Source of the DNA: a bacterium
GTDB taxonomy: Bacteria; JAMOTN01
Length of the DNA: 44,340 nucleotides
Reading direction: 5' to 3'
Assembly: GCA_027062325.1 (NCBI GenBank)
Contig: JAMOTN010000028.1
Coordinates: 1-44,340, forward strand
Position 1 is the first letter of the stretch; each line of letters starts with the position of its first letter. The translations under genes and the position numbers were made by a program. Below are positions 1 to 44,340 of this stretch, one piece after another. The notes beneath the pieces were generated by a model. It ran no database searches. It had not been told where the DNA came from and saw only the letters and a list, made by a program, of their open reading frames with translations.

Positions 1-879
1 GGCGAGTTGCAAATGATTTAGCATTATTGAATGAAGTGCTCCGTGTAGCTTCTTATGGCGTGAAGAGGAGCCGTCTTCAAACATGGAAGAATCACCTACC
101 ATGACCAACTTTGCACCAAAGTGCGTTTGTGCATATCCTAAAATGGGTTTTGAATCCAGCATAACCGCGGGGGATATAACAACACTCCCACTTGCTACTC
201 CTTGATAAATAGTGCATCCGGCAAAAATTCCCACTCGTTTTACGTGTTCGGTAACTGGAGAGGGGATTACGTCGCAATGGTTTGAAAAGACGTTGTCTGC
301 ATTGAAATGAGAAGCAATTCCACAGCGAGCCAAAACTTTGTTTAGTATCTCTATACTGTCTATACCATCAGCATTTCTGTCAGAGCCTATGTGATCTGCA
401 ATCAGAAGAAGATGGCCTCCATTTTTGAAAAAATCAGCTATAGCTTCGCGTTCTTTGAATGAGTAGTCTGTATTTGGTTCTATTAGTATAAGTAGACCTA
501 TGTTTTTAAGATTTTCTTTAGTGATGGGCATTTTATCAGTGGTTATTATCTTCCAGCCAAGTTTTTTGAACAAGTCAGCAAAATCAGAATAGGCCCCATC
601 GGGAAGCCAATCTGCTTGACCGGCAGTTTGTGCGTGAGTTGTATCCCACAGTATTACCTTTGGTATGGAATGCTCGGAAGTTTTATTGTTTTTAACTTTA
701 GAGGTTTTATTCTTCAAAAAATCGAAAGATGGAGAGTTTTGCTTTGGGGGGACAAGAATGGTCCCTTTAGGAAGATCTGGTAGGGTGTTATTATCTTCAA
801 CCTTTATGGGGTCTGCGAATGTGGGGTTGATAAGGGTGAAGATGAATACAATATTCAGAAATGCTTTCAAGTAAGACAT
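1..879 (-). CDS. Secreted protein with DUF4350/GATase-like fold, partial (C-terminus off window)
   Basis: An open minus-strand frame runs from ATG at 879 to the window edge without a stop (293 codons). A GGGAG Shine-Dalgarno precedes the ATG. Residues 1-22 form a signal peptide (Lys, hydrophobic core, likely cleavage after TFA). A low-complexity Asn/Lys/Ser linker follows, then a globular domain opening with KVILWDTTHAQTAGQADWLP and continuing with a Ser-Asp-Phe segment, an ILIEPNTDYS strand and a GGHLLLIADH strand, then VMVGDSSMFED. This alternation of strands and helices resembles secreted proteins with a DUF4350 or class-I glutamine-amidotransferase-like fold that begin with a 'DATHAQTAGNADW'-type motif. 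That family link is from memory and no enzymatic role is claimed. It is divergent from murA. Confidence 0.75.
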   Translation of the reverse strand, partial: MSYLKAFLNIVFIFTLINPTFADPIKVEDNNTLPDLPKGTILVPPKQNSPSFDFLKNKTSKVKNNKTSEHSIPKVILWDTTHAQTAGQADWLPDGAYSDFADLFKKLGWKIITTDKMPITKENLKNIGLLILIEPNTDYSFKEREAIADFFKNGGHLLLIADHIGSDRNADGIDSIEILNKVLARCGIASHFNADNVFSNHCDVIPSPVTEHVKRVGIFAGCTIYQGVASGSVVISPAVMLDSKPILGYAQTHFGAKLVMVGDSSMFEDGSSSRHKKLHGALHSIMLNHLQLA

Positions 880-918
880 TTTTACCACTCCCGTTGATTA
901 TTGTTGATTAGAAATGCC

Positions 919-937
919 TTATCCTTTTAAAGGATAA
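919..937. repeat. 19-bp perfect palindrome in the divergent intergenic region
   Basis: TTATCCTTT-T-AAAGGATAA: two 9-bp arms around one base. A further GGGATAAAA half-site lies about 7 bases to the right. It sits between the minus gene starting at 879 and murA, on top of a weak minus-strand promoter (TTGAAC, 17 bases, TATCCT). The placement would suit an operator, but a chance AT-rich inverted repeat is possible. Confidence 0.45.
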
Positions 938-978
938 AAAAAAAGGGATAAAAGTTCAAAAATGGGAAAAATAAATAA

Positions 979-1009
979 TTGCCAAAATTTAAGATGCTGG
1001 TTTGATAAA
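979..1009 (+). promoter_or_regulatory. Possible murA promoter (weak)
   Basis: TTGCCA at 979-984 and GATAAA at 1004-1009 are 19 bases apart. The match is poor and the spacing long. It is listed because a promoter is expected somewhere between the divergent gene at 879 and murA at 1056, and this is the best candidate seen. Confidence 0.25.
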
Positions 1010-1055
1010 ATAAAACCGTATAAATTTGCATATTTGCTGGTGGGGAGTGAGTGCT

Positions 1056-2321
1056 TTGGAGTGTTTTCTTATAGAAGGAGATAAACCTCTTTATGGTTCT
1101 GTTAGAGTGGGGAGATCTAAGAATGCAGTTTTACCTTTAATGGCAGCGAGCATTTTGTTTGACGAGGTTATATTGGAAGAGGTGCCCAAATTAAGAGATG
1201 TTATAAGCTTCAAGAAATTACTTGAGTTTATGGGAGCTGAGGTTGAGTGTCAAGATGAATGTGTGATAAAAGTTGAAGAGCTTGAACCCTTTGCTCCTTA
1301 CGAAATAGTTAGAACGATGAGAGCTTCATTCTTAGTATTGGGGCCCTTGCTTGCACGCTATGGAAGAGCAAAGGTATCGCTTCCAGGTGGTTGTGTAATT
1401 GGTGCACGACCTGTTGATATACACCTGAAGGCTTTTGAACAGATGGGAGCAAGAATAAACATAGAGTCGGGATATGTTATTGCTGATGCCCCAAAATTAA
1501 AAGGAGCAGAAATTTATCTTGATTTTCCAAGTGTGGGTGCTACTGAAAATATTTTGTTAGCAGCAAGTTTTTTAGAGGATGAAACTGTTATAAGAAATGC
1601 AGCATTGGAGCCGGAAGTTGCAGATCTTGCAAATTTTTTGAAAAAAGCCGGAGTTGAAATAGAGGGGATCGGGACTTCTACTTTGCGAGTAAAAGGTCCT
1701 ATTAGAGAGCAAAAGATGGTTTGGAAAAGCATTCCTGATAGAATAGAGGCGGCGACTCTGATGATGGCTATTGCTATAACAGGTGGAGAGGGAGAAGTGA
1801 ATGGGGTTTGTAAGGAACACATGGAGAATGTTGTTAATAAATTACTGCAGATAGGGGTGGAACTTGATTTTAAAGAGGAGATTGTTTATGTTAGGGGGAA
1901 ACTTCCATTTAAACCCTCTAATATAATTACTGCTCCTTATCCTGGATTCCCAACAGATTTGCAAGCTCAGATGATGGTTATGTTAACTCAGGCAGATGGA
2001 GTCTCAACTGTTCAGGAAACGATTTTTGAAAATAGATTTATGCACGTTCCTGAGCTTATGAGGATGGGAGCTGATTTGAGGATAAGTGGTAATACTGTTA
2101 CGATCAAAGGACCTTCTAAGTTGAGAGGAGCTCCAGTAATGGTGAGTGATTTAAGAGCGGGAGCTGCTTTAGTTATAGCGGGATTAGCGGCTAGAGGGAA
2201 AACAATAGTGAGGAGAATTTATCATATTGACAGGGGATATGAGAGATTGGATAGGAAGTTGAAGCAGTTGGGAGCCAGTGTTAAAAGAGTTTCGGAAAGG
2301 GAATTGGGGTTAGAGGAATAA
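1056..2321 (+). CDS. murA: UDP-N-acetylglucosamine 1-carboxyvinyltransferase MurA
   Basis: Cytoplasmic enzyme of the first committed peptidoglycan step, transferring enolpyruvate from PEP to UDP-GlcNAc. About 421 residues, normal for MurA. Visible marks: SKN near residues 21-23 (substrate-binding Lys/Asn), TMRASF near 87, the active-site loop GGCVIGARPVDIH with Cys113, FPTDLQAQ with the general-base Asp, and DLRAGAALVIAGLAARG near the C-terminus. The Cys (not Asp) in the loop predicts fosfomycin sensitivity. The start is placed at TTG 1056 because GGGGAG at 1042-1047 is 8 bases upstream. An in-frame TTG at 1026 is also open but has no ribosome binding site. First gene of a long plus-strand series; the phosphatase gene follows after 40 bases. 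Confidence 0.96.
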   Translation: MECFLIEGDKPLYGSVRVGRSKNAVLPLMAASILFDEVILEEVPKLRDVISFKKLLEFMGAEVECQDECVIKVEELEPFAPYEIVRTMRASFLVLGPLLARYGRAKVSLPGGCVIGARPVDIHLKAFEQMGARINIESGYVIADAPKLKGAEIYLDFPSVGATENILLAASFLEDETVIRNAALEPEVADLANFLKKAGVEIEGIGTSTLRVKGPIREQKMVWKSIPDRIEAATLMMAIAITGGEGEVNGVCKEHMENVVNKLLQIGVELDFKEEIVYVRGKLPFKPSNIITAPYPGFPTDLQAQMMVMLTQADGVSTVQETIFENRFMHVPELMRMGADLRISGNTVTIKGPSKLRGAPVMVSDLRAGAALVIAGLAARGKTIVRRIYHIDRGYERLDRKLKQLGASVKRVSERELGLEE

Positions 2322-2361
2322 TTAGGGAAGGTTTAAATTTTCAAATTAAGGAGGGGTATTA

Positions 2362-3258
2362 GTGACTGCTCAGGGTGAGAGGCAAGAGCAGGTGTACAAG
2401 GTGGCAGTTGCGGATGTGGGTTCGAACTCTGTGAGAATTTTAACAATAGGTGCAGATGGTAAGCTTTATGATGACTTGTTTTATTTGAGAGCTGGAGTGC
2501 AAGAGTATTTTGTACTTTTAGAAGATGTTATGTTGCCTTATGAGAAGGCGGAGAAGAAAGTTATGGTGGCTACAGAGTATTGGAGAAAACATAAAGGGGA
2601 GTTTATAGAACTTAAGGATTTTGCAGAAGCGGGTGGATGGGAAATAGAGTTGTTGACTCCAGAAAGAGAAGGAATACTTGCGTGGAAAGGGGTTGAGTTT
2701 TTAGATGGAGCCTCTTTTGAGTGTTTGGTAGATATAGGTGGAGGAAGCTTTGAGGTGATAAAACGTGGTGGAGAAGTGTATTCTTGGGGGTTTGGGGCAG
2801 TGGTTTTGAAAAATAGGGCTGATGAAATTTTAGGAAGTACTGATGCGCAGGGTTCTAAAAGGGTGGAAACTTTAGAGAGGATTTTAGCGGATGAGCTGAC
2901 AGGTTTTAAGTTAGGTGTTAAGCGTGTTGTTGGAATAGGTGGAGCGGTAGTAGCCGTTGCAATGGCAAGTAAGGGAGTAAAAAAAGTGGAAGATATTAAT
3001 GGAAAGCTTCTTAAGTTTGATGAGGTTGAGGCGTTCATAGACGTTGTTTCGGGGATGACACTTGATAAAAGAAAGGAGCTGTTTGGAGAAGGAAGAGGAG
3101 ATATAGTGTTGGAAGGGGCAGTGATTTTGAAAAAGTTGATGGAGTGTTTGGAAGTGGAGAAGATAAAAACTTCGATTGCAGGGATTGTGCATGGGGTAAT
3201 GTCAGAGGTTTTAAATGAGCATTATCCTGATATAAAGAAGTTTTTGAGTAAAGTGTGA
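2362..3258 (+). CDS. ppx: Ppx/GppA-type exopolyphosphatase/(p)ppGpp phosphatase-like protein
   Basis: ASKHA-fold protein of 298 residues, the short single-catalytic-domain form. The phosphate-1 motif DVGSNSVR lies at residues 18-25, LLTPEREGILAWKGV near 98-111 is the equivalent of the family's Glu-rich loop, the phosphate-2 motif DIGGGSFEV lies at 124-132, and a GIGG turn follows at about 190. These mark the Ppx/GppA superfamily (polyphosphate or pppGpp hydrolysis). Sequence alone cannot tell which substrate is used. The GTG start has a strong AAGGAGG 7 bases upstream. It lies between murA and rarA in the same orientation with short gaps, so co-transcription is likely. Confidence 0.85.
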   Translation: MTAQGERQEQVYKVAVADVGSNSVRILTIGADGKLYDDLFYLRAGVQEYFVLLEDVMLPYEKAEKKVMVATEYWRKHKGEFIELKDFAEAGGWEIELLTPEREGILAWKGVEFLDGASFECLVDIGGGSFEVIKRGGEVYSWGFGAVVLKNRADEILGSTDAQGSKRVETLERILADELTGFKLGVKRVVGIGGAVVAVAMASKGVKKVEDINGKLLKFDEVEAFIDVVSGMTLDKRKELFGEGRGDIVLEGAVILKKLMECLEVEKIKTSIAGIVHGVMSEVLNEHYPDIKKFLSKV

Positions 3259-3277
3259 TTTTTAGTTGGTGAGGCTA

Positions 3278-4420
3278 ATGTTGCATGATTACTTAGATGA
3301 GGTAATAGGACATAGCTCTGTAAAAAAATTACTCACTTTGTTTGAGAGAGGGCATTTTTTTTCGCTTGTTCTTTATGGACCACCAGGGTGTGGGAAGAGT
3401 TTGTTGATTTCAAAGTTGATTGAGTGGTTGCAAAACGAGAAGAGGATAGATTATTTTAAATTTTCTCCTGATAAAGCTTTTAGTTCTCTTAAAGAGGCAT
3501 TGGGGTACTTCAAAGTTATATGGATTGAGGAGATACACCGATTAAGTAAAGATAAGCAGGATATTTTATTGCTGCCTATTGAAAGGGGAACGATTCTTTT
3601 TGCCACGACAACCATGTCTCCAGTTAGATATTTACAACCAGCTTTGAGATCTAGATTGAAGATATTTAAGTTACGAAGGCTTTCAGAAGTGGAATTGATG
3701 GAAATAGGTAGAAGGTATTTACGTATGCTTTTGGGAGAGAGTCGTAAGCAGGATTTTGAAAGATATGTTGAGTTGCTGCCTGCGTTTTGTGAGGCTAGTT
3801 TTGGGGATGCTCGAACACTAAAAGGTTGGCTAGAGCTTGCAGTTAATATGGAGGAGCCTGAAAAAATACTGGAGAGTCTTTCTATAGAAACACCCGGGTT
3901 GGCTCGTTCAGAAAAGGTTTCTGCTTTTATAAAGAGTATAAGGGCGTGTAAGGTTGATTCGGCTTTGTTTTATCTAGCTCTTCTTCTTGAGGAGGGAGTT
4001 GATTGGCGCTACGTTTCAAGGAGACTTTTGATAAGTGCAGTTGAGGATGTTGGCTTGGCTCATCCTGAGGCAATTGCTGTGGTTAAAGCAGCTCTTGATG
4101 CAGCAGAAGAGGTGGGAATGCCAGAGGCTGTGATTCATTTGGGATTTTGTGTGGTTTATCTGAGTATTTTGCCAAAGAGTAATGCTTCTTATAAAGCAGT
4201 TAAAGAAGCAATAAGATACGTTAGGGAGAATAAAAAGCAGTTGGTTGGATTTAAAGTTCCTAGAAATTTAGTATCGGGAACTGGAGAGTATGTTAATCCT
4301 CATTTTGATTTGAAGGGATTGCATTTGAATTACTTTAAAAATGAGAAGTTTTACAGGCCTAAGTCAATGTGGGAGAGAAAATGTATTGAAAATAATCCAT
4401 GGTTGAATGAAAAAGATTAG
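3278..4420 (+). CDS. rarA: RarA/MgsA-like AAA+ ATPase
   Basis: Clamp-loader-like AAA+ ATPase of the RarA (MgsA, YcaJ, Wrnip1) family, which acts at stalled replication forks. Walker A is GPPGCGKS, Walker B is VIWIEEIHRLSKDKQD (usual form ILFIDEIHRFNKAQQD), and the sensor region is ATTTMSP...LRSRLKIF. The C-terminal tetramerisation part has RRLLISAVEDVGLAHPEA and SILPKSNASYKAV, both family landmarks. About 380 residues is short for RarA (commonly 420-450), and the usual N-terminal PLA-box segment is minimal. The start is uncertain: ATG 3278, TTG 3281 and TTG 3266 are all near the GGTGAGG at 3268-3274. The stop is followed directly by the recombinase gene. Confidence 0.85.
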   Translation: MLHDYLDEVIGHSSVKKLLTLFERGHFFSLVLYGPPGCGKSLLISKLIEWLQNEKRIDYFKFSPDKAFSSLKEALGYFKVIWIEEIHRLSKDKQDILLLPIERGTILFATTTMSPVRYLQPALRSRLKIFKLRRLSEVELMEIGRRYLRMLLGESRKQDFERYVELLPAFCEASFGDARTLKGWLELAVNMEEPEKILESLSIETPGLARSEKVSAFIKSIRACKVDSALFYLALLLEEGVDWRYVSRRLLISAVEDVGLAHPEAIAVVKAALDAAEEVGMPEAVIHLGFCVVYLSILPKSNASYKAVKEAIRYVRENKKQLVGFKVPRNLVSGTGEYVNPHFDLKGLHLNYFKNEKFYRPKSMWERKCIENNPWLNEKD

Positions 4421-4423
4421 GGA

Positions 4424-5296
4424 GTGATAACCATAAAGATAGCAGGTTTGCTTTCAAGTTGGGAAAAATGGTTGTTGTATGAGAAGGGATTAAGTTCTGT
4501 AACAGTAGAAAATTACACACGTGATTTGGTTTTGTTTGTGAACTTTGTTGCTAAAAAACTGAAAAAAGACTTTGTTACTCTTATCTTAGAAGAAACTTTA
4601 AAGCTTGATTTAATATACAGCTATTTTTCCAGTGAAAAAAAGTTTGCAAAGGCTAGGACTATTTCGAGATTTATATCCTCACTTAGAAGTTTTTTAAAGT
4701 TTTTGGATGAGGAAGGAATAGAAGTTAAGCTGGCACTAGATGACATAGAGATGCCAAGGTTGGAAAAGGAACTTCCCAAAGTTCTAAAAGAGGAAGAGTG
4801 GCAAAGGTTGGTGGATTTTGACCCTAGGAAAAGAAGTGAGTATCGACTCAAGGCAATACTTGAGCTGATGTATTCAGCAGGCTTGAGAGTTAGTGAACTT
4901 GTAAATTTGAGATTGGAGGATCTGGACTTCTCAACTAGGTTGTTGCGCTGTTATGGTAAAAGGGGGAAATGGCGTGTGGTGCCGTTTTCCGAGAGAGCTG
5001 CTTACTGGTTGAAAAGGTATCTTGAAGTTTATGGTATAAAATCGGGAAAAATATTTCCAGTGACAAGACAGGCTGTTTGGAAGGTGATTAAAAGGAGGGC
5101 TATGGCTGTTGGATTGGATATTCATCCGCACGTATTAAGGCACTCTATTGCCACACACTTTTTAAAGAAAGGGGCAGATTTGAGAGTTGTTCAAGAGTTT
5201 CTAGGACATGCTTCTATAAGCACTACTCAAATTTATACTCATCTTGCCAAGGAAGAGTTGAAAAGAGAGTATATGGATAAAATACCGCGATTGTAA
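4424..5296 (+). CDS. xerD: XerC/XerD-type tyrosine recombinase
   Basis: Site-specific recombinase, probably for chromosome dimer resolution at dif. About 290 residues, the normal Xer size. An N-terminal SAM-like core-binding domain (SWEKWLLYEKGLSSVTVENY) is followed by the catalytic domain. The catalytic set is complete: Arg in SAGLRVSELVNL, Lys in GKRGKWRVVPF, HVLRH, His in LGHASISTTQ and the nucleophile Tyr in QIYTHL. Placement between rarA and envelope genes, with no nearby att-like repeats or phage genes, favours a housekeeping Xer over a phage integrase. XerC and XerD cannot be told apart here. The start is odd: the only good Shine-Dalgarno, AGGGAG at 4419-4424, overlaps the GTG, and would be 8 bases from an ATA codon at 4433. 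Confidence 0.9.
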   Translation: MITIKIAGLLSSWEKWLLYEKGLSSVTVENYTRDLVLFVNFVAKKLKKDFVTLILEETLKLDLIYSYFSSEKKFAKARTISRFISSLRSFLKFLDEEGIEVKLALDDIEMPRLEKELPKVLKEEEWQRLVDFDPRKRSEYRLKAILELMYSAGLRVSELVNLRLEDLDFSTRLLRCYGKRGKWRVVPFSERAAYWLKRYLEVYGIKSGKIFPVTRQAVWKVIKRRAMAVGLDIHPHVLRHSIATHFLKKGADLRVVQEFLGHASISTTQIYTHLAKEELKREYMDKIPRL

Positions 5297-5377
5297 GATT
5301 GACTGTTCTTCCCTGTTTTATAGTGTTTCTCTCAAGTACTGAATACCGAGCTTGTGTGAGCCGATTTTATTTTAGGT

Positions 5378-7630
5378 ATGAGGTATAGGGGAGTTGTAGT
5401 CTATATATTATTTTTTTTCATTAGAGTTGTACTAAGTGGGGTAGATTATTCCGAAGATCCACCATCTAGGGGAAATTCTGATATTGTTATCACAGGTTAT
5501 AAGACTATACGTATTAACTGGAATAGTATTAGCGGAGATAGAACTTCTTATTACAATCTGAATTTTACTTCGGATGGTTTAAAAATAGAGAATGAGACTA
5601 TGTTAGAAGTTGAGGGTTGGGCTTCTGATGTGTTAATAAGGGGAAATTTTGTTGACATTCCTGGAATGGATAGAAGAGTTGAAATAAGTTTTATAGGTCG
5701 CGATTTCAAAATTTCTATGGGAGATGTTTCTGCTTCTCTAGTTCCTGAAAACGAATTTGGTTTGAAAAACTTGGCTATTAGGGGAATAAGTGGAAATTTT
5801 AAAAAGGGGAAATGGGAAATAGGGACCTTTGTATCTCAGTCCAGGGCAAGGTGGGCGCATGAAAGTTTCAGGCCCAATTCTACAACTAACAGATTTAGAT
5901 TGAGGAATGCCCCGGTCGTTGCAGATAGTGTTAAGGTGCGTTTGAATGGACAGTTATTGAATTACGGTAGGGATTACTGGGTTGATGAGGAGTTGGGAGA
6001 GGTGATACTTCGCGCTACTTTGATGCCTTTACCTGAAAATTCTGTTATTGAGATAGAGTATCAGTACTTGAATGATTTGTTCGGAGTGTTTCCAACACAG
6101 TTACAGGGGTTTAGTTTAAGAGCTGTTGTTAAGGGTTTCAAAACAAATTTAGCTCTCTTTAGGACTGTTACTAAAAGTGAAGACAGTGGTGTATCTATAC
6201 TTGGAGCAAACTCCATGGAGAGTGGAAGTTTGAAAAACTTTATGTTTGGGGTTGCTAAGAGTTTTAAAAATTTCACTTTTAATCTATCTACCTCTTTAGG
6301 GGGAGTGAATGAGTTAAAGCCAGCTTTTGATTTGAAAGAGGCTTTAAAATTGGGGAATTGGGAATTTAGCCATAGATTCAACTTAGTTGCAACAGGTTGG
6401 AAGGGATTTGAGGAGAGAGAACCGGTTGTATTTAATGAGTTGGGATTGAAGTATGCAATTGATAATGTAAGTTTAAATTTGTTTGGGAAAGCTGGATATG
6501 GATATAATGCAACGACTCAGGATAAGCGAATTTTGGATGAGGGAAGTTTTTCTTTAAGTTTGGGAAATTTAAAAAGAGATGGGTTTTTAATTGGAGTTAG
6601 TGGAAAATACAATTACTCCTTAAGTCAGAGAAAGGAATTAAAATTTTACTCTGAAAAACTTTTGGGTAATCGGTTTACAATAAAACCATATTTTGAGGTT
6701 GTGAGTGTTGCTACAGAAGAGGGAGCTAGCCGGTCGCGTTTATTTGGTGATTACATCGCGGATAAAAAAGGTGGGCTAGAATTTAGGTACTCTAGTGGAA
6801 TTTACGGATTCACAGCTCTATTTGAAAAAAGTATGATCGATGATAGGAGGCTTGCGAGGGTAAATGGCAATTATAGAAAGAAAGGTTTGTCTGTTAATGT
6901 GAATATGGCTTTGGTGAATGAAGATAAGGAGACAAAATTGGGAGAGTTTAGAACTCAATATAGAAAAGATAGGCATTATTTTTCGGCTTTAGCTAGATAT
7001 TCGGAGGTTGATGATACTGCAAACACAGCTGATAGTCTTGCAAGGGTTAGCTATCGTTATCGTTACAATTTTTTTACCTTTGATTTACTTGGAAGTTATG
7101 AGAGGACTAAAAGTGTTCTAGATAAACGCTTGTTTCGTGGAAAAAGTGGTTTGACTTTCAATTTGAAAAAGATTGGTAGGTTTGGTGTTAGCTACAACTT
7201 GGAGAAAGATTTTCAAGCTGGTTGGGATAAGAAAATTTATGAGGCGTTTTACAAGAAGGAGATTTTCGGATTCAATTTAAAATTAAAAGGGCGTTTTGGG
7301 GATGAAGATGAGAAGGAAGGGGAAATCGAGAGAGAGGTTGGATGGGTGAAATTGGGAGTATTTGGTGGGAGGAGGCAAGAAGATGGTAAAAATGATATGG
7401 TTTATTGGTATGGATTGAGAGGAGTTGGATTTGGAAAGATGCATCTTTATGGGGAGATTAAAGTTACAAATTCAGATGATGAGTTATATGATGGACTGTT
7501 GACTGCAAATTTGAAGGTTTCTTTAAAAAGTACGCAGAGATTTTCTGTTGATTTAAAACTCGATTATCAGAAAAAAAAGGATGATTACAGTGCCAGCGGA
7601 TTTGGATTGGAAGTTACTCACAATTTTTAG
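5378..7630 (+). CDS. Predicted outer-membrane beta-barrel protein
   Basis: 750 residues. A hydrophobic N-terminus with two Arg (VVVYILFFFIRVVLSG) suits a signal peptide. Residues ~185-225 hold the pattern DSVKVRLNGQLL-YGRDYWVDEELGEVIL...IEIEYQY, a small beta domain often found before barrels in outer-membrane proteins of diderms. The rest is made of long alternating hydrophobic/polar strands with short turns (for example FNLSTSLGG, ARVSYRYRYNFFTFDLLGSYE) and ends in VTHNF, the C-terminal aromatic of Bam-dependent barrels. No plug or TonB box is seen. Cargo or partner is unknown. No clear ribosome binding site precedes ATG 5378. The next gene, a lipoprotein, starts 25 bases after its stop, which suggests a functional pair. 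Confidence 0.7.
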   Translation: MRYRGVVVYILFFFIRVVLSGVDYSEDPPSRGNSDIVITGYKTIRINWNSISGDRTSYYNLNFTSDGLKIENETMLEVEGWASDVLIRGNFVDIPGMDRRVEISFIGRDFKISMGDVSASLVPENEFGLKNLAIRGISGNFKKGKWEIGTFVSQSRARWAHESFRPNSTTNRFRLRNAPVVADSVKVRLNGQLLNYGRDYWVDEELGEVILRATLMPLPENSVIEIEYQYLNDLFGVFPTQLQGFSLRAVVKGFKTNLALFRTVTKSEDSGVSILGANSMESGSLKNFMFGVAKSFKNFTFNLSTSLGGVNELKPAFDLKEALKLGNWEFSHRFNLVATGWKGFEEREPVVFNELGLKYAIDNVSLNLFGKAGYGYNATTQDKRILDEGSFSLSLGNLKRDGFLIGVSGKYNYSLSQRKELKFYSEKLLGNRFTIKPYFEVVSVATEEGASRSRLFGDYIADKKGGLEFRYSSGIYGFTALFEKSMIDDRRLARVNGNYRKKGLSVNVNMALVNEDKETKLGEFRTQYRKDRHYFSALARYSEVDDTANTADSLARVSYRYRYNFFTFDLLGSYERTKSVLDKRLFRGKSGLTFNLKKIGRFGVSYNLEKDFQAGWDKKIYEAFYKKEIFGFNLKLKGRFGDEDEKEGEIEREVGWVKLGVFGGRRQEDGKNDMVYWYGLRGVGFGKMHLYGEIKVTNSDDELYDGLLTANLKVSLKSTQRFSVDLKLDYQKKKDDYSASGFGLEVTHNF

Positions 7631-7655
7631 CTTTTGGGGGAGTGAATGTAAGTAA

Positions 7656-9641
7656 GTGAGAGGGATAGCGAAGTTCTGCTTTTTAATGATTGTGATGAAC
7701 TCTTTTATTGGATGTGCTTTGAGTTTAGCAAATAAGGTGGGAAAAGTTGAAGGTATAGTTTTAGATATGTCTTATCAAAATGGGAAATACTGGCTTTTCA
7801 CTTCAGATGGAATTTACAAAGTTTACAATGAAGATAAAAAATGGTGTTTGAAGAAAACTTATGAAAACGACATTCTTGAAGTTAAGTTGTCTAACTCCGA
7901 AAATAAAGCCTTAGTATTCGATGGAAAAGAGTACCGTGTGTTTGATTTTTCCTTGACGCCTCCTTTGTGGAAGATTGTTAAGATTCCCTTAGTTCCACTC
8001 GCAGTTGGAGTTGATGATGAGGGAGAAATAGTGGCAGCTGATGATAGGAGCATTTGGATAAGTACTGGGAATGAGATGTTTAAAAAAGAGAAGTTTGTGC
8101 CTTTAGATGTGAGGAAAATAGCTAGCCGTGTATATCTACTTGCTTCTTCTGATGGTTTATACGTTTTGGATTTAAAGCAGGGGCTTGGATGGCGAACCTT
8201 CAATAGAAGAGTAAGTAAAATTTTTGTTTATGATGGTGAGTATTACTTCTTGTCGCATGATTCGCTTTATCATTTTAAATTTGGAGAGGATATTGAGATA
8301 AATAAACTATTAAGTGTAAAGGTAAAGGATTTTTGTGGAAAAATGTATGGTGGATTAGTGCTGATATTAGAAGCAGGAGTTTACATTTTAAAGGAAGATG
8401 GTAGCCTGCAACTCATGGTTGAGGGAAGTTTTGATCATGGTCGGGTTGTTTTGAGTAATGGAAAATACAAACTGTTGTTGGAGAGAAATGGCTACTTGGA
8501 GGAGTATGAATGGTTTGATGATCCAAAGGAGCAAAAGGCTTATGAGATGTATACGTTAGCGCGAGAAAAGTATAAAAAGGGCGATTATAAAGAAGCATTA
8601 AAATTGGCTCAGGAAGTGGTTAAACTTGCAGATAAGGAGGAATATGTCTTTTTTCTTGGAAAAATGTATGTTTTAAATTCTCAGCCCCTTAAAGCAATAT
8701 TTCTTTTGAAAAAGTTAAAAGGAATTGAGGCCCAGAGACTGCTTGCTCAGGCTTATGTGGCGTTGAAAAGATGGGATGAGGCGTTTAAAGTATTTTCTCA
8801 TTTACATCAAGAGGGGAGTTTGACAGCTGAAGAGATGTTTGATTGGGCTAAAAGTACGTACAATTTAGGAAGAAAAGAGGTTGCTTTCAAGATTCTTAAA
8901 GGAATTTTAGACATGGGAGCTAGACTAAAAAGTGATTATTGGAGGTTTACTGCCAAAGTTGCTTTTGAACTGGGGGATTACAAGTGGTTGTTAGAATTTT
9001 TGAAAAAGTGGTATACAGTTAATCCTTATGATTACTACATTCCATTTATGAAGGCCAAAGTTTACTGGTTGACAGGTGGAAGTTTTCAAACTGTAAAAAC
9101 TTACTTAGAACAGGCTTTACAGATGTGTGCGTGGCGAGATGTGGATATTATAACCTGGTTTGGTTATGTAAAGGTTGCATTGGGAGAAAGTATTGAAAAA
9201 GGTGAATTTTTAAAGAGTGATGTTTTGCGGCTATACATTAAGTTATCTCACGGTGAAGTATTTAAAAATATGGAGTATAAACGGTTTGAGCAACCCGGGT
9301 TTGGGGAGTTTTTATACGGCTTCTTTCTTGAAAATAAGTGGAAGTTTAACGAGGCTATAGAGTTTTACAGGTTTTCCCAACGGGCAGGAATGAGAGGACC
9401 TGAGGTGATGTATCGAATTGCTGAGAGCTACAGAAAAGCAGAGGCTTTTGAAGAGGCATTGGTGATATATAAAGAGATAATGAATAAATGGCCTGATTAT
9501 CCGAAAATGTTAGATCTTCAGAAAAAGATCAAAACTATAGAGGGAAGTGTTGTTGGTACAAATGAAAAAAGGAAGAAGGAGAAAACTCAAGAGCAGACGG
9601 ATGATATTGAGAAATTGTTGGATAAAATAGAAGTTGAATAA
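7656..9641 (+). CDS. TPR lipoprotein with N-terminal propeller-like region
   Basis: 661 residues, not recognised as a named family. The N-terminus is a lipoprotein signal: Arg, Lys, hydrophobic core, then SFIGC with Cys20 as the predicted lipidated residue. Residues ~30-290 contain repeated short strands ending in Asp/Gly turns (YWLFTSDGIYKV, VYLLASSDGLYVLDL), as in beta-propellers. From ~295 the protein becomes helical with TPR-like units (AREKYKKGDYKEALKLAQEV, ALKRWDEAFKVF, EALVIYKEIMNKWPDYPKM). The C-terminal 30 residues are charged and probably disordered. GTG 7656 is chosen because later in-frame ATGs would remove the basic signal-peptide residues; GGGGGAG is 13 bases upstream, a long spacing. 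Likely partner of the preceding barrel. Confidence 0.7.
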   Translation: MRGIAKFCFLMIVMNSFIGCALSLANKVGKVEGIVLDMSYQNGKYWLFTSDGIYKVYNEDKKWCLKKTYENDILEVKLSNSENKALVFDGKEYRVFDFSLTPPLWKIVKIPLVPLAVGVDDEGEIVAADDRSIWISTGNEMFKKEKFVPLDVRKIASRVYLLASSDGLYVLDLKQGLGWRTFNRRVSKIFVYDGEYYFLSHDSLYHFKFGEDIEINKLLSVKVKDFCGKMYGGLVLILEAGVYILKEDGSLQLMVEGSFDHGRVVLSNGKYKLLLERNGYLEEYEWFDDPKEQKAYEMYTLAREKYKKGDYKEALKLAQEVVKLADKEEYVFFLGKMYVLNSQPLKAIFLLKKLKGIEAQRLLAQAYVALKRWDEAFKVFSHLHQEGSLTAEEMFDWAKSTYNLGRKEVAFKILKGILDMGARLKSDYWRFTAKVAFELGDYKWLLEFLKKWYTVNPYDYYIPFMKAKVYWLTGGSFQTVKTYLEQALQMCAWRDVDIITWFGYVKVALGESIEKGEFLKSDVLRLYIKLSHGEVFKNMEYKRFEQPGFGEFLYGFFLENKWKFNEAIEFYRFSQRAGMRGPEVMYRIAESYRKAEAFEEALVIYKEIMNKWPDYPKMLDLQKKIKTIEGSVVGTNEKRKKEKTQEQTDDIEKLLDKIEVE

Positions 9642-9666
9642 TAGTTGCTAGAGGAGACGTGATGAT

Positions 9667-9942
9667 ATGGAGATAGCTGGTAGTTTAACACTGGGTTTTA
9701 TACTGGGATTAGCAGTTGGGTATGCATTGAAGAAAGTTTTGAAATTAATGCTACTGATTTTAGGGGTAGTGATCATAGGTATTCAATTGCTGGTTCATTT
9801 TGATGTGATTTCTGTTACGTGGAATGGAGTGAAGTTTTCTATTCCTATCAACGCTGGCAAAATTTTTGAAGTTACTCTATACAACATTCCGGTAACAGGT
9901 GGTTTTTTAGTAGGATTTTGGTTGGGGTTCAAAAGAGGTTAG
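9667..9942 (+). CDS. Small FUN14-like membrane protein
   Basis: 91 residues with three hydrophobic segments: GSLTLGFILGLAVGYALKKV, then LKLMLLILGVVIIGIQLLVHF, then GGFLVGFWLGFKRG. The GFILG-x-AVGYALKKVLKL pattern followed by a long hydrophobic helix and a ...VISVTWNGVKF stretch matches the small bacterial FUN14-family proteins. Their function is unknown. Bacterial members are typically about 100 residues, so this one is complete. GAGGAG lies 10 bases before the ATG. It follows the TPR lipoprotein by 25 bases and is the last gene before a 137-base gap upstream of secD. Confidence 0.7.
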   Translation: MEIAGSLTLGFILGLAVGYALKKVLKLMLLILGVVIIGIQLLVHFDVISVTWNGVKFSIPINAGKIFEVTLYNIPVTGGFLVGFWLGFKRG

Positions 9943-10079
9943 TAGAATGTATTTGCGTTTAAAACTTGTTGTATTCAAAAGGTTTTGTTAAATTAAAAAT
10001 ACCTTGTGTTTGTATTATATTTTTTGGTATGTAGTATGTGTATTGTATCACGAGCGTAAAAAGTAGGGAGGGATGTTCT

Positions 10080-11597
10080 TTGAAGGACTTAAGAATTAGG
10101 TTCCTCATCATTCTATTTGTATTAGGTATTACTTGGTGGTTGGCTTTTCCTTTAAAAGAAAAGGTAAAATTAGGGCTTGATTTGAGAGGAGGACTTGACA
10201 TTACCTATGAAATTGATGTAGATCAGTTGAAAAAGCTGACTTCTGATCAGCGGGCACAGTCTATTATGGATAAATTAGATGAGTTGGGAAGTGTTGATTA
10301 CAAGGTAACAGTTGATAAAGATGGTTCAATTCACGTTAAGATTAATGATTTACCTAAGAATAAACTTGTTGAGATTGAAGCTTTGATGCAAGGATTTGTG
10401 AATTACCAATTTATAAAAGTTGCCGATGGCGAATACACTCTTCGCTTTAAGAAAGAAGCGTTAACAAAACTTATAAAGGATGCGCAAATGAAGGCAGTTA
10501 CGGTTATAAGAAACAGAGTTGATGAGCTTGGCGTTAAGGAGGTTAATATTACAACTTATGGGATTGACAGGATAAGAGTACAAATTCCTGGTATAAAAGA
10601 TGCTCAAGAGGCGATTGATATTATTGGACGTACGGCAATTTTACAGTTTAGGTTGGTTGAAGGACCTGCTGCTTCAATGGATGAGAAAGTGTCTGATGAT
10701 GTAGAGATACTTCCTGAGATAACAGACAAAGGCGTTCGCTATTGGAAAGTTCAAAAACGTGTGTTATTGACGGGAGACATGTTGAAAAATGCTTATGTTG
10801 GGTTTGATAACATGGGACGTATTGCTGTTGATATAGAGTTTAACTCAGTTGGAGCTCAGAAATTTGCTAAAATTACGAATGAAAATGTCGGAAGATTATT
10901 GGCGATTGTATTGGATCAGAAAGTTCAATCAGCTCCTCAGATAAGGGAGCCAATTTATGGAGGACGTGCTCAGATTACAGGAAACTTTACAGACAAAGAA
11001 GCTAAAAAGTTGGCAATTGTGTTGAGAGCAGGTGCACTACCTGCTCCTCTTAAAAAATTGGGAGCTACCATAGTGGGACCAACTCTTGGAACAGATTCTA
11101 TCAGAAGAGGAGTTAAAGCTATTACTTACGGATTCTTATTAGTGTTGCTTTATATGATGGTGGTTTACGGTTTTGCTGGAGTTATTGCCTCGTCTGCTTT
11201 GGTTGCAAACTTCATAATAATGATGGGAATAATGGCTTATTTTAATGCAACACTTACCCTTCCTGGAATTGCAGGTTTAATACTCACAGTTGGTATGGCT
11301 GTTGATGCAAACGTTATCATCTTTGAGAGGATAAGAGAAGAGTTAGCAATGGGTAAGACGGTTGGAGCGGCTATCGATTCAGGTTTTTCAAAGGCGTTTT
11401 GGACAATATTTGATGCGAATATGACAACTTTGATAACCGCTTTGGTATTGTACTTTTATGGTACTGGTCCAATAAGAGGTTTTGCGGTTACTTTGAGTGC
11501 GGGTATTGTGGCTAGCATGTTTACAGCCATATTCATGGTCAAGTTCATATTTGACTTCTTCCACAAGATAAGACAGTACAAAACATTGAGTATATAG
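10080..11597 (+). CDS. secD: Protein translocase subunit SecD
   Basis: Inner-membrane RND-like subunit that uses proton motive force to help SecYEG export proteins. About 505 residues with one N-terminal membrane segment, a large periplasmic P1 domain and five membrane segments in the last ~170 residues. Family motifs: KLGLDLRGGLDI just after the first segment, RAGALPAP before the second, and GMAVDANVIIFERIREE in the fourth. TTG 10080 is chosen because AGGGAGGG at 10065-10072 is 7 bases upstream; the in-frame GTG at 10038 would add 14 residues and has no such site. The 137-base gap upstream (9943-10079) is AT-rich; TATTAT at 10013 could be a -10, but no good -35 goes with it. Confidence 0.95.
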   Translation: MKDLRIRFLIILFVLGITWWLAFPLKEKVKLGLDLRGGLDITYEIDVDQLKKLTSDQRAQSIMDKLDELGSVDYKVTVDKDGSIHVKINDLPKNKLVEIEALMQGFVNYQFIKVADGEYTLRFKKEALTKLIKDAQMKAVTVIRNRVDELGVKEVNITTYGIDRIRVQIPGIKDAQEAIDIIGRTAILQFRLVEGPAASMDEKVSDDVEILPEITDKGVRYWKVQKRVLLTGDMLKNAYVGFDNMGRIAVDIEFNSVGAQKFAKITNENVGRLLAIVLDQKVQSAPQIREPIYGGRAQITGNFTDKEAKKLAIVLRAGALPAPLKKLGATIVGPTLGTDSIRRGVKAITYGFLLVLLYMMVVYGFAGVIASSALVANFIIMMGIMAYFNATLTLPGIAGLILTVGMAVDANVIIFERIREELAMGKTVGAAIDSGFSKAFWTIFDANMTTLITALVLYFYGTGPIRGFAVTLSAGIVASMFTAIFMVKFIFDFFHKIRQYKTLSI

Positions 11598-11652
11598 AAA
11601 GGTGTGGGTAGGAGAAAAGTAGTTTAAAAAAGTACGTGAGGAGGGAAGATGT

Positions 11653-12582
11653 ATGAACAGGAAACCAATAAATTTTATGGGCGCTGCAAAATACCTATTT
11701 CCAATATCCATAATCCTTATGATCATAAGCTTGGGGATTCTTACTTTTAAGGGATTGAATTACGGGATAGATTTTACAGGCGGAACGTTGCTGCATCTCA
11801 AATTTGAAAAGGAAGTATCTATATCTGATTTGAGAAAGGCTGTAGCGGATACTGGTTTAAAGGTAAGAATACAGCCTGTAGCTAAGGGAGCTAGTTTTTC
11901 ACAAATTGGTATGGGTATGAAGTTCAAGAGTGATGAGTGGATTTTAAGCACTGTTTATCTAAAGGATTCTGGAGAAGGTTGGACAAAAGCAAAGTTTATA
12001 AAGGTTTTGGAAGATAGATTAGGAGTAAAAGTAAAAGAGATACTCAAGAGTTCTGATGTGGGACCGACTATTGGAAAAGAGTTGAAATGGAAGGCAATTA
12101 AAGCGGCAGTTCTTGCTTTGATTTTCATGATGATATACATTACTTACCGCTTCGAGTTTTGGTTCGGGTTTGGTGCAGTATTTGCTTTGGTTCACGATGT
12201 TCTATTAACACTGGCGGTATTTTCGTTAGCAGGGTTTGAAGTTGAGTCTTCTTTTGTTGCAGCAATTTTGACATTGATAGGTTACTCTTTGAACGACAGC
12301 ATAGTTATTTCGGATAGGATTAGAGAAAATATGAAGATTCGCTACAGCAAGGATTTTGTAGAGTTGATAAACGTTAGTTTGACGCAGACATTGAGAAGAA
12401 CTTTGAATACCTCTCTTACAACTCTTATACCTTTGACACTGTTGGTGTTATATGGAGGGCCAGCTTTGTTTTCTTTCTCATTTGCGCTTTGGATAGGTGT
12501 GCTTGTTGGAACGTATTCTTCCATATTTGTTGTATCTCCAATAGTTTTACATGCTCAAAAAGGTGCATGGCGAGTTAAATAA
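11653..12582 (+). CDS. secF: Protein translocase subunit SecF
   Basis: Partner of SecD in the SecDF complex. 309 residues, a typical length. The N-terminal membrane segment is followed by LNYGIDFTGGTLLHLKF, the SecF signature. The membrane core contains SSFVAAILTLIGYSLNDSIVISDRIREN and the TLRRTLNTSLTTLIPL segment. The ATG is preceded by GAGGAGGG. It follows secD by 55 bases in the same orientation, as is usual, and a hairpin with a T-run lies 76 bases after its stop. Confidence 0.96.
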   Translation: MNRKPINFMGAAKYLFPISIILMIISLGILTFKGLNYGIDFTGGTLLHLKFEKEVSISDLRKAVADTGLKVRIQPVAKGASFSQIGMGMKFKSDEWILSTVYLKDSGEGWTKAKFIKVLEDRLGVKVKEILKSSDVGPTIGKELKWKAIKAAVLALIFMMIYITYRFEFWFGFGAVFALVHDVLLTLAVFSLAGFEVESSFVAAILTLIGYSLNDSIVISDRIRENMKIRYSKDFVELINVSLTQTLRRTLNTSLTTLIPLTLLVLYGGPALFSFSFALWIGVLVGTYSSIFVVSPIVLHAQKGAWRVK

Positions 12583-12625
12583 TTTGCTTAGTTGAAGGTT
12601 GAACAGAATGTGTGGTTGTGTTTGT

Positions 12626-12656
12626 TTGAAACTTTGATCAATAATGGGATTATAAT
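12626..12656 (+). promoter_or_regulatory. Possible promoter for the 12724 gene
   Basis: TTGAAA (12626-12631) and TATAAT (12651-12656) are 19 bases apart. The -10 is a perfect consensus. The predicted start point (~12661-12664) falls on the first bases of the hairpin at 12661-12682. Only 36 bases lie between the hairpin's T-run and the ATG at 12724, and no promoter is seen there. So either this promoter or read-through from secF must serve the gene. Confidence 0.4.
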
Positions 12657-12658
12657 TT

Positions 12659-12687
12659 AAGGTGGCAGATAGTTCTGCCACCTTTTT
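12659..12687 (+). terminator. Rho-independent terminator-type hairpin after secF / leader of the 12724 gene
   Basis: Arms GGTGGCAGA (12661-12669) and TCTGCCACC (12674-12682) pair perfectly over 9 bp with a TAGT loop, followed by TTTTT; the flanking AA/TT add 2 bp. This is a textbook intrinsic terminator. It probably ends the secDF transcript, but its position directly after a TATAAT box means it could also act as an attenuator or a 5' stem-loop. Confidence 0.9.
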
Positions 12688-12723
12688 CATTGTTGTAGCT
12701 GTTGTTGTAAAGGAGGGATAAAT

Positions 12724-14085
12724 ATGAGAAGATTAGTGTCTCTTATTTTAATTGTGATTTTTGCTTCGATGGTTGTATCGGAGCCAGTATTGGCAGGAAC
12801 ATGGTCTAAAAAAGGTAGAAAGGCTGGTGAAAGAATAGGTGGAGCTATAGGGGAAGCTATAGGTAGTGCTGTAGATATGGTTGTGGTTGTTGGAGATAGA
12901 ATTGTATATGCGGGGAAGCAGGTGTTGAACTCTGTAAAATCTGGTGTTGATCAAATTTTTGGGAAAGTTTCAGGAGTTGCAGCTGGAATTGCTGGTGGAG
13001 TAAGTAGTGGACTTAGTGCTACTGTTAATGCTGGGAAAAATGTGTTAGATTCTGCTAAAAGTATGCTATCAGACGGCATCTCTAAATTTAACTTTGCTGT
13101 TTCCCAAACTGGACAGGCAGCATTTTCTGCTCTTGGAAAGGTTGGAAGTATTGTGAGGAGTGCAGCTAAAGCTCTAATTGAAGTTCCAGCGGAGATGGGA
13201 AAAGCACTTGTCTCAATAGTTATAGATACTGCTACTGCAGTTATGAAAGTTGTAGGAAAAGGCATTGCTTTTTCTGTTGGTGTTGGTAGTTTGGTTGTTA
13301 GTGCTTTGAAGGATTTATTTAAAGTGTTGGATAAAGGGGTTGAGAAGGCAGCTAATTTCAATCCCAAAGCTATAATAGACTGGGCAAAGGGAGCACTTGC
13401 AGCTGTTGTTTCTGTTTTAGCAGGAGTTGGAGATCTTGCTTTGAAGGGGGCAAGAGAGTTTGTAAGATTGGCAGAACTTATTACTATAAAAGCAGTAAAG
13501 GTTTTCTTAAAAGGGGTTGCCAAGGTTTTGAAGATTACTAGAGATGGAATTGATGTGGCTCTTAAAAAAGTGAATGGTGCAATTTCAAATTTGGATAAAG
13601 CTGAAAAAGAGTTGGAAAGCGGAAATGCTAGTAATGCTAAGAAGTATGTATCTACAGCAACTTTGAATGTTGAAAGTGCAGTTAATAATTTGAACAATAC
13701 TACAATTAAAGCATCTGTTAGTTTAAATAAAACCAAATATGAGATTTTGAAAACGGATTCTTCTAAGGAGTATGAAGACTATGCTCCTTCAAGAAGTGAG
13801 GTTGTCAGGGTTGCTGAGGAAACTCAGAAGGTGCAGGAGAATCTTATAGAAGCAGATGATAGTATAACTGCTTCAATTGATAGAGCTAAGCCTTCCCTTG
13901 AAAAATTGGAAACTGTGAGTGAAAATATAGGCGTGTATGAGAACTATAGAGCTTATTATAGATTGTATGTTGAGACTTTGAAAAAATACAAGGAGGGGAA
14001 GGTAAGTAAAGATGAATTGGATAAAGTTAGGAAGAAGTATTTTGAGTCTTGGAGTAGGTATAAGAAGCTCATTGGGGTTAAGTAA
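12724..14085 (+). CDS. Secreted Gly/Ala/Val/Lys-rich helical protein, unknown function
   Basis: 453 residues with no family I recognise. The Sec signal peptide has RR, a hydrophobic core and likely cleavage after PVLA. Residues ~25-280 are a run of similar amphipathic helices rich in Gly, Ala, Val, Ser and Lys (AGERIGGAIGEAIGSAV, KVSGVAAGIAGGVSSGLSA, KALIEVPAEMGKALVSIV) with almost no aromatic residues. That composition is seen in surface-binding or phasin/LEA-like proteins and in some membrane-active proteins. Residues ~285-453 are a charged, coiled-coil-like region with Asn/Ser-rich turns. A strong AAGGAGGG precedes the ATG. Bracketed by terminator-like hairpins, it may be its own transcript. 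The strong ribosome binding site suggests high expression (inference). Confidence 0.75.
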   Translation: MRRLVSLILIVIFASMVVSEPVLAGTWSKKGRKAGERIGGAIGEAIGSAVDMVVVVGDRIVYAGKQVLNSVKSGVDQIFGKVSGVAAGIAGGVSSGLSATVNAGKNVLDSAKSMLSDGISKFNFAVSQTGQAAFSALGKVGSIVRSAAKALIEVPAEMGKALVSIVIDTATAVMKVVGKGIAFSVGVGSLVVSALKDLFKVLDKGVEKAANFNPKAIIDWAKGALAAVVSVLAGVGDLALKGAREFVRLAELITIKAVKVFLKGVAKVLKITRDGIDVALKKVNGAISNLDKAEKELESGNASNAKKYVSTATLNVESAVNNLNNTTIKASVSLNKTKYEILKTDSSKEYEDYAPSRSEVVRVAEETQKVQENLIEADDSITASIDRAKPSLEKLETVSENIGVYENYRAYYRLYVETLKKYKEGKVSKDELDKVRKKYFESWSRYKKLIGVK

Positions 14086-14098
14086 CAATGGAATTAGT

Positions 14099-15031
14099 TT
14101 GAATTTTAGAAAAAATAAAATATGGGCAGCACTGCTTATGTTGAGTGCTGCCCTTTTCATTTCTGGTTGTATTTATATTCCTGTTTTTTCAAGGTGGCAC
14201 TTTATAACAGAATTGAGTGTAGAGTATCCAATAGATATAGCTAGTAAGAATGGTTTCTTTTATGTATTGAGTAGGACTGGGAAGGTAGTGGTTATAGATA
14301 AGACTGGTAGCTTGACTCGTGAGATAAAACTTAGAAAAAGTATTGGTTATGGTGCTACAGGTATTGCTATAAATAGTGATGCCACGAGACTCTATATTGC
14401 TAATCCTTCAAAGGGGAAGGTTTATGTGGTCAGTGCTCAGAGCGGTAGAAAGTTGAAGACTATAGCTTATGCTCCATTTAAAGGTGAAAAATTGGAGGAT
14501 GCAAAATTAGAAGAGATAGTAGATGTTGCTTTGGGTAGAGGCGGAAGGCTTTTTATGCTTGATTATAAAGGAGAATTCATAGTAATGAAAAAGCGTCTAA
14601 AACTTTCGGAGGCTAAATTTGATCTTTCTTCTGTTGCGACAAAGGTTAATTACCCCTGGGGAATAGCAGTGTGGGATAGGGAAGTTTGGGTTACTGATAC
14701 TTATAGCAGAGCTGTTAAAGTTTATTCTTATAGTGAGGGAACTAAAACTTTAAAAGTGGTAACAGCTTTGATTAATAAAGGAATAATGTCCTTACGGCAT
14801 CCATTTAAAGTGAGTTTGACTGAGAATTACGCTTTTGTTACAGATACTGGTTGGATGCCAGTTGTAGTTTATAACCGTAAAACTAAGAAGTTTATAGGAG
14901 GAATAGGGTCTTTTGGAGAAAAGCGAGGAAAAATTATGTTACCTGCTGGTATTGCTTCAACGGAAGATGGGAAAGTTATTGCGGTAGGAGATATTTATAG
15001 AAACAAAGTTTTAATTTTCAGAAGGAAGTAA
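14099..15031 (+). CDS. Beta-propeller (NHL-like) lipoprotein
   Basis: About 310 residues. The signal is a lipoprotein type: MNFRKNKIWAALLMLSAALF then ISGC, with the Cys lipidated. The mature part shows repeated blade-like units: GFFYVLSRTGKVVVID, GIAINSDATRLYIANPSKGKVYVVS, PWGIAVWDREVWVTDTYSRAVKVYS, YAFVTDTGWMPVVVYN and GIASTEDGKVIAVGDIYRNKVLIF. These suit a five- or six-bladed NHL-like propeller. Ligand unknown. TTG 14099 is chosen because it gives a basic n-region before the hydrophobic segment; it has no clear Shine-Dalgarno, and the frame is open further upstream into the previous gene. A perfect hairpin with a T-run lies inside its first 20 codons. The UDG gene follows after 12 bases. 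Confidence 0.7.
   Translation: MNFRKNKIWAALLMLSAALFISGCIYIPVFSRWHFITELSVEYPIDIASKNGFFYVLSRTGKVVVIDKTGSLTREIKLRKSIGYGATGIAINSDATRLYIANPSKGKVYVVSAQSGRKLKTIAYAPFKGEKLEDAKLEEIVDVALGRGGRLFMLDYKGEFIVMKKRLKLSEAKFDLSSVATKVNYPWGIAVWDREVWVTDTYSRAVKVYSYSEGTKTLKVVTALINKGIMSLRHPFKVSLTENYAFVTDTGWMPVVVYNRKTKKFIGGIGSFGEKRGKIMLPAGIASTEDGKVIAVGDIYRNKVLIFRRK
14124..14157 (+). terminator. Terminator-type hairpin lying inside the next gene's signal-peptide codons
   Basis: GGGCAGCAC (14124-14132) and GTGCTGCCC (14145-14153) pair perfectly over 9 bp with a 12-base loop, followed by TTTT at 14154-14157. It lies 38 bases after the stop of the preceding gene, where a terminator is expected. It is also within the open frame of the downstream lipoprotein, encoding part of its hydrophobic signal segment. 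Confidence 0.75.
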
Positions 15032-15043
15032 GGGGGAGTTGAG

Positions 15044-15676
15044 GTGTTATTTTCTGCTCAAGATTGGGATGAGTTGGAAACTTCCCTTCGAAGTTGTAAA
15101 AAATGTCCTCTTGCAGAAAACAGGACCAATGTTGTTGTTGGAGAGGGAAACAGATCTGCGGAGCTAATGTTTGTTGGAGAGGCTCCTGGGGCTGACGAGG
15201 ATATTCAGGGAAGACCATTTGTAGGTAAGGCTGGGCAGCTTCTGGATAAGATTTTTGAAGTGGTAGGATTGGATAGAAAAGAGGTTTACATTACAAATAC
15301 AGTAAAATGCCGACCTCCGGGTAATCGTGTTCCTAACAATCAGGAGATGACAGCTTGTGCTCCGTTTTTGGAGATGCAGATAGAGTTAGTTAATCCAGCA
15401 GCTTTGATTGCTTTGGGATCAACGGCTCTCACTTGGTTTTTGGGCAAAGGTTATGCTATAACTAAAGCGCGTGGAAAGTGGTATAGGTGGCGTTATAGGT
15501 TTGTTTTTGCTGTTTTTCACCCCAGTTATTTACTTAGAAATCCATCGCGTAAAAAAGGATCTCCAAAGTGGTACATGTGGCAAGATATGCTGCATCTTAT
15601 GGAAGTTTACGGTAGAATTAAAAATGGGGAAAGGATAGATTCAATTCTAAAAGATTATCCCGAAAGGTTGGGGTAA
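15044..15676 (+). CDS. Uracil-DNA glycosylase, family 4 (4Fe-4S)
   Basis: Removes uracil from DNA at the start of base excision repair. 210 residues, typical of family 4 enzymes, which are common in thermophiles but not limited to them. The four Fe-S cysteines are present: Cys18 and Cys21 (CKKC), Cys89 (VKCRPPGNR) and Cys105 (TACAPF). The catalytic-loop motif is GEAPGADED near residue 45, and FHPSYLLRNPS near the C-terminus carries the conserved His of the leucine/intercalation loop. GTG start with GGGGGAG 5 bases upstream. Next to recJ in the same operon-like run, so this is partly a repair neighbourhood, although an unrelated membrane protein lies between them. Confidence 0.92.
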   Translation: MLFSAQDWDELETSLRSCKKCPLAENRTNVVVGEGNRSAELMFVGEAPGADEDIQGRPFVGKAGQLLDKIFEVVGLDRKEVYITNTVKCRPPGNRVPNNQEMTACAPFLEMQIELVNPAALIALGSTALTWFLGKGYAITKARGKWYRWRYRFVFAVFHPSYLLRNPSRKKGSPKWYMWQDMLHLMEVYGRIKNGERIDSILKDYPERLG

Positions 15677-15716
15677 ATATTACTTCCAGATAAATATTTG
15701 CTTGGAGGTAGAAGTC

Positions 15717-17711
15717 ATGGGAGAGAGGATTTTAATAGTAATTTTTGTGCTTGTTGCTTTTATTATAGGTTTTGTTACGAATGAGAAGCGAATTTCTGTT
15801 TATAAAGAAAAGGTGAAAGTGTTACAACAACAGACTGATGAATTGCAAAAGAAAGTAGAGAACTTGGCAAAGTTTCCTATAACTAAGGGTAATGCTAAGG
15901 CAACAAGTGAGGAAGTATTATGTGCTACTTGCGAGAAGATGCTTTCGGAGTGTAGGTTGTCTTTGAAGGATAAAGAAAAGAAATTGAGCGAAATTTACGA
16001 AAAAATTCAGCTATTTAAAAAAGGTGTTGTTACGCTTTCGGATTTAGAGAGCGCGTTTATAGGTTTAAACAGGCAGTTTCGATCTCGTTATTCTCTTGAA
16101 AATGTTTACAGTTATTTCTTTAGCAATGTTCAACTTTCCAAGAGGCTTGATAGAGTGTTAAAAATGCCTAATTTGGTGGAAATTTTTGGGAATATTAAGT
16201 GGCATTTGCTAAGTGATAATTTAAAATCTAAGATTGCTCCTTATCTTCTGTATAGGTTGATAAGGGGAATAGCGGAAAAGGATATAGTTGTTGATGACTT
16301 AAATTTTATGAATTTTATGTCCCAGGGAGTATTGGCAGATTATTTGTCCAGTAAGAGTTGGAATGAGATGGATCCGGGAGTTTTGCGGATAATTTTTGAA
16401 CTTTTATGGGTGCAAGTGTTTGAGTATGTGTCTCCCAAAGTACTTACCGCTGTAAAGGATGATGTTATAGGAGCATTTTGTGCAGAGGTTGAAAGGCGCA
16501 TAAATTATTTAGAAAATGGTATGGAAGTTAGTCGTCCTGCTGATGTGTTTGTTTTACCACCTCTGTTGAAAAGAAGTATGCTTGTTACAGATCTTAACTA
16601 TAAGATGGCGGTTGTTGATAGAGGGTATTGGATAAAGGTTGCTTTAGTTGATTTGAATGCGCTTCCCTTTGTGGCTTATATGCTGAAAGAAAATAACGTT
16701 GTTTTGAATGTAGGGGAAATAAAGGGGTTAGCAATGAAGGAGCCTGTGCCGTATCAAGTTGAGGGTACCATAGAAGTTGTATTGAGATTTTGGGAATTAC
16801 TAACTACTGAAAATTTGTCTTATTTAACTACTTCAGATAAGGAAACAATAGAAAAGTTAGCTTCTGTTCCATATTCTTTGGGAGATTTGATAAGGAATTT
16901 GGCAATTATTTATGATGTGGATTTAGAAAAAGTATTCGAAACCAGAAAATCTGATGTATTGGCTGATTTTGTGAAGGAGACTAATATAGAACGTGATTTG
17001 TATTACGGAAGGAAGAATCCTAAGGAGTTAGAAAAAATTGCTAGTACGATTAAGGGACCTAGAAAGTACAGAGCAATGTTGTTTTTGGGAAAGGTTACTG
17101 ATAAGTTGGTCAGATTAACAGATTGGGATGTAATGTTGCTGAAGAAAATATATGGTTCAAAGGATTTTACCAAATTGACTTTAAATGCTTTGCAAAGTGG
17201 TTTGATTGCCACACCTTTCTTGAGAGAAGTGATTTTAGCAACGGATTTTACAGCGTTTGAACAGGTAGAACCTGTGTGGTATAACTCTTATCCTGTGCTA
17301 ATGAGAGAAAAAGGTTACAAATGGCAGAATTTGATTAAGGGTTATCAATTGGATTATACGGTGATTTCCGAGTTGGGGAATGTTGATGATCTAGCTAAAT
17401 TTGTGAAGATAGCAGCTAAAAATTCTAAATCTAAAAATGATCAAAATGTGCTACCACAAGAAGAAGGCTTGAAAGCTCTGAAAGAATTGATAGATATTTA
17501 TAAGAATGGTGGTTTTAAAGCGTTTATGGTTAGAGGATTTTATACCAAGTACACCAATGTGTTACCTCTCTTTATGAGAGTGGTGGCTCATTCTAAATTG
17601 TTCAGAGTTGAGGCAGAGGAGGTTTTGAATTTCGCGGATGAACTTATAAAGTCAGGGGACGGAGGAATACTAATGGTCATGTTCTCTCTGTTAAATTACT
17701 CTGAACTTTAG
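15717..17711 (+). CDS. Membrane-anchored coiled-coil protein of unknown function
   Basis: 664 residues, not recognised. One N-terminal membrane helix (ILIVIFVLVAFIIGFVTNEK) with a short N-terminal tail, then a coiled coil at ~30-60 (YKEKVKVLQQQTDELQKKVENL), a pair CATC plus a third Cys within ten residues at ~75-85, and a second coiled segment. The remaining ~550 residues are mixed and mostly helical, without repeats that I can align. The layout (anchor, coiled stalk, large domain) suggests an envelope scaffold; which side of the membrane the large domain occupies is unclear. ATG 15717 is chosen over the upstream in-frame TTG 15702 because GGAGG at 15704-15708 is 8 bases before it. It lies between UDG and recJ with short gaps. 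Confidence 0.75.
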   Translation: MGERILIVIFVLVAFIIGFVTNEKRISVYKEKVKVLQQQTDELQKKVENLAKFPITKGNAKATSEEVLCATCEKMLSECRLSLKDKEKKLSEIYEKIQLFKKGVVTLSDLESAFIGLNRQFRSRYSLENVYSYFFSNVQLSKRLDRVLKMPNLVEIFGNIKWHLLSDNLKSKIAPYLLYRLIRGIAEKDIVVDDLNFMNFMSQGVLADYLSSKSWNEMDPGVLRIIFELLWVQVFEYVSPKVLTAVKDDVIGAFCAEVERRINYLENGMEVSRPADVFVLPPLLKRSMLVTDLNYKMAVVDRGYWIKVALVDLNALPFVAYMLKENNVVLNVGEIKGLAMKEPVPYQVEGTIEVVLRFWELLTTENLSYLTTSDKETIEKLASVPYSLGDLIRNLAIIYDVDLEKVFETRKSDVLADFVKETNIERDLYYGRKNPKELEKIASTIKGPRKYRAMLFLGKVTDKLVRLTDWDVMLLKKIYGSKDFTKLTLNALQSGLIATPFLREVILATDFTAFEQVEPVWYNSYPVLMREKGYKWQNLIKGYQLDYTVISELGNVDDLAKFVKIAAKNSKSKNDQNVLPQEEGLKALKELIDIYKNGGFKAFMVRGFYTKYTNVLPLFMRVVAHSKLFRVEAEEVLNFADELIKSGDGGILMVMFSLLNYSEL

Positions 17712-17730
17712 ATTTTAGTGGGGTTGAGCC

Positions 17731-19578
17731 ATGAGGTGGTTGGTCAGAAAAGGCGATGTTTCCAAAGTTATAACTTTATCTTCAAAGTATGGGATAAATA
17801 AGCATTTGGTTCATACCCTCGTTGCAAGAGGAATAGAAAATCTTGAAAATTACTTTATTAATGGAAAAAAGGATTTGCCTTCTCCGTTTGAACTGAGAGG
17901 AATTGAAGAAGCGGTAGATATTTTTTTAAACACCAAAAGAAAAATTTTGGTTTGGGGAGATTATGATACTGATGGAGTTACTTCGGTTGCTCTATTAATC
18001 AGATTTATAAATAAGTATCTCTGCACGGATTGCGTGGAGTGGAAAATTCCCAATAGGTTTGAAGATGGGTATGGTATAAATTTTGACAGAATAAAAACAG
18101 AGTCTCCGGATGCAGATTTAATAGTATTTGTTGATTGTGGAAGTTCTGAAAAAGAGGTAATTCAAAAGTTACTGAAAATGGGAAAAAAAGTTGTGGTTTT
18201 GGATCATCACAAAACTGATTGGATACCTGATAATAATGAAAGATTTGCCATGGTTAATCCTAGTATAGATTGGCCTATCAATCTACCAGCGGTTGGTGTA
18301 GTTTATAAGTTGATAACGGCAATTATGGAAAAAATGGGCCGAAATTGGAGAAATAGCTATGTTTGGGAAGATTTAGTTGCGGTTGGGATAGTGTCGGATG
18401 TTATGCCTGTACTTTACGATAATAAAGTATTATTGGAAGAAGGAATGAAGGTGTTAAATAGTTCTCCAATAGTTGGTTTGAAAGTTTTGATGGAGATATT
18501 GGGAATGAATGTGGCAACTCCTAAAAGTCTCGGTTTTATTTTGATACCACGTTTGAATGCTCCGGGACGTGTGGGAGGAGCAGAGTGCGTGGTGGAGCTT
18601 TTATTAACAGATGATGAGAAGAAAGCGTGGGAATACGCAGCTTTAATTGATAAATTAAATAGAGATAGGCAAAGGATTGAACAGAGGGTTAATTCTGAAG
18701 TTAGAAAAATGTTGAAAAATTTTTATAACAGAGAAGAAAATGCTAATCGCCCAATAGTGTTATGTTCTGATAGTTGGCATGTTGGTGTGATAGGAATTGT
18801 AGCCTCAAAACTCAAGGAAGAGTATGGTGTTCCTGTAATTTTGATAACACGCCACGATGATAAGTACATAGGATCGGCTCGAGCTCCGGATGGTGTAAAT
18901 CTTCACAGCTTACTTTCGAATTTTGAAGAGTACTTTGAAGAGTGGGGAGGACACAAATTAGCTGTTGGTTTTACATTGAAAAGAAATAAAGTTGAGGAGT
19001 TTTTAAAGGCTTTGAGGGAGTATAAATTAGAGGTAAAATGTGAGGGGGTTGAATTTAAAGAAAATTTTGTGATGGAGCCTGTTGTGTATGTGGATAAAGT
19101 TTCACAAATTTCAGATTTTAGGGATGAAATAATGAGTTGTTTTGATAGAATGAAGCCCTTTGGCGCTTCAAATGCAGAGCCAATTTTTTTGTTAAGAGGA
19201 GTTAGAATTTTTGCTGCTGGAGATACGATAAGACTTGAGAAAAAGAATGCAATTCTCTATGTGGATGATATATGTATCTCGGAGGATGTACTTGTAGATA
19301 AAATTGGTAAGCAGGTTGATGCCTTGATAAAGGTGGAATTTGGTGTAAAGAATCGAAAGATTACACTTATCGATATTTCAGATCCAAATGAGAAATTTGA
19401 TGTGGATTGGGATAAGTATTTGGAGCCAAGGGTTCTTGTAGAAATTGATGAAAAACAAATTAAGGGAATTTTAGGTAAAATAATGGAGTATGGTGATTAT
19501 ACTTTTGCCAAAGAATTGTGGAATAAGTGGAAAAAAATGAGAAAAAAGAAAGTTATGGGTGTTTCTAAAATGAGTTGA
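17731..19578 (+). CDS. recJ: Single-stranded-DNA-specific exonuclease RecJ
   Basis: 5'-3' single-strand exonuclease of the DHH superfamily, used in RecF-pathway recombination, mismatch and base excision repair. 615 residues. Metal-binding motifs in order: GDYDTDGVTS (~70), FVDCGSS (~130), VVLDHHKTDW (~155), AVGIVSDVMP (~210), RLNAPGRVGGAE (~270). The DHHA1 half has VGVIGIVASKLKEEYGVPVILI and the GGHKLAVGFTL signature. A C-terminal OB-like domain follows. Two Arg/Asn positions differ slightly from the usual RINAAGR, but the acidic and His ligands are present. It overlaps nothing; apt begins 17 bases after its stop with its ribosome binding site in between. Confidence 0.95.
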   Translation: MRWLVRKGDVSKVITLSSKYGINKHLVHTLVARGIENLENYFINGKKDLPSPFELRGIEEAVDIFLNTKRKILVWGDYDTDGVTSVALLIRFINKYLCTDCVEWKIPNRFEDGYGINFDRIKTESPDADLIVFVDCGSSEKEVIQKLLKMGKKVVVLDHHKTDWIPDNNERFAMVNPSIDWPINLPAVGVVYKLITAIMEKMGRNWRNSYVWEDLVAVGIVSDVMPVLYDNKVLLEEGMKVLNSSPIVGLKVLMEILGMNVATPKSLGFILIPRLNAPGRVGGAECVVELLLTDDEKKAWEYAALIDKLNRDRQRIEQRVNSEVRKMLKNFYNREENANRPIVLCSDSWHVGVIGIVASKLKEEYGVPVILITRHDDKYIGSARAPDGVNLHSLLSNFEEYFEEWGGHKLAVGFTLKRNKVEEFLKALREYKLEVKCEGVEFKENFVMEPVVYVDKVSQISDFRDEIMSCFDRMKPFGASNAEPIFLLRGVRIFAAGDTIRLEKKNAILYVDDICISEDVLVDKIGKQVDALIKVEFGVKNRKITLIDISDPNEKFDVDWDKYLEPRVLVEIDEKQIKGILGKIMEYGDYTFAKELWNKWKKMRKKKVMGVSKMS

Positions 19579-19595
19579 CAGGGAGGAGAAGCAAG

Positions 19596-20120
19596 ATGAG
19601 ACTGGACTACAAAAAACTTATAAGGGATGTACCAAATTTTCCTAAACCTCCTATAATTTTTAAAGATGTGACAACAGTTTTGCAGGTTCCTGAGTATTTT
19701 AAAGCTTGCATAGATGATATGTTGGATGCAGTAAAAGATATGGATTTTGATTGTGTGGTTGGAATAGAATCGAGAGGATTTATATTTGCCTCTGCTATAG
19801 CTTATGCTAAAGGGGCTGCATTTGTTCCTATAAGAAAAAAGGGAAAGTTGCCTTACAGGGTGTTGCGTGAGGAATATGAACTTGAGTATGGTACTGATGA
19901 AATAGAGATTCATGAAGATGCTTTTAAATTTACAAAGAAAGTGTTGTTGGTGGATGATGTTTTGGCAACGGGGGGAACTGCGAAGGCAGCTTTGAGTTTG
20001 ATAAAGAGAGCGGGAGGAGAGGTTAAAGGAGCCTTATTTTTGGTAGAGCTTGAGTTTTTGAATGGACGATCAAAATTGGAAAATGAGTGTGAAGTGAGAA
20101 GTTTGGTTAAGTATCAGTAG
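19596..20120 (+). CDS. apt: Adenine phosphoribosyltransferase
   Basis: Purine salvage enzyme making AMP from adenine and PRPP. 174 residues, normal for Apt. Motifs: NFPKPPIIFKDVTTVL at the N-terminus, GIESRGFIFASAIAYA, RKKGKLPYRVLREEYELEYG, and the PRPP-binding loop VLLVDDVLATGGTAKAA. ATG 19596 is chosen because GGGAGGAG at 19581-19588 lies 7 bases upstream; the open frame extends to a TTG at 19575 overlapping the end of recJ. The recJ-apt order is a conserved pairing in many bacteria. Confidence 0.96.
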   Translation: MRLDYKKLIRDVPNFPKPPIIFKDVTTVLQVPEYFKACIDDMLDAVKDMDFDCVVGIESRGFIFASAIAYAKGAAFVPIRKKGKLPYRVLREEYELEYGTDEIEIHEDAFKFTKKVLLVDDVLATGGTAKAALSLIKRAGGEVKGALFLVELEFLNGRSKLENECEVRSLVKYQ

Positions 20121-20148
20121 TTTGTGTTGTTTGTGAGGGGGAAATTTG

Positions 20149-20994
20149 ATGGGGGATCTTAAGGAACTTTTTAGACTTCTTAGAGATGGAGACAAAGTTG
20201 AGAGAGCTCTTGCTGCCAGAGAACTTGGGAAATTTGAACCTTCTCAGGAGATAATTGAGGTATTGATAGAGGCATTGGGAGATCCATATGAATGGGTAAG
20301 GATTAGAGCTTTAGAAAGTTTGCGTCATCACATGCCTGCTAAAAAAGAGTATGCGATTTTATTGGGGAAATTTTATCAATTGGAAGACGATCCAAAAGTG
20401 AGAGCGACTCTTGTGAAAACTCTAGCAGTGTGCGGGGAGTATGGTGTCAGCTATATTCTGGAAGCTTTAGATGATGAGGATATGCGTGTAAAGGCTAATG
20501 CTGTGGAAGCACTGGAAGAGATTGGGTATTTACCCAAACTCGAAAAATTACTACCGCTTGTTTCTTCAGGGCACAGAGTAAGAGCTTCCGTTGTTAAATT
20601 GTTGAAAAAAGGGAAAAAAGATGATATAGCGAGTAAAATTTTAGAAGAGATGATGAAGTCTGGGAATGTTATGGATAGGATAGCAGCTGTCTATGTAATT
20701 GGCGAGATAAAAGATAACGATAAACTAGATTTTGTATTTGAAATGGCTGCTGTGCCTGAAGCTCATTCGTGTGTGATAGGAGCTTTATTGAAGTTTGAGA
20801 ATATTGAGGATGAGATTTTAAAAAGGATTGATAGTATGAGTGAGGAACAGTTGATTGCTGTATTTAAGGTTTTGAGTCGGGTTGGTACTACGAAGTCTGT
20901 TGATAAATTGAAAAAGATTTCTCTTACTCATGAGAGCGGTTATGTAAGAAATGAAGCGTTAGAAACTTTGGAAGATATAACTTATCGTACGTAA
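20149..20994 (+). CDS. HEAT-repeat protein
   Basis: 281 residues, built of helical HEAT/PBS-lyase-type repeats of about 30 residues: ALAARELGKFEPSQEIIEVL, then LGDPYEWVRIRALESLRHHM, then VRATLVKTLAVCGEYGVSYI, LDDEDMRVKANAVEALEEIG, RVRASVVKLLKKG and further degenerate units to the C-terminus. There is no signal peptide or membrane segment, so it is probably cytoplasmic, and these repeats usually serve protein-protein contacts. No catalytic motif is seen. ATG 20149 follows AGGGGG by 7 bases. It lies between apt and a secreted TPR protein; nothing in the context names its partner. Confidence 0.75.
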   Translation: MGDLKELFRLLRDGDKVERALAARELGKFEPSQEIIEVLIEALGDPYEWVRIRALESLRHHMPAKKEYAILLGKFYQLEDDPKVRATLVKTLAVCGEYGVSYILEALDDEDMRVKANAVEALEEIGYLPKLEKLLPLVSSGHRVRASVVKLLKKGKKDDIASKILEEMMKSGNVMDRIAAVYVIGEIKDNDKLDFVFEMAAVPEAHSCVIGALLKFENIEDEILKRIDSMSEEQLIAVFKVLSRVGTTKSVDKLKKISLTHESGYVRNEALETLEDITYRT

Positions 20995-21028
20995 TTGAAA
21001 GTCATATTTTTATTGAGAAGGGATAGTG

Positions 21029-21904
21029 GTGGGGAGAGTTGGTTACTCATTAATTGTTATATTGACTCTCTGTTGGTGTACAGCTAGAACTAGCGCTGAA
21101 GAGGTAGTGGATGCAGCTTACTATATGAAAATTTTAAAGAAAGCTATAAAAGCGGGAAATTGGAAAATAGCGGTTGAATTTTCTGATAAATTAATATCGC
21201 TTTCTTTTACAGATCCAAATGTTTTGTATTATAAAGCGTTTGCTTTGTATAAGTTGGGGAAAGTGTACGATTCGTATGTATTGGCTAGGAAGTTATTTCA
21301 GGTTGTTGATGGGGATTTGAAAAAAAAGGTTGCTCTTTTGTTGATACAGATATACGGTTCGTTGGGAATGTTAGAAAAGGCTAAGGTGTTAGCAGAAATT
21401 TATTTTTCAAAGGATGCTAAAAATGTGGAATTGAAAACTATTGCTGGAATATTTTTGGAGAAGGGGGATATAGCTACTGCTGAGAAATGGGCTGAGCGTT
21501 ACTGGAAAATTTCGGGGAAAGTGGGACCTTATTTGAAAATTTTGGTTCAGGAGAAGATGTGGAGAAAGGCTTATGAAATCGTTAAAGATTTGAGCGAAGA
21601 TGAGAAGTTGGCGTTAGGGGATTTGGTAGTTAAAGTTTATGTGGAAAATGGGAAGTTTGGAGAATTAGCTACGTTTATTTCGTTGGCTTCAAGAAGAGGA
21701 GTGTATATAAAAGAGGCATTGCCTTATGTGGAGAGATTTGTTAAAGCGACGTTAGATTATATGGAGGGGAATAGAAAGGAGATTGAGGAGAATATGTTTT
21801 CATTTTGGAGTGGTGAGGTTAAAAATTTGGTTGATAATTATAAAGAGCGTATAAGGGAGTTAACAGAACCAGCTGAGATTCTCAAAAGGTGTTTGGGAAG
21901 GTGA
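21029..21904 (+). CDS. Secreted TPR-like protein
   Basis: About 291 residues. A signal peptide (GRVGYSLIVILTLCWCTARTSA then EEV) leads into helical repeats such as ILKKAIKAGNWKIAVEFSDKL, NVLYYKAFALYKLGKVYDSY, AKVLAEIYFSKDAKNVELKT and IAGIFLEKGDIATAEKWAERY, which fit TPR helices. Two Cys within the signal region are not in a convincing lipobox, so it is called secreted rather than a lipoprotein. GTG 21029 is preferred over GTG 21026 because the spacing from GAAGGGA is better. It is followed 5 bases later by the pseudopilin start, so it may belong with a pilus or secretion apparatus (inference from position). Confidence 0.65.
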   Translation: MGRVGYSLIVILTLCWCTARTSAEEVVDAAYYMKILKKAIKAGNWKIAVEFSDKLISLSFTDPNVLYYKAFALYKLGKVYDSYVLARKLFQVVDGDLKKKVALLLIQIYGSLGMLEKAKVLAEIYFSKDAKNVELKTIAGIFLEKGDIATAEKWAERYWKISGKVGPYLKILVQEKMWRKAYEIVKDLSEDEKLALGDLVVKVYVENGKFGELATFISLASRRGVYIKEALPYVERFVKATLDYMEGNRKEIEENMFSFWSGEVKNLVDNYKERIRELTEPAEILKRCLGR

Positions 21905-21909
21905 GAGAT

Positions 21910-22308
21910 GTGAGGGTTGTTGGTAGGAATAATAGGGCTTTTACTCTCATAGAGTTGATGATAGTTGTATTAATAATCGGTATACTTGCGGGTTTCGCGT
22001 TGCCTAACTATATGAAAGTAGCAGAAGAAGCGAGGTTTAAAAAGTGCTATGAAGATATAGATATTATTAGAAAAGGTTGCAAAACGTACTTTATGAAGAC
22101 TGGAAAGTATCCAGATAGGCTTGAACAGTTAAAAGGAGCTTATTTGTCTTCAATCCCTAAAAATCCTTGGGGATTTGAGTACTTTATAATGAGTCAGGAA
22201 GTAGTGCTTTCAGGGAAAAAGTGGTTGATTTACAGGGTAAAAACTCAAACTCCTAAAGGAGAGATAGTGAAGATAATAGGACGTATCAGAGAAGATTGGC
22301 TATATTGA
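21910..22308 (+). CDS. Type IV pilin / GspG-like pseudopilin
   Basis: 132 residues. Short basic leader (MRVVGRNNRA) cut before FTLIELMIVVLIIGILAGFALPNY, the class III signal with Glu at mature position 5. The residue before the cut is Ala rather than the usual Gly. The soluble part is short, with TYFMKTGKYPDRLEQLK and IPKNPWGFEYFIM, close to the 'DPWG-x-PY' region of GspG-type major pseudopilins, plus two Cys in the first helix region (KCYEDIDIIRKGC). GTG 21910 is chosen because AAGGTGA at 21898-21904 has the right spacing; GTG 21889 and 21901 are also in frame. It is the only pilin-like gene in the window, with no pilus ATPase, platform protein or prepilin peptidase nearby. Confidence 0.85.
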   Translation: MRVVGRNNRAFTLIELMIVVLIIGILAGFALPNYMKVAEEARFKKCYEDIDIIRKGCKTYFMKTGKYPDRLEQLKGAYLSSIPKNPWGFEYFIMSQEVVLSGKKWLIYRVKTQTPKGEIVKIIGRIREDWLY

Positions 22309-22328
22309 ATTTAATGGAGGCCCACTGT

Positions 22329-23261
22329 ATGAAATTTGTTAGAGTGGGAGAGTTAGTAAAGGAATTGAATTTAAAGTTACTAGCTTGTGGTTCAGGTTTT
22401 AGGAGGCCTATTTTTAAACCGTTGGTTTCAAGAGCTTCTTTAGAGTTAGCGGGTTTTTTTGGGGCTTTTGATCCCACGAGGGTTGTGGTATTTGGAAGGG
22501 GTGAGGTTAAGTATTTATTGGCTTTGCCTGAAAAGATAGGTAAGCTAAGGTTGTACAAGGTTATAAGTACTGGAATACCGTGTGTTGTTACGTCTTATAA
22601 TCAAAACTTACCTTCTTCATTTTTACAAGTTTTTAAGAGTTTGAAGGTTCCGCTCTTATCATCTCCTTTGCCAACTTCAAAGTTGATTGCGGAGATTGTG
22701 AATTTGTTGGAGAGGAAGTTGTCTCCGGCTGAGAGCATACATGCTGTTATGATGGATGTTTTTGGTGAGGGGGTATTGATTAGAGGGGGAAGTGGAATAG
22801 GAAAGAGTGAAATAGCTTTGGAGCTGATTAGAAGAGGGCATAGGCTAGTTGCAGATGATGTTGTTCTTCTGAGAAAAAGCACATCAGGGGATTTAGTTGC
22901 TTCCTCGTTTCCTACGACAAAGGGAATTATGGAGATAAGTGGAATCGGATTGATACATGTGGCAAAGCTATTTGGTATAAGTGCTATTCTTGATGAAAAG
23001 AAAGTTGATGTAGTGGTGGATCTGGTTCCTAAAAAAGAGACAGAAGCTGTGCGTAAAAAGCTTGGGATGGAAGAGGATACAGTTGAATTTTTAGGAGTTA
23101 GAGTTCCGCGAGTTGAGTTGGAAGTAAAAAGCGGACGAAATATGGCAGTTTTAATAGAGCTTATAGCGATGAATAGGCATGTTAAAAAGTATGATCCATA
23201 CCTTGTTGAGAAAATTATTCTAAGAATTAGAGGTGAGATAGGGGACAATGAATTCTTTTAA
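22329..23261 (+). CDS. hprK: HPr kinase/phosphorylase
   Basis: Bifunctional kinase/phosphorylase acting on a regulatory Ser of HPr, linking carbon state to regulation. About 310 residues, normal. An N-terminal domain (~1-125) is followed by His138, the Walker A GGSGIGKS at 153-160, HRLVADDVVLL (catalytic and metal-binding acidic residues), the family signature MEISGIGLIHVAKLFG, and VPRVELEVKSGRNMAVLIELIAMN near the C-terminus. All key residues appear intact. ATG 22329 follows GGAGG by 8 bases; the frame is open back to TTG 22296. The last 14 bases overlap the next gene, so the two are probably translationally coupled. No HPr or other PTS gene lies in the window. Confidence 0.93.
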   Translation: MKFVRVGELVKELNLKLLACGSGFRRPIFKPLVSRASLELAGFFGAFDPTRVVVFGRGEVKYLLALPEKIGKLRLYKVISTGIPCVVTSYNQNLPSSFLQVFKSLKVPLLSSPLPTSKLIAEIVNLLERKLSPAESIHAVMMDVFGEGVLIRGGSGIGKSEIALELIRRGHRLVADDVVLLRKSTSGDLVASSFPTTKGIMEISGIGLIHVAKLFGISAILDEKKVDVVVDLVPKKETEAVRKKLGMEEDTVEFLGVRVPRVELEVKSGRNMAVLIELIAMNRHVKKYDPYLVEKIILRIRGEIGDNEFF

Positions 23262-24030
23262 TTTCAAAAAAGAATTGTTTGATAATGTTCAACCTAAAGC
23301 TTTCAAAGAAGTTTTGAGTAAGCTTGCGGTGCCTGTAGAATTACCTGATGGAGAAATTTACTACAGAGTGAATGTTGTGGCTTTTACTAGAGAGGATTTT
23401 GAATATTTGGAAGAGCTGGTGGAAAGATGTGAAGTTGAGATTTTTGCCATGGGTGAAGAGGTATTGAGATCTGGAAGGGTTATTAGAGCAGTACTGTTTG
23501 ATTTTGAACCAGTTGATGCGAATTGTAATACTCTGGATCATGTTGTTCCAATGGTAATACTCAGAGGATATGCGTATATGAAATTTTCCAAGCTGACAGT
23601 TATGGTGGGTAAGGAATTTGAAATTTTTGCTGAATTGGGTTTTAGATTTTTTAAAAATAGGTGGTGGGTTTTGAACAGTAAGCGAAAGATGATAGAATTT
23701 TTTGCTAAAATAAATGCGTTTGAGACAGCTCACTACATTGATGAATTATTGAGAAGTTCTTACCGTAAGAAAAAAGCTTTTGCTCAGGTGAACTGTGATG
23801 TTCACAATGCCCGGTTGGTTTCTAAGAGGATAGAAAGGGAGAGAAAGGCTCTTGCACGTTTGAAAAAACTACCTGTGTGGAATAAGTTAGATAGTACTGA
23901 TAAAATGATAGCAGAACTGGTTGAGGACAGTTTTATGAGTTTAAGAGAGATTGCGAATAGAGTTGGGTTGAGTAAATCTACAGTTGAGAGAAGATTGAAG
24001 AGAATGTTGACGTTGGTGGAAGAAGAGTAA
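23248..24030 (+). CDS. Protein with C-terminal winged-helix DNA-binding domain (Lrp/AsnC-like HTH)
   Basis: 260 residues. Residues ~1-175 are of mixed alpha/beta character and not recognised (AVPVELPDGEIYYRVNVVAF..., VPMVILRGYAYMKFSKLTVM). A basic helical linker (KRIERERKALARLKKL) leads to a C-terminal helix-turn-helix at ~215-256: LDSTDKMIAELVEDSFMSLR then EIANRVGLSKSTVERRLKRM. This is very close to the AsnC/Lrp pattern LDxxDxxIL...S..ELA..VGLS.STV..R...L, but it sits at the C-terminus instead of the N-terminus. Probably a transcription regulator. Overlap with hprK by 14 bases points to a shared role (inference). Its N-terminal domain might bind a ligand or HprK/HPr; nothing in the sequence proves this. 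Confidence 0.75.
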   Translation: MNSFNFKKELFDNVQPKAFKEVLSKLAVPVELPDGEIYYRVNVVAFTREDFEYLEELVERCEVEIFAMGEEVLRSGRVIRAVLFDFEPVDANCNTLDHVVPMVILRGYAYMKFSKLTVMVGKEFEIFAELGFRFFKNRWWVLNSKRKMIEFFAKINAFETAHYIDELLRSSYRKKKAFAQVNCDVHNARLVSKRIERERKALARLKKLPVWNKLDSTDKMIAELVEDSFMSLREIANRVGLSKSTVERRLKRMLTLVEEE

Positions 24031-24050
24031 AATTGGTGGAGGTGAATGAT

Positions 24051-24317
24051 ATGAAGGTACAGATTCGAAAGATGAGTAAAGAAGACGCAGAAAAAGAGGG
24101 AATTTTTGATTGGCCAACTTGGAGTTGTGATGTGAGTGAATTTGATTGGGAGTATCCTGAGGAAGAGAAGTGTTATTTTATTCAGGGGAAGGTGACGGTT
24201 GTTGCAGAGGATGGTCAGGAGTATCACATAGAATCTGGAGATTTTGTTGTGTTTCCAAAGGGGTTGAAGTGTAGGTGGATAGTAAAGGAACCGGTTTTAA
24301 AACATTACAACTTCTAG
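24051..24317 (+). CDS. Small cupin (DUF861/Cupin_3)
   Basis: 88 residues, a single small beta-barrel. EFDWEYPEEEKCYFIQGKVTVVAEDGQEYHIESGDFVVFPKGLKCRW follows the Cupin_3 pattern, in which an FxWxYxxxExCYxLxGxVxV strand pair is followed by GDFVVFPKGLxCxW. Glu and Cys of the first motif are kept. Members bind small molecules or metals, but their roles are mostly unknown. ATG 24051 has GGAGGTGA 5 bases upstream; an in-frame TTG at 24033 is less likely. It starts 20 bases after the winged-helix gene, and its 3' end overlaps the next lipoprotein gene by 43 bases. Confidence 0.85.
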   Translation: MKVQIRKMSKEDAEKEGIFDWPTWSCDVSEFDWEYPEEEKCYFIQGKVTVVAEDGQEYHIESGDFVVFPKGLKCRWIVKEPVLKHYNF

Positions 24318-26167
24318 TGTTGTTTGTAATATTAGCCATATTTTCAGGTTGTTCAAAAGATGTATCAAGTCGGACTTTAAATGTGCCCGATAGTTTGCTA
24401 AAAGGATACTTTAATTTGAAAATTGATAAGAAGATTGAAGTGCCTTATTTGTTGAATAAAGTAGCCTATAAAAGTGGTAAAGTTAGGTTTTGGGATCCGG
24501 TGAAGAAAGCTTATGGGGAATTGGATTTGGAAAAAGGAGATGTTGTAACTTTTTACTCCGAAATATTGGACAGGGGGCTGGCTTTTGACTGGGAGCTAAT
24601 ACTTCCCCACAAAGGCTTAAAGCTGGATGGAAAAAAGGCTGCTACATTAGAGTTAAGTGTGTCTCCTTATGAGAGATTTTCGTTTGTGAGAAGCAATGTT
24701 TGGAATTGGTACGACAGGGTATTTGGAAAGTATCTTAATGTGGATTTATCAACTAAGTACTTTGCATTTGGTAGATATGTTGTTGATTTAACTAGGTCAA
24801 AGTTATTTGAGTTTGCTGAAAAGGTGAAAGACTATAACTTGAAAGGATTTGTATTGCCCTACTTCAATGTGATTAGGGTAGAGAGAAAATCTCCTGTTTT
24901 TTTTATGTTTTCTCCCAAAAAAGTGAAGCTTTATAGAATAAAGGGATTGTTAAAGGAAGGAATTCCCAAATCGGCGTGTTATCTGTGGGGAAGTGGTGAT
25001 TTTATTTACTTAGTTGGAACAACGCTGGAAGACAGTTTAGGTAAAGTTAATATTGGTGAAGTGTCTGAGCTTTTATTTTACTCAAGTGTTGAATGTTTGT
25101 ATTCTACAGTTAGTGTTGTGGAGCAGTCTACTATATCTACTATGAAGAAGCTTTATAAATTAAAGGTTATAAAAGTAAAAGGACATCCGGTTTTGGAAAC
25201 GGGAGAGGTTAGATTGCTAGGAGGAGTTTATGCGCAGGAAGGGAAACTTAGACTTACCAAAGCACTTTTGCTGGTAGATGGTGATCGTATACTTCTGCTT
25301 GATGTAAAAACAGGAGGGAAAATTCAAAAAAAGGTTACTTATAATAACTTGGTGTATTTGAGGAGGTTGTTCAATTTACTAATCAAAAGTAGGGAATTCT
25401 ATATAACTAGATTCGGGGATATTTACTTAACTTTTAAAGATAAATGGTACGTAATTGAGAAAGAGAAGATAGATGCGAATACTATTGACAAGATTAGAGT
25501 GGCTAAACTCAAATCTTTCAAAGTGAACTTGAAAAGGTTGATTGCTTTAGATAGGAAGTGGGCAATTTATAGAGGATTGGATACCTTGATGGCTTTTGAT
25601 ATAGAGTGGAAAAGAGTATCTAAAATTAATATTCCATCGGATGTGGACTATTTTATGCGTTTTAATGATAAGATTTTCTTTGTGAGTGGGAAAATGTATT
25701 ACAGCTTTTCATCAAATGCTGATGTATTTGAGTTTACTCCGTGGCGTTGGGAAGATTTTTTGGGGAATGTGTTGGAATTCAGAGATGATGGGGTTTACTG
25801 TGTAGCAAGCAGTGAATTTAGATTAATAAAAGATAGATTTGACTATGGATTTTCTGATGATAAGTGGTATCTTTTTAGGCTTGATAGGCAGAGGTTGAGG
25901 ACTTGTATATGGATTGCAGAAGTTGAGGATATGTATCCTTATTTAAAGAGATGGTTGCACTATGGCTTGTATTCAAATATCATAGAATTTACTCATAAAC
26001 ATCCTTTGAATAGTCGTTTGCAATTGTTAGAGGCTTATTGCTACTATAAAATAGGGAATTTGAAATCAGCGGCAGCTTCTTTGGCTTTGGTGAATGAGGA
26101 AAAAGTGTGCAATGTGGAGAGAAGCTTTTTTAAAGAGTTGGAGAAGTTGGTGGTGAATAATAAGTGA
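24275..26167 (+). CDS. Large lipoprotein of unknown function
   Basis: 630 residues, not recognised. Lipoprotein signal: Lys4 and Lys9, a hydrophobic core (LQLLVLFVILAI) and FSGC as lipobox. The mature protein is rich in beta strands with many aromatic and basic residues, and has propeller-like pieces (LLLVDGDRILLLDVKTGGKI, WAIYRGLDTLMAFDIEWKRV). The last ~70 residues turn helical and TPR-like (LQLLEAYCYYKIGNLKSAAASL). This composition, strand-rich then TPR, resembles the lipoprotein at 7656. GTG 24275 lies inside the end of the cupin gene in another frame, so the signal peptide is encoded by shared bases. It overlaps the next start by 4 bases (GTGA). Confidence 0.65.
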   Translation: MDSKGTGFKTLQLLVLFVILAIFSGCSKDVSSRTLNVPDSLLKGYFNLKIDKKIEVPYLLNKVAYKSGKVRFWDPVKKAYGELDLEKGDVVTFYSEILDRGLAFDWELILPHKGLKLDGKKAATLELSVSPYERFSFVRSNVWNWYDRVFGKYLNVDLSTKYFAFGRYVVDLTRSKLFEFAEKVKDYNLKGFVLPYFNVIRVERKSPVFFMFSPKKVKLYRIKGLLKEGIPKSACYLWGSGDFIYLVGTTLEDSLGKVNIGEVSELLFYSSVECLYSTVSVVEQSTISTMKKLYKLKVIKVKGHPVLETGEVRLLGGVYAQEGKLRLTKALLLVDGDRILLLDVKTGGKIQKKVTYNNLVYLRRLFNLLIKSREFYITRFGDIYLTFKDKWYVIEKEKIDANTIDKIRVAKLKSFKVNLKRLIALDRKWAIYRGLDTLMAFDIEWKRVSKINIPSDVDYFMRFNDKIFFVSGKMYYSFSSNADVFEFTPWRWEDFLGNVLEFRDDGVYCVASSEFRLIKDRFDYGFSDDKWYLFRLDRQRLRTCIWIAEVEDMYPYLKRWLHYGLYSNIIEFTHKHPLNSRLQLLEAYCYYKIGNLKSAAASLALVNEEKVCNVERSFFKELEKLVVNNK

Positions 26168-27057
26168 AAGTGATAAAATGTGGCTTATTGATAATTTTAT
26201 CTGGTTTATTGTTGAGTGTTGTAACGGGCTGTCAAAGGAAAAAGAAAGAGGTTATTAAGCCTATTCCTGTGAAACAGGAGGCCAAAAATGCTCAAACTTA
26301 TGTTGATTTAGGAATTGTTGCTATGACCAATGGACGTTTTAAAGTGGCAGAGGCAAACATCAAAGAGGCTATAAAACTCAATCCTAAATATGCTAAGGCG
26401 TGGCATGTGTTAGGGTTACTCTATATAAAGCAGAAGAAGTATCAGCAGGCTCAGATGCTTTTGGTTAAAGCAATAAAGTTAAAGCCAGATTACGTTCCTG
26501 CTTACTATGATTTGGGTATACTCATGGCAGAAATTTTTAATAAAAAAAATTTGGCAGAGAGGATATTTTTAAAGGGTTTAAAGGTCAAGCCTGATGATCC
26601 TTTTTTACATAAGGCTTTGGGAGCGCTTTATTATCAGGAAGGAAAGTACATAAAAGCTGCCAAAAATTTACGCTTTTATTATGAAAAGTATAAAAATGAC
26701 ATAGGGGTTGTGCTGGCTCTTGCTGATTCATATGTGAAGATAGGTTTTCCAGAGAAGGCTTATTCGATACTTGAGGAAAGCTTTAAAGCAAATCCAAGGA
26801 ATGTTGCTGTTCTTGAAAGGCTTGCAGATGTGTGTGTGAAAATAGGAAGGTATAGAGAAGCAGAGAGACGTTATAAGGAAGCCATACTTTTGGATTCGTC
26901 AAAAAAGAGATATTACTTAAAGCTTGCAGAAGTTTTCAAAAGTAATGGTAAACGAGATAAATATGTGCTGGCGTTGGAAGAAGCTTACTCACTTGATCCT
27001 TCTGACAGAAGTTTGAAAGCAAAGATAGAAATGTTGAAAGGAGGTTTTGAGAACTAA
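26164..27057 (+). CDS. TPR lipoprotein (PilF/PilW-like layout)
   Basis: 297 residues. Lipoprotein signal MKVIKCGLLIILSGLLLSVV then TGC as lipobox, Cys23 lipidated. A basic/Pro linker leads into at least six clear TPR units: TYVDLGIVAMTNGRFKVAEA, AWHVLGLLYIKQKKYQQAQM, AYYDLGILMAEIFNKKNLAE, LHKALGALYYQEGKYIKAAK, VLALADSYVKIGFPEKAYSI, and VLERLADVCVKIGRYREAER. Lipid-anchored TPR proteins of this size include PilF/PilW pilotins for pilus secretins, which would fit the pseudopilin and PilP-like genes nearby, but TPR lipoproteins have many other jobs. The GTG start overlaps the previous stop (GTGA), so coupling is expected. Confidence 0.8.
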   Translation: MKVIKCGLLIILSGLLLSVVTGCQRKKKEVIKPIPVKQEAKNAQTYVDLGIVAMTNGRFKVAEANIKEAIKLNPKYAKAWHVLGLLYIKQKKYQQAQMLLVKAIKLKPDYVPAYYDLGILMAEIFNKKNLAERIFLKGLKVKPDDPFLHKALGALYYQEGKYIKAAKNLRFYYEKYKNDIGVVLALADSYVKIGFPEKAYSILEESFKANPRNVAVLERLADVCVKIGRYREAERRYKEAILLDSSKKRYYLKLAEVFKSNGKRDKYVLALEEAYSLDPSDRSLKAKIEMLKGGFEN

Positions 27058-27072
27058 TTAAGTTAATTTAAT

Positions 27073-28830
27073 ATGGCAAAATTTGATTTTGATACGTTGA
27101 AGAGTTTGGAGAATCCGCTGTATCATATTCCTATTGAGTGGGGAGTTTCTTGTAAGGAAAATTGTAATGTTAGAGTGACGCTTCTTTATTGTGGTGATTA
27201 CCCTGTTGGAATGAGTTATCACGGTTTTAAAATTTTTTACCCGCTTTTTGATTCCATAGATGGAGTTTGCGTTTCCAGAGCATACTTGCCAAGTTTTAAT
27301 GATTATAAGATACTGAAGAATATTTACGACTTAGAGTATTCAAGAGCTATTAAAGACTCTGATCTCTTGGTGGTCACATACCAGACAGAGCTAAACTTTA
27401 TAGGACTTGCTACAGCATTGAAGCTAGCGGGGTTAGAGCTGCAAGTTGAGAAAAGAGAGGGGCCACTAGTGCTTGTGGGAGGACCAGCTTCGGTCAACCC
27501 AGCCCTTTCTCTGGTGATGGCGGATGCTGTCTTTGTAGGTGAAGGTGAAAAGCTTTTAGCAATGTTGTTAGAAGAGGCTGTTGAGAAGGTACAACGTTTT
27601 ACTAAAGGTTCAGTTTATAAAGATAAGCGGGAGATTTTCCTGGAATTGTTGGAAAAGGAGCCTTACTGTCATCATGTTTTAATTAATCCCAAACATAAAT
27701 CTTTTGCAGCTCAGAATTTGCCGGTTAGAAAAGCTTTGGTTGACTATACTGAGTACGTACCGACTCAATTTGTTGTCCCGTCGTGTCAAGTTGTGCAGGA
27801 TAGATTAACCGTAGAGATAAACCGTGCTTGTACTCGTGGATGTAGATTTTGTCTCGCTTCGTTTTATTACAGGCCTTATCGTGCTTTAGAGCCTGAAAGG
27901 GTGATAGAGGTTGTTAAAAAAGGGATAGCAAATACAGGTTATGAGGAGGTAGGGTTACTGTCTCTGAGTGCTTCGGACTACCCGTGGATTGAGGAATTAA
28001 TCAACCTGCTGGAAAAAGAGCTGCCGGAAGGGACTAAGTATTCATTTCCTTCTCTACGAGTTGATACTTTGTACCGCATTGCTAAGATGAAGCCGGAAAA
28101 GATGAAAAAGGGTGGTTTGACGGTTGCAGTAGAGGCTGGAAGTGAGCGTTTAAGGCGAGTTGTGAACAAAATGATAAATCTTGACGATTTGATGCCACAG
28201 CTTGAGTACTTTTTTAAAGCGGGTTGGAAACATGTTAAGTTGTATTTTATGATAGGCTTGCCTACAGAAACAGAGGATGATATAGGTGAATTGATTTCTT
28301 ATGTTAATGAGTTGGTTCAAAGATTTGGTAAAAAGAATGTGATTGTTAATATCTCAACTTTTGTTCCGAAACCGTTTACGCCGTTTGAAAAAGAAAAATT
28401 TTATGGGATTGAGTATGCAATTGATACTTTGCGGCGTTTGAAGAGAGAGCTTCGTGGAATAAGTTTACGGTGGAGTGATCCTACTCTTAGTGCTTTAGAA
28501 GCGCTTCTTTCGAGAGTAGATTTTGATTTGGCTTCGGCTCTTGCAGAGTTTTTCTATTCCCGGGGGAGTTACTACGCATTTGAAGGGAAGGGGATAAGAA
28601 GAGAGAGTTTTGCCCTAGAAGAGTTTTTAGTTTCATACTCTGCAGATGTTGAGAAGATTTTCAATGGCTCAAAAAGTCACTGGCATGATTTTATAAATTT
28701 GGGAGTTTCACCTGCTTTTCTTGAAAAGGAGAGACAAAAGGCTTATAGCGGGGAATACACAATTGATTGTCGTGAACGTTGCCTAGGATGTGGTCCAATA
28801 TGTGGTTGGTACTCAAGTATAAAAAAGTAG
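27073..28830 (+). CDS. B12-binding-domain radical SAM protein (TIGR03960-like)
   Basis: 585 residues. The N-terminal part (~1-190) matches the family's cobalamin-binding-like domain: VGMSYHGFKIFYPLF, EYSRAIKDSDLLVVTYQTEL, VLVGGPASVNPALSLVMADAVFVGEGE. The radical SAM core has CTRGCRFC at about residue 251 (CxxxCxxC), VAVEAGSERLRRVVNKM and VKLYFMIGLPTETEDD. The C-terminus carries a second Cys cluster (CRERCLGCGPICGW), typical of this family. Substrate not established; the family is often found with a DUF2344 protein, as here. No ribosome binding site is seen before ATG 27073; the nearest AAAGGAGG is over 25 bases upstream. Confidence 0.88.
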   Translation: MAKFDFDTLKSLENPLYHIPIEWGVSCKENCNVRVTLLYCGDYPVGMSYHGFKIFYPLFDSIDGVCVSRAYLPSFNDYKILKNIYDLEYSRAIKDSDLLVVTYQTELNFIGLATALKLAGLELQVEKREGPLVLVGGPASVNPALSLVMADAVFVGEGEKLLAMLLEEAVEKVQRFTKGSVYKDKREIFLELLEKEPYCHHVLINPKHKSFAAQNLPVRKALVDYTEYVPTQFVVPSCQVVQDRLTVEINRACTRGCRFCLASFYYRPYRALEPERVIEVVKKGIANTGYEEVGLLSLSASDYPWIEELINLLEKELPEGTKYSFPSLRVDTLYRIAKMKPEKMKKGGLTVAVEAGSERLRRVVNKMINLDDLMPQLEYFFKAGWKHVKLYFMIGLPTETEDDIGELISYVNELVQRFGKKNVIVNISTFVPKPFTPFEKEKFYGIEYAIDTLRRLKRELRGISLRWSDPTLSALEALLSRVDFDLASALAEFFYSRGSYYAFEGKGIRRESFALEEFLVSYSADVEKIFNGSKSHWHDFINLGVSPAFLEKERQKAYSGEYTIDCRERCLGCGPICGWYSSIKK

Positions 28831-29426
28831 GTTTGGCTGCTTTATTGTCTCAAAATGACATGCAGCTTGTGTTTACTCGTACGTTTAGGCGAGCAGGTTT
28901 GCCAGTGGTTTACTCTGATGGTTTTGCAGGAAGAGTGAAGATGGCTTTTTCACCAGCTCCACCGTATGCTGTTGAAGTTTTGAATGATGCTGTTTTTGTG
29001 GAGTTGAATGATGATTTAATTAAAGAAAGAGAAATTTTAGAAAGACTTAATAGATTTTCCATACCGGGAGTTGTTTTTACTGATGTGGCTACTTATTCTA
29101 AAAAGCCAAAAGTCGGAGATGTAATAAAATGTGTAGTTTACAAATTTTACTTTGTAGCTGAGGGCAGGGCTGATATAAATAGCAATGTGCTGGCTTTGAA
29201 CTTGGATTACTCTAAAAGGATTTTTTTAAAAAGAGGTTACTGGAAAATGCGTCCTAAGCGTTGTGAGTTGAGGGTGATGAAGGATGGTGTTCTTGTTTAC
29301 TTGTGGAAGAGTTTTTCAATGCCATCCTATAGAGAGGTTAGGGATTTTTTGGAAAGTTTTTTAAAGTTTGAAAAAGTTGTTAGAATTGCTACGTTAGTTG
29401 AGTTAGAGGATGGTAGCTTGATTTAG
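28800..29426 (+). CDS. DUF2344 family protein (TIGR03936-like)
   Basis: 208 residues. The start WLVLKYKKVGLAALLSQNDM then FTRTFRRAGLPVVYSDGF matches the DUF2344 opening (radical-SAM-linked protein: 'RF-F-K-G-LRFLSHLDLLR-FERALRRAGLPVAYSQGF'). In this copy the usual RFLSHLDLLR is changed to AALLSQNDMQL. The function is unknown; in many bacteria it accompanies TIGR03960 proteins, sometimes as one fused chain. ATG 28800 is chosen by family alignment; earlier in-frame starts at 28779 and 28788 exist. It overlaps the radical SAM gene by 31 bases. It is the last plus-strand gene before a convergent pair; only 30 bases separate it from the next gene and no terminator hairpin is seen. Confidence 0.82.
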   Translation: MWLVLKYKKVGLAALLSQNDMQLVFTRTFRRAGLPVVYSDGFAGRVKMAFSPAPPYAVEVLNDAVFVELNDDLIKEREILERLNRFSIPGVVFTDVATYSKKPKVGDVIKCVVYKFYFVAEGRADINSNVLALNLDYSKRIFLKRGYWKMRPKRCELRVMKDGVLVYLWKSFSMPSYREVRDFLESFLKFEKVVRIATLVELEDGSLI

Positions 29427-29456
29427 TTTACCCGTGTTCTCTGAATAGTTTAATAT

Positions 29457-30023
29457 TTATTCTTCGAATAGATAATAATATTTTCTTTTTCGACCGTACG
29501 AAAACAGGGCATAGTCTTTCGTAAGCTTTTTCAACTTCCAATTGTAAAAGTATCTTCCAAGAGCAACTCTTACTATTTTGGATTTCAATTTGAACCATCC
29601 GATGGTATGGCCGTTTTCGTAAGTGAAACCAAGATAGTGCAATACTTTTGAAGATGGGATGTATGGAGTACGATATCTTCTTCTATTTCTTTTAATTACT
29701 TTTGGTTTGGGGAGTTGATTTACGACAGCTTTTTTAATATCCTTTACGACTTGTATGAATTCATCGGAATTAGAAAGTTTTTTTATTTCTACATTTTTTT
29801 GGAAATTTTGATTTTGCGGAAGCGGTGTAGTTGAGGTTGAATTTGAATGGGTGATAGGAGTAGAAGTACTGTTATTAGATCTAGCTTCTGAATTTTTGCC
29901 TTGCTCATCTGTTTGAACAGGTATAGGTTTTGATGAAAGAGTAACGGGAAATTCAAAAGGGTTTCTGGCAAATACAAAATGTACTATGAGGATTGATAAA
30001 ATTACAATCATGATTTTATTCAT
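29457..30023 (-). CDS. PilP/GspC-like secreted protein
   Basis: 188 residues. Signal peptide or anchor (KIMIVILSILIVHFVFA), then RNPFEFP, like the R-[DN]-PF start of PilP-type proteins, a Ser/Thr/Asn/Pro linker at ~30-75, a short helix, and a small C-terminal beta domain (LHYLGFTYENGHTIGWFKLK, IVRVALGRYFYNWKLKKLT, YALFSYGRKRKYYYLF). That domain follows the PilP/GspC homology-region pattern, in which 'Y-G-…-GWVK…V-VGD-…W-…I'. The family call rests on pattern only. Very basic. AAAGGTGA precedes the ATG. It follows the small membrane-protein gene by 12 bases, so they form one unit. Confidence 0.55.
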   Translation of the reverse strand: MNKIMIVILSILIVHFVFARNPFEFPVTLSSKPIPVQTDEQGKNSEARSNNSTSTPITHSNSTSTTPLPQNQNFQKNVEIKKLSNSDEFIQVVKDIKKAVVNQLPKPKVIKRNRRRYRTPYIPSSKVLHYLGFTYENGHTIGWFKLKSKIVRVALGRYFYNWKLKKLTKDYALFSYGRKRKYYYLFEE

Positions 30024-30035
30024 ATTGCTTCACCT

Positions 30036-30338
30036 TTACTTTTTGCCCAAGAATTCTTTGGCTTGCTCTTCTGTCATTCGAAAGATTACGGTAAATGTTT
30101 TTAATTTTCTGTCGTATTTGACAGCTAAAAATGAGAAATGACCGTCAATTTTTTGTGCAAGTTCTCTTAGCTCTTCATATGAAGATAATGGAAGCTGAAA
30201 GTACACGGTCTTGGGAAGGGGAGCGGCCATAAGCATAGAGCAGGTTTTGTCTATTATGCCGCTCCCTGCCCAGATTATTATGGTTGTCAATAAAATAATC
30301 ACAAAGCTTTCAATCAATGCCAACGGTATCCACTTCAT
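30036..30338 (-). CDS. Small single-pass membrane protein, unknown
   Basis: 100 residues. One N-terminal hydrophobic helix (WIPLALIESFVIILLTTIIIWAGSGI) and a ~65-residue soluble part with strand-helix-strand-helix order (KTVYFQLPLSSYEELRELAQ, HFSFLAVKYDRKLKTFTVIF, MTEEQAKEFLGKK), a ferredoxin-like arrangement. That layout is reminiscent of small inner-membrane pilus or secretion components such as PilO or GspL/M fragments, but I do not recognise it. ATG 30338 is taken; TTG 30341 is adjacent. No good ribosome binding site. It is upstream of, and probably co-transcribed with, the PilP-like gene. Confidence 0.6.
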   Translation of the reverse strand: MKWIPLALIESFVIILLTTIIIWAGSGIIDKTCSMLMAAPLPKTVYFQLPLSSYEELRELAQKIDGHFSFLAVKYDRKLKTFTVIFRMTEEQAKEFLGKK

Positions 30339-30402
30339 CAAAAAATATTTCGCCCTGTATATGAAAAAATTTAGTTTGCTAGAGATTTATTTTAGTTGTC
30401 AT

Positions 30403-30546
30403 TTAATTTAACGAAAGACGATCTGAGTATTCTTGTCCACGTATTCTTTTCAAGAACTCAGAAGGAGGAAGTTTTAGAAATAAAGCTAGGTCTGTAAGCT
30501 GTGTACATTTGAGACAAATGCGTATCCCAAAGGATTTAATGGACAT
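30403..30546 (-). CDS. Possible 47-residue protein with a CxxC
   Basis: A short open frame in the 277-base space (30339-30615) between alaS and the membrane-protein gene, on their strand. It reads MSIKSFGIRICLKCTQLTDL, then ALFLKLPPSEFLKRIRGQEY and a short tail to a TAA. It looks protein-like: a CLKC pair followed by two amphipathic helices and a PPSEF turn. There is no clear Shine-Dalgarno, and it could be the surviving end of a larger broken gene. The rest of the interval is AT-rich with no hairpin or clear promoter that I can support. Confidence 0.35.
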   Translation of the reverse strand: MSIKSFGIRICLKCTQLTDLALFLKLPPSEFLKRIRGQEYSDRLSLN

Positions 30547-30615
30547 CACAGGAGTAGAAAATTTGCTAGAAGCCTATTTTATGCTGCGTTAGATATTCTT
30601 TAATAAAGTGTAACT

Positions 30616-33276
30616 CTAGGCTTCTTCTATTATTGCCCATGCTTTTTCAATTGCTTCTGAAATCTTAGTAACATCACGGCCACCTGCTTCTGCAATGTTT
30701 GGTTTACCACCGCCGCCGCCCCCCATAATGCGGGCAACTTCGCGGACAATATTTCCTGCATGGAATAGCTCTGTCAACTCTTTTGAAACTTTGGCAACAA
30801 CTTTTACAAGTTTTGATACTTTGCCTTTCTTTTTAATCTCTTCTTCTCGAAGTAGGACTACTATGGCCGGCTTCAAGTTGTCCTCTAGCTGATCAGCGAG
30901 CTGTTTTAGATCAATATTTTTCTCTTCTACTTCTGCAACTATTGCTTTAAACTCGACATTTTGCTTTTTGATTCCTTTTGCTTCTTTTAAAAGCTCATTC
31001 AAAAAGTTTGAACTCTTTAGCTTTTGAGCTTCAGCTAGTTCTTTTTTGAGTTCAACTATCCTTTTGTTGAGAGCTTCAGCTTTTGTTGGTAGTTCCTCAA
31101 AAGTATTGGCGCCAAGTAGCAATTGAGTTTCTATTAACGTGTCGCGCATGTTGTGAAGTAAGGCTAGTGCCTTTTTACCTGTATAGGCTTCTATTCTCCT
31201 CACACCGCTTGCTACACTTCCCTCAGTTGTTATGAGAAACATTCCAATGTCTCCAGTCTTTTTGCAGTGTGTACCACCACACAATTCGAGACTCCATCCG
31301 CCAATATTTACCAACCTTACCTTATCTGAGTACTTGTAGTCAAATAGAGCCATAGCTCCCATTTTACGGGCCTCATCGAGAGTAGTAGTAGTTATTTCAA
31401 CCTCCAAATTTTCAAGGATCTTTTCAAAAACTCTCTTTTCAATAGCTTTTAGCTCTATTTCATCGAGTTTTTTGGTATGTGTGAAGTCAAAACGCAGGTA
31501 ATCCTTCTCTACAAGAGAACCGGCTTGTTTTGCGTGTTCCCCAATGGTTTCTTGTAGGGCTTTGTGAAGAAGGTGTGTTGCTGTGTGTGCCCTCATGCAT
31601 CCCTTTCTTTTTTCCAAGTCAATCTTCATATGGACTTTGTCGCCGATCTTGAGAAATGTTGAGTTTTCAATCTTAATAGAGTGGGCCCAGACTTCTCCAA
31701 CAGGCTTTTGCACGTGAAATACGAAGCCAAAGTTAACGCCATCTTTGCTGATAATTCCTTCATCGGATACCTGACCACCGCTTTCTGCATAAAATACAGT
31801 CCTATCCAAAATAAGAACTATCTCTTCACCTTTTTGCAAGTTTAGTTCAGAGTATTCATTCAGAGAGTCACCATCACGTTTGAAGATTCCGATGACTTCA
31901 GCTTCCCCTTCCCAGTTTTCGTAGCCTATGAATTCTGTGGGTTGAAACTTTTCGAATTTACTCGCTTCAAGTTGAGCCTGCGAACCTTTCCAAGCACGGC
32001 GTGCGCGCTCTCTCTGTTCCTCCATCAGCTTTTCAAAGCCTTCCCAATCTACTTTAAGACCACGTTCTTTAGCTATGTCTTGAGCAATATCTGGTGGAAA
32101 TCCATAAGTGTCAAATAGTTTGAATACAACTTCTCCCGGAACAACGCTACTTACTTTTTCAAGTTCTTTTTCAAAGAAAGCAAGACCTCTTTCTAGGGTC
32201 TGTAAAAAGCGCTCCTCTTCTTGCTTTATAACTTCAGATACAAGAGATTTTGAACTTACTATCTCAGGATAAGCTTCTTTCATCTTGTCAACGACTGGTG
32301 AAACAAGTTGATAAAGAAATGGTTCTCTAAGGTTAAGCTTTCTTCCGTATCTGACGGCGCGACGAAGCAGCCTTCTTATAACATAACCTCTACCTTCATT
32401 TGTTGGTACAACCCCTTCGGATATGGAGAATACCAAAGCCCTTATGTGATCTGCTATAACTCTGAAAGCAACGTCGGTGTCTGTGTAAAGTCCATACTCT
32501 TTGCCGCTCAAATCCTCAATTGCTGACATGATTGGTTTGAAAAGATCGGTGTCGAAGTTTGTATACACTCCTTGCATTACAGCGGCGATTCTTTCTAAAC
32601 CCATCCCCGTATCTATGTTTTTTTGAGGAAGATCGGATAACGAGCCATCTGCGTTGTAAAAATACTGGGTAAAGACTAAATTCCATATCTCGAGGAACCT
32701 GTCACAATCGCATCCGGGACCACAAGTTGGTTTGCCACAACCAACCTCTTCCCCTTGATCGTACAAAATTTCGGAACATGGACCGCAAGGACCAGTTTCC
32801 CCAGCTGGACCCCACCAGTTGTCTTCTTTACCGAGTCGTACTATACGTGATTCTGGAATACCTATCTTTTTCCAGATTTCCGCTGCTTCATCATCAGTTT
32901 CAAATACAGTTACATACAGCCTATCCTTTGGAAGCTGTAAAACTTTTGTTACAAACTCCCAAGCCCATTCAATAGCTTCCTTTTTGAAATAATCTCCGAA
33001 GGAAAAGTTGCCAAGCATTTCGAAAAAAGTGTGGTGACGTGCAGTATATCCAACGTTTTCGAGATCACTTTCACGTAAACACTTTTGGACGGTTGTTATG
33101 CGGGGATGTGGTGGTTTTCTTATTCCTGCAAAGAAATCTTTGAATGGAACCATACCGGCACTTGTGAAGAGAAGAGTTGGATCTTCTTTTGGAACGAGTG
33201 GATACGACGGCTGCACCAGATGATCTTTTGATGCAAAAAATTCCAAGTATGCTTTTCTTATCTGAGAAGAAAGCAT
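30616..33276 (-). CDS. alaS: Alanyl-tRNA synthetase
   Basis: Charges tRNA-Ala and clears mischarged Ser/Gly. 886 residues, full length. Class II catalytic core at the N-terminus (RKAYLEFFASKDHLVQPSYP..., FTSAGMVPFKDFFAG, RHHTFFEMLGNFSFGDYFK). An insert CGKPTCGPGCDCDR carries four Cys. The editing domain has AHTATHLLH and ELCGGTHCKKTGDIG (zinc-binding His/Cys). A long coiled coil at ~700-800 is followed by the C-Ala domain with MGGGGGGKPNIAEAGGRD. Strong AAAGGAGGG before the ATG. It lies 21 bases after dnaX, last in the minus-strand series. No hairpin terminator is seen after its stop. Confidence 0.97.
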   Translation of the reverse strand: MLSSQIRKAYLEFFASKDHLVQPSYPLVPKEDPTLLFTSAGMVPFKDFFAGIRKPPHPRITTVQKCLRESDLENVGYTARHHTFFEMLGNFSFGDYFKKEAIEWAWEFVTKVLQLPKDRLYVTVFETDDEAAEIWKKIGIPESRIVRLGKEDNWWGPAGETGPCGPCSEILYDQGEEVGCGKPTCGPGCDCDRFLEIWNLVFTQYFYNADGSLSDLPQKNIDTGMGLERIAAVMQGVYTNFDTDLFKPIMSAIEDLSGKEYGLYTDTDVAFRVIADHIRALVFSISEGVVPTNEGRGYVIRRLLRRAVRYGRKLNLREPFLYQLVSPVVDKMKEAYPEIVSSKSLVSEVIKQEEERFLQTLERGLAFFEKELEKVSSVVPGEVVFKLFDTYGFPPDIAQDIAKERGLKVDWEGFEKLMEEQRERARRAWKGSQAQLEASKFEKFQPTEFIGYENWEGEAEVIGIFKRDGDSLNEYSELNLQKGEEIVLILDRTVFYAESGGQVSDEGIISKDGVNFGFVFHVQKPVGEVWAHSIKIENSTFLKIGDKVHMKIDLEKRKGCMRAHTATHLLHKALQETIGEHAKQAGSLVEKDYLRFDFTHTKKLDEIELKAIEKRVFEKILENLEVEITTTTLDEARKMGAMALFDYKYSDKVRLVNIGGWSLELCGGTHCKKTGDIGMFLITTEGSVASGVRRIEAYTGKKALALLHNMRDTLIETQLLLGANTFEELPTKAEALNKRIVELKKELAEAQKLKSSNFLNELLKEAKGIKKQNVEFKAIVAEVEEKNIDLKQLADQLEDNLKPAIVVLLREEEIKKKGKVSKLVKVVAKVSKELTELFHAGNIVREVARIMGGGGGGKPNIAEAGGRDVTKISEAIEKAWAIIEEA

Positions 33277-33297
33277 TTTTATCCCTCCTTTGGAGTT

Positions 33298-34977
33298 TTA
33301 AAATGGAACTACATCCTCGTCTTCTGAAGCTGAATTGTGAGAGATTTGTGATGCTGAAGAAGTTGTTGTTTCTAGATCTTCAGCAGGAATCAATGTTCCC
33401 CCGAATACATCTAGAACTTTGTTTATAAATTCTTCTTTTTGTGAAACTTTAAATAGAACCTTGAGTCCCATGGTTTCTAATACGATTTTTTCAACGAGCT
33501 TTTTCTTTTTATCGTCGAAGTTTTTGGAAAAGATTTTACTTTTTGATTCGGGGTAGAATATAACGAGATTTTCTCCTTCTTGCCAAATTTGAGCTTCTCT
33601 GAGTAAGGAGGATAGTACAATGCTCTTTTTTCTGACAGCATTGAGAAGCTTTTGGGCTAAATCGGGATTGTGTGGAGGTAAGGATTGAGAAGTTGTAGTT
33701 GATTGTGTAGGTTTGGTTGTTAAGGTTATATTTTGCGAAGAATTTGTAAGTGTTGGTTTTGATGTTGATGATGTAATAGAGGAGGTGGTTGAAGATTTTT
33801 CTTGGGAAGCAACCGTTTTTGTGTTTGTTGATTTGTATTTAGGAAATGCTTGATCTATTTGGTGTTCTGTTTTTTGTTTCTCTTCTGCAACTTTTTCTTC
33901 TGCAGGAGATTTATCAGATGCTTTATCAGAGGGCAGTGGTACTAGATTTTCTCCTGCCAGTTCTATTAACATTTTGACGGTGATTTTAGCAATGGTTAAA
34001 TTCGAGGATTTAAGAGAATAAAGTCTGTCTGCTAATTTATCCAGATCTTGAAAAGAAGCTTTTTTTATTATGAAGTCCAGTTTAGATAATAATTCTTCAA
34101 ATATGAAGTTTAGGTTTCTACCTTCCCAGTAAATACGTTCGATTATTTCAAAAGCTCTATCTACATCGGTTGATTTAATGGCTTCTGCGAGTTCCTCAGT
34201 TGCTTTCACACTACCTAGGCCTAATATGCTCTCTACAAATTCTGCAGTTACTTTTTCTTCATCGCTTGCTAGAAAGGCTGCCACTACTTGCTCTAGGCTT
34301 GTCAGAGCATCACGCATTCCACCATCTGCAAACTCTGCGATTCTGAAAAGAGCTTTTTCTTCAATTTGAATTGGTTGAAATTTAGATTCCTGCTCAATAA
34401 CGAATTTGAGGTAATCTACGATCTCCTCAGGTTTTAACCTTTTGAATTCGAAGTGGATACAACGACTTCTGATTGTTGGAATAACGCGTTCTGGTTCGGT
34501 TGTGGCAAGGACAAATACTACAAAAGATGGTGGTTCTTCTAGGGTTTTAAGGAGAGCATTAGAAGCTTCTTTAGTTAGCATGTGGGCTTCGTCAATTATG
34601 TAGATTTTGTAACTTCCCACAGAAGGAGCAAGAGATACTGAGTCTCTTATTTCTCTTATTTGATCTATTCCACGATTGCTTGCTGCATCGAGTTCAAATA
34701 AATCGGGAAAAGATCCCTCATCAATTGATTTACATATGTCACACGAACAGCATGGCTCAGCACCACTTCTGTTAGGGCAGTTTAAGGATTTTGCTAGTAG
34801 ACGAGCAGTTGAGGTTTTTCCAGTGCCGCGTGGTCCGGAAAATAGATATGCTCCTGCGACTGAGTTGCTTTCCAAAGCTTTGGTTAAGGCTTTGACAATA
34901 TGAGATTGACCACGCATTTGTGAAAAAGTTTTAAAGCGATAGCGCCTATGGAGAGAGGACCACGCTTTGACAGCCAT
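33298..34977 (-). CDS. dnaX: DNA polymerase III subunit gamma/tau
   Basis: Clamp-loader ATPase of the replisome. 559 residues. Signature start RYRFKTFSQMRGQSHIVKAL, Walker A GPRGTGKTSTARLLAKSLNC, zinc cysteines in the C-x8-C-x2-C-x2-C arrangement, ELDAASNRGID, Walker B/DEAH in IYIIDEAHMLTKEASNALLK and sensor ATTEPERVIPTIRSRC. After the clamp-loader core (~1-365) a Ser/Thr/Lys linker (~370-445) joins a small C-terminal domain, as in tau. Lys-rich codons near 33500 (AAA AAG AAA AAG) were checked; they are not preceded by an A in the correct phase and lie near the C-terminus, so no programmed frameshift to gamma is proposed. GAGGTG precedes the ATG. It starts 10 bases after the upstream ligase-like gene. 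Confidence 0.96.
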   Translation of the reverse strand: MAVKAWSSLHRRYRFKTFSQMRGQSHIVKALTKALESNSVAGAYLFSGPRGTGKTSTARLLAKSLNCPNRSGAEPCCSCDICKSIDEGSFPDLFELDAASNRGIDQIREIRDSVSLAPSVGSYKIYIIDEAHMLTKEASNALLKTLEEPPSFVVFVLATTEPERVIPTIRSRCIHFEFKRLKPEEIVDYLKFVIEQESKFQPIQIEEKALFRIAEFADGGMRDALTSLEQVVAAFLASDEEKVTAEFVESILGLGSVKATEELAEAIKSTDVDRAFEIIERIYWEGRNLNFIFEELLSKLDFIIKKASFQDLDKLADRLYSLKSSNLTIAKITVKMLIELAGENLVPLPSDKASDKSPAEEKVAEEKQKTEHQIDQAFPKYKSTNTKTVASQEKSSTTSSITSSTSKPTLTNSSQNITLTTKPTQSTTTSQSLPPHNPDLAQKLLNAVRKKSIVLSSLLREAQIWQEGENLVIFYPESKSKIFSKNFDDKKKKLVEKIVLETMGLKVLFKVSQKEEFINKVLDVFGGTLIPAEDLETTTSSASQISHNSASEDEDVVPF

Positions 34978-34987
34978 TTTTTACACC

Positions 34988-37786
34988 TCACTTGGAAGAG
35001 CTTTCTGTTGTACCAGTGTGAATATTGAGGTTTAGATTGCTTTTTAATTTTTTGATTTCCACCGTTGATAAAATAAATGAAGCTTTATCCAATATGTAAT
35101 TTATTATCCGCTTATCTAGCATTGAGGAGAATTTAGCAAGTTTTGAGTAGAGAAGTTGGGCACGCTTTGGGTTGATTTGAGAGAATACAGAGTTGACTCC
35201 CACCTTTAGAATATAATCTTGAGCATCTTTCAGGGCGCTTTCAGCTTCTTTTGTAGATGATTCAAAGGCAAAAGCTCTTAACATTACCACACCTGCAGGT
35301 AAAAATTGATGTAATTTTGCATAAAGATGAGCACATTCTTTTAAAGTTTGGGGATTATTTATACCTAGGTTAACAGCTTTTTGTAGGTTGAAGAGTATGT
35401 CTTTTGATGTAGGATTAATCTTATAAAGGAGTTGAGCTTTTAATAGGTAGGAATCTCTTAATAAAGCGGCGACATCTTTTGCTTTTATCTTTGAAAATAC
35501 GGATTGAGCAAAAGAAATTGCATTATCTAACTTTCTAATATCTCCGGTTTGTTTAGCGAGTTGGTAAGAGGAGAGGGCAAAATCAAACATATACCTAGTA
35601 TCGTTTGGACTAATGGCAAGTAATCTTGTTGCCCATTTATTTGCTTCCTGCCAATTGTTGTACTGCTTAGCTATGAAGAGAAGATTTTCAAGAGCTAACT
35701 TATCTCGTGGAGATATTTCAACAATTTTTTCAAAAAGTTCTTTTGCCTCGTCAAATTTTTTCAAGAACATCTTTACTCTTGCTTTGGCTTGAAGAGCTGT
35801 AAGATTAAGTGCAGAATTTGGAATTGAATCAAGCTCATGTTCTGCTGATGCAATCATTTTCATGCGCCAGTAGGCTTCTGCTTTCAGAAGAGATAGTTGA
35901 TCTCGTCTAGCTCCATGCTTAATACCTTCATCAGCTATTTCAACTGCGATTGCGGGGAACCCTGATGTTAAAAATAGTTCTGCTGCTGCAATAAATGCGT
36001 TTTTATTTTGAGAAGCGACCCCAATACTTCTTTTTGCCAGGTATAGAGCCTCTGCAATTTTACGATTAAGTTTTTTGATTTGGGAAGCAAGTGAACATGT
36101 GAATGTGCTCATACCATAGTAAAGGGCTTCATCTACTGCTTTATCTGCTTCTTTGACTTTACCTGTAGCCAGAAGAAGGTTTGCAACGTGAAACTTTGTC
36201 TCTGGATTGTAGGGGAAACGAGAGTTGCTAAATTGAATTGCTTGAGCAGCTGCTTGAAGGGCTCTTTTGTTTGATACGCCAAACTGTGAGATTATTGAAA
36301 CGGTTTGTTTGAGGCTAACATCGGCTGTTATGTGCCGAATTGGCAAGTAAAGCATACCCAGCACGAGCAGACTTCCCACAGGCATGAACAGCCATGAGGC
36401 AAACTCGGGAATTTCGAACTTTTTCTGTTCTCTTTTAACAAATAGATTGTACGAGTTAAGTGCAATTAGAAGGGAAAATATTACAGTTAATTTGGGCATG
36501 AGACGTTGGAATGGAAAACCGAAGAAAGCGACAGTCATGAAACCTACAATAGAAGATAAAGCTCCCACTACTATGTACTTACTCTCCCAATCAGTTTGTT
36601 TCATAGTATTTATACCCCTTGCAAAGGCTCTGAAGAAAAATAGAAGAAAGAAGAACAACGCAAATATTCCCAAATCTGTAGTAACATTGATGTATTCGTT
36701 ATGAGAGCGAGCAAAGTTAAGAGCGTGGCGCAGCCACTTATCGTGATTTTCCAATGTTTGATTTACCGTTCGGAATTGATATTCAGGATAAAAGATCCTG
36801 TATGTCCAAAGTCCTGTTCCGGTTCCTGGTTGTTCTGAAACAAGCCTTAAAGAGGACCACCACATTAGGAAACGCTGCCAGATTGTAGATGTGTAATAGA
36901 ATTTACTCAGAGACAGCCCCATCTTTTTACTAACAAAGAAGAGTATAATAAATATTAATAGTATTGCGATAATTATCCAAACAACTAGCTTTCTCCACCT
37001 TTTATCGAATATGATTTCTCTTGACATAAGTAAGAAAAAGAGTCCTCCCATAATCATTCCTAACATTGCTGCTCTTGTAACAGATACCCATACGCACGTT
37101 GCTATTATCAGGAAAAGACCTGCAAAAACAAAACCCCACTTACGCTTTTGGGGAGATTTAATATAGGCAACAGCAATCCCAGCTGCCAGCCACATTGATG
37201 GGACTAGATACTCCGTAAGGAAGTTTGGGTTTCCAAAAAATGAGAAAACTCTTTTTTTTCCTATTGCTCCTATGACGTTTTGTGCTCCGAAAATTGGGTC
37301 GATTCCAAAGTATTGGAGAACTCCATAAAAAGCTGTTAAACTGGCAGCAATTGATATTACGGTAATTGTTAACTTTACATTTTCTACGGTATCTGCAAGA
37401 TAATTAGCAGCTATTAAAGCAAACCAGTAGTAACTTGTGAGGGATAAAAACCAAAAGAGGCTCCATCCTTGACGCATAGAAAATATTGCAGCGGTAAAAG
37501 CAAAGACTAAAAACATGAGAGGCTCAAATTTAAGAGGAATGTGTATTTTTTCGGTTTTATTTCCAGAAAGTCCAATTCTCAGCAAGTATATGGCTACTGT
37601 TGGGATTATAATTATTCTAAATAAAAATTCTTTTGCTCCTAAAAAATTCTGCTTTGTGTATTGTGAGTATACAAATGGGATTACTGCAAATATGAAGAGT
37701 AATGCAAATCGAATTACAAAATCTATAAATTTCAAAGTTGTAGGATTCGCTGCCGAAGAGTTCAAGCTAGTAGATTTTTGAGCCAT
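34988..37786 (-). CDS. O-antigen-ligase-like (Wzy_C) membrane protein with C-terminal TPR domain
   Basis: 932 residues. About 11-12 membrane helices in the first ~480 residues. Family features include SFFGNPNFLTEYLVPSMWLA, WVSVTRAAMLGM (a basic residue after a hydrophobic helix), a periplasmic loop with GTGLWTYRIFYPEYQ, and the ARSHNEYINVTTDLGIFAL motif. These mark the WaaL/Wzy/PglL ligase-polymerase superfamily, which moves lipid-linked glycans in the periplasm. Residues ~500-930 are helical repeats (KFHVANLLLATGKVKEADKA, AELFLTSGFPAIAVEIADEG, KARVKMFLKKFDEAKELF). Ligases fused to TPRs are known in several phyla; the acceptor is unknown. Oddly, it sits between mutS and dnaX. AAAGGAGAGG before the ATG. 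Confidence 0.8.
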   Translation of the reverse strand: MAQKSTSLNSSAANPTTLKFIDFVIRFALLFIFAVIPFVYSQYTKQNFLGAKEFLFRIIIIPTVAIYLLRIGLSGNKTEKIHIPLKFEPLMFLVFAFTAAIFSMRQGWSLFWFLSLTSYYWFALIAANYLADTVENVKLTITVISIAASLTAFYGVLQYFGIDPIFGAQNVIGAIGKKRVFSFFGNPNFLTEYLVPSMWLAAGIAVAYIKSPQKRKWGFVFAGLFLIIATCVWVSVTRAAMLGMIMGGLFFLLMSREIIFDKRWRKLVVWIIIAILLIFIILFFVSKKMGLSLSKFYYTSTIWQRFLMWWSSLRLVSEQPGTGTGLWTYRIFYPEYQFRTVNQTLENHDKWLRHALNFARSHNEYINVTTDLGIFALFFFLLFFFRAFARGINTMKQTDWESKYIVVGALSSIVGFMTVAFFGFPFQRLMPKLTVIFSLLIALNSYNLFVKREQKKFEIPEFASWLFMPVGSLLVLGMLYLPIRHITADVSLKQTVSIISQFGVSNKRALQAAAQAIQFSNSRFPYNPETKFHVANLLLATGKVKEADKAVDEALYYGMSTFTCSLASQIKKLNRKIAEALYLAKRSIGVASQNKNAFIAAAELFLTSGFPAIAVEIADEGIKHGARRDQLSLLKAEAYWRMKMIASAEHELDSIPNSALNLTALQAKARVKMFLKKFDEAKELFEKIVEISPRDKLALENLLFIAKQYNNWQEANKWATRLLAISPNDTRYMFDFALSSYQLAKQTGDIRKLDNAISFAQSVFSKIKAKDVAALLRDSYLLKAQLLYKINPTSKDILFNLQKAVNLGINNPQTLKECAHLYAKLHQFLPAGVVMLRAFAFESSTKEAESALKDAQDYILKVGVNSVFSQINPKRAQLLYSKLAKFSSMLDKRIINYILDKASFILSTVEIKKLKSNLNLNIHTGTTESSSK

Positions 37787-37840
37787 ATTTATCCTCTCCT
37801 TTGACAGACATTTAAGATTTTAAAGTGGTTGTTCTTACAT

Positions 37841-40279
37841 TTATTCAATCATCTTTTTCATCTCAGCCAGAATATTTAGTGCTTCTATAGGGGTTACCTT
37901 ATTAAGCTCAATGCTTTTTAGGTACTCTTCAACTTTACTACTTGCTATATTACCAAAAAGCACGTTTTTTACAACTAAGCTTTGATTTTTACGTTCACTT
38001 TCAAGCCAAGCTAGGATCTCTTCTGCTCTCTGTAAAATTTCATCTGGAATTGAGGCTAATTTCGCCACATAAATTCCGTAGCTTTTATTGGATACTCCCT
38101 CCACTATTCTATATAGAAAGACAATTTCCGCTCCTGTTTCTTTAACCTTTGTTGTATAGAAGTTGACTCGCGGAAGATTCAACTTCGAAAGCTCATGGTA
38201 ATGAGTTGCAAATAGAGTTTTGGCTCCAATAGTGTTGTGCACATACTCTACTATACTCCATGCGATTGATATTCCATCATAAGTACTTGTGCCGCGTCCT
38301 ATTTCATCAAATATGATGAGACTGTTTTTAGTAGCACTTCTTAAAATCTGGGCAGTTTCTGACATCTCTACCATGAATGTGGATTTACCACGAGCTAAGT
38401 TATCAGCTGCTCCAATTCTTGCAAATATTCCATCAACAGGTTTAAAGATAAGTTTATCTGCCGGAACCCATAAACCAGCTTGAGCCATCAAGATGATAGT
38501 TGCTACCTGCCTTATATATGTGGATTTTCCAGCCATGTTCGGCCCAGTTATTATGTGTATTTCTCCATCTTTTAATTCTGTATTGTTTGGCACGAACTCT
38601 GTGAGTTGCTCAACGACTGGATGACGACCATTTTCAATGCGTAAAATATCTTCGGTTGTAATTATGGGTTTTGAATAGTTATTTTTGCAAGCAAACTCAG
38701 CAAATGAGGCAGCAACATCTAATTCTGCTATCTCATTTGCTATTAGAATTATCTCTTCTTGATACGATAAAATTTCATCGATCAATTGAGAATAAAATTC
38801 CCGTTCAGTTTCTTCAAGAGAAGATGAAGCTTTGAGGATCTCAAGCTCTAGGGATTTTAACTCTTGAGTGGTATAACGTTCAGCTTGTTTCAGAGTTTGT
38901 TTTCTGTCCCACTCTACAGGTACCTTTGATATTTGAGATTTTGTTACTTCTATGTAATATCCAAGTTGTCTGTTGTAACCTATGCGCAAATTTTTAATAC
39001 CTGTTTTCTCACGTAAGGAACTTTCTAAGTTTATCATGTACTGTTCTGTGTTTTCAATTAATTGGTAGAGTTTATCAAGCTCTGGAAAAACACCTGATTT
39101 AAATATGCCTTTTCCAACTTCTGAAGGGTCATCTTTAAACTTATTTTCAAGTTCTGAACAGATAAACGCTAAGTTGCTGTGTTTTGTGAGAGTTGATGCT
39201 GTTTGGAGTGAATCTAAGAATGAGAGAAAATGACGTGGATGCAGTTTGTGACGTTGGGCTTTTAATTTACTGAATTGACGTTGAATATCGCCTATTTTTT
39301 CGAGAGCTGCAAGTGTAGAGATGCGATTTTCGGGATCTGAGACAAACTTTTCAATTAGATTCCACTTTTCTTGAAGGGAAGATACATTTTTATCTGGATT
39401 TAGAAGACGTTTTCTCAAAAGACGCTTTCCCATAGGAGTGCGCATAACAGATAAGATGGAAAATAGAGAAATCCCACCCTTTAAAAGGGGATCGACTATT
39501 TCAAGGTTGCGTATCGTATTGTCGTCTAGATTAACGTTTTCTGTGAATGAAAAGTACTTAGGTTCAGAAATCAGCTCACATGACTGAGGGTATACTGTAT
39601 TTAAATACTCTGTAAGAATTTGCCATGCACGTGCGAATGGATAATTGGTGAGTGGTGATAAAGGTACCCAATTTATTGATTTTTTTTCCGTGTTCAAATT
39701 TAAACCTTTTTCTATTATGAGTTCACTTGGAGAGACGACGTTTATTAGACGTTCAACTTCTGTTTTTGTGCCTTTGAACCAATAGGCTTCAGAAGTTGAA
39801 AGATCTGCCCAGACTACTTCTATTGGAAAGGTTAGGGCTACAGCCATTATGAAATTGTTTTTTTCTTCAGATAGTAGCTCTTCTTCGTATATGGTTCCAG
39901 GAGTTATGACTCTTACAACTCCACGTCTTACCAATTTTTTTCCATCAGGTTCTTCGAGTTGATCACAAATTGCTACGTGATAGCCTGCCTCCACCAATCT
40001 CTTTATATAACGAGAAAAGGCGTGAATTGGAATGCCGGCCATTGGAAGATCAATGTCTTTGGAGCGGCGGGTTAAGGCTATACCTAGGATTTTACTTGCA
40101 ATTTCTGCATCTTCTCCAAACAGCTCATAAAAATCTCCCATTTGAAAAAGGAGAAGAGTGTTTGGATAGCCAGACTTTATCTCTATGTATTGCTTGAGCC
40201 ACGGTGTTAGCTTATCGCGTGGAATTTTGGCGATGTAATTGTCGTTTATGTTTTTTATGGCGGCGCTAATGTCTCCCAC
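37841..40279 (-). CDS. mutS: DNA mismatch repair protein MutS
   Basis: Recognises mismatches and small loops. 812 residues, MutS1 type. The mismatch-contacting Phe-x-Glu is in LLLFQMGDFYELFGEDA near residue 50. Domain III lever/clamp follows (SLREKTGIKNLRIGYNRQLG). The ATPase has Walker A GPNMAGKSTYIRQVA, the ARGKSTFMVEM signature, Walker B IIFDEIGRGTSTYDG and FATHYHEL. The C-terminal helix-turn-helix (SLVVKN... to PIEALNILAEMKK) is also present. The GTG start has AGGAGG 8 bases upstream. MutL is not in the window. Part of the close-packed minus-strand series, 36 bases downstream of the TldE-like gene. Confidence 0.97.
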   Translation of the reverse strand: MGDISAAIKNINDNYIAKIPRDKLTPWLKQYIEIKSGYPNTLLLFQMGDFYELFGEDAEIASKILGIALTRRSKDIDLPMAGIPIHAFSRYIKRLVEAGYHVAICDQLEEPDGKKLVRRGVVRVITPGTIYEEELLSEEKNNFIMAVALTFPIEVVWADLSTSEAYWFKGTKTEVERLINVVSPSELIIEKGLNLNTEKKSINWVPLSPLTNYPFARAWQILTEYLNTVYPQSCELISEPKYFSFTENVNLDDNTIRNLEIVDPLLKGGISLFSILSVMRTPMGKRLLRKRLLNPDKNVSSLQEKWNLIEKFVSDPENRISTLAALEKIGDIQRQFSKLKAQRHKLHPRHFLSFLDSLQTASTLTKHSNLAFICSELENKFKDDPSEVGKGIFKSGVFPELDKLYQLIENTEQYMINLESSLREKTGIKNLRIGYNRQLGYYIEVTKSQISKVPVEWDRKQTLKQAERYTTQELKSLELEILKASSSLEETEREFYSQLIDEILSYQEEIILIANEIAELDVAASFAEFACKNNYSKPIITTEDILRIENGRHPVVEQLTEFVPNNTELKDGEIHIITGPNMAGKSTYIRQVATIILMAQAGLWVPADKLIFKPVDGIFARIGAADNLARGKSTFMVEMSETAQILRSATKNSLIIFDEIGRGTSTYDGISIAWSIVEYVHNTIGAKTLFATHYHELSKLNLPRVNFYTTKVKETGAEIVFLYRIVEGVSNKSYGIYVAKLASIPDEILQRAEEILAWLESERKNQSLVVKNVLFGNIASSKVEEYLKSIELNKVTPIEALNILAEMKKMIE

Positions 40280-40315
40280 TTCGCCGTCCTCCTGTCGAGT
40301 TTAGCTTTGCGTACG

Positions 40316-41470
40316 TTAATCTTTGACTGCTACATTGACTCTGTCAATCAAAATGTAACCCGATAAATCTCCGTACAACTTGGATATACCAATAATTTTG
40401 AAAAGCATCTCCCAGATATTGTCACCTATTGTTACGTTTAAAAAGCTTCCCTTGAATTCTCCGTTTTGCCATATATAACCATCTGCCGAAAGAGAGTAAT
40501 TTCCACTGTAAGGATTGACTCCGCCCACTTCTTTTGTGCGGATAATCTCAAGTACTGTATCGCAGCTTCTAAGATCATCGACTTCTACTTCACCTTCAAC
40601 TACTGGCGTTGGGGAACAAGTTCTTAATCCAGTTCTAGAGCCAGATTTTACTCCTAACTTTTTAGATGTATAGGTGTCTCCGGCAAAATTAGTAAATATT
40701 CCATTTTGTATAAAGAAATCTTTTTGTTTTGGAAGACCTTCCCAATCGATTTGAGAGCGCCAATCTTTTAAAACACTAGGGTCGGATTTTAGATTGAGAA
40801 TAGAAGTTGCAATCATTCTACCGCGCTTGTTTTCCAGAGTAGATGCTTTCCTAAGGAGCTGATAGGCATCTATGTGTACTAGAAGATTTGAAATGAAATC
40901 TTCTGCAATTGACGGGGATAGAAGGACCTTGTATTTACCGCTTTTAAGTTTACCAACTTCAGACAAACGTTCTATTTGCTCCACAGCCTCTGCTATTGCT
41001 TTTTCAACCGAGGCTGGACCTGATGCATGTCCAAAGCCTGAGAGAGAACCTTTTGCAAGTGCAACCCAGCAGTAAGCGACATTGTACTCGGAAGATGAAT
41101 CAATTCCTGTTGAAGATGTAACAGCCACTTTTTCACGGCCAGCAACGTAGAATAGCTTTTCAAATTTATAAGGAACTTGCTTTACCATCTCCTGTACAGC
41201 GTCAAATGAAATGTGCTTATAGTTAGGTGCTTTGTGTGAAAATTTGACATTTTCAGGTATTTCAAACTCTGTTTCTGTTGGATAGGATTTAAGGGTCTCC
41301 TCTTCTGGATTTTCAATATCTGCTTCAAATGTTGCAGAGTAAAGTTTTTCCTCCTTTTTAACAACGCAAGTTATAGATTTGTCTTTGCGCTTTTGAATGC
41401 GCCAGTTTTCGTTACCATCGTATATGACTTCTACTGCATTGGTTACTACTTCTCGTTTAAAAGTTAACAT
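40316..41470 (-). CDS. TldE/PmbA-like protein of the TldD/PmbA family
   Basis: 384 residues. C-terminal family landmarks are clear: TKEVGGVNPYSGNYSLSADG, then YIWQNGEFKGSFLNVTIGDN and IWEMLFKI, parallel to PmbA 'GVNP-TGD-S-GA-G--I-NGE'. The middle has ASVEKAIAEAVEQIERL and KYKVLLSPSIAEDFISNLL. The HExxxH zinc motif of the catalytic TldD subunit is absent, which fits TldE/PmbA, the non-metal subunit of the heterodimeric protease. N-terminal ~70 residues are unusually poorly conserved. No tldD is adjacent. AAAGGAGG precedes the ATG. First gene of the series leading to mutS, the ligase-like gene, dnaX and alaS. Confidence 0.75.
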   Translation of the reverse strand: MLTFKREVVTNAVEVIYDGNENWRIQKRKDKSITCVVKKEEKLYSATFEADIENPEEETLKSYPTETEFEIPENVKFSHKAPNYKHISFDAVQEMVKQVPYKFEKLFYVAGREKVAVTSSTGIDSSSEYNVAYCWVALAKGSLSGFGHASGPASVEKAIAEAVEQIERLSEVGKLKSGKYKVLLSPSIAEDFISNLLVHIDAYQLLRKASTLENKRGRMIATSILNLKSDPSVLKDWRSQIDWEGLPKQKDFFIQNGIFTNFAGDTYTSKKLGVKSGSRTGLRTCSPTPVVEGEVEVDDLRSCDTVLEIIRTKEVGGVNPYSGNYSLSADGYIWQNGEFKGSFLNVTIGDNIWEMLFKIIGISKLYGDLSGYILIDRVNVAVKD

Positions 41471-41516
41471 ATCAGTCGCCTCCTTTGGAGAGTGATTTTT
41501 CTAAAAAAAGGATAAC

Positions 41517-41548
41517 AAAAAGGGGACAGTGCTGCACACACTGCCCCC
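41517..41548 (-). terminator. Terminator-type hairpin after the aldehyde dehydrogenase gene
   Basis: On the minus strand GGGGGCAGTG (41548-41539) pairs with CACTGTCCCC (41531-41522) through one G-U, with a 7-base loop, followed by TTTTT at 41521-41517. It lies 28 bases after the dehydrogenase stop and 47 bases before the TldE-like start. It should end the dehydrogenase transcript. A promoter-like pair lies immediately upstream, so it may also be a leader hairpin for the next operon. Confidence 0.88.
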
Positions 41549-41557
41549 TGTGAAAAA

Positions 41558-41586
41558 ATTAAAAGAATTGCTACATTAGGCATCAA
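41558..41586 (-). promoter_or_regulatory. Possible promoter for the TldE-mutS-ligase-dnaX-alaS series
   Basis: On the minus strand TTGATG (41586-41581) and TTTAAT (41563-41558) are exactly 17 bases apart; both match consensus at four to five positions. The -35 overlaps the last codons of the dehydrogenase. The predicted start point (~41551) is right at the foot of the hairpin. The space after the hairpin holds no better candidate. Confidence 0.45.
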
Positions 41587-43096
41587 TTTGAGAACGTTGA
41601 AGGCGTCCTGAGAAATCAATGTATATGGATTTCCATTCGCTGTAAGATTCAATCCCAGCGATTCCTGCTTCTCTATGTCCATTTCCCGTTCCACGAACTC
41701 CTCCAAATGGAAGCTGAATTTCAGCTCCAATTGTTCCTTGACCGTTGACGTAGCATATACCCGTTCTGATCCACTGAACAGCATAAAGAGCTTTGTTGAT
41801 GTCTTGAGTAAATATTCCAGCGGATAATCCGTATTGGACAGAATTGTTTACCTCAATTGCTTCATCCAAGGATTTGACTTTAATGGCACTCAATACAGGA
41901 CCGAATATCTCTTCCTGTGCAATAGTTGCGTTCGGTTCAACATCGGCAAACAAGGTTGGCGAGTAGAAGTATCCGTTTGCACACTCACCTTCTGTATAAC
42001 GTTCTCCACCAATCACAAGACGTCCCTCATTTTTTCCAATTTCTACGTAATGTTCAACTTTTCTAAGTTGAGCCTCAAAGGCAAGAGGACCAACTTGAGT
42101 ATTTGGATCAAGGCCGTTTCCTATACGAAGTTGTTTGATTTTTTCCGCTACGCGTTCAATGACTTCATCATATACCTTTTCGTGCACAATAATGCGTGAG
42201 CAAGCGGTGCAGCGTTGACCAGTTGTTCCGAATGCACTCCATGTGATTCCATCTACTGCTAAATCAAGGTTTGCGTCATCCATGACTATTATTGCATTTT
42301 TTCCACCAAGCTCTGTCATAACTTTCTTCATGTGCCGTCCTGCAACTTCACAAGCCAATTTACCAACAGCAAGGGATCCAGTGAAGGAGATCATATCTAT
42401 GTCTGGATGTTCAAAAAGAAGCGTTCCACAATCTTTTCCAGTTGCTACCACCATGTTAAGAACTCCTTCTGGAAGACCTGCCTCTTCTAAAGCTTTAACA
42501 AATTCTGCTGCACAGGCTGCAGTGTGTTCACTTGGTTTGAATACAACGGTATTTCCTGCAACTAGTGCCGGAAATATTTTCCATGCTGGAATTGCAATTG
42601 GGAAGTTCCACGGTGTTATTGCAGCAACGACTCCAATAGGATCTCGGACTGCTATACACCACTTGTTTTTGAGCTCACTTGGTACGTAATATCCAAAAAG
42701 GCGCCTTCCTTCGCCACCCATGTAAAAAGCCATATCAATTGCCTCTTGGACATCTCCACGTGCTTCCTCGATAACTTTTCCCATCTCGCGAGTCATGAGA
42801 CGGGCAAGTTCTTCTTTTCTCTCAAGAAGAATTTGCCCAGCTTTGTATATTATTTCAGCTCTTTTGGGGGCAGGAGTTCCCTGCCACATTTTTTTTGCAT
42901 TTTTAGCTGCCTCTATTGCTTTGAGTATGTCTTCTTGATTTGAAAGAGGAACGATGCTAACTATCTCGTTAATGTTTGCTGGATTCTCTCTTTCAAAAGT
43001 ACGTCCTGTTACTGATGGTACCCATTTACCGTTAATGTAGTTTTTTACCTCAATTGCATTGCTGTAATCCTTTTCCTTTTGGGTTTGTGTAGTCAT
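41576..43096 (-). CDS. NAD(P)-dependent aldehyde dehydrogenase
   Basis: 506 residues, ALDH superfamily. Motifs in order: ITPWNFPIAIPAWKIFPALVAGNTVVFKPSE (coenzyme and catalytic Asn), ISFTGSLAVGK (Rossmann loop), VMTELGGKNA (catalytic Glu, ~257), GTTGQRCTACSR (nucleophile Cys, ~290), QEEIFGPVL and the C-terminal LPFGGVRGTGNGHREAG. All catalytic residues are present. The C-terminal pattern is shared with several semialdehyde-type dehydrogenases, but the substrate cannot be set from sequence. ATG 43096 is chosen because AGGAGG is 8 bases upstream; GTG codons at 43105 and 43099 overlap that site. It has its own promoter and terminator, so it is monocistronic. Confidence 0.93.
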   Translation of the reverse strand: MTTQTQKEKDYSNAIEVKNYINGKWVPSVTGRTFERENPANINEIVSIVPLSNQEDILKAIEAAKNAKKMWQGTPAPKRAEIIYKAGQILLERKEELARLMTREMGKVIEEARGDVQEAIDMAFYMGGEGRRLFGYYVPSELKNKWCIAVRDPIGVVAAITPWNFPIAIPAWKIFPALVAGNTVVFKPSEHTAACAAEFVKALEEAGLPEGVLNMVVATGKDCGTLLFEHPDIDMISFTGSLAVGKLACEVAGRHMKKVMTELGGKNAIIVMDDANLDLAVDGITWSAFGTTGQRCTACSRIIVHEKVYDEVIERVAEKIKQLRIGNGLDPNTQVGPLAFEAQLRKVEHYVEIGKNEGRLVIGGERYTEGECANGYFYSPTLFADVEPNATIAQEEIFGPVLSAIKVKSLDEAIEVNNSVQYGLSAGIFTQDINKALYAVQWIRTGICYVNGQGTIGAEIQLPFGGVRGTGNGHREAGIAGIESYSEWKSIYIDFSGRLQRSQIDA

Positions 43097-43149
43097 CACA
43101 TCCACCTCCTAGAGTGCTTTGGTGCAGATATACGAGTATCTATATGACC

Positions 43150-43178
43150 ATTATAACTTATATTGTGGCAACAGTTCA
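43150..43178 (-). promoter_or_regulatory. Promoter of the aldehyde dehydrogenase gene
   Basis: On the minus strand a perfect TATAAT (43155-43150) lies about 54 bases before the ATG at 43096. With 17-base spacing the -35 would be TGAACT, a half match. It is divergent from the rimP promoter about 60 bases away. Confidence 0.5.
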
Positions 43179-43214
43179 CTTCAATTTAGTGGCTTCTAAA
43201 TTTTTTTAGCTGAG

Positions 43215-43243
43215 TTTAATTTGGATGTGGATTTTGTTATAAT
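43215..43243 (+). promoter_or_regulatory. Extended -10 promoter of rimP-nusA
   Basis: TGTTATAAT at 43235-43243 is a perfect extended -10 (TGnTATAAT). With 17-base spacing the -35 is TTTAAT (43215-43220), a half match, which extended -10 promoters tolerate. The predicted start is about 43250, leaving a leader of about 80 bases before the rimP ATG. Confidence 0.65.
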
Positions 43244-43258
43244 AACTCCTGAAAAACT

Positions 43259-43291
43259 AGGGGGCTTGTGAAAAGCCCCCTAATTGTTTTT
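43259..43291 (+). promoter_or_regulatory. Leader hairpin/possible attenuator before rimP-nusA
   Basis: AGGGGGCTT (43259-43267) and AAGCCCCCT (43273-43281) pair perfectly over 9 bp with a GTGAA loop; AATTGTTTTT follows. The next gene to the left is divergent, so it cannot be that gene's terminator on this strand. It lies inside the rimP leader, about 10 bases after the predicted start point, and looks like an intrinsic terminator with a slightly interrupted T-tract. Confidence 0.7.
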
Positions 43292-43328
43292 ATGTGAGTT
43301 TACTCTATTAAAAAAAGAGGTGTCAGGT

Positions 43329-43859
43329 ATGGCTATCACTGGTGAAGAGGAAAGATTAGTGAAGCGTTTGAAGGAACTATTGATACCTCTTTTAGAGGAT
43401 ATGAGTTTAGTTCTTTATGAAATTGAGTATAGGAGAGGTAATCCTGGACATTTGCGTGTTTTTGTGGAGAGAGAAGATGGCTCTTCGCCTACAGTTGGTG
43501 AGTGTGAGAGATTGAGCAATATGTACAGCTTAGTCTTGGATGCTGAAGATCTTATAGATCATCGTTATTACTTAGAGGTTTCCTCTCCGGGGGTTGAAAG
43601 AAAGTTAAGGAATAGAGCAGATTTTGAAAGGTATATTGGCTATAGAGTACGAGTTAAATTGACTAAGAAGTTAGGAGCTAGTAGTCAATATACTGGTATG
43701 CTACGGGATGTTAAAAATGAGAGCTTTTTGATAGAAGTTGCTGGAAAAATTTATGAGATACCATTTGACCTGGTCAAGAGTGCAAAGTTGAAGTTTACAA
43801 CTGAAGAATTATTTGAAATAGCTAAGAAGAAAAGAGAGGGGGAAGGTGAGGGAAGATGA
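43329..43859 (+). CDS. rimP: Ribosome maturation factor RimP
   Basis: Needed for 30S subunit maturation. 176 residues, a bit long for RimP because of a charged tail. Family features: LLEDMSLVLYEIEYRRG near the start, LRVFVEREDG, VGECERLSNMYSLVLDAEDL, and YYLEVSSPGVERKLRNRADF, the most conserved stretch. The C-terminal SH3-like domain includes YTGMLRDVKNESFLIE and IPFDLVKSAKL. ATG 43329 is chosen because AGAGGTG at 43316-43322 precedes it and the family starts here; the frame is open back to 43284. Its stop overlaps the nusA start (ATGA), the classic rimP-nusA arrangement. Confidence 0.95.
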   Translation: MAITGEEERLVKRLKELLIPLLEDMSLVLYEIEYRRGNPGHLRVFVEREDGSSPTVGECERLSNMYSLVLDAEDLIDHRYYLEVSSPGVERKLRNRADFERYIGYRVRVKLTKKLGASSQYTGMLRDVKNESFLIEVAGKIYEIPFDLVKSAKLKFTTEELFEIAKKKREGEGEGR

Positions 43860-44340
43860 TAGACAAAGAGGCTTTCTTTGAGGCATTTGAAGACATAATA
43901 AAGGAGTACAAGCTTGGTGAAAACGAACTTTTAGCCATACTTGGAAGGGCATTGACAAAGGCTTATGAAAAGTCACTTGAGCGAGAAGGAAAGCTTCCTA
44001 AAGACAAGAAGCGAAGAAAAGAAAGCGGTATAAAGTTGACGCTTATGCTAGATGCAACCAAGAAAAAGTTTCAGGTTTATCAGGTTAAAAAGGTTGTAAA
44101 GGAGGTTAAAAATCCGCTTGCTGAAGTGGCTTATGACGAGGTTGTTAAGAAAAATAAGAAAATAAAGGAGGGTATGGAGTTATTATTTCCATTCAATTTA
44201 GAAGATTTCTCCAGAGTGTCTGTAAGTATTATAAGGCAGATAATGATACAGGAGTTGAATGAAAGAAAGAAAGGATTAATGGCAGAAAAGATAAGGGAAT
44301 TAAAAGGAAAGTTGGTAAGAGGAAAAGTGTGGCGCATAAC
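43856..44340 (+). CDS. nusA: Transcription termination/antitermination factor NusA, 5' part
   Basis: About 161 codons before the window ends. IDKEAFFEAFEDIIKEYKLG, ELLAILGRALTKAYEKS, a region of basic residues, VKNPLAEVAYDEVVKKNKKI, then SVSIIRQIMIQELNERKKGL, where family members read '-AKQVIIQRLREAER', and the beginning of the S1 domain (RELKGKLVRGKVWRIT). This is the RNA-polymerase-binding N-terminal domain plus the first strand of S1; the KH domains lie beyond the window. The N-terminal domain has more Lys than usual. Starts with ATG overlapping the rimP stop (ATGA), and GGTGAGGG upstream serves as ribosome binding site. Confidence 0.93.
   Translation, partial: MIDKEAFFEAFEDIIKEYKLGENELLAILGRALTKAYEKSLEREGKLPKDKKRRKESGIKLTLMLDATKKKFQVYQVKKVVKEVKNPLAEVAYDEVVKKNKKIKEGMELLFPFNLEDFSRVSVSIIRQIMIQELNERKKGLMAEKIRELKGKLVRGKVWRI

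Follow-up and report, generated by a model that had tools for sequence, protein, structure and literature searches.

A putatively exported orphan protein with a phase-coherent amphipathic stretch of 300 residues, encoded downstream of secDF

What could a long, weakly aromatic helical protein do for the bacterium that encodes it between its secDF and recJ-apt genes? The question is raised by P0001, a 453-aa ORF (12724-14085, +, stop included) on contig JAMOTN010000028.1, positions 1 to 44,340 of which were analysed and are referred to here as the window. Below we describe the gene and its setting, the regularity that distinguishes its product, the search for relatives, and the readings that these observations allow.

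The gene, its signals and its genomic context

A signal peptide (by eye), a strong Shine-Dalgarno sequence and native codon usage indicate that the P0001 gene looks real and is not an artefact. Its codon score, 0.259, equals the highest value among the 15 window genes used for scaling (0.117-0.259). An antisense ORF of 261 aa lies inside the gene (12951-13736, -); it scores 0.063 against the 0.259 of P0001 and, since this is about the score of a wrong frame of the P0001 gene (0.064), it probably arises only from the composition of that gene.

The strong ribosome binding site described in the initial annotation is present as the Shine-Dalgarno sequence AAGGAGGG (12710-12717, +), which lies 6 nt upstream of the ATG and, read by eye, matches the 3' end of the 16S of the same genome. 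The N-terminus, MRR-LVSLILIVIFASMVV-SEPVLA followed by G, reads by eye as a classical signal peptide (residues 1-24; 12724-12795, +), with a probable cut between VLA and G, in agreement with the earlier proposal of a secreted product. Hairpins had been seen as bracketing the gene, and of these the upstream one stands: located between secF and the P0001 gene (12659-12684, +), it is terminator-like, with an 11-bp stem followed by a T-run, and its 43-nt fold has a dG of -19.5 (z -6.95). The downstream hairpin (14124-14153, +; a perfect 10-bp stem, then TTTTC), however, falls within the codons for the lipoprotein-like signal peptide of the next ORF, and may therefore attenuate the next gene as much as end the P0001 gene, so that terminator or attenuator and coding region may be combined in one sequence. 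As this stem sits within the beginning of the next ORF, the independence of P0001 on its downstream side is uncertain, and the notion of an independent, perhaps abundant product is weakly supported.

A scan of the window proteins identified secD and secF upstream (10038-12582, +) and, downstream, an ORF with an NHL-type repeat (14012-15031, +), followed by uracil-DNA glycosylase (UDG) and an orphan 669-aa protein (15044-17711, +). The NHL ORF is a probable lipoprotein, with an LFISGC lipobox recognized by eye, and its true start is probably the TTG at 14072 or 14099. The 669-aa orphan (15702-17711) carries a hydrophobic segment at its N-terminus and matches no Pfam family above cut-off. Together with P0001, these make four genes that separate secDF from recJ-apt (10038-20120). 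The relatives found for secF are only 37-45% identical and spread over many phyla. Among 80 secF relatives, secD is found upstream in 80/80, a same-strand recJ after secF in 20/80 and apt in 15/80, with 15 of the 80 loci extending less than 2.5 kb past secF. Only UDG, out of the four intervening genes, was matched in the 80 loci (tblastn, E <=1e-4), namely at two of them and both times upstream of secD. Elsewhere in the window, a 750-aa protein (5378-7630) weakly matches the T9SS translocon protein SprA (24.5 bits vs a cut-off of 200).

The genome itself comprises 1.65 Mb and is 84% complete. It encodes a reverse gyrase, scoring above the curated cut-off, as well as LpxC, Omp85 and SLH domains, the three SLH matches being located on contigs C3, C6 and C72. 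Its 16S gene has 61.7% G+C, against 35-42% in the window. From these marker genes and base compositions, we infer a thermophilic or hyperthermophilic diderm host with LPS.

One hydrophobic phase over 300 residues

The composition of P0001 is as initially described, rich in Gly, Ala, Val, Ser and Lys and low in aromatic residues: over residues 25-280, V/A/G/K/S account for 61% and aromatics for 4.7%. Its amphipathic-helical character is likewise confirmed. Across residues 27-327 (12802-13704, +) the hydrophobicity stays in a single phase, with 3.65 residues per turn and a hydrophobic face of about 210 degrees. The spectral power at this period is 43.1 for residues 27-327 and 38.9 for residues 25-285, whereas 2000 shuffles of the latter segment average 6.4 and never exceed 14.6. 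Over the same residues 25-285, the power is 23.5 at a period of 3.667 and 0.05 at 3.50; a heptad coiled-coil rod, with its period of about 3.5, was rejected on the latter value.

The phases of nine successive 33-mers range from -34 to -98 degrees (R 0.957), a concentration that random helix phases reach in 2/20000 sets even when the period is refitted. When random phase breaks were introduced every 25 or 40 residues, the observed power was reached in 0/500 trials each, and with breaks every 60 residues in at least 1 of 500. From these simulations, the stripe is likely to be interrupted no more than a few times, its prolines at Pro154 and Pro214 being possible sites.

A keeping of register over about 300 residues bears out one half of the original description, repeated helices in similar register, but a repeat unit was not found. 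Self-alignment, suggested at the time as a way to read the repeat length, gave no repeat above shuffles: ungapped, over residues 25-285, it was no better than chance (matched by 9.7% of 300 shuffles), and over residues 27-327 it was matched by 575/1000 angle-preserving shuffles. Sequence repeats in P0001, those of 11 or 33 residues included, were therefore rejected, as the self-alignment does not rise above shuffles even when these keep the helix face.

How exceptional the stripe is was assessed in two control sets of ORFs of at least 261 aa, which were defined mechanically rather than taken from annotated genes and which both include the window ORFs. Set 1 holds 540 ORFs from the window and other loci, with P0001 counted twice (538 others), and set 2 holds 279 ORFs from 532,540 bases of the P0001 genome, window included (278 others). 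A power above 20 is found in only four others across both sets, at periods of 3.50, 3.50, 3.54 and 3.80. The sole such ORF in set 1 (L004; 36.6 at 3.503) resembles a chemoreceptor by eye and has the period of a coiled coil. In set 2, P0001 ranks first in 261-residue windows with a power of 39.5, followed by ORFs with 28.3 at 3.503, 22.2 at 3.540 and 20.5 at 3.802. It holds the top position of the own-genome set only in windows of 200 and 261 residues; in 120-residue windows another ORF (L131) leads with 27.2 at 3.546, vs 21.3 for P0001. This ORF (L131:5364, +; 448 aa), with its period of 3.546 over 120 residues, is like a chemoreceptor signalling domain by eye. The tape-measure protein gpH of phage lambda has a power of 19.0 at 3.527, vs 39.7 at 3.65 for P0001. 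Measured against the control ORFs and gpH, it is unusual for long coherence to coincide with a period near 3.65.

The physical character of the stripe was described with Eisenberg, Fauchere-Pliska and Kyte-Doolittle values entered from recall. On the Fauchere-Pliska scale so entered, residues 27-327 have a mean hydrophobicity of 0.352 and a mean moment of 0.365 in 33-mers; the hydrophobic fraction is 0.49, the aromatic fraction 0.043, the charged fraction 0.21 and the net charge +15. Polar residues make up less than 30% in seven of the twelve 30-degree sectors (about 210 degrees), against four of twelve (120 degrees) in one coiled-coil control, the L004 ORF. With so wide a face, a helix half immersed in a surface is more plausible than a coil of two to four strands; a bundle is possible. 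Glycine makes up 11-13% of the stripe and is not positioned by helix face. Basic residues show no significant excess over acidic ones at the border of the face (p 0.30), so that a class-A apolipoprotein charge layout was not seen. A division of the hydrophobic face into an Ala side and an Ile/Leu/Phe side was also not significant (969/10000 permutations).

Search for relatives and the C-terminal domain

The impression that P0001 fits no known family has held up in Pfam, NCBIfam, PDB, genome and contig searches, none of which gave a convincing match. No convincing homolog was found in 385 other genomes, GTDB contigs, phages, plasmids, viral contigs, PDB or family libraries. The genomes formed two overlapping sets of 59 and 386 (own genome included), with up to four first-look candidates scored for each genome in the set of 386, and they contain no other member of the same phylum; the contig scans require an exact 8-residue match, so that distant homologs could be missed. 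The best foreign genome match (E 0.0026) was judged to be noise, the own-genome search returned only P0001 itself, NCBIfam gave no family, tblastn against phages gave no match at E <=0.01, and Pfam gave no perilipin or synuclein profile at E <=1. A phasin was considered and rejected (14.6 bits vs a cut-off of 24.9; a signal peptide by eye vs a cytosolic location). By the tests run, P0001 appears to be an orphan outside the known families.

A possible paralog is encoded on contig C23 of the same genome (L120:10104-11498, -). This Gly/Ala/Val/Ser-rich protein of 464 aa has a signal peptide by eye and a stripe of about 110 residues (36-145; power 20.8 at 3.591). When P0001 was aligned with 294 other ORFs of its genome (at least 250 aa), the L120 ORF gave the best Smith-Waterman score (99; next 95), which exceeds 399/400 plain and 400/400 block shuffles; the blastp E-value is 0.083. 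Angle-preserving shuffles of P0001, however, reach 99 in 16/400 cases, and sequences of other ORFs, when reversed, score up to 88 in the own genome and up to 97 in other genomes. With face-keeping and reversed controls near or at 99, the L120 ORF is a candidate paralog. The L120 ORF also matches a tape-measure PHROG (E 1.7e-6), which was taken as compositional; by tblastn it matched no phage genome, and in the 386 genomes (own counted) it has two foreign matches (E 7.6e-4 and 9.8e-4). By eye, its neighbours include one protein whose N-terminus is prepilin-like and another like a biotin carrier protein. P0001 may have a few companions of its kind in this genome, the L120 ORF being only partly similar.

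Residues 281-453 (13564-14082, +) form a predicted C-terminal helical domain that overlaps the end of the stripe. Folded alone from the single sequence, AF2 predicts four helices (pLDDT 77), with a helix break near 299-301. This part, annotated at first as a coiled coil, is thus predicted to be helical, but the period gives no clear coiled coil (power 6.1 at 3.636 over residues 286-453). The full-length single-sequence model has a pLDDT of 52 and breaks the preceding stretch into eight helices (pLDDT ~38-60); it neither supports nor excludes a bundle. Foldseek with the C-terminal model returned nothing at E <=0.001 (best E 1.3), and VIA gave Z values of at most 9.3 (ClyA 9.3, AhlC 9.1), in a range (Z below about 13) where matches of helical models may reflect only a common arrangement. 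In Pfam, YfdX (PF10938) is matched with 18.1 bits (E 0.0028) by the whole of P0001 and with 21.6 bits (E 2.3e-4) by residues 281-453, both below the gathering score of 26.6 bits. The YfdX structure 3dza reaches a Foldseek E-value of 3.1 only, with the single-sequence C-terminal model as query, and is absent from the PDB sequence searches at E <=10. We regard the YfdX resemblance of this part as a lead, not as membership.

A candidate membrane coat and its alternatives

The reading we favour, with confidence just short of even, is that P0001 lies on an envelope membrane as a coat of surface-bound amphipathic helices. Given the signal peptide and the diderm genome, the protein would leave the cytoplasm via Sec, with release into the periplasm or at the outer envelope. 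From residue 27 to about 298-327 it would form one very long, near-straight amphipathic alpha-helix, possibly kinked at Pro154 and Pro214 and up to ~45 nm in length if fully extended. Its V/A/I/L face (~210 degrees) would dip into the membrane surface and its K/S/D/E face would point toward the water, while the net charge of +15 would favour anionic lipid or LPS. The four-helix C-terminal domain could cap the long helix or let molecules associate, and many weak contacts lengthwise could add up to a stable coat, by which the membrane would be stiffened or protected when hot. Of this scheme, the gene, the helical period, its continuous phase, the composition and the type of genome were observed, and export, an unbroken helix, a membrane as the surface and the coating role are inferred. 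Points against a coat are the eight helices into which AF2 breaks the stretch and the break near residue 300 in the C-terminal model, the compatibility of the observed power with breaks every 60 residues in at least 1 of 500 trials, the glycine content (11-13%) with no placement by face, and basic residues that are not significantly commoner than acidic ones at the border of the face (p 0.30).

Alpha-synuclein, with its helix rich in V, A, G and K, ApoA-I, which is secreted, and perilipin 4 are the nearest working analogues. According to Table 1 of one source, hydrophobic moment and hydrophobic, aromatic and charged fractions are 0.30/0.47/0.02/0.24 for alpha-synuclein, 0.35/0.37/0.01/0.23 for Plin3 and 0.39/0.40/0.065/0.35 for ApoA-I (PMC5889406), and the stripe of P0001 (0.365/0.49/0.043/0.21) falls among these lipid-surface helices. 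As far as that table defines a long, weakly aromatic amphipathic helix with a moment of ~0.25-0.4, P0001 has one (301 residues, 0.365, 4.3% aromatic). Like perilipins 3 and 4, it combines such a helix, of similar moment, with a predicted helical-bundle domain, a four-helix bundle being predicted for perilipins too (PMC5889406). Oil droplets acquire a stable layer of perilipin 4 (PMC8064757), the binding of which has been attributed to many weak contacts spread over its length (PMC5889406). Unlike perilipins, P0001 is bacterial and putatively exported, has no 11- or 33-mer repeats that we could find, a period of 3.65 vs 3.667, a larger hydrophobic fraction and no Pfam match. Alpha-synuclein is close in its three fractions, but P0001 is about three times longer and putatively exported, has an extra helical domain and showed no 11-mer repeats. 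ApoA-I shares a long amphipathic stretch kinked by prolines, yet with seven prolines vs two, and its class-A charge layout was not found in P0001. As profile match, 11-mer repeats and class-A charge layout were all absent in our searches, P0001 is not filed with these families.

Several other readings compete with a coat. Rather unlikely, in our estimate, is a bundle of helices in the periplasm that might act as a chaperone or against aggregation and whose C-terminal domain is a remote relative of YfdX. YfdX is likewise helical and exported, and part of the C-terminal half of P0001 matches it weakly; YfdX is not known to have a 300-residue stripe. The sub-threshold match of residues 281-453 and the broken AF2 helices fit such a bundle, as does the chaperone activity described for periplasmic YfdX (PMC6394985), but the match falls short of the gathering score, 3dza appears only at a Foldseek E-value of 3.1 and not in the PDB sequence searches at E <=10, and a bundle does not require one phase across 300 residues. 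Less probable still, a rod of long parallel helices with a near-hendecad right-handed or straight pitch could span the periplasm or form an envelope layer. The period of 3.65, near 11/3, and the single phase would suit it, and deep-branching bacteria have coiled-coil connectors with SLH domains (PMC9388160), SLH matches being present in this genome too. P0001 resembles the outer membrane-cell wall connectors of the SlpA/Omp-alpha type, long envelope helices in deep-branching diderms, but it has no SLH domain (Pfam, E <=1), its period is not 3.5, its Gly-rich helix has a face of 210 degrees vs 120 in the coiled-coil control, and the other three top proteins of its own genome (261-residue windows) have periods of 3.50, 3.54 and 3.80.

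Coating a surface, binding membranes and forming pores had all been proposed at first; coating, with a membrane as the surface, remains the best option, and pores have no specific support. A ClyA/AhlB-like pore-forming or membrane-attacking protein is very unlikely: P0001 is cationic and amphipathic and its C-terminal model aligns with ClyA and AhlC, but at Z values that a common helical arrangement may explain and with a best Foldseek E-value of 1.3, and outside the signal peptide the 19-residue hydrophobic windows reach at most 1.71 (Kyte-Doolittle) and contain charges. A molecular ruler akin to the tape measures of phages, to which we give hardly any credence, is retained as a resemblance only. 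Weak matches to PHROG 788 (tail protein; E 1e-3) and Pfam PF09718 (tape measure; E 0.04-0.5) point to it, against which stand the signal peptide seen by eye, the shorter period and lower power of lambda gpH, the lack of a phage tblastn match at E <=0.01, and the window itself: phage-type domains occur in only one of the 28 proteins scanned, an integrase-family recombinase, with no tail gene among them, and the rest are housekeeping proteins (secDF, UDG, recJ, phosphoribosyltransferase, others) or are without assignment.

If P0001 is indeed a membrane coat, it might further be an exported bacterial counterpart, independently arisen, of the giant lipid-coating helices of eukaryotes, such as perilipin 4 and synuclein, joining a ~45-nm helix to a bundle domain in a hyperthermophilic diderm. 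This is a tentative proposal that we consider doubtful; in the parts of the literature surveyed, we recognized no description of an exported bacterial giant amphipathic helix. The stripe also suggests a search rule that does without homology: an exported protein with one hydrophobic phase over hundreds of residues and a period near 3.65. Thermophiles constantly have to prevent their bilayer from leaking in the heat, and the proposal, if true, would mean that giant, weakly aromatic helices coat membranes in the bacterial envelope and in thermophiles as well.
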